Part shown: in pieces, positions 1 through 64,000 of the stretch
Numbering within the stretch: the first letter of the stretch is position 1
How the letters are laid out: every line of letters begins with the position of its first letter
From: Streptomyces marispadix
GTDB lineage: Bacteria; Actinomycetota; Actinomycetes; Streptomycetales; Streptomycetaceae
Length of the DNA stretch: 64,000 nt
Direction of reading: 5' to 3'
Assembly (NCBI RefSeq): GCF_022524345.1
Contig: NZ_JAKWJU010000002.1
Location: 5,756,001 to 5,820,000 of the forward strand
Position numbers and translations under genes: made by a program
Notes under the pieces: generated by a model
The model's database searches: none
Told to the model about the DNA's origin: nothing
Seen by the model: the letters and a program-made list of their open reading frames with translations, nothing else

Positions 1-822
1 GAGCGCGGACGCAGCGACGTCTACGCCCTGCTGATCGAACCGTTCAGCGCGTCCACGATCCGCTGGTGCTCCGAGGAATTCCTGCGTGAGCTGCGCGAGT
101 TGTGCACCGCCGAGGACATCGTCCTGATCTTCGACGAGATCTACACCGGCTGGGGCAAGACCGGCAGCATGTTCCACTTCTCCCGGTACGAGGGCCTGGT
201 GCCGGACGTGGTGACGACCTCCAAGTCGTTCGGCGGCGGCAAGTCCTCCGTCTCCGCGTACGTGGCACGCGAACCGGTCTTCCGCAAGGCCTACGACAAC
301 ATGGCCGACGCCATGATGCAGAGCACGAGTACGACGTACTACGGCTTCGGCGAGGAGACCGCGACCGCCATCGAGGCCGTCGCCGTAGCGGTAGAGGACG
401 ACTACCCGGCACGCGCCCGCGCGCTGGAGGCCGTGCTCCGCCCGGGACTGGAGCGGCTCCGCGAGCGGTACCCGCAGCTGATCTCAGAAGTACGCGGCGC
501 CGGCGCGCTGTTCGGGGTCTTCCTCGCCGGCGGCCCCAAGGTGCTGGACCTCATCGGCAAGCTGCCGGCGGGCGATCTGGCCAAGGACCCGCTGATCCGT
601 ACGAAGATCGTCACCGCCGCGGTGATCCACACCCTGTACCGCAAGCACGACGTGTACACCTACAACACCCTCAACGGCCGGAGCCCGCTGGTCGTGAGCC
701 CGCCGCTGGTGGCGGAACCGGAGGACGCCGAGCGGTTCCTCAAGGCCCTGGACGCGACGCTCGGCGAGGGCATGAACCGGCTCCTCGCCCGCTTCGTACG
801 CGAGCGGGTGAGCTCGTGGTGA
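1..822 (+). CDS. Class III PLP-dependent aminotransferase, 5' truncated by window edge
   Basis: The reading frame is open from base 1, so the true start lies to the left; about 273 C-terminal residues are visible. The fold is an aspartate aminotransferase superfamily class III enzyme, which moves an amino group using pyridoxal phosphate. The cofactor-ring Asp is seen in FDEIYTGWG, and the Schiff-base Lys is expected in VVTTSKSFGGGKSS, giving the usual D...K order and spacing. The substrate cannot be read from the sequence; the family includes GABA, ornithine and sugar aminotransferases. The stop overlaps the next start (GTGA at 819-822), so it is translationally coupled to the epimerase gene. 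That suggests it aminates a sugar or lipid head group made by this cluster, which is inference. Confidence 0.85.
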   Translation, partial: ERGRSDVYALLIEPFSASTIRWCSEEFLRELRELCTAEDIVLIFDEIYTGWGKTGSMFHFSRYEGLVPDVVTTSKSFGGGKSSVSAYVAREPVFRKAYDNMADAMMQSTSTTYYGFGEETATAIEAVAVAVEDDYPARARALEAVLRPGLERLRERYPQLISEVRGAGALFGVFLAGGPKVLDLIGKLPAGDLAKDPLIRTKIVTAAVIHTLYRKHDVYTYNTLNGRSPLVVSPPLVAEPEDAERFLKALDATLGEGMNRLLARFVRERVSSW

Positions 823-1928
823 AGGACACGGACGGCCCCGACAGACCGCCGTCGCCGGAGAGTTCGGACCTCCCCGGCCTGCCCGTCCATGTCGCCGTGA
901 CCGGCGCGGCCGGTGTGCTCGGCGGCCGTCTCGTGGACCGGCTGCTGGAATCGGGCGCCCAGCTCCGCGCGTTCGACCTGCGGGAGGTGCCCGCGAAACC
1001 CGGACTGAAGACGTTCACCGGCGACATCCGTGATCCGCGGGCGCTCGCCGAGGCGTTCGAGGGCGCAGACGCCGTCGTGCACTGCGCCTCTGCGCTGCCC
1101 AGCTACCCCGAGGCCGACATCCGGTCGATCGTCGTCGACGGCACCACCACGGTGCTGGAGGCGGCCCGTGCCGCGGCGGTGCCGCGGGTGGTGCACGTCT
1201 CCTCCACCGCCGTGTACGGGCTGCCGAAGCTGGTGCCGACGCCCGAGGAGCACCCGCGCGAGCCCGTCGACCCGTACAGCCGCGCGAAGGCGGCGGCGGA
1301 GGAGGTGGCCGAGCGCTTCCGGGCGGACGGGATGTGCCTGGCGGTGATCCGGCCGAAGACCTTCGTGGGGCCGGGCCGGATGGGCCTGTTCGACATGCTC
1401 TTCCAATGGGCCGAGGAGGGCCGGCACTTCCCCGTGCTCGGGAAGGGCGACGTCCGTATCCAGATGCTCGGACTCGACGACCTCGTCGACGCGCTGCTGG
1501 AGGTGCTGCGCGCCCCGGACGACGTGGCCTGCGACACGTACAACATCGCCGCCGCCGAATTCGGCACGCTGCGCGAGGACTTCCAGTGCGTGCTGGACGC
1601 GGCCGGGCACGGCCGCCGTGTGGTGCCGCTGCCCGCGGGCCCGGCGGTCGCCGTGCTGCGCACGCTGGAGCGGACGAGGATGTCCCCCGTGTACGGCCGG
1701 CTGGTCTCCAAACTGCTCGCCGACTCGTACGTCAGCGTCGACAAGGTCCGCGACAAGCTCGGTTTCCGTCCGCGACTGTCCAATCAGGACGCCGTGCTCC
1801 GTACCTACGACTGGTGGCGCACGCAGCGCGCGGCGGCCGCGGACGCCTCGGCGGGCAAGAGCGCCGGACGGACCAGTACGGACCCGTGGAAGCAGGGCGT
1901 GCTCGGACTAGTGAAGGTGTTCTTCTGA
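819..1928 (+). CDS. NAD(P)-dependent epimerase/dehydratase (extended SDR)
   Basis: This 369-residue protein starts at a GTG that overlaps the previous stop by four bases. An N-terminal Rossmann fold is shown by VAVTGAAGVLGGRLVDRLL near residues 27-45. The acidic FDLRE after strand 2 hints at NAD rather than NADP. The catalytic set is complete: SSTAVYG supplies the Ser and YSRAK the Tyr and Lys. The C-terminal half carries RPKTFVGPGR and other substrate-lobe features of sugar epimerases and NSDHL-like enzymes. The last about 25 residues are low-complexity. It probably oxidises, epimerises or dehydrates an activated or lipid-linked sugar. The gene ends in TGATG, overlapping the downstream phosphatase-fold gene. 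Confidence 0.85.
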   Translation: MKDTDGPDRPPSPESSDLPGLPVHVAVTGAAGVLGGRLVDRLLESGAQLRAFDLREVPAKPGLKTFTGDIRDPRALAEAFEGADAVVHCASALPSYPEADIRSIVVDGTTTVLEAARAAAVPRVVHVSSTAVYGLPKLVPTPEEHPREPVDPYSRAKAAAEEVAERFRADGMCLAVIRPKTFVGPGRMGLFDMLFQWAEEGRHFPVLGKGDVRIQMLGLDDLVDALLEVLRAPDDVACDTYNIAAAEFGTLREDFQCVLDAAGHGRRVVPLPAGPAVAVLRTLERTRMSPVYGRLVSKLLADSYVSVDKVRDKLGFRPRLSNQDAVLRTYDWWRTQRAAAADASAGKSAGRTSTDPWKQGVLGLVKVFF

Positions 1929-3250
1929 TGGCCGCTTCGGACGCACCGGGCGGCGACTCGTCCGCACGCACGGCCGACAGGGCCACGCAGCGGGACACCG
2001 CACCGGAGCCGGCACAGAACTCGGAGCCGGCACAGGACACGGAACAGGAGCCGGAGTCGGCGGAGGAGCCGGCACAGGAACCGGAATCGGCGGGGGAGCG
2101 GGGCTCGGGGCCGGCCGGTGAGGAACCGGCCGCCCGCCGCTGGTGCTGGGGAACGCGACTGCTGGTGGCGGGCACGGCGCTCTGGGCGGCCTTCCTCGTC
2201 CTGCACATCACGCTCACCGGCCGCTGGCGGCCATGGCTCGTCGTCGAGATCGTCCCGCCGCTGACCGCGGTGGTAGTGCCTCTGCTGCTGCTCGTAGTCG
2301 TACCGTTCGCGGCGCCGGTGCGCCGCTGGCTCTCCGCGGTCCTGGTGCTCCTGCTGCTGGCCGGGGCGCATCTCGCCGGCTTCGGATGGACGGGCACCAC
2401 CTCGGACAGCGCCCGTGGCGCGGAGGTCAAGGTCTTCGCCTGGTCCACGGACTACTGGCAGATGGCGGCCGGCGACAAGGACGCCTTCTACGACTTCCTG
2501 CGCCGCCAGGACGCCGACGTGTACCTCCTGCACGAATACCTCAACTGGAACTACTCGAACAGGGACGAGCAGCAGATATGCACCAGTCCCGTCCGCATCG
2601 ACGACACGGCCCGGCTGCGCAGGGAGTTCCCCGGCTACCGGCTGCTAGTGCAGGGCGAGTTGCTCACTCTGACGCGGTTGCCCGTCGTCGCGGCGCCCGA
2701 TCAGCGCGTCCCGGCCAAGGGTGAGGACTGGTACTGGAAGGGGTCGAAGTCCCAGCGCACCGATATTCGCGCGGGCGGGCGCACGGTCTCCTTCTACAAC
2801 GTGCATCTGCCGATCCGCTTCCGGCCCTGCGACATCCGCTACGGGTGGGGCCGGTTCCGCCAAGCCTCCAAGGCCCAGGAGGACTGGTGGATCAGGGAGC
2901 TGCGCAGGCTGCGCGCGGATCTGCGCAGCAACTCCCACCCGGCCGTGGTGGCCGGGGACTTCAACGCGGCCTGGATGGATCGCTACCCGCTCGGAGCGGG
3001 CACGCGGCCCCACAGCCCGGGCGGCTCCCTGCTTCCCGCCCGCACCTGGCCCGCCTGCGAAGGCACCTGCTCACTGCCCCAGTCGTGGCGCGTGCTGCCC
3101 CAACTGTGGCGTTTCGACTGGCTGTTCACCAGCGGCGACCTGGCGGTCTCCAGCTACCGGCTCCGCGGCGGCGAGGCCCTCTCGGACCATGCGGCTCAGA
3201 AGATCCGCCTGGTCGTCCCGCGCAAGGAGTCGTCCGCGCACGCCCGATGA
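1928..3250 (+). CDS. Membrane-anchored endonuclease/exonuclease/phosphatase-family protein
   Basis: The 440-residue protein begins at the ATG that overlaps the epimerase stop. Residues 1-70 are an acidic, repetitive Glu/Pro/Ala-rich tail, likely cytoplasmic. Three hydrophobic segments follow (about residues 76-95, 102-122 and 128-150). The C-terminal 280 residues form an EEP-fold domain, expected outside the membrane. Catalytic motifs visible are HEYLNWN (early metal-ligand region), FYNVHLP, VVAGDFNAAW (Asp-Asn pair) and the terminal LSDHAAQ (Asp-His). Members hydrolyse phosphodiesters or phosphomonoesters of lipids, sugars or nucleic acids. Next to a UbiA phosphoribosyltransferase homologue, a lipid-linked sugar phosphatase role is attractive but inferred. 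Two Cys in ICTSP and RPCDIR could form a disulfide. Confidence 0.82.
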   Translation: MAASDAPGGDSSARTADRATQRDTAPEPAQNSEPAQDTEQEPESAEEPAQEPESAGERGSGPAGEEPAARRWCWGTRLLVAGTALWAAFLVLHITLTGRWRPWLVVEIVPPLTAVVVPLLLLVVVPFAAPVRRWLSAVLVLLLLAGAHLAGFGWTGTTSDSARGAEVKVFAWSTDYWQMAAGDKDAFYDFLRRQDADVYLLHEYLNWNYSNRDEQQICTSPVRIDDTARLRREFPGYRLLVQGELLTLTRLPVVAAPDQRVPAKGEDWYWKGSKSQRTDIRAGGRTVSFYNVHLPIRFRPCDIRYGWGRFRQASKAQEDWWIRELRRLRADLRSNSHPAVVAGDFNAAWMDRYPLGAGTRPHSPGGSLLPARTWPACEGTCSLPQSWRVLPQLWRFDWLFTSGDLAVSSYRLRGGEALSDHAAQKIRLVVPRKESSAHAR

Positions 3251-3316
3251 CGTCCCGTACCGGGACCGCATCGCACCACTCCCGCGCCACATCCCATGAC
3301 CAAGGAAGGGAACACC

Positions 3317-4453
3317 GTGCTGCAACCTGACAGATTCGACGTGACGGTGATGCTCGACTACTACACGCCGTACGTCAGCGGACTGACGGAGGCGGCACGG
3401 CTGACCGCGGAAGGGCTCGCCGCGCGCGGCTGGAAGGTCGCGGTCGTCTGCTACCAGCACGACCCCGAACTCGCCCGGCACGAGGTCGTCAACGGCGTCC
3501 ACGTCTTCCGGGCGCCCGTGCTCGCGCGGATCAGCCGGGGCTTCATCAGTCCCCAACTCCCGTTGCTGGCAGGGCGGCTCGCGGCGCGCTCCGACATCCT
3601 GCACATGCATCTGCCCAACCCCGAGGCCGGGTTCGTCGCCGCGCTCAGGCGCCGGGCCCGGCTGGTCGTGACGTACCACATCGACGTCTTCCTGCCCGAC
3701 AACCCGGTGAACCGCTTCGGGATGTGGGCCGTCGACCAGAGCTGCAAGTCGGCCGTACGCAAGGCGGACCTGGTCATCACCAACAGCGAGGACCAAGCGC
3801 ACGGTTCGCGCATCTGGCCGACGATCCGGCACCGCCGACTGGCCCCGATATCCTCCCCGTGCGTGGACCGCACCGGCGGTACGCCCAGCATGCGGGACGG
3901 CGACGGGCTGCACGTCGGCTTCATGGGCCGGATCACCGTGGACAAGGGCATCGAGTACCTCATCCGCGCCTTCCGCTCCCACGACGACCCCGACGCGCGG
4001 CTGCTGATCGCGGGCGACTACGCGACCGTCGCGGGCGGCAGCAACATCGACCAGCTCCGGGCCGAGGCCGGCGACGACTCGCGCGTCCGCTTCACGGGGC
4101 TGCTGCGCGGCGAGGCCGTACGGGACTTCTACGCCTCGATCGACGTGTTCGCGCTGCCCTCGATCTCGGAGTCGTTCGGCATCGTCCAGGTCGAGGCGAT
4201 GATGGCGGGAATCCCGCCGGTGAGCACCGAACTTCCCGGCTCCCGCTACCCGGTGGCGGCCACCGGCTTCGGCCGGCTCGTACCGCCGCGCGACCCGGAC
4301 GCCCTGCGCGAGGCGATCGTGGAGCTGGCCCGGATGCCGGCCGAGGACCGGGAGGCCGGACGGGAGGCGGCGACGAAGCTCTTCGGCGGCGACGCTTTCC
4401 TCGACGCGCACGAAGAGGCGTTCCGCCAGCTCCTGAGCGGCAGCCGGTCGTGA
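3317..4453 (+). CDS. Glycosyltransferase family 4
   Basis: The GTG at 3317 is chosen because AAGGAAGGG lies just upstream (3302-3310). The in-frame ATG at 3296 has no ribosome binding site. The 378-residue protein has the GT-B layout of GT4 enzymes. The N-terminal domain shows the YYTPYVSGLTEAAR acceptor loop and ILHMHLPNP. The C-terminal domain shows VGFMGRITVDKGIEYLIRAF and the retaining E-x7-E motif as SESFGIVQVE. No signal peptide or membrane span is seen, so it acts on the cytoplasmic face with a nucleotide-sugar donor. It is 66 bases after the phosphatase-fold gene and overlaps the UbiA gene by four bases, so it belongs to the same operon. Confidence 0.88.
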   Translation: MLQPDRFDVTVMLDYYTPYVSGLTEAARLTAEGLAARGWKVAVVCYQHDPELARHEVVNGVHVFRAPVLARISRGFISPQLPLLAGRLAARSDILHMHLPNPEAGFVAALRRRARLVVTYHIDVFLPDNPVNRFGMWAVDQSCKSAVRKADLVITNSEDQAHGSRIWPTIRHRRLAPISSPCVDRTGGTPSMRDGDGLHVGFMGRITVDKGIEYLIRAFRSHDDPDARLLIAGDYATVAGGSNIDQLRAEAGDDSRVRFTGLLRGEAVRDFYASIDVFALPSISESFGIVQVEAMMAGIPPVSTELPGSRYPVAATGFGRLVPPRDPDALREAIVELARMPAEDREAGREAATKLFGGDAFLDAHEEAFRQLLSGSRS

Positions 4454-5502
4454 AGCGGCCCGGCGGCGGGGACACCATGGGAGAGCGGCGCGGGCCGGCC
4501 GCGGCCGCCGTGCCCGGTCAGCGGCAGGTCGTCGTGCCGGCCATGGCGCTGGTCCCGGATTCCGTCCGCTCCGGGAGCGCTGCGCACGGTCTGTCGGAGG
4601 ACGGCCCGTCCCTCGCCGCGGCACCCCGGACGCGAATACCCGCGGCGCTGGTGCTCTTGCGCCCCCGCCAGTGGGTGAAGAACGTCTTCGTGCTCATCGC
4701 GCCGCTCGCGGTGGATCCGGCGGCGGTCCTCCGGCATCTGACCTGGGCGCTGGCGACGGTCGTCACGTTCACGGCGGCGTCGGCGGCGGTCTACGTCATC
4801 AACGACTGGCTCGACCGGGAGCAGGACCGGCTGCACCCCCTCAAGCGGCACCGCCCGCTTGCCTCCGGGAAGGTCGGACCGCTGGGCGCGCTGCTGCTGG
4901 GCGCGGGCTGTCTGGCGACGCTGGCGGCCACCGGAGCGCTGCTGCCCCTGCCCGTGCAGGCCGCCGTCGGCGGGTACGCGGTGCTCAACCTGGCGTATTG
5001 CCTGATGCTGAAGCACTATCCGCTGGTCGACGTCAGCATCGTCGCCGCCGGGTTCGTGCTGCGGGCCGTCGCGGGCTGCCTGGTGGTGGCGGCGCCGTTC
5101 AACCCCGCCCTGATCATCTGCGTGTACTGCACCTGTCTGCTGATGTCGCTCGGCAAGCGGCGGCACGAACTGGAGACGGCGGCCCTCCGGGGGCAGGCGG
5201 CGGCGCAGCGGCCCGCCCTCTCCGGCTACTCGGTCCCGCTGCTCGACCAGCTCATGGCCGTGCTGCTGGCGGCCACGCTGATCAGCTACGAACTGTTCGT
5301 CCTCTCCGCGCCGCAACCGCACAGCTCCGTACTGGCCGTCGTCACCGTGCCGTTCGCCGTCTTCGCCCTGTGCCGATACGCGCAGCTGCTGGCGGTGGAC
5401 CGCAGCGGCGGCGAACCCGGTCAGGACGTGCTCACGGACGTGCCGCTCCTGATCAACGCCGTGCTCTGGCTGGCCTGTCTGACCGTCGGCCGAGTTCTGT
5501 GA
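4450..5502 (+). CDS. UbiA-family polyprenyltransferase, decaprenyl-phosphate phosphoribosyltransferase-like
   Basis: An integral membrane protein of about 350 residues. The GTG at 4450 overlaps the GT stop; an alternative ATG is at 4477. Family hallmarks are LLRPRQWVKNVFVLIAPL at the first helix, the first Asp-rich motif YVINDWLDREQDRLHP, KRHRPLASGK, and HYPLVDVSIVAAGFVLRAVAG for the second motif. LLMSLGKRRHEL and SGYSVPLLDQL follow. These fit the DPPR synthase branch (Rv3806c-like), which moves 5-phosphoribose from PRPP to polyprenyl phosphate, rather than quinone or haem prenyltransferases. About eight or nine membrane helices are expected. Streptomyces walls lack arabinogalactan, so the product here is probably a different lipid-linked pentose. 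Subfamily is from motif recognition only. Confidence 0.82.
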   Translation: MKRPGGGDTMGERRGPAAAAVPGQRQVVVPAMALVPDSVRSGSAAHGLSEDGPSLAAAPRTRIPAALVLLRPRQWVKNVFVLIAPLAVDPAAVLRHLTWALATVVTFTAASAAVYVINDWLDREQDRLHPLKRHRPLASGKVGPLGALLLGAGCLATLAATGALLPLPVQAAVGGYAVLNLAYCLMLKHYPLVDVSIVAAGFVLRAVAGCLVVAAPFNPALIICVYCTCLLMSLGKRRHELETAALRGQAAAQRPALSGYSVPLLDQLMAVLLAATLISYELFVLSAPQPHSSVLAVVTVPFAVFALCRYAQLLAVDRSGGEPGQDVLTDVPLLINAVLWLACLTVGRVL

Positions 5503-5756
5503 GCACACCGACTCGGTCCGGGCCCGCACGCATACCCGATCCTTCAGCGCGACCCGGCAACCGTACGGCGGACCGGCGCCTGCGGGCAGTGGCCTGACCG
5601 GCCCTCAGCGGTGCGTGTCCCCCAAGCCGATCAGACGTCCTCGGCCCGGCGGAGCCGGCGGAACTAGTGCGGGCCGTCGAACGGCTCACGCCACCAGCCG
5701 TGCACCCAGTGCGGCCGAGACGTCACAACCCCACCCGTGAGGGCTGCAAAGAGAGG

Positions 5757-7131
5757 ATGGTCGACTTGAGTCGCCCAAGCCCGTCGAGTCACCCAACCCC
5801 GGGCCTCGGCACCGCCCCACCACGCTCCCCGCTGCGCCGGGTGGTGGTGGTCTGCCACCAGTACCCGCCCTGGACCGTGGGCGGCCTGGCGGAGTACGCG
5901 CAGCGGTTCGTCCAGTGCGTCCGACGGGAGCGCGACGACGTGCCACTGACGCTGTACACCCTGAACTGCCCGGAGAACCTCCCCCGTCGGGAGCGGAACG
6001 GCTCCGTGACGATCCGGCGGCCCTGGCTGCCGCGCTGGCTCAAGCGGCGCATCGTGGCGCCGAAGAACCATCTGGCGCCCAGCGGCCGGGCCCTGTTCGC
6101 GCTCTCCCTGCTCGCGTTCAATCTGGCGACACTGCCCACGCTCGTGCGAGCCCATGCGGCCGGGCACGGTGGTGGCCGTGCACGACTGGCAGAGTGCCGT
6201 CGCCGGAATTCTCGCGGCCACCGTGCTACGGCTGCCCGTGGTCTATCACGTCCACAACACCGAGATGACCATGGCCGAGCAGCCCGATGTGACCGATCCC
6301 TTCCGGCTGATCGAGATCAATCAGCGGCTGCTCGCCAGAGTCGCGGCCCGGGTCGTCGTGCCCACCCCGGAGCTGGGGCGACTGGCCGTCGCGCACGGCT
6401 GGCGGGCGGACCGCATCGACGTCGTCCCGCACGGCTGCGAGACCGGCGCCGTCCCGGCCGACGGGGACGCCGACGACGCGGAGCTCGACCACGAGCGGGA
6501 GCAGGCGCGAAGCGGGCTCCGTGCGGAACTCGGGCTTCCCCCCGACGCTCCGTTGTTGGTCTTCGCCGGCCGGCTCAGCTCGGTCAAAGGCGTGCCCACG
6601 CTGCTGCACGCCCTGCCCGCGATCGCCCGGAGCCACCCCGGCGTTCAGTTGGTGATGCTCGGCGTGGGCCTCGCCGGCACGGACCAGGACGCGGCGACGG
6701 ACCGGCTGGTCACCGAGCTCGGCATCGGGGACCGGACGCACGTCTACCACCGCTATCTGCCCCAGGAGGAGGTGCGGCGCCACTATCTCGCCGCCGACGC
6801 CTGCGTTTTCCCCTCCCGTTACGAGCCGTTCGGGCTTGTCTCGGTCGAGGCGATGGCCCTGGCGGCCCCGGTGGTGCTCGGCTCCGGCTTCTCCGCGCTG
6901 ATCTCCGAGGACGAGGGCCAGGGCGGTCCAGCGGCGCTGCGGATGCGCGGCGACACCCCCGACGAACTGGCCGCGCTCGTCTGCCAGTTGCTGGAGGACC
7001 CCGCCGCAGCCGCACGGCTGGCCGCCCGCGGCCGGGCCCACGCCCGTCAGAACTTCCGATGGCCGGACACCATCACCCGCACTCTCGGCCTGTACGAGAG
7101 CGTGACGCGCCGGGAGCCCAGCCGTGGATGA
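5757..7131 (+). pseudogene. Glycosyltransferase family 4, split by a one-base frameshift
   Basis: The N-terminal part is read from ATG 5757 (GAGAGG adjacent; TTG 5766 is an alternative) in one frame, with RVVVVCHQYPPWTVGGLAEYAQ, up to LPTLVRA near 6152. The homology then continues in the next frame from 6154, MRPGTVVAVHDWQSAVAG, to 7131. Removing one C from the CCC at 6151-6153 restores a single protein of about 457 residues. The C-terminal half has VFAGRLSSVKGVPTLLHAL and the retaining motif SRYEPFGLVSVEAMAL. It is either a real frameshift mutation or a sequencing/assembly error. If intact it would be the second GT4 of the envelope cluster. The downstream membrane gene overlaps its end by eight bases. 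Confidence 0.82.
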
Positions 7132-8095
7132 CACCAGCCGCCGCGGGCGGCGGCCACGCTGGCGGCTGCTGGCCGGCTGGGCACTGGCCTGCGTCATCGT
7201 CGCCGGGCTCGCGATGGCTCTCCGCGGACAGGACTGGTCGGCCACGCGCCCCATGCTGACCCTCCAGGCGCTGCCCTTTCTGCTGATCTCCTGCGTGGTC
7301 AACGTGGCGGCACTGCTGTGCGCCATGATGTCCTGGCGCAGCGTCCTGGCCGATCTCGGGCATCCTCTGCCTCGCCGCACAGCGGCCGGTGTCTACTTCG
7401 TCGGGATGAGCGCCAAATACGCGCCCGGGGCGCTCTGGGTGGTTCTCACCCATGCGCGGCTTGCCCGGAGTGTCGGTGTCGGAGCGCTGGTCACCGTCGC
7501 TGTCTGGCTGCTCAACATTCCGATCGTGCTGCTGACCGGGATGGTCGTCGGGAGCCTGGCCGCGCCCCCGATGCTCGGCGACTGGAGCTGGCTGCTGCTG
7601 CTCCCGGCCGCGTCGCTGGCCTTCGTGCTGGCGCGGCCGTCGCTGGTGGGCCGGGCCGCGCAGGCGGGCGCCCGCCTGCTGCGCCGGGAACTGACCACAT
7701 CCGGCTCGGGACAGCAGATCCGCGCGGCCGTCGGCTGGCAGGTCGCCTGCCGTCTGGTCTCCGGTCTCCATCTGTGGCTGCTCACGCTCGCCATGGGCGC
7801 GCCCGTGGGACAGTCCCTGGTGGTCAGCATCGGAGCCTTCGCGCTGGCCACGGGGCTCAGCTCGGTCGTCGTGGTATTGCCCGACGGCGCCCTGATCCGG
7901 GAGATGGTCCTGATCGGGACGCTCTCCCAGGTGCTGCCCGTCACCGCGGCCACAGCCGTGGCCGTGGCCAGCCGCGCTGTCTGCCTGCTGACGGATCTAC
8001 TGGTCAGCGGCGCGTGCGCGCTGACCATGGTGTCCCGACGCTGGCGCCCCGAAGCCATCGCGGACGGTGCCGCCGAGCTTCCCCGCTCGGGGTGA
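7124..8095 (+). CDS. UPF0104 / lysylphosphatidylglycerol synthase TM-domain-like membrane protein
   Basis: A 323-residue multi-pass protein starting at GTG 7124, inside the end of the upstream glycosyltransferase. After a short basic N-terminus (residues 3-13) there are about eight hydrophobic helices. Seen are WALACVIVAGLAMAL, LPFLLISCVVNVAALL, the polar FVGMSAKYAPGALWVVLTHAR segment typical of this superfamily, LVTVAVWLLNIPIVLLTGMV, and C-terminal helices with SSVVVVLPDGALIREMVL. Members resemble the flippase part of MprF and AglD-type membrane proteins often found with glycosyltransferases. It lacks the soluble MprF aminoacyl-transferase domain. A role in flipping or supporting synthesis of the cluster's lipid-linked glycan is inferred from context. 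Confidence 0.78.
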   Translation: MDDTSRRGRRPRWRLLAGWALACVIVAGLAMALRGQDWSATRPMLTLQALPFLLISCVVNVAALLCAMMSWRSVLADLGHPLPRRTAAGVYFVGMSAKYAPGALWVVLTHARLARSVGVGALVTVAVWLLNIPIVLLTGMVVGSLAAPPMLGDWSWLLLLPAASLAFVLARPSLVGRAAQAGARLLRRELTTSGSGQQIRAAVGWQVACRLVSGLHLWLLTLAMGAPVGQSLVVSIGAFALATGLSSVVVVLPDGALIREMVLIGTLSQVLPVTAATAVAVASRAVCLLTDLLVSGACALTMVSRRWRPEAIADGAAELPRSG

Positions 8096-8690
8096 CGCAG
8101 GACGGCGGGCACGTATTCGCCGGCCGCCTGGGCGCGGGGAGCAGGGCCCCTGAGGAGCAGGCCGCCCCCTCCACCGTGTGCACCTGGCTGAGACCGTTCC
8201 TGCTGGCAGAACATCCGCCAACTCAAGGCTGTCTCCTGCGAGTTACGCGCCTGTGGGCCGCAGAGGGCGGGCCCGCCGGCCTGGCGGGCCTGTCTCCGGT
8301 ATCGCCGAGGAGATGACCGGCGACTCGGCGAGCGGCATCGATGTGGGGGTGCGCGCCAATCGTGCTGAATCCTGGGGCGGTTGTCCTGCTCCCGGCTGCG
8401 GGGCGGCGTGAGGGAGTATCCACACCCAGGACGGCATGGGCCGGAGCGGGGGCCGACCGCTGGCGCAGTCGGCGGTCTTGCAGGCGCAGGGCGGTGGGGG
8501 CGCAGGATGGGCGGCGTGGGGGCGCACTTGGCCGCTGCCGGAGTCGGCCTCATGGCTGTCGAGGAGATGGCGGAGGTGCTCCGCAGTGCGATCAACGGCT
8601 GTTCAGCGGGTGTTGGTGGCGTAGGTAAGGTCCAGCGACCCGCGGCGGCGGGCCGAATCCGAGGCGCCGCCGCGGGCAGTCGGTGATCGA
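8096..8690. other. Non-coding or unassigned stretch between envelope cluster and sugar-binding gene
   Basis: About 600 bases without a gene I can support. Several short ORFs exist, for example a forward frame ending at 8686 that contains GLMAVEEMAEVLRSAINGC. None has a convincing ribosome binding site, known motif or consistent codon bias. The CCCC-GCTC-GGGG hairpin at 8083-8094, at the very end of the upstream gene, may help end transcription. The stretch reads like decayed coding sequence between two unrelated loci. Confidence 0.3.
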
Positions 8691-8693
8691 GAC

Positions 8694-8894
8694 TCAGCGC
8701 GGCGGATGCCGCAGTGCGGGCTCCGCGTGGCGCGGCGGCTCCAGCCGATCGGCCAACGAGCGCAGCGAACGCGCCAGCGCTCGCCGTAAGAGGCGCGGTC
8801 CGCGGGGTGCTTCGTCAGCTACGGGCGCGTTCGGCAATGCAGAATCCGCCTCGTGCATCGCATTCACGATCATGGGGCCTTCGATGGGGATCAT
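8694..8894 (-). CDS. Small ORF of unknown function, TTA-containing, ATGA-coupled
   Basis: A 66-residue ORF that I do not recognise. Support comes from translation signals: GGAGGAG lies five bases before its ATG, and that ATG overlaps the stop of the preceding small ORF (ATGA, 8891-8894). It begins MIPIEGPMIVNAMHEADSAL and ends in an Arg/Pro-rich tail. Codon 36 (8787-8789) is TTA, the leucine codon read by bldA tRNA in Streptomyces, also present twice in the nearby LacI gene. It may be a genuine small protein of the 9045-10328 operon or a fragment of a decayed gene. Confidence 0.38.
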   Translation of the reverse strand: MIPIEGPMIVNAMHEADSALPNAPVADEAPRGPRLLRRALARSLRSLADRLEPPRHAEPALRHPPR

Positions 8895-9022
8895 GTCATC
8901 TCCTCCAAGCCGAAGAAACGGGGTGGCGGCCCGGTCCGTGCCCGGACCATGAGTTCGAGGTCGGCCTGGAGCTGACGCAGGTCCGCCCGTACGCGTTCGC
9001 CGTTTGAGCGCAGCGTGTCCAC
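8891..9022 (-). CDS. Very small ORF downstream of the sugar-binding lipoprotein
   Basis: This 43-residue ORF starts at GTG 9022, only 22 bases after the stop of the sugar-binding lipoprotein, and ends in an ATGA overlap with the next small ORF. It contains an amphipathic helix-like ERVRADLRQLQADLELMVRA, then a basic/Pro turn and FFGLEEMT. The ribosome binding site is weak. An in-frame start at 9085 would overlap the upstream gene. I cannot name a family. The helical, charged composition and the coupling to both neighbours make it more credible than random ORFs here. Confidence 0.35.
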   Translation of the reverse strand: MDTLRSNGERVRADLRQLQADLELMVRARTGPPPRFFGLEEMT

Positions 9023-9044
9023 GCGGGGCACCGCCACCGGCGGA

Positions 9045-10328
9045 TCAGGGCTTGAGGGCGTCGAGTTCCTTCTGAAGGCTCTCAAGTGCCGCCGCGGAGC
9101 TCTTCTTTCCGGTCAGCGCGGCGTGCACCTCCTGCTGGATGACTTTGGTGGCATCTCCGTAACGCACCACGCGCGGTCTCGGCTCGGCGCCGACGATGGA
9201 CTTCTTCAGCACCGGCAGCCACGGGAAGTCTTCCGCCAGCTTCGGGTCGTCGTACGGTTTCGCGAAGACGGGCGCCTGCGTCGCCTTGGTGAGCCGCAGC
9301 CGCGCGCCCTCCTCGCTGGTCATGTAGCGCATGAAGTCCAGCGCGGTGGCCTTGTTACGGGCGGTGGAGGACAGGGCGAGATTGTGTCCGCCCAGGGAGG
9401 AGGCTCCTGTGCCCTTCTCACCGGGTATCGGAGCGACGCCGAACTTGCCGACGACCTTGTTGCCCTTGGCCTTCGTGTTCGAAAGGCCATACTGGTAGGG
9501 CCAGTTGCGGTAGAAGAGCAACCGCCCCTTCTCGAAGTCCCGTCGGCCGTTCTCCTCCATGAACGTGATGCCGTTCTTGGGTATCGTGCCGTCGCGGAAG
9601 CCCTTGATCAGGTTGTCCAGGCCGCGCTTGGCCTCGGGCGTGTCCAGGTGCGGGTTCCCCTGGGCGTCGGTGACCTGGCCGCCCGCGGAGTTCACCGCCT
9701 CGGAGAAGTTGACGGTCAGCCCCTCGTACTTCTCGAACTGGCCCCCGTAGCAGGACATCTCCTTCTGCTTCGGCAGGATCTTGTCGCAGACCTCACGCAT
9801 CTCGTCCCAGGTCTTGGGCGGCTCGACGTTCGCCTTCTCCAGCAGGTCCTTGCGGTAGTAGAGCATCGCGCCGTCCGAGGCGTACGGCATCGCGAACAGC
9901 TTGTCGCGGTACTTGACCGTGCCGTTGATGGGGCCGAGCGTCTTGTCGAACGGGAAGGAACTCTCGGGTATCTCGTCGATCCAGCGGTTCGCGGCGAACT
10001 CGGCGGTCCACACGACATCGAGCGTGAGCACCGAGTAGGTGTCCGCCTTCAGATGCGCGTTCCGGATCATTTTCGCCCGCTGCTCGTCGGAGTCCTCGGG
10101 CAGTCCGATGAAGGTCACCTTCTCGCCGGGGTGCCTGTCGTTCCAGCGGTCGATCAGCTTCGGGACCACTCCAGAGGTGTTCTTCCCCGAGACGAACGTG
10201 ATGGGCCCGCGCTCCTTCGCGTCGACTGCGCTCTCGTGGCTCGCGGCGCTCGGACCGCAGCCGCCGACGAGCATGAGTGCGGCGGTGACGGCAGTGCACG
10301 GCAGCAGTCGTCCTTCGTTGGCACGCAC
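9045..10328 (-). CDS. Extracellular sugar-binding lipoprotein of an ABC importer (orphan)
   Basis: A 427-residue family 1 (CUT1) solute-binding protein. It starts at GTG 10328, behind AGAGGAG. A basic N-terminus is followed by a lipobox, LMLVGGC, so it should be a membrane-anchored lipoprotein that captures a sugar outside the cell. Typical elements are ITFVSGKNTSGVVPKLIDRW, VVWTAEFAANRWIDEI, YASDGAMLYYRKDLLEKA (conserved hinge region) and FEKGRLLFYRNWPYQY. No permease or ATPase genes adjoin it, so it must borrow transmembrane partners from elsewhere or be a relic. It is divergent from the LacI regulator across a 430-base gap, and control by that regulator is likely. Confidence 0.88.
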   Translation of the reverse strand: MRANEGRLLPCTAVTAALMLVGGCGPSAASHESAVDAKERGPITFVSGKNTSGVVPKLIDRWNDRHPGEKVTFIGLPEDSDEQRAKMIRNAHLKADTYSVLTLDVVWTAEFAANRWIDEIPESSFPFDKTLGPINGTVKYRDKLFAMPYASDGAMLYYRKDLLEKANVEPPKTWDEMREVCDKILPKQKEMSCYGGQFEKYEGLTVNFSEAVNSAGGQVTDAQGNPHLDTPEAKRGLDNLIKGFRDGTIPKNGITFMEENGRRDFEKGRLLFYRNWPYQYGLSNTKAKGNKVVGKFGVAPIPGEKGTGASSLGGHNLALSSTARNKATALDFMRYMTSEEGARLRLTKATQAPVFAKPYDDPKLAEDFPWLPVLKKSIVGAEPRPRVVRYGDATKVIQQEVHAALTGKKSSAAALESLQKELDALKP

Positions 10329-10697
10329 ATGATCTCCTCTTGCATTGCCGTGCCCTGGAGGTGTGCGGCTCGGCTCCCCTTCGCGGACGCCTCAGTGGAG
10401 CACAGGGCCGCTGTCAGAAACCTCGCAGCCGGTGACAGGTGTGTGTCAGCGACATGACGGCGCCACCAGCCCGCGCCGACCGCTGCCGCACCCGGGAAGA
10501 TCGCCTGCCCTGGCAGCGTTCGAGTCCCCCAGCTCCTCGAAGATGGCTGGTATGCGCTGCTTGTACGCCGCTCGGCTCCCGGACTTCTCCGGCGCCGCCC
10601 GGCCCGCATCGACCCCACCTGGACCGCCGGCGCGAGCGCGGACGAACCGCCCGGAGCACGAACGGCGTTGCGGGGGAATTGTCGGCTCAAATTGGCA

Positions 10698-10726
10698 TTG
10701 ACACACATGAGATGTGCGGGTGATCA
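10698..10726 (+). promoter_or_regulatory. Promoter of the LacI gene with overlapping palindromes
   Basis: A perfect -35 box TTGACA lies at 10698-10703. After 17 bases comes a weak -10, TGATCA (10721-10726). Two inverted repeats overlap this promoter: CACAT-GAG-ATGTG at 10704-10716, filling the spacer, and TGATC-ATCGCC-GATCA at 10721-10736, on the -10. Either could be an autoregulatory LacI operator. The rest of the 430-base gap (10329-10697) holds no supported gene. Confidence 0.45.
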
Positions 10727-10758
10727 TCGCCGATCACAATTCCTAGGGGGTCTGCTTC

Positions 10759-11793
10759 ATGCCGTCGTTACGGGTTACACAGGCCGATGTCGCACGCCAC
10801 GCGGGCGTCTCCCGGTCGGCGGCCTCGTTCGTGCTCTCTGGTCGAGAGGGCGTGCGCATACCGGTCGAGACGCGGCAGCGAATCATGGGAGCCGCACAGG
10901 AGTTGGGCTACCGCCCCAACCGCACCGCTCAAAGCCTGCGTACCCGCAAGACACAGACCATCGCTCTGATCTTCGACGACATCGGCGCCACCCACTACGC
11001 GGGGGAGATGATCCAAGGGGCACTTGAGGCCGCGCTCGAGCGGGATCACCTGCTCTACATCGCCGAGACCGGCAGCGATCCCGTGACGGAGGAGAAACTC
11101 GTCCAGGAAATGACCGACCGGCAGGTGGACGGAGTAATCCTCGCTGCGATGTCGACCCGCACGGTTCGTGTTTCCGAACAGATGCGGCGCAATCCGACCG
11201 TGCTGCTCAACTGTCTCGACGAATTCGGTGAGTTCGCCTGCGTCGTCCCGGACGAGGAGACGGCGGGCCGACATGCGGCGCGGCTGCTGTTGGACGCTGG
11301 TCACCGTGAAGGAGTCCACGTCGTCGGAGGTCACCACACCACCGGGGGCACGCCCGAAGGCGTATTCGCCGCGCAAAAGCGCATGAGCGGCATCGAGGCG
11401 GCGATGGAGGCGGCGGGGACCCGGCTTGCTGGAATCATCGAATGCGACTGGTCGGCCCCGGAGCACGGCTACCGGGCGACGCGATCATTGCTGGAGTCTG
11501 CTTTCGTGCCCACGGCCGTCATCTGTTGCAACGACAGGCTCGCCATCGGCGCATGCCAAGCCCTGCGGGAGAGTGAGTTGCGTATCCCCGAGGACATCTC
11601 GCTCGTCTCCTTCGGGGACCCCGGACTGGCCTCCTGGCTGCGGCCCCCCGTGACCTCTGTCGACCTGCCCCACCACGAGCTCGGCCGCACAGCGGTTTCC
11701 TTACTCCTGTCGGACGATGCGACACCGGCGATCCATCGGATACCTATGACACTCAGCCGACGGGGATCGATCACAGCCGCCAGAGATGCGTGA
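10759..11793 (+). CDS. LacI-family transcriptional regulator with two TTA codons
   Basis: A 344-residue repressor-type protein. AGGGGG precedes the ATG. The N-terminal helix-turn-helix and hinge are clear: VTQADVARHAGVSRSAASFVL, then ELGYRPNRTAQSLRTRKT. The rest is a periplasmic-binding-like ligand domain with IALIFDDIGATHYAGEMIQG and the C-terminal ISLVSFGDP. It probably controls the divergent sugar-binding gene and itself. Leucine codons 4 (10768) and 315 (11701) are TTA. In Streptomyces such genes depend on the developmentally regulated bldA tRNA, so expression may be delayed to sporulation or antibiotic phase. GC looks slightly lower than the neighbouring core genes. Confidence 0.92.
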   Translation: MPSLRVTQADVARHAGVSRSAASFVLSGREGVRIPVETRQRIMGAAQELGYRPNRTAQSLRTRKTQTIALIFDDIGATHYAGEMIQGALEAALERDHLLYIAETGSDPVTEEKLVQEMTDRQVDGVILAAMSTRTVRVSEQMRRNPTVLLNCLDEFGEFACVVPDEETAGRHAARLLLDAGHREGVHVVGGHHTTGGTPEGVFAAQKRMSGIEAAMEAAGTRLAGIIECDWSAPEHGYRATRSLLESAFVPTAVICCNDRLAIGACQALRESELRIPEDISLVSFGDPGLASWLRPPVTSVDLPHHELGRTAVSLLLSDDATPAIHRIPMTLSRRGSITAARDA

Positions 11794-11942
11794 CGTGAAC
11801 TGCCCTGCCCCCAAAGGGATATCGCGTGTAGAGGTTGGTTCCGGCTCTCCAGGAGGCAGAGAAATACGCGGGCCTCCAAGCGCCTCCAAGCGCCGCCGTG
11901 CCGAGGCCGCGCACTCCCTGTGGTGCGTCGCTCTGCCCTGAT

Positions 11943-13568
11943 CTAGAGCAGCTCGTACGCCGGTAGCGTCAGGAACTCCTCGTACTTCTCGTCCAGGGCG
12001 ACCCGCAGCAGCAGATCGTGCGCCCGCTGCCACTCGCCCGCCTCGAAGGTCTCGTCGCCCAACTCCTCGCGCAACTGCGCCAGATCCTCCTGTGCGACTC
12101 GCCGCACCAGTTCCGGGGTGACGCGGACCTCGCCCTCGGGGGCGTCGGGCAGCACCACCTGGGCGTCCACCCACTGCCAGATCTGCGAACGGGAGATCTC
12201 CGCCGTCGCCGCGTCCTCCATGAGCCCGAAGATGGCGACGGCTCCCATGCCGCGCAGCCAGGCCTCGATGTAACGGGTGCCCACCTGCACGGCGTTGCGC
12301 AGACCCGCGTAAGTGGGCCGTGCGCCGGTCGAGTCGACGGCGATCAGCTCGGCGGCGGTGACCTCGACGTCCTCGCGCAGCCGCTCCTTCTGGTGGGGGC
12401 GGTCGCCGAGCACCGCGTCGAAGGACTCCTGCGCCACGGGCACCAGGTCGGGGTGTGCGACCCATGAGCCGTCGAAGCCGTCGGCGGCCTCGCGGTCCTT
12501 GTCGGCCCGTACCTTCGCCAGGGCCTGCTCGTTGGCCTCCGGGTCGCGGCGGTTGGGGATGAACGCGGCCATGCCGCCGATCGCGTGGGCGCCGCGCTTG
12601 TGGCAGGTGCGTACGAGGAGTTCGGTGTAGGCGCGCATGAACGGGGCCGTCATCGTCACCGAGTTGCGGTCCGGGAGGACGAACTTCGCGCCCGCGTCGC
12701 GGAAGTTCTTCACGATGGAGAACAGGTAGTCCCAGCGTCCGGCGTTCAACCCCGAGGCGTGGTCGCGCAGTTCGTAGAGGATCTCCTCCATCTCGTACGC
12801 GGCGGTGATCGTCTCGATCAGCACGGTGGCCCGTACGGTGCCCTGCGGGATGCCGCAGTAGTCCTGGGCGAAGACGAAGATCTCGTTCCACAGCCGCGCT
12901 TCGAGATGCGACTCGATCTTGGGCAGATAGAAGTACGGGCCCTTGCCCATGTCGATGAGGCGCCGGGCGTTGTGAAAGAAGTAGAGCCCGAAGTCGACGA
13001 GTGCGCCCGGCACTTGGGCGCCGTCGACGCGCAGATGGCGCTCGTCGAGGTGCCAGCCGCGGGGCCGCATGACGACGGCGGGCATCGTCTCGGCGGGCCC
13101 GAGGTCGTAGGTCTTGCCGGAGTTCTCGTCGGTGAAGCCGATGGTGCGCTCGTAGGCGGAGATCAGATTGAGCTGACCGCCGACGACGTTCTCCCACGTG
13201 GGGGCGGAGGCGTCCTCGAAGTCGGCGAGCCACACCTTGGCGCCGGAGTTGCACGCGTTGACGGTCATCTTGCGGTCGGTGGGGCCGGTGATCTCCACCC
13301 GGCGGTCCTGCAACGCCTCGGGGCAGGGGGCCACTTGCCAGTCGCTCTCGCGTACGTCCGCGGTGTGGGGCAGGAAGTCCAGCGTCGAGGTCCGGGCGAT
13401 CTCCGCGCGCCGCTCGGCGCGCTGGGCCAGCAACTCGTCGCGGCTGGGCGTGAACCGGCGGTGCAGCGCCGCGAGGAAGTCGAGTGCCTCAGCGGTCAGC
13501 ACCTCCTCCTGGCGCTCCACGGGAGTCGCATCGACGATCTCGACGGCGGAGGGCGCTCCTGCGGGCAT
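11943..13568 (-). CDS. aceB: Malate synthase A
   Basis: A 541-residue enzyme of the usual malate synthase A length, with GGAGTGA upstream of ATG 13568. It condenses glyoxylate with acetyl-CoA to malate. Recognisable blocks are KMTVNACNSGAKVWLADFEDASAPTWEN split around residues 99-126, AVVMRPRGWHLDERH (with the catalytic Arg), LPKIESHLEARLWNEIF, TVLIETITAAYEMEEILYEL (metal-binding Glu), GRWDYLFS, and GMAAFIPNR. Family knowledge places the catalytic Asp in the C-terminal half. No isocitrate lyase is nearby. The allantoin genes and a shared operator point to glyoxylate from purine breakdown as its substrate source. Confidence 0.96.
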   Translation of the reverse strand: MPAGAPSAVEIVDATPVERQEEVLTAEALDFLAALHRRFTPSRDELLAQRAERRAEIARTSTLDFLPHTADVRESDWQVAPCPEALQDRRVEITGPTDRKMTVNACNSGAKVWLADFEDASAPTWENVVGGQLNLISAYERTIGFTDENSGKTYDLGPAETMPAVVMRPRGWHLDERHLRVDGAQVPGALVDFGLYFFHNARRLIDMGKGPYFYLPKIESHLEARLWNEIFVFAQDYCGIPQGTVRATVLIETITAAYEMEEILYELRDHASGLNAGRWDYLFSIVKNFRDAGAKFVLPDRNSVTMTAPFMRAYTELLVRTCHKRGAHAIGGMAAFIPNRRDPEANEQALAKVRADKDREAADGFDGSWVAHPDLVPVAQESFDAVLGDRPHQKERLREDVEVTAAELIAVDSTGARPTYAGLRNAVQVGTRYIEAWLRGMGAVAIFGLMEDAATAEISRSQIWQWVDAQVVLPDAPEGEVRVTPELVRRVAQEDLAQLREELGDETFEAGEWQRAHDLLLRVALDEKYEEFLTLPAYELL

Positions 13569-13711
13569 GGTGGGTCACTCCTTAAGGCGGCGGCGTGCGG
13601 TCACGGCCGCCGGATCGCGTGCGTACCGGCACGGGGTGCCGCCTGGCGGGCGGCGCTCGTGGAAGCGGTCCTGACTCCCTCCAGGAGAGCCCAAACGCTT
13701 CTGAACAGTGG

Positions 13712-13741
13712 AGACTAGTTTCCTTATGGTGGAAGAATCAA
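13712..13741 (-). promoter_or_regulatory. aceB promoter with embedded AllR-type operator
   Basis: On the minus strand a -35 TTGATT (13736-13741) and a -10 TAGTCT (13712-13717) are 18 bases apart. The spacer contains TTCC-TTATGGT-GGAA (plus-strand 13720-13734), an inverted repeat. The same 15-base design, TTCC-ATTTCGT-GGAA, occurs at 17338-17352 between allR and allB. A repressor here would block promoter opening. The remainder of the 13742-14003 gap shows no supported gene. Confidence 0.6.
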
Positions 13742-14003
13742 GGGTCTGTTGACATCGAGACATCCCTCACCAGGTCATCGGGCTCAGGGATGGCCCGGAG
13801 TGCCAGCCCCGGCCGCGGCGGGGCGGAACGGCCGAGGGGCGCCGGGCAGAGCCCGTGCCCAACACCCTTGCGGATGCTGGGTTTCGCGAGCGGGGACGGC
13901 GAAACACCCGGGTCCGAAGCGACGGTCTTCCGTATGCGTGCCGGCGGCGTCCCGAGGGCTCTCCTACGGGCTTCGGAGCTCTACGGGCCACCTCGGCGAC
14001 CGC

Positions 14004-14639
14004 TCACGGGCGGGCGCGCCTGAGCCGCTCCAGGTCCTGCGGGGTGTCGATGTCCGAGGGGTCGGCGATGTCCCGGCACTCGACCAGTTCGATCTCGTCC
14101 GGCCGGGCACGCAGATAGGCGCGCGCCCCCTGGTCGCCCTCCGCGCTCTTGGCGATCCCCGGCCAGTGGTCCGCCCCGAAGAGCACCGGATGACCCCGCC
14201 GCCCCTCGTACGACGCCGCGGCCAGCGTCGCGGTGGAACAGCACAGCGAACGCACCCGCGCGACCGCGCCCGACCCCACGCCCGGCTGGTCCACGAGCAG
14301 CACCAGCGCCGCATCCGTGCCCGTGCCGATGAGCGAGTCCAGACCGAGCCGCAGCGAGGAGCCCATTCCCGACTCCCAGTACGGGTTGTCGAGCACCGTG
14401 CAGCCGGAGAGTTCGGCCCGTGCCCGCACCTGCCCGGCCGCGGCGCCCAGCACCACGTGCACCTTGTCGCAGCCGCCCGCGCGCAGCGTCCGCACGGCGT
14501 GCTCGACCAACGGCCGCCCGCGCAGCGGCAGCAGCGCCTTGGGCCGCCCGCCGAGGCGCCGCCCGCCCCCTGCCGCCAGCAGCAGCCCCGCTACCACGGG
14601 GGCGGCCGAGCCCTCCGCCTCGTCCCGCTTGGTCGTCAT
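14004..14639 (-). CDS. MobA-like nucleotidyltransferase (molybdenum cofactor family)
   Basis: A 211-residue protein with a single NTP-transferase domain. The start at 14639 follows GAGGAGAGG. Signature elements are GLLLAAGGGRRLGGRPKALLPL (nucleotide-binding loop with Lys), NPYWESGMGSSLRLGL, VLLVDQPGVG (metal-binding Asp), and GHPVLFGADHWPGI with GDQGARAYL. These match the MocA/YgfJ-type cytidylyltransferases that finish molybdenum cofactor for xanthine dehydrogenase. The place between malate synthase and allantoin genes fits, since purine breakdown needs a molybdenum xanthine dehydrogenase. The dehydrogenase itself is not in this window, so the function is inferred from family and context. 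Confidence 0.82.
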   Translation of the reverse strand: MTTKRDEAEGSAAPVVAGLLLAAGGGRRLGGRPKALLPLRGRPLVEHAVRTLRAGGCDKVHVVLGAAAGQVRARAELSGCTVLDNPYWESGMGSSLRLGLDSLIGTGTDAALVLLVDQPGVGSGAVARVRSLCCSTATLAAASYEGRRGHPVLFGADHWPGIAKSAEGDQGARAYLRARPDEIELVECRDIADPSDIDTPQDLERLRRARP

Positions 14640-14882
14640 AGGACCTCTCCTCGGTCGGCACTCGGGCTCCGGCGAATCCGATCCGGCGCTTTCCCCCTCG
14701 GCCCTCTATTCCGCCCGATTGTGTACGAGCAGTGCAAGGCGTTGCGAACTTGGCGCTGTGCGCCCCGAATTTCGCCCTCCGTGTGGCGCGGTGTGCGGAG
14801 AGTGGCGTTTACTTGGTCGGGCCGGTGGCGTTCGATCCTGTGGGGGATAGACGCACGGCGCCATCTCTGTGGGGGAGAAACT

Positions 14883-15224
14883 GTGGTGCGAAGCGATGCT
14901 GTGGGGCAGCGTGCTATCCGAGTGCCGGACGCCGCGGAGGATGATCCGCGCGTCTGCGGGCTGAGCGCTGCCGTGGCCCGGCTGCGGGCCGAACTGGACG
15001 CCTACCCCGCCCGGTTGCACGACAGGCGCACCGCCGAGGACGAACTGGACGCGCTCGACGTGCAGATCGCCGAAGGCGTCCCGTCGTCCGACGGTCTGCG
15101 CCACTCCCTGCTGCTGATCGTCGCTGCCGTCGGCTCGGTCAGCGCGCTCGCCGACGCCCTCTCAGGTCTGCGCAACGCGGTCGAACTCTTCGGTGAGGCA
15201 CAGGAGTTCCGCCGGGTCAACTAG
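14883..15224 (+). CDS. Small helical protein, DUF5955-like, unknown function
   Basis: A 113-residue protein. GTG 14883 (or 14886) is chosen because GGGGGAGA lies 6-7 bases upstream. It is predicted to be largely helical: LSAAVARLRAELDAYPARL, AEDELDALDVQIAEG, then SLLLIVAAVGSVSALADALSGLRNAVELFG, a hydrophobic segment too polar to be a clear membrane span. It resembles the actinomycete DUF5955 proteins as I remember them; no role is known to me. The 240-base gap upstream (14640-14882) holds only its likely promoter. The surrounding genes are purine and glyoxylate genes, but nothing ties it to them. Confidence 0.6.
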   Translation: MVRSDAVGQRAIRVPDAAEDDPRVCGLSAAVARLRAELDAYPARLHDRRTAEDELDALDVQIAEGVPSSDGLRHSLLLIVAAVGSVSALADALSGLRNAVELFGEAQEFRRVN

Positions 15225-15492
15225 GACCTCGCGTGCCGTCCCTCGCCGTTCCCGGCCAGTCGACTACGTTCCCCGCCGGGAGACCATGCAGCGTTCGTGC
15301 GGGACAGGCTCCAAGGCGGCAGGGACAGACGTAAGGGATTCGTTCGAGTCCTTACACGCCGATGACGCGACAGGCCTGACGGGTAGTACCCGGCGAGCGG
15401 TTGGGCGAGTGTTCCGGACGGGGCAGGCGACGAAGGTCCGCCGCCCCGCGTCGCCCACGATCGTCTCGGTGCCGCCGGAGGGGCTGATGGTG

Positions 15493-16269
15493 ATGGACGA
15501 TTTCAGCGCCGGACACCCGTATCCGCACGGTGCCGGGCCGGACGGGGGCACACCCGCCCGACGAGGCGCCCTGCGGCGCAGGTTGAGCGATGGTGCCGCG
15601 CGCTGTGTGCGGGCGGTGCGAGCCGTGCCGGCGGGTGCGGTCGTCGCCAGCCTGGTCACGGTCTCGGGGATGACCGTGGTTCTGCAACTGGCGGGCGCTT
15701 GGCCGTTCGCCCCTCACGACGTGCCCGACTCGGTTCCCGGCGCCAGGCTGCCCCTGCCGCCGTCGGCCGTCGACGCCGGAGGCTCACCGTCCGGACGCGG
15801 GAGCGGCGAGGGGCGTGACGCGGACCGGCCCGAAGATGTGGGCGGCGGAGGCGGGAAGCAGACGAGTGCTCCCGCCGGGGCGGACGACGGGGACCAGGCG
15901 AAGGCTCCGCCGACTGCCGGGCAGGGCATGACAGGCCGTACAGGTGAGGCGGGCAATGGCGGCACGGGGAACCGAGGGTGCCGGGCCTCATGGCACGTGG
16001 ACGGTCAGTGGGAGGACTTCAACGCCACCGTGACGGTCACCGCCACGGCCGGGGAGCGCCTGCGCGGCTGGGAGGTCACCTGGACATGGGCCGACGGGCA
16101 GCGACTGGTCAAGGGATGGAACGGGGAGTTCCGGACGTCGGGTGCGGAGGTCGGCGTGCGCAACAGCAGCGGCAGCGCGGGGATCTCACCAACCGGCGAG
16201 ACCACGTTCGGTTTCCAGGCCACCGGGAGTGGAAGCCCCGCCCCGCGTCTGACCTGCCACTGCCGTTGA
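15493..16269 (+). CDS. Membrane-anchored CBM2 (cellulose-binding) domain protein without catalytic domain
   Basis: A 258-residue protein starting at ATG 15493 behind GGAGGGG (15478-15484); ATG 15487 is an alternative. An N-terminal basic cytoplasmic part is followed by one hydrophobic segment, AVVASLVTVSGMTVVLQLAG (about residues 55-75). Next is a Gly/Ser/Pro/Asp-rich linker, then a C-terminal carbohydrate-binding module family 2 domain of about 95 residues. That domain begins CRASWHVDGQWEDFNATVTV and ends in LTCHCR, with Trp residues and two bracketing Cys as in CBM2. There is no glycoside hydrolase domain. It is likely a surface-displayed polysaccharide-binding or adhesion protein. Confidence 0.78.
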   Translation: MDDFSAGHPYPHGAGPDGGTPARRGALRRRLSDGAARCVRAVRAVPAGAVVASLVTVSGMTVVLQLAGAWPFAPHDVPDSVPGARLPLPPSAVDAGGSPSGRGSGEGRDADRPEDVGGGGGKQTSAPAGADDGDQAKAPPTAGQGMTGRTGEAGNGGTGNRGCRASWHVDGQWEDFNATVTVTATAGERLRGWEVTWTWADGQRLVKGWNGEFRTSGAEVGVRNSSGSAGISPTGETTFGFQATGSGSPAPRLTCHCR

Positions 16270-16280
16270 GCGCCAACCGT

Positions 16281-16303
16281 CGTGGAGGGGGCGGCGCTCC
16301 ACG
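16281..16303. terminator. Hairpin between convergent CBM2 and allR genes
   Basis: CGTGGAG (16281-16287) and CTCCACG (16297-16303) form a 7-base stem with a 9-base GC-rich loop. It lies directly downstream of the CBM2 stop and of the converging allR gene. No T-run follows, which is usual for streptomycete terminators. Confidence 0.45.
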
Positions 16304-16337
16304 CCCCCCGGTCCCCTGCCGGACGCGGCGGCGGGTC

Positions 16338-17171
16338 TCAGCCGCCCGAAGTGCCGTTGCTCGCCAGGGCCTTGGACAACTGCTCCGCCACCTCGTGCAT
16401 CAGCGGTACGAACTTGTCCGTGGCCGCCTCGGTGACGCGTCCCGCCGGTCCGGAGATCGAAATGGCCGCGGCCGTGGGGGAGTCGGGCACGGGGACGGCG
16501 ATGCAGCGCACCCCGAGCTCCTGCTCGTTGTCGTCCATCGCATAGCCCGCGGTGCGCACGTGCTCCAGCGCGGCGAGGAAGCCCTCCGGCGTGGTGATGG
16601 TCCGCTCGGTCGCCGCGGGCATCCCCGTACGGGCGAGCATCGCGCGCACCTCCTCCGGCGGGTGGCCGGCGAGCAGCGCCTTGCCGACGCCCGTCGAGTG
16701 GGGCAGTACGCGCCGTCCGACTTCGGTGAACATCCGCATCGAGTGCCGGGAGGGCACCTGGGCGACGTAGACCACCTCGTCGCCGTCGAGCAGCGCCATG
16801 TTGGCGGTCTCGCCCGTCTCTTCGACCAGCCGCGACAGATAGGGGCGCGCCCAGGTGCCCAGCAGCCGGGAGGAGGACTCCCCGAGGCGGATGAGCCGGG
16901 GGCCGAGTGCGTAGCGGCGGTTGGGGTGCTGGCGTACATAGCCGCAGGCGACGAGGGTGCGCATCAGCCGGTGGATGGTGGGCAGCGGCAGTCCGCTGCT
17001 GCCGGACAGCTCGCTCAGCCCGACCTCGCCGCCAGCGTCGGCCATCCGCTCCAGCAGGTCGAAGGCGCGCTCAAGGGACTGGACGCCGCCGCTCGACGCG
17101 GCCGTGGAGGCGCGGGCGTCGCTGGAGGCGGGGTCGGCGGTGGCGGAGTCTCGCCGGTCGGACGACGGCAC
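16338..17171 (-). CDS. allR: IclR-family regulator of allantoin/glyoxylate genes (AllR type)
   Basis: A 277-residue protein. GTG 17171 is preferred over the far upstream ATG at 17393 because AAAGGAA precedes it. A short Ala/Ser/Asp-rich tail leads into a winged helix domain: GGVQSLERAFDLLERMADAG, then LSGSSGLPLPTIHRLMRTLVACGYV. The IclR effector domain follows, with LLDGDEVVYVAQVPSRHSMR, HSTGVGKALLAGHPPEEV and CIAVPVPD. Its position beside allantoinase and allantoicase matches AllR, the S. coelicolor repressor of the allantoin pathway and aceB1 reported in the literature. The TTCC-N7-GGAA sites at 17338 and 13720 are its likely operators. Confidence 0.85.
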   Translation of the reverse strand: MPSSDRRDSATADPASSDARASTAASSGGVQSLERAFDLLERMADAGGEVGLSELSGSSGLPLPTIHRLMRTLVACGYVRQHPNRRYALGPRLIRLGESSSRLLGTWARPYLSRLVEETGETANMALLDGDEVVYVAQVPSRHSMRMFTEVGRRVLPHSTGVGKALLAGHPPEEVRAMLARTGMPAATERTITTPEGFLAALEHVRTAGYAMDDNEQELGVRCIAVPVPDSPTAAAISISGPAGRVTEAATDKFVPLMHEVAEQLSKALASNGTSGG

Positions 17172-17326
17172 GTCGCGTTCCTTTCCTGCGGCTTGGGCGC
17201 ATGCTACCGGCATGGCGGAGGCGGTCCCTTCGACCGCCGCCGGCGCTGATCTCCCGGCAGCGTCCGGCAGATCGCTCAGCAATCCGCGCGGTGGGTATCC
17301 GATAGCGGGCTGTGAATTCTGCAAAG

Positions 17327-17352
17327 TGGAATGGTACTTCCATTTCGTGGAA
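17327..17352. promoter_or_regulatory. AllR operator in the allR-allB divergent region
   Basis: Two overlapping inverted repeats share one TTCC half: TGGAA-TGGTAC-TTCCA (17327-17342) and TTCC-ATTTCGT-GGAA (17338-17352). The second has exactly the architecture of the aceB site at 13720-13734. The element sits between the IclR gene and allantoinase and so can control both directions. Confidence 0.6.
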
Positions 17353-17370
17353 TCTGCCATGCTCTGCGTC

Positions 17371-17399
17371 TTGACGAGGCGGGAATCCGGCAAGAGGAT
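17371..17399 (+). promoter_or_regulatory. Candidate allB promoter
   Basis: A -35 TTGACG at 17371-17376 is followed, 17 bases on, by a weak -10 GAGGAT at 17394-17399. This leaves a leader of roughly 30 bases before GTG 17439. The operator lies just upstream of the -35. Confidence 0.35.
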
Positions 17400-17438
17400 C
17401 TGGCGTCAACAGATTGTTGAAGCGAAGAAGGTGGTCAG

Positions 17439-18788
17439 GTGCCCGGCGTCCAACTCGTACTGCGCTCGTCACGCGTCGTCACGCCCGAGGGTACGCGGGC
17501 CGCCACGGTGAGCGTCGCGGACGGCCGGATCACCGAGGTCGGGCCGTACGACGCCCCCGTGCCGCCAGGGGCGCGGCTGGTGGACACCGGCGACGACGCC
17601 GTGCTCCCCGGACTCGTCGACACCCACGTACACGTCAACGACCCGGGACGCAGCGAGTGGGAGGGCTTCGCCAGCGCCACCCGCGCCGCGGCGGCGGGCG
17701 GCATCACCACCCTCATCGACATGCCGCTCAACTCCCTGCCGCCGACGACCACCACCGCCCACCTGCGTACGAAGCAGGAGACGGCCCGCCCGCAGGCGCA
17801 CATCGACACCGGCTTCTGGGGCGGCGCGATACCGGGCAACGTCGGTGAACTGCGCCCGCTGCACGAGGCGGGAGTGTTCGGCTTCAAGTGCTTCCTCTCG
17901 CCGTCGGGCGTCGAGGAGTTCCCCCAACTCGGGCCGCGCGAGCTGGAGTCGGCGCTCACCGAGATCGCCGGCTTCGGCGGGCTGCTGATCGTCCACGCCG
18001 AGGACCCACAGCGGCTGGCCGCCGCTCCGCAGAAGGGCGGCCCCGCCTACGCCGACTTTCTCGCCTCCCGTCCGCGCGCAGCGGAGAACGACGCGATCGA
18101 CCGGCTGATCGCGCTCGCCCGGCGGCTCGAAGCGCGCGTACACGTGCTGCATCTCTCCTCCGCCGACGCGCTGCCCGCCATCGCGGGCGCACGCCGTGAA
18201 GGGGTGGCGCTGACCGTGGAGACGTGCCCGCACTTCCTCACCCTCGCCGCCGAGGAAGTCCCGGACGGGGCGACGGAGTTCAAGTGCTGCCCGCCCATCC
18301 GCGAGCGCGCCAACCAGGACGCGCTGTGGCGGGGCCTCGCCGACGGCACCGTCGACTGCGTCGTCTCCGACCACTCGCCGTGCACCGCCGACCTCAAGGA
18401 CGGCGACTTCGGCACGGCCTGGGGCGGCATCTCATCCCTCCAACTCGGCCTGCCCGCCGTCTGGTCCGAGGCCCGCCGCCGAGGGCACACCCTCGACGAC
18501 GTCGTGCGCTGGATGTCCTTCGGGCCCGCGCGGCTCGCCGGGCTGGAGGGCCGCAAGGGCGCCGTAGCGCCCGGCCACGACGCGGACTTCGCCGTCCTCG
18601 CCCCCGAGGAGACCTTCACAGTCGACCCGGCGAGGCTCCACCATCGCAATCCGGTCACCGCGTACGCGGGCAGGACGCTGCACGGCGTCGTACGTGCCAC
18701 CTGGCTGCGAGGCCAGCCGATAGCCGAGGGCGGCCGCCCGCTGCGGCAGGCCGGACGGCTCATCGAGCGGACCGGGGCGAGCGCATGA
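17439..18788 (+). CDS. allB: Allantoinase
   Basis: A 449-residue cyclic amidohydrolase that opens allantoin to allantoate. GTG 17439 follows AAGGTGG. The metal site is intact: [12 protein letters not shown] (His-x-His), [11 protein letters not shown] (the Lys that is carboxylated in this superfamily), [16 protein letters not shown] and [13 protein letters not shown] (Asp). [18 protein letters not shown] and the pattern around the metal ligands fit allantoinase rather than dihydroorotase or hydantoinase. It is divergent from the IclR gene and followed at 106 bases by allantoicase. Induction by allantoin through AllR is expected. Confidence 0.95.
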
Positions 18789-18894
18789 CCCGACGGGACG
18801 CTCACCCGGCACGTCAGGGCCTGGAAGCCCCACGACTGCTGAGGACGACCGAGACGCCCGTGAGGACGACCCAGACGACCGAGAGGCGCGACGC

Positions 18895-20073
18895 ATGACG
18901 GCCACACATCCAGCCGCCCCCGCCCCCGTACGCTTCACCGGCGACGCCAGCCCGTACGCGGGCGGCGACCCGTATGCCGACTACCGCTGCGCCGAACTGC
19001 CCTTCACCCACCACGTCGATCTGGCCGACCGCCGCCTCGGCGCCGGAGTCATGGCCGCCAACGACGAGTTCTTCGCCGAGCGCGAGAATCTGCTGGAGCC
19101 CGGCCGCCCCGAGTTCGCCCCCGAACGCTTCGGGCACAAGGGCAAGATCATGGACGGCTGGGAGACCCGTCGCCGCCGCGGGTCCCGCGACGCTCCCCAT
19201 CCGGCGCCCGGCGACCACGACTTCGCGCTGATACGACTTGGCGCCCCCGGAGTCGTACGCGGAATCGTCGTCGACACGGCGCACTTCCGCGGCAACTATC
19301 CGCGTGCCGTCTCGGTCGAGGCCGCCTGCGTGCCGGGTGCCCCCTCACCGGAGGAACTGCTCGACGACGGTACCGAGTGGACGGTGCTCGTCCCGGAGAC
19401 CGCCGTGGGCGGGCACGCGGCCAACGGCTTCACCGTCGACGACGGCCGCCGCTACACGCATCTGCGCCTCAACCAGCACCCCGACGGGGGCGTCGCACGG
19501 CTTCGCGTGTACGGCGAGGTCGCCCCCGATCCCGAGTGGCTGGCGGCGCTGGGCACCTTCGACGTAGTGGCGCTGGAGAACGGCGGCGCGGTGCTGGACG
19601 CCTCCGACCGCTTCTACTCGCCGCCCGGGAACACGATCCTGCCGGGACGTCCACGGCGGATGGACGACGGCTGGGAGACGCGCCGCCGCCGCGACAGCGG
19701 CAACGACTGGATCCACTACGCGCTGACCGCACAGTCGGCCGTACGTGCCGTCGAGATTGACACCGGATATCTGAAGGGCAACTCGGCGGGCTGGGTGGCA
19801 CTTTGGGGCAGGGACGGTGAGAGCGCCCCGTGGCGTGAACTGCTGCCCCGCACAAGGCTCCAGCCCGACACCGTGCACCGCTTCCTGCTCGGCGAAGGCG
19901 CCGGCGCCGATGACGGCGACGCCGGGGGCGACGGCCCCGCGCCCGCCACCGAGGTGCGGCTCGACATCTTCCCCGACGGCGGCATCGCGCGACTGCGCCT
20001 GTACGGCTCACTCACCGCGGAGGGGGCGCGCGACCTGCGCGAACGCCACCGCAACCGAGCTGCGGGGACGTGA
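18895..20073 (+). CDS. alc: Allantoicase
   Basis: A 392-residue protein converting allantoate to ureidoglycolate and urea. It is made of two related jelly-roll repeats, as in known allantoicases. Each repeat has an MDGWETRRRR or MDDGWETRRRR motif (near residues 83 and 259), followed by a His/Asp-containing strand and a DTAHFRGNYP or DTGYLKGNSAG motif. Each ends in a HPDGGVARLRVYG or FPDGGIARLRLYG motif. The upstream 106 bases after allantoinase contain repeated GAGGACGACC-type units but no gene. It is very probably cotranscribed with allB. The urea and glyoxylate produced link to urease and to aceB. Confidence 0.95.
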   Translation: MTATHPAAPAPVRFTGDASPYAGGDPYADYRCAELPFTHHVDLADRRLGAGVMAANDEFFAERENLLEPGRPEFAPERFGHKGKIMDGWETRRRRGSRDAPHPAPGDHDFALIRLGAPGVVRGIVVDTAHFRGNYPRAVSVEAACVPGAPSPEELLDDGTEWTVLVPETAVGGHAANGFTVDDGRRYTHLRLNQHPDGGVARLRVYGEVAPDPEWLAALGTFDVVALENGGAVLDASDRFYSPPGNTILPGRPRRMDDGWETRRRRDSGNDWIHYALTAQSAVRAVEIDTGYLKGNSAGWVALWGRDGESAPWRELLPRTRLQPDTVHRFLLGEGAGADDGDAGGDGPAPATEVRLDIFPDGGIARLRLYGSLTAEGARDLRERHRNRAAGT

Positions 20074-20101
20074 ACTGCCGGGAAAATTCCCCGACTTGCC
20101 G

Positions 20102-20129
20102 TTGACATGTCATCTACGCGCGTCAGCAT
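20102..20129 (+). promoter_or_regulatory. Candidate promoter of the RNase gene
   Basis: TTGACA (20102-20107) is followed after 16 bases by CAGCAT (20124-20129). The ATG at 20136 begins six bases after this -10, where transcription should start, so the transcript could be leaderless. A GGAGG at 20130-20134 is too close to that ATG to work normally. Confidence 0.4.
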
Positions 20130-20135
20130 GGAGGC

Positions 20136-20564
20136 ATGAGAATCCCCCCACGAATGGCGCGCGTCAGCGCCCTCAGCGCACTGTCCCTGACCCTCCTCAT
20201 CGGCGGTCCCGCCGCGATCGCGCAGGCGACCGCGGACGCCCCGAAGGCGTCGGCTCCGGCAGCCGCCGCGCCCGCCGACGTCGGCAAGATCTGCGAGTCG
20301 AAGCTGCCGAAGGAGGCCCACGAGACCCTCGACCTCATCGACAAGGGCGGTCCCTACCCGTATCCGCAGGACGGGACCGTCTTCGACAACCGCGAAGGCA
20401 TCCTCCCCGACCAGGAATCCGGCTACTACCACGAGTTCACGGTGGAGACGCCCGGCTCCCCCGACAGGGGAGCCAAGCGCATCGTGACCGGTGAGGAGAA
20501 GCAGGAGGACTACTACACCGAGGACCACTACGAGTCGTTCGACAAGGTCGACTTCACCTGCTGA
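20136..20564 (+). CDS. Secreted guanyl-specific ribonuclease, RNase Sa family
   Basis: A 142-residue precursor with a signal peptide (residues about 1-33, hydrophobic ALSALSLTLLIGGPAAIA) and a mature domain of about 95 residues. The mature part aligns by eye along its length with Streptomyces aureofaciens RNase Sa: LPKEAHETLDLI, GPYPYPQDGTVFDNRE, and the active-site blocks YYHEFTVETPG (general base Glu), AKRIVTGE (Arg) and EDYYTEDHYESF (His). The first and last Cys (ICES and the C-terminal DFTC) should form the single disulfide. It cleaves single-stranded RNA after guanosine outside the cell. No barstar-like inhibitor is adjacent. ATG 20154 is an alternative start. Confidence 0.93.
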   Translation: MRIPPRMARVSALSALSLTLLIGGPAAIAQATADAPKASAPAAAAPADVGKICESKLPKEAHETLDLIDKGGPYPYPQDGTVFDNREGILPDQESGYYHEFTVETPGSPDRGAKRIVTGEEKQEDYYTEDHYESFDKVDFTC

Positions 20565-20582
20565 CGGCCCTTCGGCGGCCGT
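20564..20582. terminator. Hairpin between RNase and convergent GH30 gene
   Basis: ACGGCC (20564-20569) and GGCCGT (20577-20582) form a 6-base stem with a CTTCGGC loop, starting at the last base of the RNase stop codon. It probably ends transcripts from both converging genes. Confidence 0.5.
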
Positions 20583-20611
20583 AGCGGCAGCGGTGGCAGC
20601 AGCAGTCGCGG

Positions 20612-22072
20612 TCAGCCGGTGGGTGCCGCAGGCCAGGTGAAGGTCGCCACGGCGCCTGCCGGAAGCTCGTACGCCAGCGAGTGACCGGACTCCGTCACGG
20701 AGAACTTCCGTGGCGAACCGGCGGAGTTGAGGACGACGGCGGCCCTTGAGCCGTCCGGGTTCTCGAAGACGACGTTCTCGACTCCGCCGGGCTGCTGCGT
20801 CGTCGAACCGATGCGACGGGCCCCTCGGTCGACGAACTTGGAGACGTGGCCCAGCGAGTAGTACTCGGCGTTCTTCGCGACGCTGCCGCCGTCGATCTCG
20901 ACGACGCCGTTGCACCTGGTGCCGCAGTTGCCGAAGTGCGGTCCGCCGTTCTTGTCGAGCGCCATGTTCCACAGCACCACGGTCTCCGCGCCCGAGCGGA
21001 GGCTGCGCACGACAAGGTTCTCCGTCTGCCACTTCAGGCTGTCGGCGAAGGTGTTCGCGGGCTCGTCGCTGTCGGTGCCGGAGCACTCGGTGAAGAAGAC
21101 CCGTCCGCCCGCGTCCCGCACCTGCTGCTGTGCCTCGGGCTCGCCGCCGTAGCAGTGGAACGCGGCGCCCTGCACCCGCTCGATGTCGTCCGTCTTCTCC
21201 AGGACTTCGAGCGGATACTCCGGCTTGTCCCAGTTGTGGTCGTAGGCGAACAGCTCGGTGTCCAGCCCCGCCGCGCCGAGCTTCTGGTCCAATACCCGCA
21301 GGAAATCGGCCTGTTGGGCCGCGGACATCCCCATCGACGGGTAGGTCGTCTCGAAGAGCGGCTCGTTCTGCGCGGTCAAGTCGTGTACGGGGACGCCCTC
21401 TTCGGCGTACGCCCGCACCGCCTTGACGAGGTAGTCCGCATACGCCTCGTAGTTCTCAGGCTTCAGGCTCCCTCCCTCCAGCTTTCCGCTGTCCTTCATC
21501 CACGCGGGCGCCGACCAGGGTGTGCCCATCACGCGGATGCCGGAGTTGATGCCGAGCGCCTGGCGCAGCAGCGGCAGGATCTCCTTCCTGTCGCGTTCGA
21601 CGGAGAAGGAGCCCTGTTCGTCCTCGTAGCTGTAGTACGGGAGCCGGGCCACGAAGTCGGAGCCGCCCAGCGGCTGGCGCAGATAGTCGAGGCCGATGCC
21701 GTCTCCGTCCGTGGAGAACAGTCCCTTCATCAGCTTCTCCCTCTCGCCGCCTGGCAGTCGGGAGATCAGACCGGCCGACGCCTCGGTGAGGGAGGCGCCC
21801 GCGCCGGTGAACTGCTGCCCCCGTGCGGACGCGTCGACGGCGATGTCGACGTCCTGCTTGCCGCCGTCGAAGGAGACGTCCTCGCCGCGCTCCAGCCGTT
21901 TGCCGCCGTCGGCGGTTGTCACCCACACCTGGGCGGTGGCGGCGGCCTCCGGGGCGCCCCAGCGGGAGCCGTGGCCGTCGGCGTGTGCGGCGCCCTCGTC
22001 CACGAGGACGTGGGTGCCGGCGAGCAGCGCGAGTGCGGTCGCCGAGGCGGCGAGTCTCGGTCTGTGTGTCAC
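20612..22072 (-). CDS. Secreted GH30 glycoside hydrolase (glucosylceramidase / beta-1,6-glucanase type)
   Basis: A 486-residue enzyme. GTG 22072 (AAGGAG upstream) is chosen, which puts a signal peptide, LAASATALALLAGTHVLV, at the N-terminus. The GH30 TIM barrel shows QQFTGAGASLTEASAGLI, VMGTPWSAPAWMKDSG, VHDLTAQNEPLFE (acid/base Glu) and VFFTECSGTDSDE (nucleophile Glu). The C-terminal beta domain with SLGHVSKFVDRGARRIGS is typical. The family contains glucosylceramidases and endo-beta-1,6-glucanases. Next to an oligosaccharide importer and a GH1 enzyme, a glucanase is the more likely role. It is the last gene of the minus-strand operon. Confidence 0.88.
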   Translation of the reverse strand: MTHRPRLAASATALALLAGTHVLVDEGAAHADGHGSRWGAPEAAATAQVWVTTADGGKRLERGEDVSFDGGKQDVDIAVDASARGQQFTGAGASLTEASAGLISRLPGGEREKLMKGLFSTDGDGIGLDYLRQPLGGSDFVARLPYYSYEDEQGSFSVERDRKEILPLLRQALGINSGIRVMGTPWSAPAWMKDSGKLEGGSLKPENYEAYADYLVKAVRAYAEEGVPVHDLTAQNEPLFETTYPSMGMSAAQQADFLRVLDQKLGAAGLDTELFAYDHNWDKPEYPLEVLEKTDDIERVQGAAFHCYGGEPEAQQQVRDAGGRVFFTECSGTDSDEPANTFADSLKWQTENLVVRSLRSGAETVVLWNMALDKNGGPHFGNCGTRCNGVVEIDGGSVAKNAEYYSLGHVSKFVDRGARRIGSTTQQPGGVENVVFENPDGSRAAVVLNSAGSPRKFSVTESGHSLAYELPAGAVATFTWPAAPTG

Positions 22073-22256
22073 GGTGCGGCTCCTTCGTGTGCGGCGGTCG
22101 GTCGGTCGTATGCGATGCGGGTGAGTCGTCTGCGGGGCGGGTGGGGGCGTTTGCGGGCGCTGCGAGGGCGGGCGCCTGGCGGGACCGTGGCCCGGCGAGG
22201 CCACGGTCCCGGGCCGGCGCCGTGCCGTACCGGCGTCCGGCTCTGCGGCTGCCTGC

Positions 22257-23642
<1,386 letters not shown>

Positions 23643-23744
23643 GGGCTTCCTTTCATACGGGACGAACCGGCGCCAAATGGCTTCGGCGGTACGGCTCGTG
23701 GCGGAACTGGATTTGTCCGGCGCGCACGAGGGCGTGACGGACCG

Positions 23745-23764
23745 ACGGCACGGCTTCGTGCCGT
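23745..23764. terminator. Perfect 8-base hairpin inside the gluco-oligosaccharide operon
   Basis: ACGGCACG (23745-23752) and CGTGCCGT (23757-23764) form a perfect stem with a GCTT tetraloop. It lies in the 340-base non-coding stretch (23643-23981) between permease and GH1 genes. It may partly stop transcription or stabilise an mRNA end, so that transporter and hydrolase levels differ. Nothing else was recognised in the stretch. Confidence 0.5.
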
Positions 23765-23981
23765 GACGGTGGCAGGACGGGACGACGGGACGGGTGCTAC
23801 GTCGGCCGGGAGGCCGTCCGCCGGGCCGGGGCGGCGGGGCCGAACGGCCCGGCGGTCGGGGTGGGTTGACGGTGCGAACCAGGGACCGGCCGCGTCACGG
23901 CGCTGGTTGGGAACGCGGCGCCCGATGAGGGGTCCGGCGTGGGTCCGGGCGGCGGTCCGGTCTGGGCTCTCTAGGCGTTGT

Positions 23982-24995
23982 TCACTTGACGGCTCCCGCG
24001 GTCAGGCCGGTGACGAGATACCGCTGAAGCAGCAGGAATCCGGCGACGATCGGCACGCTCGCGACGAGCGATGCGGCCATGACCTGGTTCCAGTAGACCT
24101 GTGTCTGTGTGGCGTAGCCCTGGAGCCCGATCGCGAGGGTGCGTGTGGTCTCGTTCGTCATCACCGAGGCGAAGAGGACCTCGCCCCACGCCGTCATGAA
24201 CGAGTAGACGGCCACGGCGACGATCCCGGGCACCGCGGCGGGCACCACGACGCGCATCAGCGCGCCGAGCGGCCCGCAGCCGTCGGTGAGCGCCGCCTCG
24301 TCCAGATCGCGGGGGATGGAGTCGAAGTACCCGATCAGCATCCAGATGGAGAAGGGCAGGGTGAAGGTGAGGTAGGTGACGATGAGCGCGCCGCGCGACC
24401 CGTACAGCGCGATGCCCGTCGCGTTGCCGAGGTTGACGAAGATCAGGAAGAGCGGCAGCAGGAAGAGGATGCCGGGGAACATCTGCGTGGAGAGGATCGT
24501 CACCGTGAACAGGCGCTTCCCGCGGAAGCGGTAGCGGCTGACGGCGTAGGCCGCGAACGTCGCGATCAGCACCGAGCATCCGGTCGCCGCGCCCGCCACG
24601 ATCAGCGAGTTGACGAAGTAGTCGGCCAGCGGGACCGTGCTCCAGATGTCCACGTACGGACTGATCGTCAGCACGCTGGGGATCCAGCGGAAGCGGTCCG
24701 TCACATCCTCCAGCGGCTTGAGCGAACTGCTCACCATCACCAGCAGCGGCGTCGCCGCGAACAGCGTGAGCAGGGTCAGCACGACCCGCCGCGTCCATAC
24801 GAAGGACAGCGGCGGCGCCGTCGGGGAGGCGGCGCGGGAACCGGTGCGTCCATAGCCCCGGCCGCCGCGCGAGCCGGAGCCCCGCGCGGTGCCCGTTCCG
24901 CCGTCGTCCGCACCGGCCGCGGGTGCGGGACCGCCCGGTCCGGCCTCGTGCCGGGAGCCGCCCGCGGGGGCGGTCGTCGCCGTGGCCTCAGACAT
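23982..24995 (-). CDS. Sugar ABC importer permease, MalG type
   Basis: A 337-residue inner-membrane protein. The first about 65 residues are a Gly/Ala/Arg-rich low-complexity tail. Six hydrophobic segments follow, starting at VVLTLLTLFAATPLLVMVSSS. The EAA loop that contacts the ATPase is EAALTDGCGPLGALMRVVVP, and the C-terminal YLVTGLTAGAVK is characteristic of MalG/CUT1 partners. Its start overlaps the MalF-type gene by eight bases. No ATPase gene is in the operon. CUT1 systems in Streptomyces usually share the MsiK ATPase encoded elsewhere. Confidence 0.93.
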   Translation of the reverse strand: MSEATATTAPAGGSRHEAGPGGPAPAAGADDGGTGTARGSGSRGGRGYGRTGSRAASPTAPPLSFVWTRRVVLTLLTLFAATPLLVMVSSSLKPLEDVTDRFRWIPSVLTISPYVDIWSTVPLADYFVNSLIVAGAATGCSVLIATFAAYAVSRYRFRGKRLFTVTILSTQMFPGILFLLPLFLIFVNLGNATGIALYGSRGALIVTYLTFTLPFSIWMLIGYFDSIPRDLDEAALTDGCGPLGALMRVVVPAAVPGIVAVAVYSFMTAWGEVLFASVMTNETTRTLAIGLQGYATQTQVYWNQVMAASLVASVPIVAGFLLLQRYLVTGLTAGAVK

Positions 24996-25998
24996 CGCGC
25001 TTCCTCCCCGCGCCGGTCGCCAGCAGATAGCCGCCCGTCACCAGCAGCAGGAAGAGCAGCAGCAGCACGGACATCGCCGAGCCGGAGCCGAAGTCCCAGG
25101 TGACGAAGGACGCTTGGTAGATGTGAATGGAGATCAGGTCCGCCGCCTCGGGTGCCGACTTGCCGAACAGGATGTACGGCACGTTGAAGTCGTTGAACGT
25201 CCACAGGAACAGCACCAGCACCAGTACCTGGTTGACGGGGCGCAGCGAAGGCAGCGTGATCCGGCGGATCTGCTGCCGTATGCCTGCCCCGTCGACCTGC
25301 GCGGCCTCGTACAGCTCCTTCGGGATGTTCTGGAGCGCGGCCATCAGGATCAGGAAGGCGAACGGCCAGGTACGCCACACCGCTACGACGACGAGCGCCA
25401 CGAAGCTGTTGTCGCCGATGAGCCAGAACGGCTCGGAGTCGGTGAGCCCCAACTGGTCGTGTATGACGTGGTTGACCATGCCGCCGTCGCGCTGGAGCAG
25501 GAACGACCAGGTGATGACGGCGGTGTAGACGGGCAGCGCGTACGGCGTCAGGAACAGCGCGCGCAGCACGCCCCGCCCGCGGAAGGACTCCTGCATCAGG
25601 ATCGCCGCGGTGACGCCCAGCAGCCAGGCCAGCGAGACGGCCAGCACCGTGAACGCGCAGGTGACGAGGAACGAGTGCAACAGGGCTTCGCCGACCGGGG
25701 CGTTGACGTCCACGGCGATGCGGAAGTTGTCCGCGCCGGTCCAGGGCGCCTCGCCCCAGTTGCGGATGTACTGCTGCGTCAGCTCCTTGAAGCTCATCAC
25801 CACGCCGACTGCCATCGGCGCCAGATGGATGAGGAGTTCGAGGACGAGCGCCGGCAGCAGCAGGAGATACGGGAGTCCGGCCCGGCGCAGGCGGTCGGGG
25901 AGGATGCGCCTGCGCCGGGGGCGTGAGGGCCCGTCGTCGGCCGCGCCCGCCGAGGGGGCGGCGGCCTCGGAGCCCGGTGGGGGGCTGAGAGTGGTCAT
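24988..25998 (-). CDS. Sugar ABC importer permease, MalF type
   Basis: A 336-residue membrane protein. After an about 40-residue Pro/Arg-rich tail, AGLPYLLLLPALVLELLIHL starts the first helix, and LTQQYIRNWGEAPWTGADNF is the usual MalF-type periplasmic stretch. The EAA loop is EAAQVDGAGIRQQIRRITLP. Six or seven helices are expected. It lies ten bases after the binding-protein gene and overlaps the MalG-type gene, so the three are one transcript. The substrate is probably a beta-gluco-oligosaccharide, judged from the hydrolases that follow. Confidence 0.93.
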   Translation of the reverse strand: MTTLSPPPGSEAAAPSAGAADDGPSRPRRRRILPDRLRRAGLPYLLLLPALVLELLIHLAPMAVGVVMSFKELTQQYIRNWGEAPWTGADNFRIAVDVNAPVGEALLHSFLVTCAFTVLAVSLAWLLGVTAAILMQESFRGRGVLRALFLTPYALPVYTAVITWSFLLQRDGGMVNHVIHDQLGLTDSEPFWLIGDNSFVALVVVAVWRTWPFAFLILMAALQNIPKELYEAAQVDGAGIRQQIRRITLPSLRPVNQVLVLVLFLWTFNDFNVPYILFGKSAPEAADLISIHIYQASFVTWDFGSGSAMSVLLLLFLLLVTGGYLLATGAGRKRDV

Positions 25999-26007
25999 GG
26001 TTCCGGC

Positions 26008-27327
26008 TTACTTCCGCATCTGCTGCTGCGCGGCGGACAGTTCCTTCTTCACGGACGCGGTGGTCACCTTGCGTCCGGCCGCGGCGTCGGCGAAGAGTTC
26101 CTTCGTGGCGTTGCCGACCAGCGTCTCGAACTTCGACTCGTCGGGGACCTGCGGCAGCGGAGCGGAGGAGGAGCTGAGCACCTCGCGCAGCACCTTCAAG
26201 TCCGGTGTGTCGAACGCCTTGTCGCTGCGTGCGGCCTTCACCGGCGGGATCGATCCATAGGCGGCGTTGAGGGTCCGCTGCTCCTCGTCGGAGGTCATGA
26301 ACTTCGCGAACTTCAGCGAGCCGTCGATGTTGTCGGTGTTCTTGAAGACGGCCAGGTTGATGCCCGCGACCATCGACCTGGTGCCCTTCTCGCCCGAGCC
26401 CTTCGCCTGCACGGGTACGGGGGCGACGCCGTACTCGTCGGACTTCATGCCGTTGGACTTCAAGCTGGTCGCGGCGGCCTGCCACAGCAGCATGGCGGCC
26501 TTGCCTGTGGCGAAGTCGCGTACGGACTCGCGCTTGGCGTACTCGGCGTTGCCCGGGGGCGCGATCTTCTCGGCGGCCAACAGGTCGACGTACTGCTTCA
26601 CGGCCTTCACGGCGCCGTCGGAGTCGAACGTGGGCTTGCCGGACGGGTCGAAGAAGTCGTGGCCGTGCTGCTTGCCGAGGATGAAGGCGTGGTGGGAGTT
26701 CTCGACGGGGTCCCCGCCCTCGACGGCGATTCCGTACTTGCCGTCGCCGGTGAGCTTCTTGCCGTCCTTCACCAACTCGTCCCAGGTGGCGGGGGGTTCG
26801 TCGATCCCCGCGTCCTTGAACATCTTCTTGTTGTAGTAGAGCCCGTAGGCGAGGGAGTAGATCGGCAGGGCCGCGGGGTCCTTCTGCGGTGCTCCGGCGG
26901 CTGCCAGCGCCGACGGCTGGAAGCGCTCGGCGCCCCCGACCTTCTTCATGTGCTGCTCGTCCCAGGCCAGCAGCGCGCCCGTCGCCTGGAGCGACGCGGA
27001 CCAGGTGTTGCCGATGTTGAGCACGTCGGGGCCCTGACCGGAGGACGTGGCCGCGAGGATGCGGTCCAGCAGGCTGTCCCACGGGATCACTTCGAGCTTG
27101 ACCTTGATCCCGGTCTGCTTCTCGAAGCGCTTCAGCTCAGGTGTCAGCACCTTCTTGTCGTGGGCGATGCTGGTGCCCTGGTTGCTCGCCCAGTACGTCA
27201 GCTCCTTCGGGTTGTCGTTGCTGCCCTCTCCGTCGGTCGTGCTGCCGCCGCCGCAGCCGGCGGTGACGGCTGTGAGTGCGGCGGCGAGTGTGACGGCGGC
27301 TGCGTTGCGTGCCCGGCTTCTGCGCAT
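26008..27327 (-). CDS. Sugar-binding lipoprotein of the gluco-oligosaccharide ABC importer
   Basis: A 439-residue CUT1 solute-binding protein starting at ATG 27327 behind GGAGGGG. The signal peptide ends in the lipobox LTAVTAGC followed by GGGS. Family features include LTYWASNQGTSIAHDKKVLTPEL split over residues 44-66, DVLNIGNTWSASLQATGALL, IYSLAYGLYYNKKMFKDAGI, PPATWDELVKDGKKL, and GKAAMLLWQAAATSLK. It anchors outside the membrane and feeds the two permeases. It is the first gene of the operon and divergent from the ROK regulator, with palindromes at 27368-27398 between them. Confidence 0.93.
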   Translation of the reverse strand: MRRSRARNAAAVTLAAALTAVTAGCGGGSTTDGEGSNDNPKELTYWASNQGTSIAHDKKVLTPELKRFEKQTGIKVKLEVIPWDSLLDRILAATSSGQGPDVLNIGNTWSASLQATGALLAWDEQHMKKVGGAERFQPSALAAAGAPQKDPAALPIYSLAYGLYYNKKMFKDAGIDEPPATWDELVKDGKKLTGDGKYGIAVEGGDPVENSHHAFILGKQHGHDFFDPSGKPTFDSDGAVKAVKQYVDLLAAEKIAPPGNAEYAKRESVRDFATGKAAMLLWQAAATSLKSNGMKSDEYGVAPVPVQAKGSGEKGTRSMVAGINLAVFKNTDNIDGSLKFAKFMTSDEEQRTLNAAYGSIPPVKAARSDKAFDTPDLKVLREVLSSSSAPLPQVPDESKFETLVGNATKELFADAAAGRKVTTASVKKELSAAQQQMRK

Positions 27328-27367
27328 GGCGACGGCCCCTCCCCGAGGCTCCTGCGTTCGGACCCTG

Positions 27368-27398
27368 AATGGTCCGAACCATTAATTTCACGGCGTGA
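27368..27398. promoter_or_regulatory. Two adjacent palindromes between the ABC operon and ROK regulator
   Basis: AATGGT-CCGA-ACCATT (27368-27383) is followed after four bases by TCACG-G-CGTGA (27388-27398). Both repeats are perfect and lie in the 138-base divergent promoter region. The first is a good candidate ROK operator. The second could bind the same or another sugar regulator. Confidence 0.5.
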
Positions 27399-27465
27399 GT
27401 TAAGTAGTGAGAGAAGTGGGCGTCAAGACTTCTGACAGAGGTAGATTGGCCGGGGAGGGCAGCAC

Positions 27466-28776
27466 ATGCGCGGACAGGACAGTCGTACGGTGCGCGACCT
27501 GCGGCGGAGCAACCGCGCGGCCGTGCTTCGCCGACTCTATTTCGAAGGCCCCCTCAGCCGGCAGGAGTTGGGCCCGGCGACCGGTCTCAGCTCCGGGTCG
27601 ATAAGCAATGTCGTCACCGAACTCCTCGCGGAGGGCGTGCTGGAGGAGGCCGGGTCCGTCGGATCCGACGGCGGGCGCCCCCGCACACTACTGCGCGTAG
27701 CGCCGCACAGCGCCTGTCTCGTCGGGGTCGACGTCGGCGAAACCCGCGTGCGCGTCGAGCTGTTCGATCTGATGCTCAGTGAAGTGGCGCGCAGCGAACA
27801 GCCGTTGGACGACGGCGGGCACGACGCGTCGCTCGTCGTACGGCTCATCGAGAAGGGCCTCGCCGCGGTGCTCGCCAGGGTCGACGAGTCGACGGGGCCG
27901 CTGCTCGGCGTGGGCGTCGGCGTCCCAGGCATCGTCGAACGGCGCGCGCACCGCGGGGCGTTGGTGCACGGTCAGACCGTCGGCTGGGACGCCGTGCCCC
28001 TGGAGGAGATGCTGCGGGAGTCCGCCGGGCTCGCCGGGAGCGGCGGCGCGGGCAGTGTCCTCGCCGGGCTGGGCGCACCCGCCCGCCACGGCGCGCCGTC
28101 GGTCCCGCTGCACATCGGCAACGGCGCCAAGACGCTCGGTCAGGCCGAGATGTGGTTCGGGGCGGGCTGCGGGGCCCGTGACGCCGTGATCGCGCTGATC
28201 GGCTCCGGGGTGGGGGCGTGCGTGGTCACCGGCGGCGAACCCTACGGCGGTGCCTCCAGCGGCGCCGGGGAGTGGGGCCATACGGTGCTCGCCGTCGGCG
28301 GCAGGCGCTGCCGCTGCGGTGCGAGCGGTTGTCTGGAGGCGTACGTCGGAGCGGGCGGGATCATCGCGCGCTGGCGCGAGGCCGGGGGCGAACCGGCGAG
28401 CGCCGACGAGGAGTCAGCCCTCGCGGAACTGCTGGCCACCGGGCAGGCCGAAGGGCCGGAGGCGCGGGTCGCGAAGGCCGTGCTGGAGGAGACCGCGGAG
28501 TATCTGGGAGCGGGCATCGCCGATCTGGTCAACCTCTTCAATCCGGAACGGATAGTGATCGGCGGCTGGGTCGGACTGCTGCTGGGCCCACGCCTGCTGC
28601 CCGCTGTGCGTGCCGCCACGGACGCGTACGCTCTCCGGTATCCGGCTGCCCGTACGGCCGTGGAACTGTGCAGACTCGGCCCGGACGCGGTGACGGTGGG
28701 CGCGGCCACGCTGCCGCTGCGCCGATTCCTCGACGCGGGAGGAAGTCCGCCCCCGGGGGTGGCATTGTCCGTATGA
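27466..28776 (+). CDS. ROK-family transcriptional regulator
   Basis: A 436-residue NagC/XylR-type regulator, larger than ROK kinases because of an N-terminal winged helix: RDLRRSNRAAVLRRLYFEG, LSRQELGPATGLSSGSISNV, then GGRPRTLLRV. The ROK domain shows VGVDVGETRVRVELFD, IALIGSGVGACVVTGG, the conserved Glu-His pair GAGEWGHTVLA and the zinc motif CRCGASGCLE. LVNLFNPERIVIGGWVG is near the end. The kinase-type DxGxT loop reads DVGETR, so sugar binding is possible while catalysis is doubtful. It is divergent from the gluco-oligosaccharide operon and probably represses it until an imported sugar binds. Confidence 0.92.
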   Translation: MRGQDSRTVRDLRRSNRAAVLRRLYFEGPLSRQELGPATGLSSGSISNVVTELLAEGVLEEAGSVGSDGGRPRTLLRVAPHSACLVGVDVGETRVRVELFDLMLSEVARSEQPLDDGGHDASLVVRLIEKGLAAVLARVDESTGPLLGVGVGVPGIVERRAHRGALVHGQTVGWDAVPLEEMLRESAGLAGSGGAGSVLAGLGAPARHGAPSVPLHIGNGAKTLGQAEMWFGAGCGARDAVIALIGSGVGACVVTGGEPYGGASSGAGEWGHTVLAVGGRRCRCGASGCLEAYVGAGGIIARWREAGGEPASADEESALAELLATGQAEGPEARVAKAVLEETAEYLGAGIADLVNLFNPERIVIGGWVGLLLGPRLLPAVRAATDAYALRYPAARTAVELCRLGPDAVTVGAATLPLRRFLDAGGSPPPGVALSV

Positions 28777-28802
28777 ACGGGTAACGTCTCCACAGAGAGT
28801 GA

Positions 28803-28815
28803 TGCCATGGTGGCA
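28803..28815. promoter_or_regulatory. Palindrome upstream of the KDG-type kinase gene
   Basis: TGCCA-TGG-TGGCA is a perfect inverted repeat 29 bases before GTG 28845. It is an operator candidate for the sugar-acid genes. I did not find an identical copy before the dehydratase or permease genes. Confidence 0.3.
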
Positions 28816-28844
28816 GATGTGAGGAGACTTCTAGGGGGAAATGG

Positions 28845-29813
28845 GTGGTAAACGGACCGGAGGCCATTACGTGCGGTGAGGCGATGCTGCTGATGCTCGC
28901 CGAGCCCGGCATGCCGCTGGACCGCGCGACCTCCTTCCGCCGCTCCGTAGCGGGCGCCGAGTCCAATGTCGCGCAGGGACTCGCGCGCCTCGGCCACTGG
29001 GCACGCTGGATCGGCAGGGTAGGCGACGACCCGGCGGGCGAGGCCGTTCTGCGCGAGCTGCGCGCCGACGGAGTCGATGTCTCCGGCGCCGAGATGGACC
29101 CCACGGCCCCGACCGGGCTGCTGCTGCGTGACAGCCACGCACGGCGAGCGATCGACGTGCAGTACTACCGAGCGGGCTCCGCCGCCTCGTATCTCTCCCC
29201 GGACCAGATCCGCACGGAGATGCTGGAGGGGGCGCGGGTCGTGCACGTCTCGGGCATCACGCCGATGCTCTCCGAGCCCGCCGCGCAGGCCACTTGGGCA
29301 CTTCTCGAGCGTGCCCGCCAGGTCGGCGCCGCGGTCTGCTTCGACCCGAACGTACGGCGGAAGCTGGGCACCGAGCACGAGTGGATCCGTACGGTGGGGC
29401 CCCTGCTGCGCGAGGCCGACCTCGTCATCGCGGGCGAGGACGAGCTGGAGCTGCTGCTCGGCGGCGGCGCCGAGGAGACCTCCAAGGCCCTGCTGACGAT
29501 GGGCAGGGCCCGCACCGTCGTCGTCAAGCGCCGCGACCACTCGGCCGCCGCCCTCGGCCGCGACGGCGAGTGCACACAGGAGCCGTTCGACGTCCCGGTG
29601 AGCGACCCGGTCGGCGCGGGCGACGCGTTCGCCGCGGGCTGGCTCTCCGCGTGGCTGCGCGGGCAGGAGGCCGAGCAGTGTCTGGCCGAGGCGGCGTGCG
29701 TGGCGGCCCTGGTCGTCCAGGCCCCCGGGGACACCGACGGGCTGCCCACGGCCTCCGCCCGCGACCGTGCCCTCGCGGGATTCCGCCAGGGCTCAGACTC
29801 CGTACACCGCTGA
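28845..29813 (+). CDS. kdgK: PfkB-family sugar kinase, 2-keto-3-deoxygluconate kinase-like
   Basis: A 322-residue ribokinase-fold kinase. GTG 28845 follows AGGGGG with good spacing. ITCGEAMLLMLAEPGMPL and the N-terminal lid with VAGAESNVAQGLARLG fit the KdgK branch. The C-terminal PfkB signature DPVGAGDAFAAGWLSAWL carries the anion hole and catalytic Asp, preceded by VVVKRRDHSAAALG. It should phosphorylate 2-keto-3-deoxygluconate (or its galacto epimer) with ATP. The aldolase gene lies 48 bases downstream, and the product of this kinase is the aldolase's substrate. Confidence 0.85.
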   Translation: MVNGPEAITCGEAMLLMLAEPGMPLDRATSFRRSVAGAESNVAQGLARLGHWARWIGRVGDDPAGEAVLRELRADGVDVSGAEMDPTAPTGLLLRDSHARRAIDVQYYRAGSAASYLSPDQIRTEMLEGARVVHVSGITPMLSEPAAQATWALLERARQVGAAVCFDPNVRRKLGTEHEWIRTVGPLLREADLVIAGEDELELLLGGGAEETSKALLTMGRARTVVVKRRDHSAAALGRDGECTQEPFDVPVSDPVGAGDAFAAGWLSAWLRGQEAEQCLAEAACVAALVVQAPGDTDGLPTASARDRALAGFRQGSDSVHR

Positions 29814-29861
29814 GATCCCTCCCGGGCACCGCCCGGACGAGAAGAGAGGCGGCGAACTGCC

Positions 29862-30518
29862 GTGTACCGATGGGAAATCACCCGTTCCGCTCTTGAGCAG
29901 CGCGTATTCGCCATCGTCCGCAGCGACAGCTACGAGCGAGTCACGGCCCTCGCCGACACCCTTCTCGGCGCGGGCATCACCAGTCTGGAGATCTCGCTCA
30001 CCACGCCCTACGCCCTGGACGCCGTAGCCACCCTGCGGCGTGAGACAGGCGAGGACTGCATCATCGGAGCCGGCACCGTCCTGGACGCCTCAGCCGCACG
30101 CGCCGCGGTGGACGCGGGCGCCCGCTTCCTCGTCTCGCCCGCGCTCGACGCGGAGGTCATCAGCACCGGCCACCGCTACGGGGTGCCGGTCTTCCCCGGC
30201 GTCGCCACCCCCACGGAGATGGTGCGGGCGCTGGAGCTGGGCGCCGACGCGCTGAAACTCTTCCCGGCCTCCGGGCACGACCCGGGGTGGCTGAGGGACG
30301 TACGGGCCGCGCTTCCGCAGGCGCCGCTGCTGCCGACGGGCGGCGTCACCGTGGAGAACGCACCGGAGTGGATCGCCGCCGGGGCCGTCGCCTGCGGCAT
30401 GGGGTCCGCGCTGACGGAGGGCGACAGGGAGGCCGTGGCCAAGCGCGTCACGGTGCTGCTCCAGCGGCTGGAGGAGGCCGCCGTTCCGGACCGGGCGCGC
30501 GGCAGACGCGGGCACTGA
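29862..30518 (+). CDS. eda: KDPG/KHG aldolase
   Basis: A 218-residue class I aldolase. It starts at GTG 29862 with GAGAGGCGG upstream. It contains the family blocks VFAIVRSDSYERVTALADTL, GAGITSLEISLTTPYAL (Glu), CIIGAGTVLDASAA, FLVSPALDAEV, VPVFPGVATPTEM and GADALKLFPASG, whose Lys forms the Schiff base. LLPTGGVTVENAPEWIAAG follows. It splits 2-keto-3-deoxy-6-phosphogluconate to pyruvate and glyceraldehyde 3-phosphate. It sits just after the KDG-type kinase, completing a semi-phosphorylative Entner-Doudoroff branch. The last 20 residues are a basic extension. Confidence 0.92.
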   Translation: MYRWEITRSALEQRVFAIVRSDSYERVTALADTLLGAGITSLEISLTTPYALDAVATLRRETGEDCIIGAGTVLDASAARAAVDAGARFLVSPALDAEVISTGHRYGVPVFPGVATPTEMVRALELGADALKLFPASGHDPGWLRDVRAALPQAPLLPTGGVTVENAPEWIAAGAVACGMGSALTEGDREAVAKRVTVLLQRLEEAAVPDRARGRRGH

Positions 30519-30563
30519 ACGGGGCGCCCGCGCCCGCCCGTGTGCCACCCCTGGTGCGTCCCA

Positions 30564-30591
30564 CGGGCGGATCGCCCCTTCGGTCCGCCCG
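30564..30591 (+). terminator. Hairpin after the aldolase gene
   Basis: CGGGCGG (30564-30570) and CCGCCCG (30585-30591) can pair around a 14-base loop. It lies 46 bases after the aldolase stop, in a 349-base gap (30519-30867) that also has CCTTCGGTCCGCC as a direct repeat. No gene was seen there. Confidence 0.4.
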
Positions 30592-30867
30592 GAGCTCCGC
30601 TCCTTCGGTCCGCCTCAACGGGCCCGCGACGTACGGGACTTACGCACCCTTCGGCGCCGTTCGCACCCGTACCGGCGGGCGTCGAACCGTACCGCCGCTC
30701 CTGGTCGTCGAGTCCGTCCCAGGGGGCGGGCCATGGGTTCCGGACGTAGCCGGGCGCTCACCCTCCGACTGCCTGTACGACTCCACGACGGAGGACCCGC
30801 ATGTTCCGCCTCACATGCCTCCCGAACCCCCACCTGACGGGCACATGAGCGACTTAGTCTGTGCCCA

Positions 30868-31407
30868 ATGAGAATCAGGGAGTGCAGGGAAGAGGATGTG
30901 GCGGTGCTCGACGAGCACATGCCCTCTCCCGGTGCTGCCTCCGGCCACGCCTCCCGCTTTCTGCGCCACCGCGAAGGCGTCAGCACGCTCCTCGTCGCCT
31001 GGCGCGACGACGGACGCCCCGTCGGAAGCTGCGAGGTCCTCTGGGAGGGCTGCCAGGCGCCCGAGGTCAGGGCCGTACATCCGGAGTGCTCGGAGATCAG
31101 CGGGCTCGGCCTGTGGCCGGAGGCCCTGCGCTCGCAGTGCGTCGGCACCGCGCTCATCGACGCCGCCGAGCAACTCGTGCTGCGCCGGGGCCGGTCGAGC
31201 GTCGGCGTCGGTGTCGAGAAGAACAACCCGCGCACCCAGGACCTCTACAAGAGCCTCGGCTACCGCCCCTCGACGCCGTATCTCGACTGCGGTTCCTACG
31301 AGGACAGCGCGGGGCTCGTCCACCGGGTGGCCGACGCCTGTACGTTCATGGTGAAGGATCTTGCACCGGTGCCGTCCGGCGAGGAACCGGCGGTAAGGGG
31401 AACGTAG
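30868..31407 (+). CDS. GNAT-family N-acetyltransferase
   Basis: A 179-residue single-domain GNAT protein. MRIRECREEDVAVLDEHMP is strand 1 and helix 1. STLLVAWRDDGRPVGSCEVLW gives strands 2-3, and ISGLGLWPEALRSQCVGTALI is the acetyl-CoA motif A region, in which the usual RGxG loop appears as QCVG. VGVGVEKNNPRTQDLYKSLGYRPS is motif B, ending in the typical LYxxxGF-like signature. The acceptor cannot be read. No ribosome binding site is seen before the ATG. A TTAGTCT about 15 bases upstream could be a -10 box, so it may be leaderless. Confidence 0.83.
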   Translation: MRIRECREEDVAVLDEHMPSPGAASGHASRFLRHREGVSTLLVAWRDDGRPVGSCEVLWEGCQAPEVRAVHPECSEISGLGLWPEALRSQCVGTALIDAAEQLVLRRGRSSVGVGVEKNNPRTQDLYKSLGYRPSTPYLDCGSYEDSAGLVHRVADACTFMVKDLAPVPSGEEPAVRGT

Positions 31408-31480
31408 GACCAGCCGCGGGCCCCGCCGCCCCCGGGTGAGGACAACCCGGTCGTCCAAGGCGCGGGACCCGGGCGGCGAT

Positions 31481-32755
31481 TCACGGCACGTCGCCGAACT
31501 CGCAGCGCTCGACGGTCCATTGACGCGCCTTCTCGCTGAGGCTGATGCCCAGCCCGGGGCGCGCGGGCAGCCGCATCCGGCCGCCGCTGATCTCCAGGCG
31601 CTCCTCGAACAGCGGCTCCAGCCAGTCGAAGTGCTCCAGCCATGGCTCGTACGGATAGGCCGCCGCGAGGTGCAGATGGATCTCCATCGCGAAGTGCGGT
31701 GCGAGCTGGAGGTGTCGATGCTCGGCGAGCGCGGCCAGCTTGAGGAACTGCGTGATGCCGCCGATGCGTGGTGCGTCGGGCTGGATGACGTCGGCCGCGT
31801 CGTTCCGTATCAACTCCCAGTGCTCGGCGACGGACGAGAGCATCTCACCGGTGGCGACAGGGGTGTCCAGGGCGGCGGCCAGCGAAGCGTGGCCCTGTGC
31901 GTCGTGGGCGTCCAGCGGCTCCTCCAGCCAGACCAGTGCGAACTCCTCCAGCGCACGGCCCATGCGCAGCGCCGTCGGGCGGTCCCACTGCTGGTTGGCG
32001 TCGGCCATCAACGGCACGTCGTCGCCGAGGCGTTCGCGTACGGCCGTAAGCCGCCGCAGGTCCTCGCGGTGGTCGGGGTGGCCCACCTTGATCTTGATGC
32101 CGCCCACGCCGTCGGCCAGCGAGGCCGAGGCGTTCTCCACCAGCTCCTCGACGGGTGCATGCAGAAAGCCGCCCGAGGTGTCGTAGACGCGGACCGAGTC
32201 CCGGTGCGCACCGAGCAGTTTCGCCAGCGGGAGCCCCGCACGACGGGCCTTGAGGTCCCACAGGGCGACGTCGAACGCGGCCAGCGCCTGGGTGGCCAGG
32301 CCGCTGCGGCCGACGGAGGCGCCCGCCCACACCAGCTTCGTCCACAGCCGGTCGATGTCGTTGGGGTCCTCGCCGATCAGGTCGGGGGCGACCTCCCGGG
32401 CGTGGGCGAACTGTCCCGGTCCGCCTGCCCGTTTGGAGTAGCCGAAGCCGATGCCCTCGTGGCCCTGTGCGGTCGTCAACTCGGCGAAGAGCAGGGCGAC
32501 TTCGGTCATCGGCTGCTGTCTGCCGGTGAACACCTTGGCGTCGCTGACCGGCGTGCCGAGGGGCAGGCGTACGGACGAGAGCGTGACCGAGCGGATCGTG
32601 TCGGGGTGCGTGGCGGCGTCGCCGTCCGGCAGATCGGCCGCGTGGCCGGCCGCATCGTCGTCGGCGTGGTCGTCGGCGTGGTGCGTCGTGCGTTTCGTGT
32701 TCACGTTCATGTCCCGGGCGGCTATGGGGCGTTGCGCGCGACTGCCGACGCGCAT
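31481..32755 (-). CDS. Enolase-superfamily sugar-acid dehydratase (mandelate racemase subgroup)
   Basis: About 424 residues. The start is uncertain: ATG 32755 has GGAG nearby, while ATGs at 32788 and 32710 are alternatives. The first about 50 residues are His/Asp-rich and probably disordered. The capping domain begins near RLPLGTPVSDAKVF. Catalytic features are GGIKIKVGHPDH (Lys-x-Lys), LMADANQQW (Asp), VWLEEPLDAHD (Glu), VATGEMLSS (Glu) and APHFAMEIHLHLA (His). This set fits L-talarate/galactarate or aldonate dehydratases. With KDG-type kinase, KDPG aldolase and a GntP permease around it, it likely makes a 2-keto-3-deoxy sugar acid. Confidence 0.82.
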   Translation of the reverse strand: MRVGSRAQRPIAARDMNVNTKRTTHHADDHADDDAAGHAADLPDGDAATHPDTIRSVTLSSVRLPLGTPVSDAKVFTGRQQPMTEVALLFAELTTAQGHEGIGFGYSKRAGGPGQFAHAREVAPDLIGEDPNDIDRLWTKLVWAGASVGRSGLATQALAAFDVALWDLKARRAGLPLAKLLGAHRDSVRVYDTSGGFLHAPVEELVENASASLADGVGGIKIKVGHPDHREDLRRLTAVRERLGDDVPLMADANQQWDRPTALRMGRALEEFALVWLEEPLDAHDAQGHASLAAALDTPVATGEMLSSVAEHWELIRNDAADVIQPDAPRIGGITQFLKLAALAEHRHLQLAPHFAMEIHLHLAAAYPYEPWLEHFDWLEPLFEERLEISGGRMRLPARPGLGISLSEKARQWTVERCEFGDVP

Positions 32756-33028
32756 CGTCTCCATATGTAGACGCTGTTTCATATCCAAGACAAGGGGGAG
32801 GCGCCGCGAACCCTCAGCCGCAGCGGTTCGGGCCCGCTGAACTCATGGGCGGCCGGCGAGCAGTTCACCATGCCGGGCCGGGACCCAGGCCCGTGGTCAC
32901 GTCCCGATGGGCAGGAAGGCCGCCCATGCTCGAACTTCCGGTACGTGCACACCCATTGACCCGCCCTCACCACCCCCTTAGCCTCCATTCTCATACATGG
33001 ACGCCATCCCGATATGGAGACAGTGATC

Positions 33029-34366
33029 ATGCCTCTCGTCGTCGTCGGACTCGGTGTCCTGACACTGCTGTTGCTGATGACCCGGCTGAAGCTCAACGGC
33101 TTCGCCGCCCTCCTGCTGGTCGCCGTGGGCGTCGCCCTCTCGCAGGGCATACCGGCGGCCGAGATCCCGGAGGTGCTCGCGGGAGGCATCGGGGACCAGA
33201 TCGGCGACACGATGCTGACCATCGGACTCGGCGCCATGGTCGGCAGGGTGATGGGCGACGCCGGAGCCGCCCAGCGCGTCGCCGGCAGGCTCGTCGAGGC
33301 CTTCGGCCCCGCCCGTGTGCAGGTGGCCATGGTCGTGACGGCCATGCTCATCGGCGTGACGATGTTCTACGAGGTGGCGTTCGTCATCATCGTGCCCGTC
33401 GCCTTCACCATCGTCCGTGTGACCGGCAGGAATCTGCTGTGGGTCGGTCTGCCCATGTCCATCGCGCTGTCCACCATGCACAGCTTCCTGCCGCCCCACC
33501 CGGGCCCGACCGCCGTGGCCTCGGCGTTCCACGCGTCGGTCGGAACGACCCTGTTCTACGGGCTGTTCATCGCCGTACCGCTGGGCGCGCTGATCGCCCT
33601 GGTGTGGCCGCGGCTTCCGTTCGTCAGGAAGATGGACCCCTCCATCCCCGAAGGTCTCGTCAGCGACCGGATGTTCACCGAGGAGGAGATGCCGGGCATG
33701 GCCTGGTCGCTGTCGGTGTCACTGCTTCCCGTGGTGCTCATCGCGGGCGCCGCGGTGACCGACATGGCCGTCTCCGGATCGAGCCCGCTGCTGCACTTCG
33801 TGGCCTTCATCGGATCGGCGCCGATCGCGCTGCTGCTGACGCTGGCCGTCGCCGCCTGGGCCTTCGGACCTCGAATAGGCCGCAGCCTGGCGGACGTCAG
33901 CGCCTCCTGCGCCTCGGCGGCCCAGGCGATGGCGATGATCCTGCTGGTGATCGGCGCGGGCGGCGCCTTCAAGCAGGTGCTCGTCGAGGGCGGCATCTCG
34001 GACTACATCAAGGACGTCACGCACGGCTGGTCCATATCCCCGATCATCCTGGCCTGGCTGATCGCGGCGATCCTGCGCATCGCACTGGGCTCGGCGACGG
34101 TCGCCGTCGTCACCGCCGCGGGAGTGGCGCTGCCGCTGCTCGCCGGAGGCGGAGTACACCCCGAGGTGATGGTGCTGGCCGTCTCCTGCGGCTCCATCGC
34201 CTTCTCACACGTCAACGACCCGGGTTTCTGGATGTTCAAGGAGTACTTCAACCTCTCCGTCGTCGACGCCATCAAGGCACGCACCACGTATACGACGGTG
34301 CTCGCGGTGCTCGGACTGGGCGGCGTACTCGTCCTCGAAGCGGTGCTCGACGCGCTGCACGTCTGA
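33029..34366 (+). CDS. GntP-family gluconate/sugar-acid:H+ symporter
   Basis: About 445 residues, starting at ATG 33029 behind GGAGA (33016-33020); ATG 33014 is the alternative. About a dozen hydrophobic helices are present. GntP signatures include LVVVGLGVLTLLLLMTRLKL, NGFAALLLVAVGVALSQG, IGDTMLTIGLGAMVGRVMGD, STMHSFLPPHPGPTAVASAF and GSIAFSHVNDPGFWMFKEYF. It would import gluconate or a related acid in symport with protons. It is divergent from the dehydratase gene; the shared 270-base promoter region suggests joint control. Confidence 0.93.
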   Translation: MPLVVVGLGVLTLLLLMTRLKLNGFAALLLVAVGVALSQGIPAAEIPEVLAGGIGDQIGDTMLTIGLGAMVGRVMGDAGAAQRVAGRLVEAFGPARVQVAMVVTAMLIGVTMFYEVAFVIIVPVAFTIVRVTGRNLLWVGLPMSIALSTMHSFLPPHPGPTAVASAFHASVGTTLFYGLFIAVPLGALIALVWPRLPFVRKMDPSIPEGLVSDRMFTEEEMPGMAWSLSVSLLPVVLIAGAAVTDMAVSGSSPLLHFVAFIGSAPIALLLTLAVAAWAFGPRIGRSLADVSASCASAAQAMAMILLVIGAGGAFKQVLVEGGISDYIKDVTHGWSISPIILAWLIAAILRIALGSATVAVVTAAGVALPLLAGGGVHPEVMVLAVSCGSIAFSHVNDPGFWMFKEYFNLSVVDAIKARTTYTTVLAVLGLGGVLVLEAVLDALHV

Positions 34367-34521
34367 ACGCGTCGCGGCGGCGTCCGCCACTGCGTCACTC
34401 CGTCAACTACGAGGCCCCGGCGTCCCGTTGTGGCATCATCACCGCGAATGAGAGCCCGTCAGGCGGTGCTCGCCGACGGCCCGGCGCGGCAGGCACGGCA
34501 CGTGCGAGGAGATCCGACTGC

Positions 34522-35346
34522 ATGCGAACGCCGTTCGACGCCGCCCTCGAATCATGGCGGGCCTGGCAGGACGCCCCGTGGGGCCGACTGCGGTACGCCA
34601 CCGCGGAGTTCAACCTCGCCCGCCGGCTCGCGCCGCTGGGCGAGGGCCCGTTGAGGGTGCTGGATCTCGCCGGTGCCGACGGAGGCGACGCCGTACGGCT
34701 GCTGCGCCGCGGACACCACGTCACGATCGTCGACTTCTCCCCGGGGATGCTCGCCGCCGCTCGTGAACGGGCGCGCCGCGACGGCACGGACGCGGGGCTG
34801 GACACCGTAGAGGCCGACGTCCTGGATCTGCCGGAGCCGGTCACCAGCACCCGCTACGACCTCGTGCTGTGCCACAACCTCCTCCAGTACCTCGACGCTC
34901 CGGCGCCCGCGGTGCGCTCGGCCGTCTCCCTCGCGCGCCGGGGCGGCGTCGTCTCCGTCATGGCCCTCAACCGGCACGCCACGCCCCTCGGCCTGGCCGT
35001 GCGGTCGCTCGATCCCGCCGCGGCGCTCGACGCCCTGGACCGCCGGCGCTCGCACGGCGTGACCTTCGACGCCGAACTCACCCTGCACACGGCCGAGGAG
35101 ATCGCTCGGCTGCTGACGGCCGCGGGCTGCGCCGCCCTGGAGCACTGCGGCATCCACAACGTCAACGACCACATCACCGACGACGGCCGCAAGCACGACC
35201 CGGAGTTCTACGCCGCGCTGGAGGCACTGGAGCTGGCGATGACCGACCGACATCCGTATCCGCACACGGCGAAGATCTTTCAACTCCTCGCCACGGCAGG
35301 CGGATCGGACGCCGGAGAGGCTCCCCGGCCCGGCGCTGAGCGGTAG
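34522..35346 (+). CDS. Class I SAM-dependent methyltransferase
   Basis: A 274-residue protein. ATG 34522 lies after GAGGAG. Motif I is LRVLDLAGADGGDAVRLL, motif post-I VTIVDFSPGMLAAARERA, then TVEADVLDLPE and the motif IV region YDLVLCHNLLQYLDAPA. The layout with WQDAPWGRLRYATAEFNL before motif I recalls the SmtA/CmoM group of small-molecule or tRNA methyltransferases, but the acceptor is not evident. It is a stand-alone gene between the GntP gene and the VOC fusion gene. Confidence 0.85.
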   Translation: MRTPFDAALESWRAWQDAPWGRLRYATAEFNLARRLAPLGEGPLRVLDLAGADGGDAVRLLRRGHHVTIVDFSPGMLAAARERARRDGTDAGLDTVEADVLDLPEPVTSTRYDLVLCHNLLQYLDAPAPAVRSAVSLARRGGVVSVMALNRHATPLGLAVRSLDPAAALDALDRRRSHGVTFDAELTLHTAEEIARLLTAAGCAALEHCGIHNVNDHITDDGRKHDPEFYAALEALELAMTDRHPYPHTAKIFQLLATAGGSDAGEAPRPGAER

Positions 35347-35399
35347 GTTTCCCCGGGCGCCGCACCCGCGCGGGCGGCGCATGCCTTGGGGGAGGGGAC

Positions 35400-36494
35400 A
35401 TGGAGACCGTGTCGTTCGTCTCGGCTGCCGTGTCGGTGGCGGGGGCGCTGGCGAGCGTGGCGCTGGCCGGAGTCTTCGAGTGGCGGCGACGCCGCTCGGA
35501 CCGGGAGCTGGCGCGGCGCGACCGGATGCGCCGCTACCGGGAGCCGCTGCTCCAGGCCGCCGCGACGCTTCAGGCGCGCCTCGGCAACGCCGTACGGATG
35601 CTGACGGACCAGCCGGTGACCGAGGTCGCGCCGGGCAGCCCGCGGCAGGAGGAGTACAACCGCTACGAGAGCCTCTACCGGTTCGCCGCGTACCAGGGGT
35701 GGGTGCACATCCTCTTCCGCGAGGTGTACTTCCTCGACATGGGCAGCAGGCGGCGCAACCGCAGGCTCATCTCGCTGCTCGTCGCCGTGCAGGGCGCCAT
35801 CGCCGGTCACGACGACCACGGACGCACCGGTGTGCTCCTCGGCGGTGAGCAGCGGCTCGTGGGGGAGCTGATGGTCGCCTCCGAGGACACGGAGGAGGCA
35901 CGGCTGCGCTGCCGCGGCTACGCGGACTTCCGGGCGCGGCTCGCGGAGGACCCGGAGTACGCGCGGCCGTTCCAGCCCGTGCTCGACTTCATCGACGGGC
36001 TGGGCGAGGACACTGAGGGGAAGATCAGACGGCTGGTCCTCGTGCACAACGCGCTCATCGATCTGATCGACTTCCTCGACCGGAGGAAGGTGTGGGTCGA
36101 AGGCCCGCGCGAGAAGCTGGAGTCGGAACCGAGCAGGGGAGCTTCGATGTCCGTACGCCGCGTCGTCCCGGACGTGCAGACCGACGCCATGGAGGAGAAC
36201 CGCGACTTCTACGGACTGCTCGGCCTGGAGGAGGCGATGGACCTGGGCTGGGTCGTCACGCTCGCCTCGCCCTCCAACCCCACGGCGCAGCTCATCCTCA
36301 TGACCGAGGACCGCACCGCGCCGGTCACGCCCGACATCAGCGTCGAGGTGGACGACGTCGACGCCGTGTACGCGGCCGTGCGCGAGCGCGGGTCGGAGAT
36401 CGTGGTGCCGCTGCGGGACGAGGAGTGGGGCGTGCGGCGCTTCTTCGTGAAGGACCCCGACGGGCGTGTGGTCAACGTGCTCGGCCACCGCTGA
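35400..36494 (+). CDS. Membrane-anchored protein of unknown function fused to a VOC (glyoxalase-like) domain
   Basis: An uninterrupted 364-residue frame joins two parts. Residues 1-249 start with one hydrophobic helix (SFVSAAVSVAGALASVALAG), then a basic EWRRRRSDRELARRDRMRRY stop-transfer segment. A helical cytoplasmic domain with YRFAAYQGWVHILFREVYF follows; it is common in Streptomyces but has no function known to me. Residues about 250-364 are a complete VOC domain, SVRRVVPDVQTDAMEENRDF to FFVKDPDGRVVNVLG. An internal ATG at 36147 has GGGGA just upstream, so the VOC part may also be made alone. The missing stop between them suggests a recent in-frame fusion of two genes. Confidence 0.75.
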   Translation: METVSFVSAAVSVAGALASVALAGVFEWRRRRSDRELARRDRMRRYREPLLQAAATLQARLGNAVRMLTDQPVTEVAPGSPRQEEYNRYESLYRFAAYQGWVHILFREVYFLDMGSRRRNRRLISLLVAVQGAIAGHDDHGRTGVLLGGEQRLVGELMVASEDTEEARLRCRGYADFRARLAEDPEYARPFQPVLDFIDGLGEDTEGKIRRLVLVHNALIDLIDFLDRRKVWVEGPREKLESEPSRGASMSVRRVVPDVQTDAMEENRDFYGLLGLEEAMDLGWVVTLASPSNPTAQLILMTEDRTAPVTPDISVEVDDVDAVYAAVRERGSEIVVPLRDEEWGVRRFFVKDPDGRVVNVLGHR

Positions 36495-36564
36495 AGCCGC
36501 CGCACCGTCCGGCGTCGACGCACCGCACGCCCGCCGCCCGCGCCTCCCGTCGGCCGCCCGGCGC

Positions 36565-37563
36565 TCAGGCCACGTCGGCCACGGCCACCGGCCGCCCCTC
36601 GCGGCGTGAGCGCTCGCACGCCTCGGCGATGCGCAGCGCCGCCAGCGCCTCGTAACCGTCGCAGGGGTTGGGCGCCTCGCCCTCGACCGCCCGTACGAAC
36701 GCGGCGAGTTCGGCCTCGTACGCCGGGGCGAACCGCTCGAGGAAGCCGGGCCACGGAGTGCCCTGCGATGCGGCCGCCGCGGGCTCCACCGACGTCAGGG
36801 GCGTACGGGCGTCGAGCCCGACCGCGATCTGGTCCTTCTCGCCCGCGAGTTCCATGCGTACGTCGTATCCCGCGCCGTTGACGCGGGTGGCCGTGGCCGT
36901 GCACAGCACGCCGTCGTCCAGGGTGAGCAGGACAGCGGCGGTGTCGACGTCGCCGTGTTCGCGGAACATCTCCGGACCGGCGTCCGACCCGGCGGCGTAG
37001 ACGGAGACCACTTCGCGTCCGGTCACCCAGCGCAGCGCGTCGAAGTCGTGGACGAGGCAGTCGCGGTAGAGGCCGCCGGAGAGCGGGATGTAGGCGGCTG
37101 GCGGCGGCGCCGGGTCGGAGGTGGCGGCCCGTACGGTGTGCAGCCGCCCCAGCGAACCGGACCTCACGGCCGCGCGTGCCGCCGCATAGCCCGCGTCGAA
37201 GCGCCGCATGAAGCCGATCTGGAGCAGGATGCCCGCCTCTTCGACCGTACGGAGGGCTTCGGCGGTGCCGTGGAGATCGAGCGCGATCGGCTTCTCGCAG
37301 AACACGGGCACCGAGTGGCCGGCCGCCGCCTGGATCAGCTCCGCGTGGGAGGAGGTCGCCGAGGCGATCACCACCGCGTCGAGGTCGCGGGAGAGGAGTT
37401 CGCCGGGGGAGGGGGCATGCGTGGCGCCGAGGTCCGCGGCCACCTCGGCGGCGCGTGCGGCGTCCACGTCGGTGACGAGCAGTTCGCTCACCTCGGGGCG
37501 AGCGGTGAGAGTACGTGCGTGGAAGGTGCCGATCCGGCCGGTGCCGATGAGTCCGATGCGCAT
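36565..37563 (-). CDS. Gfo/Idh/MocA-family oxidoreductase, inositol 2-dehydrogenase-like
   Basis: A 332-residue NAD(P)-dependent dehydrogenase. ATG 37563 is chosen since the protein begins there with MRIGLIGTGRIGTFHARTL, the Rossmann GxGxxG. The upstream frame extension is non-homologous and overlaps the promoter. The catalytic CEKPIALD (Lys) and GGLYRDCLVHDFDALRW (His/Asp) motifs are intact. The pattern is closest to IolG-type inositol dehydrogenases. The substrate is a polyol or sugar imported by the ABC system of the same regulon. Its -10 box ends six bases before the ATG and no ribosome binding site is present, so the mRNA is probably leaderless. Confidence 0.88.
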   Translation of the reverse strand: MRIGLIGTGRIGTFHARTLTARPEVSELLVTDVDAARAAEVAADLGATHAPSPGELLSRDLDAVVIASATSSHAELIQAAAGHSVPVFCEKPIALDLHGTAEALRTVEEAGILLQIGFMRRFDAGYAAARAAVRSGSLGRLHTVRAATSDPAPPPAAYIPLSGGLYRDCLVHDFDALRWVTGREVVSVYAAGSDAGPEMFREHGDVDTAAVLLTLDDGVLCTATATRVNGAGYDVRMELAGEKDQIAVGLDARTPLTSVEPAAAASQGTPWPGFLERFAPAYEAELAAFVRAVEGEAPNPCDGYEALAALRIAEACERSRREGRPVAVADVA

Positions 37564-37569
37564 GGGGGT

Positions 37570-37615
37570 ACGTTCGCCCGTCCGCTCAAGAGCTGTCAAT
37601 ACTTTGTCAGGACAA
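37570..37615 (-). promoter_or_regulatory. Promoter and GntR operator of the Gfo/Idh gene
   Basis: Minus strand: TTGTCCTGACAAAG (37602-37615), then -35 TTGACA (37594-37599), 18 bases, -10 GAACGT (37570-37575), and ATG six bases later. The run GACAAAGTATTGAC is identical to the block before the binding-protein gene at 38691-38704. Confidence 0.65.
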
Positions 37616-37713
37616 TTGAACGAGCCGTATGGGTGCGGGCGTTCCCGTCCGCTTCCCCGGTCCGGCTCACGGCCGGACCCGGAGGCCGAGGCGAGAGGAA
37701 CCCGGCGGTCCGC

Positions 37714-37768
37714 TTTGTCCGGACAACCGAACTTACGCCTTCCAGTGGGCCGCACGGGCCACTACGCT
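37714..37768 (+). promoter_or_regulatory. Promoter and operator of the gntR-type gene
   Basis: The perfect 12-base palindrome TTGTCCGGACAA lies at 37715-37726. Further down, TACGCT (37763-37768) is a likely -10 box ending six bases before GTG 37775. A -35 is weak (TTCCAG, 37740-37745). Negative autoregulation is likely. Confidence 0.55.
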
Positions 37769-37774
37769 CCACCC

Positions 37775-38533
37775 GTGGCCAAGAATGATCCCGTGGACCT
37801 CGAGTTCAGCGTGGACCGAAGCAGTCCGGTTCCGCTGTACTTCCAGCTCGCCCAGCAACTCGAGACCGCCATCGAACGCGGCAGACTCTCCCCCGGAAGC
37901 CTGCTGGGCAACGAGATCGAACTCGCGGGGCGCCTGGGCCTGTCCCGCCCCACGGTCCGCCAGGCCATCCAATCCCTCGTCGACAAGGGCCTGTTGGTGC
38001 GCCGCCGCGGCATCGGCACCCAGGTCGTGCACAGCCAGGTGCGGCGCCCGCTCGAACTGAGCAGCCTCTACGACGACCTGGAGGCGGCCGGTCAGCGCCC
38101 CGCCACCCGGCTGCTGCGGTACGAGCGGCAGGAGGCGACCGCGGAGGTCGCTGCCGCGCTGTCGGTACCCCAGGGCGCGGAGGTGCGCCTGGTGGAGCGG
38201 CTGAGGCTGACCCACGGCGAACCCATGGCCTTCCTGCGCAATCACCTTCCCGGTGATCTGCTCCAGGGGGAGAGCGGCGAGGAGCTGGAATCCACGGGCC
38301 TGTACCGGCTGATGCGCGGCCTCGGCGTCACGCTGCACAGTGCCCGGCAGTCCGTCGGGGCCCGGGCCGCCGCAGAGGACGAGGCCAAGCTGCTGGGGGA
38401 GGAGGCCGGGGCGCCGCTTCTGACGATGGAGCGCACGACCTTCGACGACACCGGCCGTCCCGTGGAGTACGCGTCGCATCTGTACCGGGCGTCGCGCTAC
38501 GCGTTCGAGTTCCAGCTCCTCGTACGTTCCTGA
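37775..38533 (+). CDS. GntR/HutC-family transcriptional regulator
   Basis: A 252-residue protein. GTG 37775 fits the family start (VAKNDPVDLEFSVDRSSPVP); longer upstream frames are not homologous. The N-terminal winged helix reads PLYFQLAQQLETAIERGRLS, GSLLGNEIELAGRLGLSRPT, VRQAIQSLVDKGLLVRRRGIG. The C-terminal UTRA effector domain includes EVRLVERLRLTHGEPMAFLR and LLTMERTTFDDTGRPVEYAS. There is no ribosome binding site and a -10 lies six bases upstream, suggesting a leaderless transcript. TTGTCCGGACAA-like operators before this gene, the Gfo/Idh gene and the ABC operon make it their probable shared regulator. Confidence 0.9.
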   Translation: MAKNDPVDLEFSVDRSSPVPLYFQLAQQLETAIERGRLSPGSLLGNEIELAGRLGLSRPTVRQAIQSLVDKGLLVRRRGIGTQVVHSQVRRPLELSSLYDDLEAAGQRPATRLLRYERQEATAEVAAALSVPQGAEVRLVERLRLTHGEPMAFLRNHLPGDLLQGESGEELESTGLYRLMRGLGVTLHSARQSVGARAAAEDEAKLLGEEAGAPLLTMERTTFDDTGRPVEYASHLYRASRYAFEFQLLVRS

Positions 38534-38654
38534 CGCCCCTGACACCTGACGCTGTCGCCGGGCGCTCCTGGTACGCGCCCGGTGGTCCCGTTACGCCAAG
38601 TCCCCTTCCCCGTACGGCAGACGAGGGCGACGCAACGGTGCACGGCAGGGCCCG

Positions 38655-38729
38655 AAGTTTGTTCGGACAAACTTGCATGGAGAATGTTCGGACAAAGTAT
38701 TGACGCCTTGCTCCGGGCCCGGCTAGAAC
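38655..38729 (+). promoter_or_regulatory. Double operator and leaderless promoter of the sugar ABC operon
   Basis: A 20-base near-perfect palindrome, AAGTTTGT-TCGG-ACAAACTT (38655-38674), is followed by a second copy, TGTTCGGACAAAG (38685-38697). Next come -35 TTGACG (38700-38705), an 18-base spacer and -10 TAGAAC (38724-38729). ATG 38737 is seven bases after the -10, where RNA should begin. Confidence 0.7.
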
Positions 38730-38736
38730 TCCGCTC

Positions 38737-39747
38737 ATGGTCCTTCGGCGTAGAGCACGTAGAGCGACAACTGTGGCGGCAGCCCTGACGAGTGCGGCGC
38801 TTCTCGCCGCCGGATGCAGCAGCTCCGGCGGCAAGGGAGGCGAGGAGCAGAGCAACGGCGCGGGCGGCGGCAAGGGCGTGAACACCCCGCGCATGACGAT
38901 CGCGATGGTCTCCCACTCGGGGGACGGCGACACCTTCTGGGACATCGTGCAGAGCGGAGCGAAGGACGCGGCCCGCAAGGACAACGTCCAGTTCGACTAC
39001 TCGCACGACGAGGAGGCGGGCCGCCAGGCGCAGCTCGTGAAGTCCGCCGTCGACAAGAAGGTCGACGGGCTGATAGTCACGCTCGCCAAACCGGACGCGA
39101 TGAAGGGCGTCGTGAAGAAGGCCGTCGACGCCGGCATCCCCGTGATCACCATCAACTCGGGCGGCCAGTACTCGAAGGACTTCGGCGCGATCTCCCACAT
39201 CGGCCAGGACGAGGCGATCGCGGGCGAGGCCGTCGGCGACGAGCTGAACAAGCGCGACCGCAAGAAGGCCCTGTGCGTCATCCACGAGCAGGGCAACGTC
39301 TCGCTGGAGGAGCGCTGCGACGGCGCGAAGAAGACCTTCGACGGCGAGATGAGCACGCTCAACGTCGACGGCACGAACATGCCGGACGTGCAGTCCTCCG
39401 TGGAGGCCAAGCTTCAGTCGGACGACGACATCGACACCGTCCTGACCCTCGGCGCCCCCTTCGCGGCCACCTCGGCCAAGGCGAAGGAGAAGGCGGGCAG
39501 CAAGGCCGAGATCGACACTTTCGACCTCAACGCACAGGTCGTGCAGGGCCTGAAGGACAAGAGCTTCGGCTTCGCAGTAGACCAGCAGCCCTACCTCCAG
39601 GGCTACGAGGCCGTCGACGCCCTGTGGCTGCACTCGTACAACGCCAATGAACTGGGCGGCGGCAAGCCCGTGCTGACCGGCCCGCAGGTCGTCACGGACA
39701 AGGACGTACCGAGGCTGGAGAAGTACACCAAGCGCGGGACCCGGTGA
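38737..39747 (+). CDS. Sugar-binding lipoprotein 1 of a ribose/inositol-type ABC importer
   Basis: A 336-residue type 1 periplasmic-binding-fold protein (CUT2/RbsB-like). The signal peptide RRRARRATTVAAALTSAALL ends in the lipobox LLAAGC, followed by a Ser/Gly linker. The binding domain starts MTIAMVSHSGDGDTFWDIVQ, with SAVDKKVDGLIVTLAKPDAM, IPVITINSGGQYSKDFGAI, HIGQDEAIAGEAVGDELNK and FGFAVDQQPYLQGYEAVDAL. ATG 38737 has no ribosome binding site and seems leaderless. A second, closely similar binding-protein gene follows 112 bases later. The substrate may be the polyol oxidised by the Gfo/Idh enzyme. Confidence 0.93.
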   Translation: MVLRRRARRATTVAAALTSAALLAAGCSSSGGKGGEEQSNGAGGGKGVNTPRMTIAMVSHSGDGDTFWDIVQSGAKDAARKDNVQFDYSHDEEAGRQAQLVKSAVDKKVDGLIVTLAKPDAMKGVVKKAVDAGIPVITINSGGQYSKDFGAISHIGQDEAIAGEAVGDELNKRDRKKALCVIHEQGNVSLEERCDGAKKTFDGEMSTLNVDGTNMPDVQSSVEAKLQSDDDIDTVLTLGAPFAATSAKAKEKAGSKAEIDTFDLNAQVVQGLKDKSFGFAVDQQPYLQGYEAVDALWLHSYNANELGGGKPVLTGPQVVTDKDVPRLEKYTKRGTR

Positions 39748-39859
39748 GCGGCCACCGGAAACCGGTCGCCGATACTGGCGCGGACGTCCGCGCCGGTGCC
39801 GGCGGCCACCGCGGGTGCCCGGACGCAGACAAGCCCCCGTACCGAGAGGTCAGCAGCAG

Positions 39860-40918
39860 GTGTCAAGGCTGGACAGTTTCCGGAACAGCAGCGCGTGGCC
39901 GCCCTCGCGCAGGCGTACCGGGACACCCGTCGCGAGGGCCGCGACCGCGGTCCTGCTACTCGTCTCCGTCGCGCTCACGGGATGCAGCGCGACCGGCGGG
40001 AAGCGCGCGGAGGAGGCGCGCGACGCGGCGGTGTCGGGCGGCGCGGGCGTCGACACGCCCCGCTGGAAGATCGCCATGGTGAGCCACTCCGGCGAGGGCG
40101 ACACCTTCTGGGACATCGTGCAGAGCGGCGCGAAGCAGGCCGCGGCGAAGGACAACATCGACTTCCACTACTCGCACGACAAGGAAGCAGGACGCCAGGC
40201 GCAGCTCGTCAAGGCCGCCGTCGACAACAAGGTCGACGGGCTGATCGTCTCCCTCGCCAAGCCGGAGGCGATGAAGGGCGCCCTGCGGAAGGCCGAGAAG
40301 GCCGGCATCCCCGTCGTCACGATCAACTCCGGCCAGGACCAGTCGAAGGAGTACGGCGCGCTCGCCCACATCGGGCAGGACGAGAAGATCGCGGGCGAGG
40401 CCGTGGGACGTGAACTGAACGAGCGCGGCCGTAAGAAGGCCGTCTGCCTGCTGCACGAGCAGGGCAACGTCGGCCATGAGGAACGCTGCCGCGGCGTGCG
40501 CGAGACCTTCGACGGGGAGGTGCGCGATCTGCACGCCGACGGTACGAACATGCCCGCCGTCGAGTCCTCCCTGGAGGCCGAACTCCAGTCGGACCGCGAC
40601 ATCGACACGGTGGTGACGCTGGGCGCCCCCTTCGCACCGACCGCCGTCAAGGCGGCGGAGGGCGCGGGCAGCAAGGCCGAGACCGTCACCTTCGACCTCA
40701 ACGACCAGGCGGCCAGGGGGCTGAAGGACGGCTCGATCGGCTTCGCCGTGGACCAGCAGCCCTACCTCCAGGGCTACGAGGCGGTCGACCTGCTGTGGGC
40801 CGAGCGCTACAACGCCAACATGCTGGGCGGCGGCAAGCCCGTGCTGACCGGCCCGCAGATCCTCACGAAGAAGGACGCATCCACCTTGCAGAAGTACACG
40901 AAGCGGGGAACGCGATGA
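39860..40918 (+). CDS. Sugar-binding lipoprotein 2 (tandem paralogue)
   Basis: A 352-residue paralogue of the preceding protein, similar over the whole binding domain: KIAMVSHSGEGDTFWDIVQ, AAVDNKVDGLIVSLAKPEAM, HIGQDEKIAGEAVGRELNE, FAVDQQPYLQGYEAVDLLW and the same [14 protein letters not shown] ending. GTG 39860 follows GAGAGG. A signal peptide ends in the lipobox SVALTGC. The N-terminal extension and linker differ from copy 1, and substitutions cluster in loops. One permease and one ATPase gene follow, so the two receptors probably serve the same channel with different sugars or affinities. Confidence 0.92.
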   Translation: MSRLDSFRNSSAWPPSRRRTGTPVARAATAVLLLVSVALTGCSATGGKRAEEARDAAVSGGAGVDTPRWKIAMVSHSGEGDTFWDIVQSGAKQAAAKDNIDFHYSHDKEAGRQAQLVKAAVDNKVDGLIVSLAKPEAMKGALRKAEKAGIPVVTINSGQDQSKEYGALAHIGQDEKIAGEAVGRELNERGRKKAVCLLHEQGNVGHEERCRGVRETFDGEVRDLHADGTNMPAVESSLEAELQSDRDIDTVVTLGAPFAPTAVKAAEGAGSKAETVTFDLNDQAARGLKDGSIGFAVDQQPYLQGYEAVDLLWAERYNANMLGGGKPVLTGPQILTKKDASTLQKYTKRGTR

Positions 40919-42051
40919 CGGCTGCATCCACACCCACACCACCGGGCGCCACGGAGGGCACGACCCCCGAGGCCCCCGAAGAGACGGCCACCGGCGGGGG
41001 CGTCAGGACCGCGGGGACCGCCGGGACGGCAGGCACCGATGAGCGGCTCGTGCACCGGTCGCTGCTCCAGCGCATGCTGGGACGTCCCGAACTCGGCGCC
41101 GTCGTGGGCGCGATCGCGGTCTTCGTCGTCTTCTCGGTCGTCGCCGACAGCTTCCTGCGCGCCTCCAGCCTCTCCACGGTCCTGTACGCCTCGTCGACTC
41201 TCGGGATCATGGCGGTGCCGGTGGCACTGCTGATGATCGGCGGGGAGTTCGACCTGTCGACCGGTGTGATGGTCACCAGCTCCTCGCTGGTCTCCTCGAT
41301 GTTCAGCTATCAGATGACGGCGAACGTCTGGGTGGGAGTGGGCGTATCGCTGCTGGTCACGCTGGGCATCGGCCTCTTCAACGGCTACATGCTCGTACGT
41401 ACAGGACTGCCGAGCTTCATCATCACGCTCGGCACGTTCCTGATGCTCACCGGCCTCAACCTGGGGCTGACGAAGCTCATCAGCGGCACCGTCTCCACCA
41501 AGACCATCTCCGACATGGAGGGGTTCGCCTCAGCGAAGGCGCTCTTCGCCTCCGAGCTGACGATCGGCCCCGCCGACATCCAGGTCACCGTCGTGTGGTG
41601 GCTGGTGCTGGTGGCGCTGGCGACGTGGCTGCTGCTGCGCACGAAGGCGGGGAACTGGATCTTCGCCGTCGGCGGCGGGCAGCACACGGCGCGAGCGGTC
41701 GGCGTCCCCGTGGCCCGCACCAAGATCGGCCTGTATCTCGGGGTGGCGCTGGGCGCGTGGATCTCCGGGCAGCATCTGCTCTTCAACTACGACGTCGTGC
41801 AGTCCGGCGAGGGCGTCGGAAACGAGCTGATCTACATCGCCGCGGCCGTCATCGGCGGCTGCCTGCTCACCGGCGGCTACGGCTCCGCGGTCGGCGCCGC
41901 GGTGGGTGCGTTCATCTTCGGCATGACGAGCAAGGGCATCGTGTACGCGCAGTGGGAGCCCGACTGGTTCAAGTTCTTCCTCGGGGCGATGCTGCTGGTC
42001 GCCGTGCTGCTGAACGCGTACATACGCAAGCGGGCGGAGGCGAACCGATGA
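40915..42051 (+). CDS. CUT2-type sugar ABC permease
   Basis: A 378-residue membrane protein whose ATG overlaps the preceding stop (ATGA). A 45-residue Thr/Gly/Ala-rich tail precedes about nine or ten helices. [22 protein letters not shown] and [19 protein letters not shown] are the typical RbsC-type motifs, followed by [21 protein letters not shown] and [24 protein letters not shown]2 permeases work as homodimers, so one gene suffices. It ends in an overlap with the ATPase gene. Confidence 0.94.
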
Positions 42052-42989
42052 CGGCGGACAACGACTCGGAGAAGGGCGCGGACGTGGCGGACGGCGCATC
42101 CCGGGAGCACGGCGCGAGCCCGGCGGCACCGCAGACGGCGGCACCGGAGGCGGCAACTTCCGCACCGGCGGCCCCCGAACCGGAGGACGCCGTCCGTACG
42201 CCGCTGGTCGAGCTGACCGACGTCAGCAAGTTCTACGGCAACATCCGGGCCCTGGAGGACGTCTCACTCCAGGTCTCCGCAGGCGAGATCACCTGCGTTC
42301 TCGGCGACAACGGCGCCGGCAAGTCGACCCTCATCAAGATCGTCGCGGGGCTCCACCAGCACGACTCGGGCACCTTCCGCATCAACGGCCAGGAGGCGCG
42401 GCTCTCCTCGCCGCGCGAGGCGCTGGACCGCGGCATCGCCACCGTCTACCAGGACCTCGCCGTCGTCCCGCTGATGCCGGTGTGGCGGAACTTCTTCCTC
42501 GGCTCCGAACCCACCAAGGGGCGCGGCCCGTTCGCCCGCCTCGACGTCGACCTCATGCGCCGCACCACCCACAGCGAGCTGCTGCGCATGGGCATCGACC
42601 TGCGCGACGTCGACCAGCCCATCGGCACCCTCTCCGGCGGCGAGCGCCAGTGCGTCGCCATCGCCCGCGCCGTCTACTTCGGCGCGAAGGTGCTGGTGCT
42701 GGACGAGCCGACGGCGGCGCTCGGAGTGAAGCAGTCCGGGGTGGTCCTCAAGTACGTGGCGGCGGCGCGCGACGCCGGACTGGGCGTGGTGCTGATCACG
42801 CACAACCCGCACCACGCCTATCTCGTGGGGGACCGTTTCGTACTGCTCAAGCGCGGCGCGATGGCGGGCAGCCACCGCAAGGACGGGCTGGAGCTGGAGG
42901 AGCTGACCCGGCAGATGTCCGGCGGCAGCGAGCTGGAGCAGCTCAGCCACGAGCTGGAGCGGGCGCCCGTGCCGCAGCATCTGAGCTGA
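42048..42989 (+). CDS. Sugar ABC importer ATPase (single domain, CUT2 type)
   Basis: A 313-residue ATPase with an about 45-residue Ala/Pro/Glu-rich N-terminal tail. Walker A is [15 protein letters not shown]-loop [12 protein letters not shown], signature [15 protein letters not shown], Walker [13 protein letters not shown] and switch His [10 protein letters not shown]. Unlike RbsA or MglA it has only one nucleotide-binding domain, like FrcA-type systems, so it should act as a homodimer. Its start overlaps the permease stop. It closes the transporter operon. Confidence 0.95.
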
Positions 42990-43389
42990 GCCGGCGTCCG
43001 CGGGCGGGGCCGCTGAGCGGGTGCCGTGGCGCCCGGCCGCCGTGGGCCGGCTCACGTCCCGCTCACGCTCGCCCCGTACGCCGTCCCGCCCGCTGTCCCC
43101 CCCCGTCGCGTGAGTCCCCGCGCGTACGTCATCGCAGGTCACATGCCCCGGCTGCCCGGCGCCCCGGCCGCGCACCGCCGGTGCCCGGCATCGTCGCTGG
43201 TGAGAGCCCTGTGGCGTCGTCGCCTCGCGCGGTAAGGCAGAATCGGCCAGTGGGCAGGGCTTGGTACGGGTCGCTGTACGGACCGCCGTACTGGCCGCCG
43301 CACGGACCCGGCCCGCGACCACCGACCGTCAGCCGTACGACCGACCCGTGGCCCGCAGCCAGCAGCCGCGCACAGAGGAAGGCCGCGCA
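42990..43389. other. Gap between ABC operon and ROK kinase
   Basis: 400 bases without a supported gene. The hairpin CCGGCC-N6-GGCCGG at 43033-43050 is a possible terminator for the ABC operon. The second half must hold the promoter of the ROK kinase gene, but no clear -35/-10 pair was recognised. Confidence 0.35.
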
Positions 43390-44550
43390 GTGAGCATGTA
43401 CCGAGAGCGCGCGGACCGCGACCGTCTCTACCGCCGCTCCGCGCCGAGTGCCAGCGTCCTGCGCACCGTCAGCACCCGGGAGCGGCGTTCGCCCCTGTCG
43501 GCGCCGAGGGTCCCCACCGTCGGCATCGACATCGGCGGTACGAAGGTGATGGCCGGGGTCGTCGACGCCGACGGCCACATCCTGGAGCAGGTGCGGGCCG
43601 AGACACCGGAGAAGTCCAAGAGCCCCAAGGTCGTCGAGGACACCATCGCCGAGCTGGTGCTGGACCTCTCCGACCGGCACGACGTGCACGCCGTGGGCAT
43701 CGGCGCCGCCGGCTGGGTCGACGCCGACCGCTCCCGAGTGCTCTTCGCCCCGCATCTGGCCTGGCGCGACGAGCCGCTCAAGGACGCCCTCACCGCACGT
43801 CTCGCCGTCCCCGTCATGGTCGACAACGACGCCAACACGGCCGCATGGGGCGAGTGGCGCTTCGGAGCCGGACGCGGCGAGGACCATCTGGTGATGATCA
43901 CTCTCGGCACCGGCATCGGCGGTGCCATCCTGGAGAACGGCCAGGTCAAACGCGGAAAGTACGGCGTGGCGGGCGAGTTCGGGCACATGCAGGTCGTGCC
44001 CGGGGGCCACCGCTGCCCCTGCGGCAACCGCGGCTGCTGGGAGCAGTACAGCTCGGGCAACGCCCTCGTGCGCGAGGCCCGCGAACTGGCCCTCGCCGAG
44101 TCGCCCGTCGCCTACGGCATCACCGAACGCGTCGGCGGCCACATCTCGGAGATCACCGGCCCGCTCATCACCGAACTCGCCCGCGGCGGCGACGCCATGT
44201 GCACGGAGCTGCTCCAGGACATCGGGCACTGGCTGGGCGTCGGCATAGCCAATCTCGCCGCCGCCCTCGACCCGGGCGGCTTCGTGATCGGAGGCGGCGT
44301 CAGCGCCGCCGACGAACTGCTCATCGACCCCGCCCGCGAGGCGTTCAAACGCCATCTGACGGGCCGGGGATACCGTCCGGAGGCCACCATCGCCAAGGCA
44401 CAACTCGGCCCCGAGGCGGGCATGGTCGGAGCCGCCGACCTCGCCCGGCTCGTCGCCCGCCGCTTCCGCCGCGCCAACCGCCGCCGCCTGGAGCGGTACG
44501 AGCGCTACGAGCGCGCCGCGGACAACCTGCGCCGGGCGGTGGGCCAGTGA
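43390..44550 (+). CDS. ROK-family glucokinase-like sugar kinase
   Basis: A 386-residue protein. GTG 43390 is chosen because AGAGGAAGG lies just upstream. A basic 43-residue N-terminal extension (MYRERADRDRLYRRSAPSA) precedes the kinase domain. ATP-binding VGIDIGGTKVMAGVVD, catalytic MVDNDANTAAWGEW (Asp), TLGTGIGGAILENG, and the zinc site GEFGHMQVVPGGHRCPCGN with RGCWEQ are all present. It should phosphorylate glucose or a related hexose with ATP. A basic RRFRRANRRRLERYERYE tail ends the protein. The stop overlaps the start of the next small membrane-protein gene. Confidence 0.88.
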   Translation: MSMYRERADRDRLYRRSAPSASVLRTVSTRERRSPLSAPRVPTVGIDIGGTKVMAGVVDADGHILEQVRAETPEKSKSPKVVEDTIAELVLDLSDRHDVHAVGIGAAGWVDADRSRVLFAPHLAWRDEPLKDALTARLAVPVMVDNDANTAAWGEWRFGAGRGEDHLVMITLGTGIGGAILENGQVKRGKYGVAGEFGHMQVVPGGHRCPCGNRGCWEQYSSGNALVREARELALAESPVAYGITERVGGHISEITGPLITELARGGDAMCTELLQDIGHWLGVGIANLAAALDPGGFVIGGGVSAADELLIDPAREAFKRHLTGRGYRPEATIAKAQLGPEAGMVGAADLARLVARRFRRANRRRLERYERYERAADNLRRAVGQ

Positions 44551-45113
44551 CGACCACGGCGACCCCTCAGACCCTGCGCCCGTCGCAACGGCCGCCGCAC
44601 CGCCCGCGCCACCGCCTGCTCACGCTGCTCATAGTCGTACTGCTGATCGCGGTGCCCGGCGGATACCTCGTCAGGTCGGCCTTCCAGAGCAGGGACAGCG
44701 GCGAGGACAAGGAGCGCAAGGCCGCGGCCACCAACCTCACCTACGGCTGGCCGAGCAAGGTCCAGCGCAACGTCTACGACGTGCCGCTGCCTTCGAAGTC
44801 CAGCCACTACGCCTTCTACGAGGCCAACTCCTGGCAGACCAGCTCCCTTTACGTGCAGTTCCGCGTGCCGGAGAAGCAGCTCGGCGACTTCCTCGACGAC
44901 GTGGGCACCAGCTCCTCCGCGCTGCGGGACGGGCAGGTCACCATCGGCGCCGAGCACGCCGGAAAGGTCGGCTGGGACCTGCACAAGGAGGGACACGACT
45001 ACGCGGGCACCACGTACCGGCAGCAGGACAGCCGTCCGGACGTGGCGATCACCGTGGACCGCACATACGAGGACATGCCGCGTGTGTATGTCGTGTCCAC
45101 CGTGAAGTTCTGA
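44547..45113 (+). CDS. Small membrane-anchored protein of unknown function
   Basis: 188 residues. GTG 44547 overlaps the ROK kinase stop by four bases, so translation is coupled. A basic Pro/Arg/His N-terminus precedes one hydrophobic helix, LLTLLIVVLLIAVPGGYLV (about residues 26-45). A predicted extracytoplasmic domain of about 140 residues follows, with KVQRNVYDVPLPSKSSHYAF, YVQFRVPEKQLGDFLDDVG and VAITVDRTYEDMPRVYVVS. I do not recognise the family. The topology suggests a surface protein. Confidence 0.78.
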   Translation: MTTTATPQTLRPSQRPPHRPRHRLLTLLIVVLLIAVPGGYLVRSAFQSRDSGEDKERKAAATNLTYGWPSKVQRNVYDVPLPSKSSHYAFYEANSWQTSSLYVQFRVPEKQLGDFLDDVGTSSSALRDGQVTIGAEHAGKVGWDLHKEGHDYAGTTYRQQDSRPDVAITVDRTYEDMPRVYVVSTVKF

Positions 45114-45170
45114 TGTACACAGCGACGCCCCCGAGGCCGCACCCCTCAGACCCGTGGGTAGCGTGGCCGC

Positions 45171-46442
45171 GTGAGCGAGAAGCAGAGTGACCGGATGTTG
45201 CAACACCGCCTCGACGGCCCCGACGACGCGCCCGTGCTGGTTCTCGGGCCGGCCCTCGGCACCACCTGGCACATGTGGGACCGGCAGATCCCCGAACTGA
45301 CCCGCAACTGGCGCGTTCTCCGCTTCGACCTGCCGGGACACGGCGGAGCGCCGGCGCACCCCGCCGACTCGGCGACGGCGCTCGCCGAACGCGTCCTGGC
45401 CACCCTCGACTCGCTGGGCGTGCAGCGGTTCGGCTTCGCCGGGTGCTCCATAGGCGGAGCGGTGGGCATCCAGCTCGGGATGCTCGCCCGTGAACGGCTC
45501 TCCTCACTCGCCCTGATCTCCACCTCGCCGCGCTTCGGCACGGCCGACGCCTGGCGCCAGCGTGGCGTCGTCGTACGTACCAACGGCCTCGACCCCATCG
45601 CACGCTCCACGCCCGAGCGCTGGTTCACCGAGGGCTTCGTCGAGGCGCAGCCCGCGATCGTGGAATGGGCCGTGCAGATGGTCCGCACGACCGACCCGGG
45701 CTGCTACATCGCGGCCTGCGAGGCGCTCGCCGCCTTCGACGTACGCAGCGAACTCGGCGGGATCGGCGTGCCGACGCTTGTCGTCGCCGGAGCCGAGGAC
45801 GAGGCGACGCCCCCGGCGGACGCCCGAGCCCTCGTCGCCGGGATACCGGACGCGAGGCTGGCGATAGTGCCCGGCGCCTCCCACCTCACGCCCGTCGAAC
45901 AGCCGGGCGCGGTCACCGAGTTGATCATCCGGCACTTCACCACGAGCTGGCAGGAGTCGTCCGCCGGTCCGCCCGCGCCCGCTCCCGTGATCGCCCCGCA
46001 GCCCGTGAGATCCACCGGCGCCATCGCGGAACTGGAGTCCGGGGAGGCCGTCGCGATCCGCACCGACCCCTACGACGCCGGGATGAAGGTACGCCGCGAG
46101 GTCCTCGGCGACGCCCATGTCGACCGCGCGCAGGCCAAGGCCGACGACTTCACCCAGGACTTCCAGGACCTCGTCACCCGCTACGCATGGGGCGAGCTGT
46201 GGACCAGGCCCGGCATCGACCGGCGCACCCGCAGCGTGATCACCCTCACCGCGCTCGTCTCGCGCGGCCACTTCGACGAACTGACCTTCCATCTGCGGGC
46301 GGCGCTGCGCAACGGGCTGACTCCCGAGGAGATCAAGGAAGTCCTCCTCCAGACCGCGGTCTACGCGGGTGTCCCGGCGGCGAACTCCGCCTTCGCGGTG
46401 GCTCAGGACGTCATACGCGAGGAGACGACCCCGGAGGAGTAG
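45171..46442 (+). CDS. pcaL: Fused 3-oxoadipate enol-lactonase / 4-carboxymuconolactone decarboxylase
   Basis: A 423-residue fusion beginning at GTG 45171. Residues about 10-262 are an alpha/beta hydrolase (PcaD type) with FDLPGHGGAPAH, nucleophile elbow FAGCSIGGAVG, VVAGAEDEATPP (Asp) and GASHLTPVEQP (His). A 35-residue linker follows. Residues about 300-420 are a carboxymuconolactone decarboxylase (PcaC): GMKVRREVLGDAHVDRAQAK, FQDLVTRYAWGELWTRPG and LRNGLTPEEIKEVLLQTAVY. The two activities are successive steps of the protocatechuate branch of the beta-ketoadipate pathway. The other pca genes are not in this window, so it stands alone here. Confidence 0.9.
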   Translation: MSEKQSDRMLQHRLDGPDDAPVLVLGPALGTTWHMWDRQIPELTRNWRVLRFDLPGHGGAPAHPADSATALAERVLATLDSLGVQRFGFAGCSIGGAVGIQLGMLARERLSSLALISTSPRFGTADAWRQRGVVVRTNGLDPIARSTPERWFTEGFVEAQPAIVEWAVQMVRTTDPGCYIAACEALAAFDVRSELGGIGVPTLVVAGAEDEATPPADARALVAGIPDARLAIVPGASHLTPVEQPGAVTELIIRHFTTSWQESSAGPPAPAPVIAPQPVRSTGAIAELESGEAVAIRTDPYDAGMKVRREVLGDAHVDRAQAKADDFTQDFQDLVTRYAWGELWTRPGIDRRTRSVITLTALVSRGHFDELTFHLRAALRNGLTPEEIKEVLLQTAVYAGVPAANSAFAVAQDVIREETTPEE

Positions 46443-46564
46443 CCGACGGGCACAAACGGTCCGGCAGGCACGGCGGCCTTGGCCGTCGCTCAGCGAACGC
46501 CCTTGTGCCGCGCCGCCTGCCGCCCCGGTCCCGTACACCCGCCCGCGCCGGAGGCGAAGGCACA

Positions 46565-47215
46565 ATGGGGCACATGAAGCTGATCAAGAAAGGCCACGCC
46601 TGCGTACGGATCGAGCAGGACGGGCGGACGCTCGTCATCGACCCCGGAGGGTTCAGCGAGGGCGACGCCGCCGTCGGGGCGGACGCGGTGCTGGTCACGC
46701 ACGAGCACCAGGACCACTTCGACGAGGGCAGGCTGCGCGCCGCCATGGAGGCCGACCCGGCGGCGCAGATCTGGTGCCCGCGCAGCGTCGCGGAGCAGAT
46801 CTCAACGACCTTCCCCGGCCGGGTGCACACCGTCGGCGAGGGCGACGCCTTCGAGGCCGCAGGCTTCGAGGTCGAGGTGCACGGGCAGTTGCACGCCGTG
46901 ATCCACCCGGACATTCCGCGCATCGCCAACTGCGGCTATCTCGTGGACGGTTCGCTCTTCCACCCGGGCGACGCCCTGACCGTCCCGGAGGGCCGTGACG
47001 TGGACACCCTGCTGCTCCCGGTGCACGCACCGTGGAGCAAGGTCTCCGAGGTCATCGACTACGTACGGGAGGTCGCCCCGCGCCGCGCCTTCGACGTGCA
47101 CGACGGTCTGCTCGCCGACCGGGCACGCCCCGTCTACGACCGGATGATCGGCGATCTCGGAGGCGTGGAGCACGGCCGTCTGGCCCCCGGCGAGAGTGTC
47201 GGTGTCGCGCGGTAG
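46565..47215 (+). CDS. Metallo-beta-lactamase-fold hydrolase (UlaG-like)
   Basis: A 216-residue protein. ATG 46565 has GGAGG and GAAGG upstream; ATG 46574 (MKLIKKGHA) is an alternative. The zinc-binding loop is LVTHEHQDHFDEGR, with further ligands likely at GQLHAVIHPD, SLFHPGDALTVP (Asp) and FDVHDGLLADR. The pattern, with the short LVIDPGGFSEG strand at the start, matches the single-domain L-ascorbate-6-phosphate lactonase-like branch. The substrate is unknown. The next gene, exonuclease III, starts ten bases after its stop. Confidence 0.86.
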   Translation: MGHMKLIKKGHACVRIEQDGRTLVIDPGGFSEGDAAVGADAVLVTHEHQDHFDEGRLRAAMEADPAAQIWCPRSVAEQISTTFPGRVHTVGEGDAFEAAGFEVEVHGQLHAVIHPDIPRIANCGYLVDGSLFHPGDALTVPEGRDVDTLLLPVHAPWSKVSEVIDYVREVAPRRAFDVHDGLLADRARPVYDRMIGDLGGVEHGRLAPGESVGVAR

Positions 47216-47225
47216 ATTTCACGGC

Positions 47226-48005
47226 ATGCGTATCGCGACCTGGAACGTGAATTCCATCGGTGCCCGGCTGCCGCGGCTGCTGGAGTGGCTGAAGTCCGCC
47301 GACCCCGATGTGGTCTGCCTCCAGGAGCTGAAGTGCTCCAAGGAGGCGTTCCCCGACGCCGAAGTCGCGGCGCTGGGCTACGAGTCGCTGGTCAACGGCG
47401 ACGGGCGGTGGAACGGGGTCGCGGTGCTCTCCCGCGTCGGCCTGGCCGACACCGTCCTCGGACTCCCCGAGGGCCCGGACTTCGACGGCGGGCCGGAGTC
47501 GCGGGCCGCCGCCGCCACCTGCGGAGGCGTACGCGTCTGGTCGGTGTACGTGCCGAACGGCCGCGAGGTCGGCCACCCGCACTACGACTACAAGCTGCGG
47601 TGGCTGGAGGCGCTCCGTCTCACCGCGAGGCACGAGGTCTCCGGCGACCTCCCCTTCGCGATACTGGGCGACTACAACATCGCCCCGACCGACGAGGACG
47701 TCTACGACCGCTCCGCCTTCGAAGGCTCCACGCATGTCACCGAGCCCGAGCGCGCCGCCCTGAAGGCGCTGCGCGAGGAGGGCCTGAGCGATGTGATGCC
47801 CCGCCCCCTGAAGTACGACCACCCCTACACGTACTGGGACTACAGGCAGTTGTGCTTCCCCAAGAACAGGGGCATGCGCATCGACCTGGTCTACGGCAAC
47901 GCGCCGTTCGCGGCCGCCGTCAAGGACGCCTACGTCGACCGGGAGGCACGCAAGGGCAAGGGCGCCTCCGATCACGCGCCGGTCGTCGTCGACCTACAGC
48001 AGTGA
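47226..48005 (+). CDS. xthA: Exodeoxyribonuclease III
   Basis: A 259-residue AP endonuclease/3'-5' exonuclease. It starts at ATG 47226 with MRIATWNVNSIGARLPRLLE. The conserved sites are all present: VVCLQELKCSK (metal-binding Glu), VYVPNGREVGHPHYDYK (Tyr), FAILGDYNIAPTDEDVYD (Asp and Asn), LCFPKNRGMRIDLVYG and ASDHAPVVVDL (Asp-His). It removes abasic sites and 3' blocking groups in base-excision repair. It is closely spaced with the preceding metallo-hydrolase gene. Confidence 0.96.
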   Translation: MRIATWNVNSIGARLPRLLEWLKSADPDVVCLQELKCSKEAFPDAEVAALGYESLVNGDGRWNGVAVLSRVGLADTVLGLPEGPDFDGGPESRAAAATCGGVRVWSVYVPNGREVGHPHYDYKLRWLEALRLTARHEVSGDLPFAILGDYNIAPTDEDVYDRSAFEGSTHVTEPERAALKALREEGLSDVMPRPLKYDHPYTYWDYRQLCFPKNRGMRIDLVYGNAPFAAAVKDAYVDREARKGKGASDHAPVVVDLQQ

Positions 48006-48028
48006 GCGGGCGCGGGCCGGGAGCGCCG

Positions 48029-48046
48029 TGCCGCCGGTTCGCGGCA
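48029..48046. terminator. Hairpin between convergent xthA and SGNH hydrolase genes
   Basis: TGCCGC (48029-48034) and GCGGCA (48041-48046) pair around a CGGTTC loop, 24 bases after the xthA stop. Flanking GCGC runs can lengthen the stem. It can serve both converging genes. Confidence 0.45.
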
Positions 48047-48134
48047 GCGCCCCCGATCCCGCGCCCCCGGCCCTGTGCCCTGCGTTCCGTGCCTCGGGGC
48101 CCGGGCTTCGAGCCCCGGCCCCTGTGCGCCGGCG

Positions 48135-49955
48135 TTACGGCACCAGCTTGTTCAGCTCCACCGATTCGCCCATCGCCTTCAACCCCTCGTCCCCCGGGTG
48201 CAGATGGTCCCCGCTGTCGTAGGCGGGCAGCATCCGCTGGGGGCGTGCCGGGTCCCTGATCACCGCGTCGAAGTCGAGCACGGCGTCGAAGGTGCCCTGG
48301 TTGTCGCGTACGAAGGCGTTGACCGCGTTGCGCTTGGCGTCCACCTCGGGGAAGCAGTCCTTGTAGCCCTCGCACGGTGTGAGCGTCGCGCCGACGACGC
48401 GCAGCCCCCTCTCGTGGGCCCGCCGGGCGAACTCCTTCAGACCGGCGATCACCTCCTCCGGACTCGCGCCCCAGCGCACGTCGTTGATGCCTTCGAAGAC
48501 GACGACGGTGTGAGCGTTCGTCTGCGCCAGTACGTCCCGCTCCAGCCGGTGCAGGGCGCTGACGCCGCCGGTGTCGGTGCTGACGCCGTCGCCGGGGTAG
48601 CGGTCGGAGACCACGCGGTTCGCCGAGATGCCCTGGTTGAGCACCCCGTACTGCGGCACCTCCGTCTGTGCCCGAAGGCGGCGCGCCAGTACGTCGGGCC
48701 AGCGCCGGTTGGCGCCGGGAGTGGAGCGCACCCCGTCGGTGATGGAGTCGCCGAAGGCGACGACCGACCCGGGACCGCCGCGCACGTCGACTGCCGTGAG
48801 GAACGGCCACACCTCCAACGAGCCGGTGAACGCGGTGCCTTCGGTGTCTCCCGTACGGTCGCCGCTGCCGCCCGCGCTGACGTAGCTGTGCTGCTGCGCC
48901 TCGCTGTGCACGGGGGCGGCCTCCACCCGTCCCGGCAGATGGATGCTCACCAGGAGGTTGCTGTCCGGCGGCACTTGGAGGCCGACGGGATCGCTCACGG
49001 CGTGTGCCCCAGCGGGCAGTGTCACGCCGTCGCGTCCGCCGAACTCCAGCCGTACCGGCCGCCCGCGCCCTGTCGCGCCCTCGCTCTGTACGACGACCGA
49101 GGCATGCCCTATACGCACGGGTCCCGAGGCGAAGGTGTTCGCCAGCTTGACCCGCGTACGCGACCCTCCGGCCGAGGTGTGCACCACGAGCCGCAGCGTC
49201 TGGTTCTCCCAGGGGCCGACCGTGGTGTACCCGGCGGTGCTGGTCGTCCAGCTTCCCGTCCAGGCCGACTCCTGCCTGCGTACGGAGGCGGCGAAGACGT
49301 GCAGATCGCTGTCCGGGCCCGCGTCGCGTGGCAGCGTCACCGAGCGGATGCTGCGCCCCTCGTGTACCGGCACGGTCACCGCGTACAGCTTGGCCTTCTC
49401 GGCGAGCGGCCCGCCGGAGCGGGTGTTGATGTGGGGCAGCGCGACGGCCTTGGTGGCGAGTGGGCCGCCGCGCCAGTCGGGGGCGGAGAGCGAGTAGGCG
49501 GACGTGGTGCCGTCCCAGTAGTGGACGGTGCCGCTTCCGGTGACGTCGCCGCCGGGGCCGCCGCGGGAAGTGCCCGCCACGAGGAGGGAGACGGCGTTGC
49601 CGCTGCCGCTCACCCGTACCTGCTGCCCGTCGGCTCTTACGTTGTCGGGCTCCCCGGGACCGGTGTGCGGCCAGCGGAGCGCGGCCGAGTCCAGTCCCAG
49701 GAGGCGACCGGGCTCCCAGCCCGCGGCCCGCAGGTCCTGGGAGGAGATGGAGTTGCCCGCACCGTCGAAGTCGGCTTCGCCGGGGCGCGCGTCGTCGCTC
49801 ACTGCACGATTGTCGAAGAGCCGCTCCAAAGGGAGCGGCTCCGTTGCGGTGGGGGTCTTCGTCGTTGTCGTACGGTCCTCCGCGACTGCGGCCGCGGGGG
49901 CTGCCGCCAGGGTCACCAGGATCACGAGGGGAACACTCAACAGACGTCCGCGCAC
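48135..49955 (-). CDS. Secreted SGNH/GDSL-family hydrolase
   Basis: A 606-residue protein. GTG 49955 follows GAGAGGA and opens a signal peptide, LLSVPLVILVTLAAAPAAAVA. Residues about 60-360 are beta-rich and probably carbohydrate-binding, with SGSGNAVSLLVAGTSRGG and WENQTLRLVVHTSAGGSRTR. The C-terminal about 230 residues hold the SGNH catalytic domain: block I VVAFGDSITDGVRS (Ser), then ISANRV, block III VVVFEGINDVRWG (Asn) and block V DHLHPGDEG (Asp and His). It likely deacylates an ester on an extracellular glycan or lipid. Position opposite xthA gives no further hint. Confidence 0.88.
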   Translation of the reverse strand: MRGRLLSVPLVILVTLAAAPAAAVAEDRTTTTKTPTATEPLPLERLFDNRAVSDDARPGEADFDGAGNSISSQDLRAAGWEPGRLLGLDSAALRWPHTGPGEPDNVRADGQQVRVSGSGNAVSLLVAGTSRGGPGGDVTGSGTVHYWDGTTSAYSLSAPDWRGGPLATKAVALPHINTRSGGPLAEKAKLYAVTVPVHEGRSIRSVTLPRDAGPDSDLHVFAASVRRQESAWTGSWTTSTAGYTTVGPWENQTLRLVVHTSAGGSRTRVKLANTFASGPVRIGHASVVVQSEGATGRGRPVRLEFGGRDGVTLPAGAHAVSDPVGLQVPPDSNLLVSIHLPGRVEAAPVHSEAQQHSYVSAGGSGDRTGDTEGTAFTGSLEVWPFLTAVDVRGGPGSVVAFGDSITDGVRSTPGANRRWPDVLARRLRAQTEVPQYGVLNQGISANRVVSDRYPGDGVSTDTGGVSALHRLERDVLAQTNAHTVVVFEGINDVRWGASPEEVIAGLKEFARRAHERGLRVVGATLTPCEGYKDCFPEVDAKRNAVNAFVRDNQGTFDAVLDFDAVIRDPARPQRMLPAYDSGDHLHPGDEGLKAMGESVELNKLVP

Positions 49956-50152
49956 GCCGACGGTCCTCTCTTTTCGTCCGGCCCAACACCCTTTCCGCGC
50001 CTCCCGATTCGAACGAGGCCCGGTGAAGGTAGGGAGACGGCAAAGCGGCGTCAAGGTGTCCAGTCGGGACACGACCGTTTTTTCCGCCCGCCTGTCCGCG
50101 CACACAGCGTGCCTGTGGTGCTCGCCCATGCGGGGATGACACCCTGAACCGT

Positions 50153-50593
50153 ATGCACATCCCCTTCCTGGACAACTGGCGTAAGAGGCACGGCGGCGAG
50201 CAGGCCGCGTCGCTCTCGGACGCCGTGTCCGGCGATCCCGAGGGCGCCGCGCAGCTCCTGTCTGAGTGCGAGCTGCTGCGGGACCAGGCGGAGGACGCGG
50301 GTGTCGAACTCGACGACTCAGCCGAGTCGTTGTCCGCCCTCGACCAGTTGCTGCCGCGCTGGCGCGACGATCCGGAGGTCGCACCCTGGCTCGGCAGCGA
50401 CGCGGGCCTGTATCTGGGGACGGTTCTCGTACGTACGGTGCCGGGAGCCGGATGGCGGCTGCGGCCGGACGGCCAGCCGGTGGTGCGGCTCGGGTCGGGC
50501 CGGGAGCTGGATGTGCTGGAGGAGGGCACGTCGTGGGCGGAGACCGGCACGCCGGAGCTGTCGCAGCTCTACGCGGAGTACTCCGAGGGGTGA
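50153..50593 (+). CDS. Small cytoplasmic protein, DUF6278-like, unknown function
   Basis: A 146-residue protein starting MHIPFLDNWRKRHGGEQAAS at ATG 50153. It has a helical N-terminal half (LLSECELLRDQAEDAGVELD) and a C-terminal half of short strands: PWLGSDAGLYLGTVLVRTVP, WRLRPDGQPVVRLGSG, ELSQLYAEYSEG. It matches my memory of the Streptomyces DUF6278 family, for which no function is known. It is divergent from the SGNH hydrolase gene and convergent with the next membrane protein. Confidence 0.7.
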   Translation: MHIPFLDNWRKRHGGEQAASLSDAVSGDPEGAAQLLSECELLRDQAEDAGVELDDSAESLSALDQLLPRWRDDPEVAPWLGSDAGLYLGTVLVRTVPGAGWRLRPDGQPVVRLGSGRELDVLEEGTSWAETGTPELSQLYAEYSEG

Positions 50594-50798
50594 GCGCCTA
50601 GGCGGGCGCTCCGGCCGGGCCGCACTCGCGAACGGGCGGGCACAGCACGGCACTTGCGGCTCGCGAGGGAAGTCGAGGGGCTCGTGCGCCGGTTCGCCCC
50701 CGTGCGCGAGGACCGGCACTCCGTACGGGCCCGGCCGTTCACCTCGGGGCACAGCCCCGGTTCAGGGCGAGTTCAGCTCTTCCCCGGTTCTGACGAGT

Positions 50799-51584
50799 TC
50801 AGCTCTTCGCGCGTCCGCGCCGCCCGGTGCCCTCGGAGTCGATGCTCTTCGGGATGGTCTTGGGCGCGGGAGCGGTCGCCGCACGCGTGACGTCGGCGAC
50901 GAGTTCGACGACGTCGGCCCCGTACGCCTGGGAGTTGACGACGCGCAGCAGCAGGCAGAAGTTGCCGTTCGTCCCGTACTTGCGCGCCAGCCGCGCGTGG
51001 TGGCGGGCCAGATAGCGGGCCGCGGCCTGATTGGTGACGGAACGCTGGCCGCACAGAAGGAAGACGGGGCGGGCCGTGTCGCTCTGCCCGGCCGTGAGCC
51101 GGGCGAGGAGCACGTGCTCGCTCACCCCGGACTCCAGCAGATGCCGTTCGCCGCCGATGGTGAAGGCACCGCGGTCCGGGCTGTTGCCGGTCTCGGTGTC
51201 CATGTGGACGCCCGGCAGCAGGGACTGGAGATGCGCGGCCATACGGCGGTTGGAGACGGGACCGCCGATGCAGAACTCGGTGCGTTCGCCGAAGCCCTGC
51301 TGCGCCATGTCGTGCGATATGAGGTCGCCGTTGGCGCCGCACTCCTTCACCACGGCCGACAGCTCCAGCAGCGCGTAGACGTCGTTGCGGGCCACGGACC
51401 ACTCGGCGGTCGCCGCGTCGCGATTGACCACCAGCAGGCACTCGGAGTGCTGCGGCAGGCCGAAGAAGCGCTGTTTGCGGGCGAGTACGCGCTGCCACAC
51501 ATAGGTGCGCGCGAACCAGCCGAGGGCGACGGCGACCGCCAACGCGAGCACGCCCGGCACGACCACGGGCAGGTTCCCTGTCAT
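50799..51584 (-). CDS. Secreted or single-pass membrane protein of unknown function
   Basis: 261 residues from ATG 51584. One N-terminal hydrophobic helix (VVVPGVLALAVAVALGWFA, residues about 7-25) is followed by the basic WQRVLARKQRFF and a soluble domain. Conserved-looking stretches are CLLVVNRDAATAEWSVARND, ALLELSAVVKECGANGD, FCIGGPVSNRRMAAHLQSLL and FLLCGQRSVTNQAAARYL. The last of these recalls proteins that reconstruct stored identifiers, but I cannot name a family. Cys residues are frequent. A low-complexity Thr/Ala/Lys tail ends the protein. Confidence 0.7.
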   Translation of the reverse strand: MTGNLPVVVPGVLALAVAVALGWFARTYVWQRVLARKQRFFGLPQHSECLLVVNRDAATAEWSVARNDVYALLELSAVVKECGANGDLISHDMAQQGFGERTEFCIGGPVSNRRMAAHLQSLLPGVHMDTETGNSPDRGAFTIGGERHLLESGVSEHVLLARLTAGQSDTARPVFLLCGQRSVTNQAAARYLARHHARLARKYGTNGNFCLLLRVVNSQAYGADVVELVADVTRAATAPAPKTIPKSIDSEGTGRRGRAKS

Positions 51585-51803
51585 GGGGCGGCAGCGTACA
51601 TCCGCCGACGCGGGGGGCCTACAGGAGTTGTCCGGGAGCGCACGCCTGGACGGCGCCCGGCGGCGGCCCGTACGGCAGCGCGGGCGGGCCCGCTCCGGTG
51701 CCTGTGCCGTCTCGGTTCCGGTGCCCGCACCGTGCCGTACCGGGGCTGACGTGTCCGCGACGGCGGGCTACCCTTCGCTGATCCGTCACGTCAGGAGGTC
51801 TCC

Positions 51804-53633
51804 ATGCGGCGCATGACCAACCGCCGTTCCGCCAGACTGCTCGCGGTGCTCACCGCCACGGCCGCCATCGCCGCGGCCGGTGCGGCAGCCGCACCCGCCC
51901 TCACGGGGAGCGGCGACGGCCCGTCAGGGCAGAAGCAGTCGAAGAAGCCGGTCGCGGTCGGTTACGGCGGAGCCGTCTCAAGCGTGGACGCCGACGCGTC
52001 GGCAGCCGGCATCAAGGTGCTCAAACAGGGCGGCAACGCCGTCGACGCGGCCGTGGCGACCGCCGCCGCGCTCGGTGTGACCGAGCCGTACTCCGCGGGC
52101 CTCGGCGGTGGCGGCTACTTCGTCTCCTACGACGCCGCCAGCGGCAAGATCCGCACCATCGACGGCCGTGAGACCGCCCCGAAGAGCGCCGACGAGAAGC
52201 TCTTCCAGGAGGACGGCAAGGCACTGCCGTTCGACGAGGTCGTCACCAGCGGGCTGAGCGTCGGCACCCCCGGCACGCCCGCCACCTGGGAGAAGGCCCT
52301 CGGCGAGTGGGGCACCAAGCCGCTGGGCAAGGTGCTCGCCCCGGCGGAGAAGCTGGCACGCGAAGGGTTCACCGTCGACGAGACCTTCCGTAAGCAGACG
52401 GCGGAGAACGAGGAGCGATTCCGCAAGTTCCCCGACACCGTCGACCTGTTCATGCCGGGAGGCAAGCTGCCGGAGAAGGGCAGCACCCTGCGCAACCCGG
52501 ACCTCGCCCGTACGTACGACACCATCGCGCACAAGGGCACCGGCCCCCTCTACGACGGCGCGATCGCCGACGACATCGTCAAGACGGTGCGCAAGCCTCC
52601 CGTGGACCCGGACTCGAAGAAGGTGCGCACCGGGGATCTGACGCGTGAGGACCTCAAGGCGTACGAGGCCGGGCGGCAGGCCCCTTCGCACACCCGCTAC
52701 CGGGGGCTCGACGTCTTCGGCATGGCGCCGTCCTCCTCCGGCGGCACGACCGTCGGCGAGGCGCTGAACATCCTGGAGCGCGGCGACCTCGGCAAGCTCA
52801 GCAAGAAGAAGCTGCTGCACCGCTACATCGAGGCCAGCCGGGTCGCGTTCGCCGACCGGGGACGCTGGGTCGGCGACCCCGCCGCGGAGGACGTCCCCAC
52901 CAAGGAGCTGCTGTCCCAGCGCTTCGCCGACTCGCGCGCCTGCCTGATCAAGGACGACAAGGTGCTCAAGAGCCCGGTGGCGCCCGGCGATCCGCGTCAT
53001 CCGTCCGACTGCGGCTCGGGCGACAAGGCCGCGCCCACCCCGTACGAGGGCAAGAGCACCACGCATCTGACGACGGCCGACAAGTGGGGCAACATCGTCT
53101 CCTACACCCTGACGATCGAGCAGACCGGCGGCAGCGGCATCACCGTCCCCGGGCGGGGCTTCCTGCTCAACAACGAGCTGACGGACTTCTCCTTCGAGCC
53201 CGCCGACCCGGATGTGCACGACCCGAACCTGCCCGGACCCGGCAAGCGTCCCCGCTCGTCGATGTCGCCGACGATCGTGCTGGACGACGGCAAGCCCGCG
53301 TTCGCGCTCGGCTCGCCGGGCGGGGCCACGATCATCACCACCGTGCTCCAGAGCATGATCAACCACGTGGACCGGGGAATGCCGCTGCCCGACGCCATCA
53401 ACGCCCCCCGCGCCAGCCAGCGCAACGCGGAGAAGACCGAGATCGAACCGAGGCTGTGGAACAGCGACCTGAGGCCCCGGCTGGAGGATCTCGGGCACGA
53501 GTTCACCAAGATCGACGAACTCGGGGCGGCCACCGGCGTACAGCCGCTGCCCGACGGCCGCTGGCTCGCCGCGGCCGAGAAGGAGCGGCGCGGCGGCGGC
53601 TCGGCGATGGTGGTGCGGCCGTCGAAGAAGTAG
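51804..53633 (+). CDS. ggt: Gamma-glutamyltransferase (secreted)
   Basis: A 609-residue precursor with GGAGG before ATG 51804 and an Ala-rich signal peptide (residues about 1-36). The N-terminal nucleophile hydrolase is made as one chain. VLKQGGNAVDAAVATAAAL, GLGGGGYFVSYDA, TIDGRETAP and the later GRGFLLNNELTDFSF are hallmarks. Self-cleavage should occur before Thr419 in KSTTHLTTADKWGN, freeing the catalytic Thr of the small subunit. LGSPGGATIITTVLQSMIN forms part of the gamma-glutamyl site. It transfers or hydrolyses gamma-glutamyl groups of glutathione-like or poly-glutamyl compounds outside the cell. Confidence 0.95.
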   Translation: MRRMTNRRSARLLAVLTATAAIAAAGAAAAPALTGSGDGPSGQKQSKKPVAVGYGGAVSSVDADASAAGIKVLKQGGNAVDAAVATAAALGVTEPYSAGLGGGGYFVSYDAASGKIRTIDGRETAPKSADEKLFQEDGKALPFDEVVTSGLSVGTPGTPATWEKALGEWGTKPLGKVLAPAEKLAREGFTVDETFRKQTAENEERFRKFPDTVDLFMPGGKLPEKGSTLRNPDLARTYDTIAHKGTGPLYDGAIADDIVKTVRKPPVDPDSKKVRTGDLTREDLKAYEAGRQAPSHTRYRGLDVFGMAPSSSGGTTVGEALNILERGDLGKLSKKKLLHRYIEASRVAFADRGRWVGDPAAEDVPTKELLSQRFADSRACLIKDDKVLKSPVAPGDPRHPSDCGSGDKAAPTPYEGKSTTHLTTADKWGNIVSYTLTIEQTGGSGITVPGRGFLLNNELTDFSFEPADPDVHDPNLPGPGKRPRSSMSPTIVLDDGKPAFALGSPGGATIITTVLQSMINHVDRGMPLPDAINAPRASQRNAEKTEIEPRLWNSDLRPRLEDLGHEFTKIDELGAATGVQPLPDGRWLAAAEKERRGGGSAMVVRPSKK

Positions 53634-53774
53634 CGGCCGTAGCGCGTCCGCCGGTCGGCAGGACCGGCGGAGTCGGCCGGACCTGCCGGTCGGACGGTCG
53701 CCGGGAGCGGGACGAAAACCGCCCGTAGCCTCCCGGTAACACCCGGCGTAACACAACGGGTGTGGAATGCGGGC

Positions 53775-55193
53775 ATGGCAGACATGCTCGTTTCGGCCGC
53801 CGACCGGCAGCCCTCCGGCGCCGTACGTTCGTACGCCGTCGAACTCCTCGCGCTGGTACGGCGGTTGGACCCTGCATACGGCTGGTTCGCCGTCTTCGCG
53901 GAGCACGATCCGGACGGGCTGCGCGAGTGTCTGTGCGGGCGGGAGATGCCGCCTTGGGACGTAGTGGCCTCGCTGCTGGACGACCTGGGGCGGCTGCACG
54001 GGCCCGACGCGGCGCAGCGGGCCGAGGAGCGGCTGCGCCCGCTGCACGGTGCGGCCGTCGCCGAATACGACCTCCACGCCGGAGGCGAGCCTGTGCTGCG
54101 CCGCCGACTCGCCGCGGCGGCGGGGGAGTTGGAGGAGGCGGCGGCGCACCTTCGCACGCTGGAGGCGGACGGCGGCGCGGAGCAGATGTGGGCGCGTGAC
54201 TATCTCGAACGCGTCGAGGCGCGCTGCGCGGAGTTGCGTGGCCGTCTCGCGGCCGTCGCGGCGGTGCCGGGAGACGCGCGCCCTCCGGAGCGCCCCGCAC
54301 ACGATTCCGCTCCCGCGCCGGGCCCGGATTCCGCGGCCGATGCGGCCACCCCGCCCGGCGCGGCCCCCGCCCCGCCGCCGCCCAAGCGGCGTGCACGTAC
54401 GGGGGGTTCGCGGTTCGCGGGTGCCCCCGGCCAGTACACGGAGGACGCGCGCCCGGCGGCGATCGTGCCGCCCGGTGCCCCCTCGCCCGATCTCGCTCCC
54501 CGCAGCGGTGATCCCGCCGCGGACGACGCCGCCGCGGCGGCTCCGGGCGGCGAGCCCGCGAGCGGTGAACTCACCCCGCGCGGCGCGCGGTTCGCCGGGG
54601 CGGTGCCGCCGCCCCCCACCGCACCCGGGCCTTCCCGTGAGCAGACGGCGGCCGCCCGTGTGCTCGCGGACCAGGCCGCGGCCCGGCTGATACGGCTGCG
54701 GCGCGCCGGAAGCGGCGGTGAGGCTCACGCCCTGCTGTGCGAGGCCGCGCACTGGCCGGCCCTCCGACTCGCCGTACTGGTTGACGAGTTGCACGGGCGC
54801 GGCCTCTCGGCCGACGCGGACACCCTGCTGTGGGAGGCCGCCGCCCTGCCCTCCGACGCGTTCGCCGCCGCCGCCTCGGCCCTGGCCGCGCTGGGACGGG
54901 GCGAGGACGGCGCCCGGCTGCTGCGGCAGGGCGTGGCCCGCCCACCGGGCCAGATCGCGGACGCGGCCCTCGCCCTGCACGGCGACGGCCGCGACCGCGA
55001 GGCCAAGGAGCTGCTGGCGGCTGTGATCCGTACCGGTACTCCCGCCGGTGCCGCGCAGGTCGTACGCGCCGCGCCCGCGGTGCTCGTGCGTCTGCTGCTG
55101 GAGGCTGCCGGCGCGATGTCCCACGAGCAGTGGCGCAGGGTCGCAAGCGCCCTGCGGACGGCGGAAGTTCCCGGGGTGCCGAGGGCGCGGTGA
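53775..55193 (+). CDS. Streptomyces-type helical protein with proline-rich linker, unknown function
   Basis: A 472-residue protein. ATG 53775 is preferred to GTG 53760. Residues 1-170 are helical, with ELLALVRRLDPAYGWFAVFA and GELEEAAAHLRTLEADGG (possible coiled coil). Residues 170-300 are Pro/Ala-rich and disordered, with two RFAG motifs in SRFAGAPGQYTED and RGARFAGAVPPPP. The C-terminal third is Leu/Ala-rich helical repeats, resembling tetratricopeptide or pentatricopeptide-like pairs (HALLCEAAHWPALRLAVLVD, LLWEAAALPSDAFAAAASAL). Relatives are often mislabelled UL36-like because of the Pro/Ala region. No function can be assigned. Confidence 0.72.
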   Translation: MADMLVSAADRQPSGAVRSYAVELLALVRRLDPAYGWFAVFAEHDPDGLRECLCGREMPPWDVVASLLDDLGRLHGPDAAQRAEERLRPLHGAAVAEYDLHAGGEPVLRRRLAAAAGELEEAAAHLRTLEADGGAEQMWARDYLERVEARCAELRGRLAAVAAVPGDARPPERPAHDSAPAPGPDSAADAATPPGAAPAPPPPKRRARTGGSRFAGAPGQYTEDARPAAIVPPGAPSPDLAPRSGDPAADDAAAAAPGGEPASGELTPRGARFAGAVPPPPTAPGPSREQTAAARVLADQAAARLIRLRRAGSGGEAHALLCEAAHWPALRLAVLVDELHGRGLSADADTLLWEAAALPSDAFAAAASALAALGRGEDGARLLRQGVARPPGQIADAALALHGDGRDREAKELLAAVIRTGTPAGAAQVVRAAPAVLVRLLLEAAGAMSHEQWRRVASALRTAEVPGVPRAR

Positions 55194-55329
55194 GCGCCGG
55201 TGACCAGTCGGCCGCGGATGCCGCCGACGCCGGGTCGTGCCTGGTGGATGCCGTGCGGACGGCCGTGACGCCTCGCTGCTGCGCCGCAGGCCGGCGGGTG
55301 ATCGATCGGGCGACGTGACGCAGATGCCC

Positions 55330-55358
55330 TTGCCACCGTGCGAGAGCCGACCTACGGT
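55330..55358 (+). promoter_or_regulatory. Candidate promoter of the pyrimidine-degradation operon
   Basis: TTGCCA (55330-55335) and TACGGT (55353-55358) are spaced by 17 bases, about 60 bases upstream of ATG 55422. No clear operator palindrome was recognised in the 55194-55421 gap. Confidence 0.35.
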
Positions 55359-55421
55359 CACATTCTCACGCTGATCTACGCGTGTCGAATGGCCTTGACC
55401 TCCCGTTCAAAGGAGCTGCTC

Positions 55422-56264
55422 ATGCCCGACGTTGTGCGCGCCGCCCTGGTGCAGGCGACATGGACAGGCGACACCGACTCGATGATCGAGAAGCATGAGC
55501 AGTACGCACGCGAGGCCGCCCGGCAGGGGGCACGCGTCATCGGCTTCCAAGAGGTCTTCAACGCCCCGTACTTCTGCCAGGTCCAGGACCCCGAGCACTA
55601 CAAGTGGGCCGAACGCGTGCCGGACGGGCCGACGGTGCGGCGGATGCAGGAACTGGCCCGCGAGACGGGCATGGTGGTGGTCGTCCCGGTCTTCGAGGTC
55701 GAACAGTCCGGCTTCTACTACAACACCGCCGCCGTCATCGACGCCGACGGCACGGTGCTGGGCACCTACCGCAAACACCATCTGCCTCAACTGCCGGGAT
55801 TCTGGGAGAAGTTCTACTTCAAACCCGGCAACCTCGGCTGGCCCGTCTTCGACACCGCCGTCGGCCGCGTCGGCGTCTACATCTGCTACGACCGCCACTT
55901 CCCCGAGGGCTGGCGCGCACTGGGTCTCGCCGGGGCCCAGCTCGTCTACAACCCCTCCGCGACGTCCCGCGGACTCTCCAGCCATCTGTGGCAGCTCGAA
56001 CAGCCCGCCGCGGCCGTCGCCAACGAGTACTTCATCGCCGCCATCAACCGCGTCGGCACCGAGGAGTACGGCGACAACGACTTCTACGGCACGAGCTACT
56101 TCGTCGACCCGCGCGGCCAGTTCGTGGGCGACGTCGCCAGCGACAAGGACGAGGAACTCGTCGTCCGCGACCTCGACTTCGACGTCATCGACGAGGTCCG
56201 CCAGCAGTGGGCCTTCTACCGCGACCGGCGGCCCGACGCCTACGACGGGCTGGTGCGCCCCTGA
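55422..56264 (+). CDS. pydC: Nitrilase-superfamily beta-ureidopropionase
   Basis: A 280-residue carbon-nitrogen hydrolase. ATG 55422 is chosen because AAAGGAG precedes it; the longer frame from 55338 is not homologous. The Glu-Lys-Cys triad is complete: Glu44 in GFQEVFN, Lys118 in TYRKHHLPQ and Cys155 in YICYDRHFPEG. Substrate-loop features NPSATSRGLSSHLWQLEQPA and YFIAAINRVGTEEYGD fit N-carbamoyl-beta-alanine amidohydrolase, which releases beta-alanine, CO2 and ammonia in uracil breakdown. It is the first gene of a tight operon with aminotransferase and dihydropyrimidinase genes, which supports this role. Confidence 0.9.
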   Translation: MPDVVRAALVQATWTGDTDSMIEKHEQYAREAARQGARVIGFQEVFNAPYFCQVQDPEHYKWAERVPDGPTVRRMQELARETGMVVVVPVFEVEQSGFYYNTAAVIDADGTVLGTYRKHHLPQLPGFWEKFYFKPGNLGWPVFDTAVGRVGVYICYDRHFPEGWRALGLAGAQLVYNPSATSRGLSSHLWQLEQPAAAVANEYFIAAINRVGTEEYGDNDFYGTSYFVDPRGQFVGDVASDKDEELVVRDLDFDVIDEVRQQWAFYRDRRPDAYDGLVRP

Positions 56265-57604
56265 TGAACGCCAGGCACACCGCGGACCCCGAGTCGCTGT
56301 TCCAGCGCCACCGCGCCGTACTGCCCGACTGGCTCGCCCTCTACTACGACCGCCCGCTGGAGATCACCCACGGCGAGGGACGCCACGTCTGGGACGGCGA
56401 GGGCAACCGCTACCTCGACTTCTTCGGCGGCATCCTCACCACCATGACGGCGCACGCGCTGCCCGAGGTGACCAAGGCCGTCAGCGAGCAGGCCGGCCGC
56501 ATCCTGCACAGCTCGACGCTCTATCTCGACCGCCCCATGGTCGAGTTGGCCGAACGCATCGCAGCCCTGTCCGGCATCCCCGACGCCCGGGTCTTCTTCA
56601 CCACCTCCGGTACGGAAGCCAACGACACGGCCCTGCTGCTGGCCACCACCTACCGCCGCTCCAACCAGATCCTGGCGCTGCGCAACAGCTACCACGGGCG
56701 TTCCTTCTCCGCCGTGGGCATCACCGGCAACCGCTCCTGGTCGCCGACGAGCCTCTCGCCGTTGCAGACGCTCTACGTACACGGCGGGGTGCGCACCCGC
56801 GGCCCCTACGCGGCCCTGGACGACGCGGAGTTCATCGACGCCTGCACCGCGGACCTGGTGGACATGCTCGGACAGACCGGCGGCGACGTGGCGGCCCTGA
56901 TCGCCGAACCGGTGCAGGGCGTCGGCGGGTTCACCTCGCCGCCCGACGGCCTGTTCGCCGCGTTCCGCGAGGTCCTGCGCGAGCACGGCATCCTGTGGAT
57001 CAGCGACGAGGTGCAGACGGGCTGGGGCCGCACGGGCGAGCACTTCTGGGGCTGGCAGGCACACGACCAGGCGGGCCCTCCCGACATGCTCACCTTCGCC
57101 AAGGGCATCGGCAACGGCATGTCGATCGGCGGCGTCGTCGCACGGGCCGAGGTCATGAACTGCCTTCCGGCGAACTCCATCTCCACCTTCGGCGGCAGCC
57201 CCGTCACCATGGCCGCCGGCAACGCCAACCTCAACTACCTGCTGGAGCACGACCTTCAGGGCAACGCCCGCCGCGTCGGAGGTCTGCTGCTGGAGCGGCT
57301 GAGGGCCGTCTCGGCGGGACTGGGCGTCGTACGGGAGGTGCGCGGGCGCGGCCTGATGGCCGGAGTGGAACTGGTCGAACCGCACAGCGGCGCCCCGTCG
57401 CTCAGGGCCGCCTCGCTGGTGCTGGAGGCCGCACGCGAACGCGGCCTGCTCATCGGCAAGGGCGGCGGCCACGCCACCGCCAGCGTGCTGCGCATCGCGC
57501 CGCCGCTGAGCCTCACCGTCGCGGAGGCGGAGGAGGGCGCCGAGATCCTGGAGCAAGCCTTGCGCACGGCCGACAACGAGCTGGGAGGGGAGAGCACACA
57601 ATGA
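56264..57604 (+). CDS. Class III aminotransferase, probable beta-alanine/omega-amino acid transaminase
   Basis: 446 residues, starting in a TGATG overlap with the ureidopropionase stop. PLP-binding features are FFTTSGTEANDTALLLATT, NSYHGRSFSAVG, LIAEPVQGVGGF, ISDEVQTGWGRTG (Asp) and DMLTFAKGIGNGMSIGG (Schiff-base Lys). FGGSPVTMAAGNANL and a family end with GHATASVLRIAPPLSLT follow. It resembles AGXT2-like enzymes. In this operon it should convert beta-alanine (or beta-aminoisobutyrate from thymine) to the semialdehyde. The operon continues with ATGA coupling. Confidence 0.92.
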   Translation: MNARHTADPESLFQRHRAVLPDWLALYYDRPLEITHGEGRHVWDGEGNRYLDFFGGILTTMTAHALPEVTKAVSEQAGRILHSSTLYLDRPMVELAERIAALSGIPDARVFFTTSGTEANDTALLLATTYRRSNQILALRNSYHGRSFSAVGITGNRSWSPTSLSPLQTLYVHGGVRTRGPYAALDDAEFIDACTADLVDMLGQTGGDVAALIAEPVQGVGGFTSPPDGLFAAFREVLREHGILWISDEVQTGWGRTGEHFWGWQAHDQAGPPDMLTFAKGIGNGMSIGGVVARAEVMNCLPANSISTFGGSPVTMAAGNANLNYLLEHDLQGNARRVGGLLLERLRAVSAGLGVVREVRGRGLMAGVELVEPHSGAPSLRAASLVLEAARERGLLIGKGGGHATASVLRIAPPLSLTVAEAEEGAEILEQALRTADNELGGESTQ

Positions 57605-59007
57605 CGCACTCACGTACGGTCGTTCGCGGGGGACTCGTCATCACCGCGTCCGACGAGACCCACGCCGACGTCCTCGTCGAGGACGGGCGGATCGTCGCCA
57701 CCGCCGCCACCGGAAGCAGCGTCGCCCAGGGCTGGACGGCGGAGCGCACCATCGACGCCACCGGGAAGTACGTGCTGCCGGGCGGCGTCGACGCCCACAC
57801 GCACATGGACTTCCCCTTCGGAGGCACCTTCTCCTCCGACGACTTCGAGTCCGGCACCAGGGCGGCGGCCTGGGGCGGCACGACCACCATCGTCGACTTC
57901 GCCGTACAGACCAAGGGCCACGCCCTGCGTGAGGGCCTGGACCGCTGGCACGCCAAGGCAGACGCGCAGTGCGCGATCGACTACGCCTTCCACATGATCC
58001 TCTCCGACGTCAACCAGGGCACCCTGAAGGAGATGGACATGCTGGTGGAGGAGGGCATCACCTCCTTCAAGATGTTCATGGCCTACCCGGGTGTCTTCTA
58101 CAGCGACGACGGGCAGATCCTGCGCGCCATGCAGCGCACCGCCGGCAACGGCGGGCTGATCATGATGCACGCGGAGAACGGCATCGCCATCGACGTCCTC
58201 GTCGAACAGGCCCTGGCCGCGGGCAAGACCGACCCCCGCTACCACGGCGAGGTGCGCAAGGCCCTGCTGGAGGCCGAGGCCACCCACCGCGCCATCCAGC
58301 TCGCCCGCGTGGCCGGTTCACCGCTTTACGTCGTGCACGTCTCCGCGGAGGAGGCCGTCGCGGAGCTGGCGTCGGCACGCGACATGGGCCTGCCGGTGTT
58401 CGCCGAGACCTGCCCGCAGTATCTGTTCCTCTCCACGGACAATCTCGCCGAGCCCGACTTCGGCGGCGCCAAGTACGTCTGCTCCACGCCGCTGAGGCCC
58501 AAGGAGCATCAGGCGGCGCTGTGGAAGGGGCTGCGCACCAACGACCTCCAGGTGGTCTCCACCGACCACTGCCCCTTCTGCTTCGTCGGCCAGAAGGAGC
58601 TGGGCCGCGGCGACTTCTCCAAGATCCCCAACGGGATGCCGGGCGTGGAGCACCGGATGGACCTGCTGCACCAGGCCGTGCTCGACGGGCACATCTCGCG
58701 GCGCCGCTGGATCGAGCTGGCCTGCGCCACCCCGGCCCGCATGTTCGGGCTCTATCCCAAGAAGGGCACGCTTCAGCCCGGTTCGGACGCCGACATCGTC
58801 ATCTACGACCCGGAGGCACCGCAGACCCTGTCCGCCGAGACGCACCACATGAACGTCGACTACTCGGCGTACGAGGGCAAGCAGATCACCGGCCAGGTCG
58901 AGACGGTGCTCTCCCGCGGCGAGACCGTCATCGACAGGCGCACCTACACAGGACGCGCGGGGCACGGGCAGTACACCCCCCGCGGTCTGTGCCAACTCCT
59001 CGACTGA
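57601..59007 (+). CDS. pydB: Dihydropyrimidinase (D-hydantoinase)
   Basis: A 468-residue cyclic amidohydrolase coupled to the aminotransferase by ATGA. The binuclear metal site is intact: GGVDAHTHMDFPFGG (His-x-His), TSFKMFMAYPGVF (the Lys carboxylated in this family), LIMMHAENG (His), YVVHVSAEEA (His) and VSTDHCPFCF (Asp). CSTPLRPKEHQAALWKGL and PARMFGLYPKKGTLQPGSDA are typical of dihydropyrimidinases. It opens dihydrouracil to N-carbamoyl-beta-alanine, the substrate of the first gene of this operon. Metal and loop residues argue against allantoinase. Confidence 0.95.
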   Translation: MTHSRTVVRGGLVITASDETHADVLVEDGRIVATAATGSSVAQGWTAERTIDATGKYVLPGGVDAHTHMDFPFGGTFSSDDFESGTRAAAWGGTTTIVDFAVQTKGHALREGLDRWHAKADAQCAIDYAFHMILSDVNQGTLKEMDMLVEEGITSFKMFMAYPGVFYSDDGQILRAMQRTAGNGGLIMMHAENGIAIDVLVEQALAAGKTDPRYHGEVRKALLEAEATHRAIQLARVAGSPLYVVHVSAEEAVAELASARDMGLPVFAETCPQYLFLSTDNLAEPDFGGAKYVCSTPLRPKEHQAALWKGLRTNDLQVVSTDHCPFCFVGQKELGRGDFSKIPNGMPGVEHRMDLLHQAVLDGHISRRRWIELACATPARMFGLYPKKGTLQPGSDADIVIYDPEAPQTLSAETHHMNVDYSAYEGKQITGQVETVLSRGETVIDRRTYTGRAGHGQYTPRGLCQLLD

Positions 59008-59034
59008 ATCCGGCGGTTGAAAGGACGGACAGGC

Positions 59035-60042
59035 ATGGACTTCGGACTCGTACTCCAGACGGACCCGCCCGGCTCCCGCACGGTCGGGCTGATGCGCAGA
59101 GCCGAGCGGCAGGGGTTCCGCTACGGCTGGACCTTCGACTCGGCGGTGCTGTGGCAGGAGCCGTTCGTCATCCACAGCCGGGTGCTGGACAACACCGAGC
59201 GGATGATCGTCGGCCCGATGGTCACCAACCCCGGCACCCGCGCCTGGGAGGTGACCGCCTCCACCTTCGCCACCCTCAACGAGATGTACGGCAACCGCAC
59301 CGTATGCGGCCTGGGCAGGGGCGACTCGGCGATGCGCGTGGCCGGGCGCAAGCCCAACACCCTCGCCAGGGTCAGCTCCGCGATGACCGCGATCCGCGAT
59401 CTGGCGGAGGGCCGTGAGGCGGTCGTCGACGGTACGCCCCTGAAGCTGCCGTGGGTGAAGCAGGGCAGCAGGCTGCCGGTGTGGATGGCGGCCTACGGTC
59501 CCAAGGCGCTGGCCATGGCCGGGCGTGAGGCCGACGGCTTCATCCTCCAGCTCGCCGACCCCTATCTGACGGAGTCGATGGTCAAGGCGGTGCGCGTCGC
59601 CGCGGCACAGGCCGGCCGCGACCCGGACGACGTCACGGTCTGCGTCGCCGCTCCGGCCTACGTCGGTGACGACATCCAGCACGCACGTGAGCAGTGCCGC
59701 TGGTTCGGCGGCATGGTCGGCAACCACGTCGCCGATCTCGTCGCCCGCTACGGGGAGGACTCCGATCTCGTACCGACGGCTCTGACCAGCTACATCAAGG
59801 CCCGCCAGGGCTACGACTACGCCCACCACGGCCGTGCGGGCAACCCGGACACCGAGTTCGTGCCGGACGAGGTGGTCGACCGCTTCTGCCTGCTGGGCCC
59901 GGCGGAGGCGCACATCGAGAAGCTGCGGACGCTGCGGGACCTCGGTGTCGACCAGTTCGCGGTGTACGCCATGCACGACGCCACGGAGTCGGTGATCGAC
60001 GCCTACGGGCGTGATGTGATCCCCGCGCTCGCCGACGGCTGA
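59035..60042 (+). CDS. LLM-class flavin/F420-dependent oxidoreductase linked to pyrimidine breakdown
   Basis: A 335-residue luciferase-like TIM-barrel protein. ATG 59035 follows AAAGGA; ATG 59017 is less likely. It starts MDFGLVLQTDPPGSRTVGLM and contains WTFDSAVLWQEPFVIHSRV, IVGPMVTNPGTRAWEVTAST, CGLGRGDSAMRVAGRKP, and VWMAAYGPKALAMAGREADG, the cofactor phosphate-binding part. The family (CPS_4305 type as I recall) is often found beside dihydropyrimidinase genes. No PydA or Rut genes are present here, so it could reduce uracil or act on a downstream intermediate. The step is inferred. Cofactor F420 or FMN cannot be told apart from sequence alone. Confidence 0.85.
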   Translation: MDFGLVLQTDPPGSRTVGLMRRAERQGFRYGWTFDSAVLWQEPFVIHSRVLDNTERMIVGPMVTNPGTRAWEVTASTFATLNEMYGNRTVCGLGRGDSAMRVAGRKPNTLARVSSAMTAIRDLAEGREAVVDGTPLKLPWVKQGSRLPVWMAAYGPKALAMAGREADGFILQLADPYLTESMVKAVRVAAAQAGRDPDDVTVCVAAPAYVGDDIQHAREQCRWFGGMVGNHVADLVARYGEDSDLVPTALTSYIKARQGYDYAHHGRAGNPDTEFVPDEVVDRFCLLGPAEAHIEKLRTLRDLGVDQFAVYAMHDATESVIDAYGRDVIPALADG

Positions 60043-60203
60043 GACCGCCGCGGCACCACGGCCGCTTCTCGACTGCCGGGCGCCGGGCGGGTGTTCGTTC
60101 CGCTTCTCGCGGGGCGCCGCCCGGCCGCCCGCACCGTCCGGACCGCCTGCCACCTGCCTGCACCACAACCGAAGATCAGCACCGAGCCGAAGAGGTGTGT
60201 GCC

Positions 60204-61760
<1,557 letters not shown>

Positions 61761-61801
61761 AGAAAAGCGAGTTGACGCGGTCGCGTCGGGCCGCTCGGGG
61801 G

Positions 61802-61827
61802 ACCGGCGCCGGGGCGGCGGCGCCGGT
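61802..61827. terminator. Strong hairpin between convergent transporter and WD40 genes
   Basis: ACCGGCGCC (61802-61810) and GGCGCCGGT (61819-61827) form a perfect 9-base stem with an 8-base loop. It lies 42 bases after the transporter stop in the convergent gap and is the best terminator in the window. Confidence 0.65.
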
Positions 61828-61911
61828 ACCGCGCCGGACCACCGCGCTCGGCGCCGCACCCCGTAGGCCCACGCGCACCCGGCGGCCACGGCGGCCACCG
61901 GGTACGCGACG

Positions 61912-64000
61912 TCACAGCTCCGCGTCGAGGGAGAGGCGGTGCACGCCCGGCAGATAGGCGTCGAGTTCACCCGGCGCGAAGCGCGTCATGCCGACGACGT
62001 GCCAGAACTCGCCCGTCACATCGCCCTCGTACTTGTAGCCGCCGCCGGGCGTCAGCGCCGCCCAGCCGCCGGGGACGCCGATCAGCGTGGCGCGCGGCGC
62101 GGGGGCGACCCGGCCCCCGGTCTGCGCCCCGGCGTCCTCTCCGTCCTCTCCGGGCTCTCCGTGCTGCTCCTCGTCACCGGTGAGGGACCACAGCCGTACC
62201 GTGCCGTCCTCGCCGCCGCTGGCGAGCTGCGAGCCGTCCGGGCTGAAGGCGAGCGCATGGACCCGCCCCGTGTGGCCCGTCAGACGCGCGGTCAACTCGC
62301 CGCTGTCCGCGTCCCACAGGCGGATCGCACGGTCGTCGCCCGCGGTCGCGAGCAGCGGCAGCCGCGGGTGTGCCGCCGCGGTCCACAGCCGTCCGTGATG
62401 CCCGCGCAGGACGTGCCGCTGTCTGCCGCCCTCCCAGATCACGGCCGTACCGTCCCAGGACGCGCTCAGCACCGAGGTGCCGCCGCGGCAGAAGGTGACG
62501 GCGTACACGCGGTCGGAGTGGCCCTCGAGTTCGGCGATGAGACGTCCTGTGCGCGGCTCCCACAGCCGTACCAGGCTGTCGTCGCAGCCGGTGGCGAGGA
62601 CTTCGTCGTCGTCGCGGAAGGCGATGGAGCGCACCCGGCCCCGGTGCAGCTCCAGGGTCGTGACATGTGCCCCGGTGCTGCGCCACCACAGCCGTACGGT
62701 GTCGTCGTCGTTGGCGGTGGCGAGCAGTTCGCCGTCGCCGCTGAACGCCTCGGCCCACGTGTGGTCGGTCTCGACGTCGATCTCGCGCAGATACTCGCCG
62801 TCGGCGGCGTTCCACAGGTAGACGTCGCCGTCGTTGCTGGCGGTGCCCAGCACCGGGCCCGCCGGGCTGAAGACCGCGGAGACCAACCGGTCGCCGCGGC
62901 CCGCCAGTTCGGCGGTGCGGCGGCCCGTGCGCGCGTCCCACATCCGCACTATGCCGTCGTTGCCGCCGGTGGCCATGCGGGTCCCGTCGGCGCTGAAGGC
63001 GAGCGTGTTGACGCGGCGCCCATGGCCGCGCAGGATGCGCCTGCCCTGGCCCGTACCGGCGTCCCAGATCTGTGCGCCGCCGTCGTTGCCCACGGTCAGA
63101 AGCTGCCGGTCCTGGGGGCGGAAGGCGCAGGCCCATGCCGAGCCCCGGTGCTCGACGGGCTGCTGCGGCAGCAGCGACACCCGCGCCCCTGCGGCGCCGT
63201 CGGAGGAGGCCACCCGCCACATCCGTACGGTGCCGTCGCTGTCGCAGGCGGCGAGCAGCCTGCCCTCGTCGCCGAAGAGCACCTGGTAGACGGCGCCGGT
63301 GCAGCGCTCAAGCGACCCGGCGGCACTGCCGGAACGCGGATCCCACAGCCGCACCTGGCCGTCGGTGTCGCCGCTGACGAGCAGACCGCCGCCGGGATGG
63401 AAGTCGAGGGTGTAGACGGGACCGGAGTGACCGGTGAACTCATGCAGCGCGGCGGGCTCTTCGCCGCTGCCGCCGCCGGTGCCCCTGCCCTCGGTGAGGG
63501 CGCCCGTGTCCCAGACGCGTACCATGCCACGGCCGTCCTCGCCGCGGTCGCCGGTGGCCAGCAGGCTGCCGTCCGGGCTGAACCTCGCGCGGTACACCGC
63601 CCCCCGGTGTGCGCGCAGTTCACGCAGGCAGTGCCCGGTGCGGGTGTCCCAGACCCGCAGGCCCGCCCCGGCGTCCCCCGTGACGAGGGTGTGCCCGTCG
63701 GGGCTGAAGACGGCCGTGTAGACGGGCGCGGTGTGTCCCGGCAGGCGGTGCACGGGCGTGCCGTCGGCCACGTCCCAGAGGGTCACCAGCCCCTCGGCGT
63801 CTCCGGTGGCCAGCAGCCGTCCCGAGGCGTCGAGGGAGACCGGCCACACACCGTCCGGGTGGACCTCGATCCGGTGCAGGCAGCGGCCCGACACCGGGTC
63901 CCACAGCCGTACTTCGCCGTCGGCAGCGCCCGTCGCCAGCACGTTCGCCCGGAACTTCACGGCGTAGACGCGGCCTTCGTGCCCGTGCAGCGTACGGGCT
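61912..64000 (-). CDS. WD40 repeat protein, N-terminus beyond the right edge
   Basis: The frame is open to base 64000 and the extra residues (TLHGHEGRVYAV) still match a WD40 repeat, so the GTG at 63960 is internal. About 695 residues are visible, nearly all WD40 blades: about fourteen repeats such as LHRIEVHPDGVWPVSLDASG, GHTAPVYTAVFSPDGHTLVT and GHTGRVHALAFSPDGSQLAS, enough for two propellers. After an acidic low-complexity linker, the C-terminal about 60 residues (GVPGGWAALTPGGGYKYEGD, MTRFAPGELDAYLPGV) form a tail common to actinomycete WD40 proteins. The unseen N-terminal domain (kinase, STAND ATPase or protease) would decide its role. Confidence 0.88.
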   Translation of the reverse strand, partial: ARTLHGHEGRVYAVKFRANVLATGAADGEVRLWDPVSGRCLHRIEVHPDGVWPVSLDASGRLLATGDAEGLVTLWDVADGTPVHRLPGHTAPVYTAVFSPDGHTLVTGDAGAGLRVWDTRTGHCLRELRAHRGAVYRARFSPDGSLLATGDRGEDGRGMVRVWDTGALTEGRGTGGGSGEEPAALHEFTGHSGPVYTLDFHPGGGLLVSGDTDGQVRLWDPRSGSAAGSLERCTGAVYQVLFGDEGRLLAACDSDGTVRMWRVASSDGAAGARVSLLPQQPVEHRGSAWACAFRPQDRQLLTVGNDGGAQIWDAGTGQGRRILRGHGRRVNTLAFSADGTRMATGGNDGIVRMWDARTGRRTAELAGRGDRLVSAVFSPAGPVLGTASNDGDVYLWNAADGEYLREIDVETDHTWAEAFSGDGELLATANDDDTVRLWWRSTGAHVTTLELHRGRVRSIAFRDDDEVLATGCDDSLVRLWEPRTGRLIAELEGHSDRVYAVTFCRGGTSVLSASWDGTAVIWEGGRQRHVLRGHHGRLWTAAAHPRLPLLATAGDDRAIRLWDADSGELTARLTGHTGRVHALAFSPDGSQLASGGEDGTVRLWSLTGDEEQHGEPGEDGEDAGAQTGGRVAPAPRATLIGVPGGWAALTPGGGYKYEGDVTGEFWHVVGMTRFAPGELDAYLPGVHRLSLDAEL

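What the first reader, a model, noticed from the sequence alone, without database searches (positions are those of the whole stretch)
37563..38740. GntR regulon with four matching operators and three apparently leaderless transcripts
TTGTCCGGACAA-type palindromes precede the Gfo/Idh gene (37602-37615), the regulator (37715-37726) and the ABC operon (38655-38674 and 38685-38697). The Gfo/Idh and ABC promoters share the identical run GACAAAGTATTGAC, joining operator to -35. In all three cases the -10 ends 6-7 bases before the start codon and no ribosome binding site exists. A whole regulon using leaderless mRNAs would couple sugar control to a distinct translation mode.
Basis: partly seen in the sequence, partly recalled or inferred. 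Interest (0 to 1): 0.72.

Follow-up and report, generated by a model that had tools for sequence, protein, structure and literature searches.

The report
Inositol-type regulon, only partly leaderless
In this Streptomyces one regulator probably controls uptake and breakdown of a sugar alcohol, most likely myo-inositol; three of its promoters do look as if transcription starts right at the start codon, but its breakdown operons have ordinary leaders, so the idea of a wholly leaderless regulon fails.

Summary
Four TGTNNNNACA operators lie where stated, a 14-base operator/-35 run is shared by the Gfo/Idh and ABC promoters, and the three -10 boxes end 6-7 bases before a start codon without a convincing ribosome-binding site. 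The regulator is a HutC-type GntR protein like the S. coelicolor inositol regulators SCO6256/SCO6974 (recalled identity). The composite TGTNNNNACA-N5-TTGAC occurs five times in the 6.7 Mb genome (reversed control 0): at Gfo/Idh, at the ABC operon, at two divergent promoters 3.9 Mb away driving iolC-Cgl0159-iolB and an iolE-like gene, and once at an apparently unrelated gene. The two iol promoters have leaders and ribosome-binding sites, so the regulon is not uniformly leaderless. Across 81 loci gntR keeps leaderless geometry in 81 and Gfo in 52 of 53 usable ones. Of 41 loci with the composite before the ABC operon only 4, one clade, are leaderless; 33 start further downstream and 4 are unresolved. 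Outside Streptomyces operator-like sites persist in 12 of 15 homologues, leaderless geometry in 5. Sugar control and translation mode are therefore not coupled. About 20-22% of Streptomyces genes are leaderless anyway. Verdict: new member of a known kind; its best use is a natural series of leaderless and leadered promoters under one regulator.

The parts
36565..37563 (-). Gfo/Idh/MocA dehydrogenase, inositol 2-dehydrogenase-like (iolG-like), apparently leaderless ATG at 37563
   Evidence: TIGR04380 316 bits, below its cutoff of 355; Pfam GFO_IDH_MocA; matches solved inositol dehydrogenases; -35-to-ATG distance 29-31 nt in 52 of 53 loci
37570..37599 (-). Gfo promoter: TTGACA 37594-37599, spacer 18, weak -10 GAACGT 37570-37575, 6 nt before the ATG
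   Evidence: sequence; A at -11 and T at -7 in 42 of 53 loci
37604..37615 (.). operator of the Gfo promoter; part of the composite TGTNNNNACA-N5-TTGAC at 37595-37614 (- strand)
   Evidence: operator centre 45-47 bp before the Gfo start in 48 of 49 loci with an operator
37715..37726 (.). operator of the gntR promoter, perfect palindrome TTGTCCGGACAA
   Evidence: centre 54-57 bp before the gntR start in 67 of 75 loci, 24 bp in 5
37740..37768 (+). gntR promoter: TTCCAG 37740-37745, spacer 17, TACGCT 37763-37768, 6 nt before the GTG
   Evidence: sequence; TANNNT 6 or 7 nt before an in-frame GTG in 81 of 81 loci
37775..38533 (+). GntR-family (HutC type, UTRA domain) regulator, apparently leaderless GTG start
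   Evidence: Pfam GntR and UTRA; best solved relative 2ra5, 386 bits; next GntR of the genome only 37% identical
38659..38670 (.). distal operator of the ABC promoter, TTGTTCGGACAA
   Evidence: a second operator before the binding-protein gene was flagged only in the window and L005-L007
38684..38695 (.). proximal operator of the ABC promoter, ATGTTCGGACAA; part of the composite at 38685-38704
38700..38729 (+). ABC promoter: TTGACG 38700-38705, spacer 18, TAGAAC 38724-38729, 7 nt before the ATG
   Evidence: sequence; same promoter with a leader in most relatives that have it
38737..39747 (+). sugar-binding lipoprotein 1 (Peripla_BP_4), apparently leaderless ATG
   Evidence: Pfam; best solved relative 4ru1, 290 bits; no SD
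39815..40918 (+). sugar-binding lipoprotein 2 (open frame; true start uncertain)
   Evidence: open frame, Peripla_BP_4 in its 39872-40915 part
40915..42051 (+). ABC permease (BPD_transp_2)
   Evidence: Pfam PF02653; start read
42048..42989 (+). ABC ATPase of the sugar type, single ATPase domain
   Evidence: NCBIfam sugar ABC ATPases, best 184 bits, none over its cutoff
43261..44550 (+). ROK-family sugar kinase downstream (start uncertain); membership of the regulon not tested
   Evidence: TIGR00744 299 bits, cutoff 260

Best explanation
This is the uptake-and-regulator half of a probable myo-inositol regulon of Streptomyces under one HutC-type GntR repressor. Without inducer the dimer binds (A/T)TGT-N4-ACA(A/T), which lies five bases from the -35 hexamer at gfo, the ABC operon, iolC and the iolE-like gene, and so keeps RNA polymerase off; an inositol-derived inducer releases it. 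In this genome gfo, gntR and the ABC operon are transcribed from the first base of their start codons (leaderless), while the iol operons have leaders and ribosome-binding sites. Leaderless translation is thus a property of single promoters, not of the regulon. Shown here: operators, the composite and its rarity, its place at the iol operons, conservation and spacing. Inferred: GntR binding, repression rather than activation, the inducer, and the transcript starts.
For: Composite TGTNNNNACA-N5-TTGAC: 5 in the genome against 0 for the reversed pattern, 4 of the 5 at gfo, ABC, iolC and the iolE-like gene; 167 against 26 in 61 Streptomyces genomes (summed and by hand); before iolC in 29 of 30 loci. 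iolC (363 bits, cutoff 300), iolB (277, cutoff 205), iolD (895, cutoff 715) and methylmalonate-semialdehyde dehydrogenase (784, cutoff 448) models are met in that cluster. No other close GntR relative in the genome. gntR leaderless geometry 81 of 81 with no SD word at that start, control ORFs 44 of 372; Gfo spacing 29-31 nt in 52 of 53. iolC and iolE-like leadered; in relatives 28 of 29 iolC with the composite are leadered with an SD word. Titles of Yu et al. 2015 and 2016 on SCO6974 and SCO6256.
Against: No binding, expression or 5'-end data. The Gfo dehydrogenase and the iolE-like gene score below their equivalog cutoffs (316 of 355; 134 of 290), so the substrate may be another inositol or an inosamine (the binding proteins also match a rhizopine-transport model, below cutoff). 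The window's Gfo -10 is weak and its anti-SD pairing intermediate (-5.7). 36 of 81 loci have no composite before the binding-protein gene. Operators lie upstream of the -35, a place that could also serve activation.
Confidence: 0.8

Rival explanations
1. Regulon-wide leaderless control: all transcripts of the regulon are leaderless, so that sugar control is tied to a distinct translation mode.
For: Three of three promoters in the window have the geometry; gntR and gfo keep it across the genus; one relative (L107) shows leaderless geometry at iolC too.
Against: Own iolC and iolE-like promoters carry the same composite but have leaders and ribosome-binding sites. 28 of 29 iolC promoters with the composite are leadered with an SD word. 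The ABC operon is leaderless in 4 of 41. Outside Streptomyces 12 of 15 homologues have an operator-like site but 5 of 15 the leaderless geometry.
Confidence: 0.03
2. The leaderless look is misleading: upstream promoters give leadered transcripts, or translation starts further downstream.
For: No 5'-end data; the window Gfo -10 and the GntR -35 are weak; most relatives with the ABC promoter start translation 40-88 nt after the -35; some Gfo and gntR regions show strong calculated anti-SD pairing (down to -12.0 and -8.6).
Against: Distances from promoter to start codon are held within 1-2 nt across 81 gntR and 52 Gfo loci. For the window's ABC gene the only later in-frame candidate seen near the start, GTG 38773, has weak SD pairing (-2.1) and would remove the basic part of the signal peptide.
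Confidence: 0.12
3. The regulator is an activator of the operons rather than a repressor: operator centres at about -46 and -55 are upstream of the -35.
For: Fixed operator-to-start distances of 45-47 bp at gfo (48 of 49) and 54-57 bp at gntR (67 of 75).
Against: In five griseus-group loci the gntR operator lies at 24 bp, inside the core promoter, fitting a repressor; the title of Yu et al. 2015 calls SCO6974 a repressor; HutC-type regulators are mostly repressors (recalled).
Confidence: 0.1

Closest known systems
SCO6256/SCO6974 GntR regulators of myo-inositol catabolism, S. coelicolor (Yu et al. 2015, 2016; titles only, in the reference list of PMC6608401)
   Same: HutC-type GntR regulator beside sugar ABC genes and an iolG-like gene; best solved relative 2ra5, which I recall as SCO6256 (not checked); the operator fits a motif (A/T)TGT(A/C)N(G/T)(G/T)ACA(A/T) that I recall from the 2015 abstract, except that the ABC operators read TGTT
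   Different: one regulator of this type in this genome instead of the two I recall for S. coelicolor; ABC operon leaderless and with a second operator in this clade
Leaderless mRNAs of Streptomyces (passages of PMC4895711 21.0%, PMC6742748 about 20%, PMC8780764 22.2%)
   Same: -10 ends 6-7 nt before the start codon, no convincing ribosome-binding site; transcription regulators are frequent among them, and GntR-family whiH and SCO1678 are leaderless (PMC4681348)
   Different: gntR here uses GTG, whereas 76.4% of S. coelicolor leaderless starts are AUG; transcript ends not mapped here

Membership tests
SCO6256/SCO6974-type inositol GntR regulon | HutC-type regulator: GntR wHTH plus UTRA domain | tested here: met
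   PF00392 59 bits and PF07702 135 bits
SCO6256/SCO6974-type inositol GntR regulon | Operator of the regulator before inositol-catabolic operons | tested here: met
   same composite before iolC-Cgl0159-iolB and the iolE-like gene; before iolC in 29 of 30 loci
SCO6256/SCO6974-type inositol GntR regulon | Neighbouring dehydrogenase is an inositol 2-dehydrogenase by NCBI's curated cutoff | tested here: not met
   TIGR04380 316 bits, cutoff 355; so inositol remains the likely, not the proven, substrate
SCO6256/SCO6974-type inositol GntR regulon | Regulator binds the operators and represses; inducer releases it | not testable with these tools
   needs EMSA, footprinting and a deletion strain
Leaderless mRNA | -10 element 6-7 nt before the start codon | tested here: met
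   three promoters; gntR 81 of 81, Gfo 52 of 53 by -35 distance
Leaderless mRNA | No ribosome-binding site | tested here: met
   -2.3 and -1.2 for gntR and ABC, intermediate -5.7 for Gfo, against -8.6 for iolC and iolE-like
Leaderless mRNA | Mapped transcript 5' end at the start codon | not testable with these tools
   no 5'-end data for this strain; supplements of the published TSS maps could not be read
   iolC and iolE-like leadered with RBS; ABC leaderless in 4 of 41 loci with its promoter

The most novel reading that the evidence does not exclude
The regulon is split on purpose: regulator, first dehydrogenase and, in this clade, uptake are leaderless, while the catabolic operons are leadered, so that conditions favouring leaderless translation let the cell sense and take up the polyol before it invests in breakdown; the ABC operon would have become leaderless and gained a second operator in this clade to join the first group.
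Probability: 0.08. Interest if true: 0.5.

Novelty: new member of a known kind. Interest (0 to 1): 0.27.

Why it matters
It turns a suggestive three-promoter picture into a testable regulon map: operons 3.9 Mb apart are tied together by a composite found five times in the genome. It also offers a natural comparison of leaderless and leadered promoters under one regulator, including a single-clade difference at the ABC operon and one relative (L107) with leaderless geometry at iolC, useful for asking what a leader costs or buys in Streptomyces. The stronger claim, that a whole regulon uses a separate translation mode, is not borne out.

Tried and rejected
Other operator-like sites. TTTGTCCGGACAAA with up to 3 mismatches gives 30 sites in the genome against 45 for the reversed control, so most are chance. 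Besides the window I fetched the surroundings of nine such sites and one iolE-family hit and scanned proteins beside some of them. The iolC site has 3 mismatches and was recognised only because iol genes lie beside it; the composite was then defined from gfo, ABC, iolC and iolE, so its four hits at those places are partly circular; its rarity (5 in the genome, control 0), the 61-genome count and the iolC loci of relatives are the independent part. Sites in L087 lie beside a GH18-like gene and a CUT1 ABC operon and resemble DasR sites (recalled). The fifth composite, C2:4578596, precedes a gene that reads TetR-like to my eye and is left as probable chance.

Rejected: chance geometry for gntR (81 of 81 against 44 of 372 control ORFs; the control includes genes inside operons, and tests up to 150 nt of candidate starts); a GTG 38773 start for the ABC gene.

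Limits. For Gfo 28 of 81 loci gave no hit and were dropped. 6 of 81 loci have no strict operator before gntR. For the ABC operon, 41 loci have the composite (37 strict, 4 relaxed); the 33 leadered starts were picked for best SD pairing, which favours finding one, and L046 (40 nt after the -35) and L022 (52 nt) are doubtful. The tree puts the four leaderless loci in one clade, but the sister six lack the composite, so the direction of change (leader lost) is inference. One search had 30 loci from 40 matching genomes of 41, the own included. One search had 29 loci of 57 matching genomes among 197, 14 Streptomyces (all 14 leaderless geometry) and 15 others; in L153 and L159 the true start is unclear. 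My SD word list lacked GAAAGG (own iolC); one search added it and one search uses pairing energy with a recalled anti-SD word. The permease and ATPase energies were taken one base off. My permease and ATPase queries, and the ATPase, were out of frame and not used; one search has the right frame. The script failed after its control part; one search replaced the rest.
Full report
What is there. The stretch holds a Gfo/Idh dehydrogenase (minus strand), a divergent HutC-type GntR regulator and an ABC operon (two binding proteins, permease, ATPase), followed by a ROK kinase (TIGR00744, 299 bits, cutoff 260). Three of the six genome-wide matches to TTGTCCGGACAA with up to one mismatch lie here (reversed control 3).

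What it probably handles. The dehydrogenase scores 316 bits against the inositol 2-dehydrogenase model, below its cutoff of 355, and matches solved inositol dehydrogenases. The binding protein's best solved relative is 4ru1 (290 bits; I recall a myo-inositol complex, not checked); it also matches a rhizopine-transport model below cutoff. The regulator matches 2ra5 along residues 8-251 (386 bits; recalled as SCO6256, not checked). The titles of Yu et al. 2015 and 2016, seen only in the reference list of PMC6608401, name SCO6974 as a repressor of myo-inositol catabolism and SCO6256 as conditionally regulating the same genes. The papers are not held.

The decisive extension. Read against the -35 boxes the operators form one composite, TGTNNNNACA-N5-TTGAC. 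It occurs five times in the genome, the reversed control never. Two are gfo and ABC. Two lie back to back at C2:1,920,747-766 and 1,920,816-835, 3.9 Mb away, between iolC-Cgl0159-iolB on one side and an iolE-like gene (134 bits, cutoff 290) on the other; iolD and a methylmalonate-semialdehyde dehydrogenase gene follow iolB on the same strand. The fifth precedes an apparently unrelated gene. In 61 Streptomyces genomes the composite has 167 matches in 55 genomes against 26 for the control (matches summed, control by hand). It precedes iolC in 29 of 30 loci. The next GntR relative in the genome is only 37% identical, so this regulator is the natural candidate for all four promoters.

Leaderlessness. 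gntR has TANNNT 6 nt (58 loci) or 7 nt (23) before an in-frame GTG in 81 of 81 loci, with an SD word at that start in none. The same test on other ORFs of these loci succeeds in 44 of 372. For gfo the -35-to-ATG distance is 29-31 nt in 52 of 53 usable loci and A at -11 with T at -7 is found in 42 of 53. Against a clean picture: an SD-like word occurs in 4 of 53 gfo regions, and some gfo and gntR regions have strong calculated anti-SD pairing (extremes -12.0 and -8.6; medians -3.0 and -3.2). The ABC operon differs. Of 81 loci 41 have the composite before the binding-protein gene; 4 of these are leaderless (window, L005, L006, L007), 33 have a start 40-88 nt after the -35 (median 69; median pairing -8.5, starts chosen for best pairing) and 4 are unresolved; 36 loci have no composite there and 4 no such gene. 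The four leaderless loci form one clade (support 100/96); its sister six lack the composite, so that the leader was lost in this clade is likely but not proven.

Why the coupling idea fails. The own iolC and iolE-like promoters carry the composite but are followed by leaders and ribosome-binding sites (GAAAGGG and GAGGAG; pairing -8.6 each). Among relatives 28 of 29 iolC promoters with the composite, the own included, are leadered with an SD word; one (L107) has leaderless geometry. Outside Streptomyces 12 of 15 homologues have a TGTNNNNACA site within 160 nt of the chosen start, but 5 of 15 show leaderless geometry. Control site and translation mode thus vary independently. Leaderless genes make up about 20-22% in Streptomyces (passages of PMC4895711, PMC6742748, PMC8780764), and GntR-family whiH and SCO1678 are examples (passages of PMC4681348).

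How it probably works. The operator centre lies 45-47 bp before the gfo start in 48 of 49 loci and 54-57 bp before the gntR start in 67 of 75. A bound dimer would abut the -35 box at gfo, ABC, iolC and iolE and occlude it; at gntR it sits about one turn further away, which predicts weaker autoregulation (inference). Of 53 loci with a usable gfo, 38 have one strict operator between the two genes, 11 have two and 4 none. In the window clade and L030 the two operators keep the canonical distance to their own promoters; in L075 the second is at 72. In five griseus-group loci (L028, L069, L073, L074, L082) the gntR operator lies at 24, about 31 bp or three turns nearer, inside the core promoter, which fits a repressor.

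Verdict. A real and well conserved inositol-type GntR regulon with some leaderless members: ordinary in kind, extended here to its catabolic operons, with the regulon-wide leaderless claim refuted on sequence grounds. A search for papers holding leaderless, regulon, GntR and Streptomyces returned 8; judged by titles none describes this combination, and of these I opened passages of PMC4681348 only. The other paper searches showed none on this locus in the listings I saw.

Noticed in passing
window 38737-39747 and 39815-40918: Two related sugar-binding lipoproteins in tandem in one ABC operon; many of the fetched relatives also show two, others one.
   Followed up: no
L028, L069, L073, L074, L082 (griseus group), before gntR: gntR operator centre 24 bp before the start codon instead of about 55, a shift of about 31 bp or three helical turns, with the leaderless -10 kept.
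   Followed up: partly
L107 (G008), before iolC: iolC with TAGACC 7 nt before an ATG and no SD word, unlike the other 28 iolC loci with the composite: a second, separate leaderless case in this regulon.
   Followed up: partly
gntR promoter of most Streptomyces loci: A CTTCCCGTCA stretch upstream of the gntR -10 recurs in many loci; it covers the place of the -35 and could be a further control site.
   Followed up: no
36 of 81 loci, before the binding-protein gene: No composite there; many show a GATACTTGG element instead, so the ABC operon may be under other control in these species.
   Followed up: no
L087 positions 4642 and 5999 (C2:4907641 and 4908998): Operator-like TTTGTCCGTACAAT and TTGGTCCAGACAAT upstream of a CUT1 sugar ABC operon and a GH18-like gene; resemble DasR sites as I recall them.
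   Followed up: partly
L103 position 3597 (C2:4578596): The fifth composite of the genome precedes a gene that reads TetR-like by eye; probably chance.
   Followed up: partly
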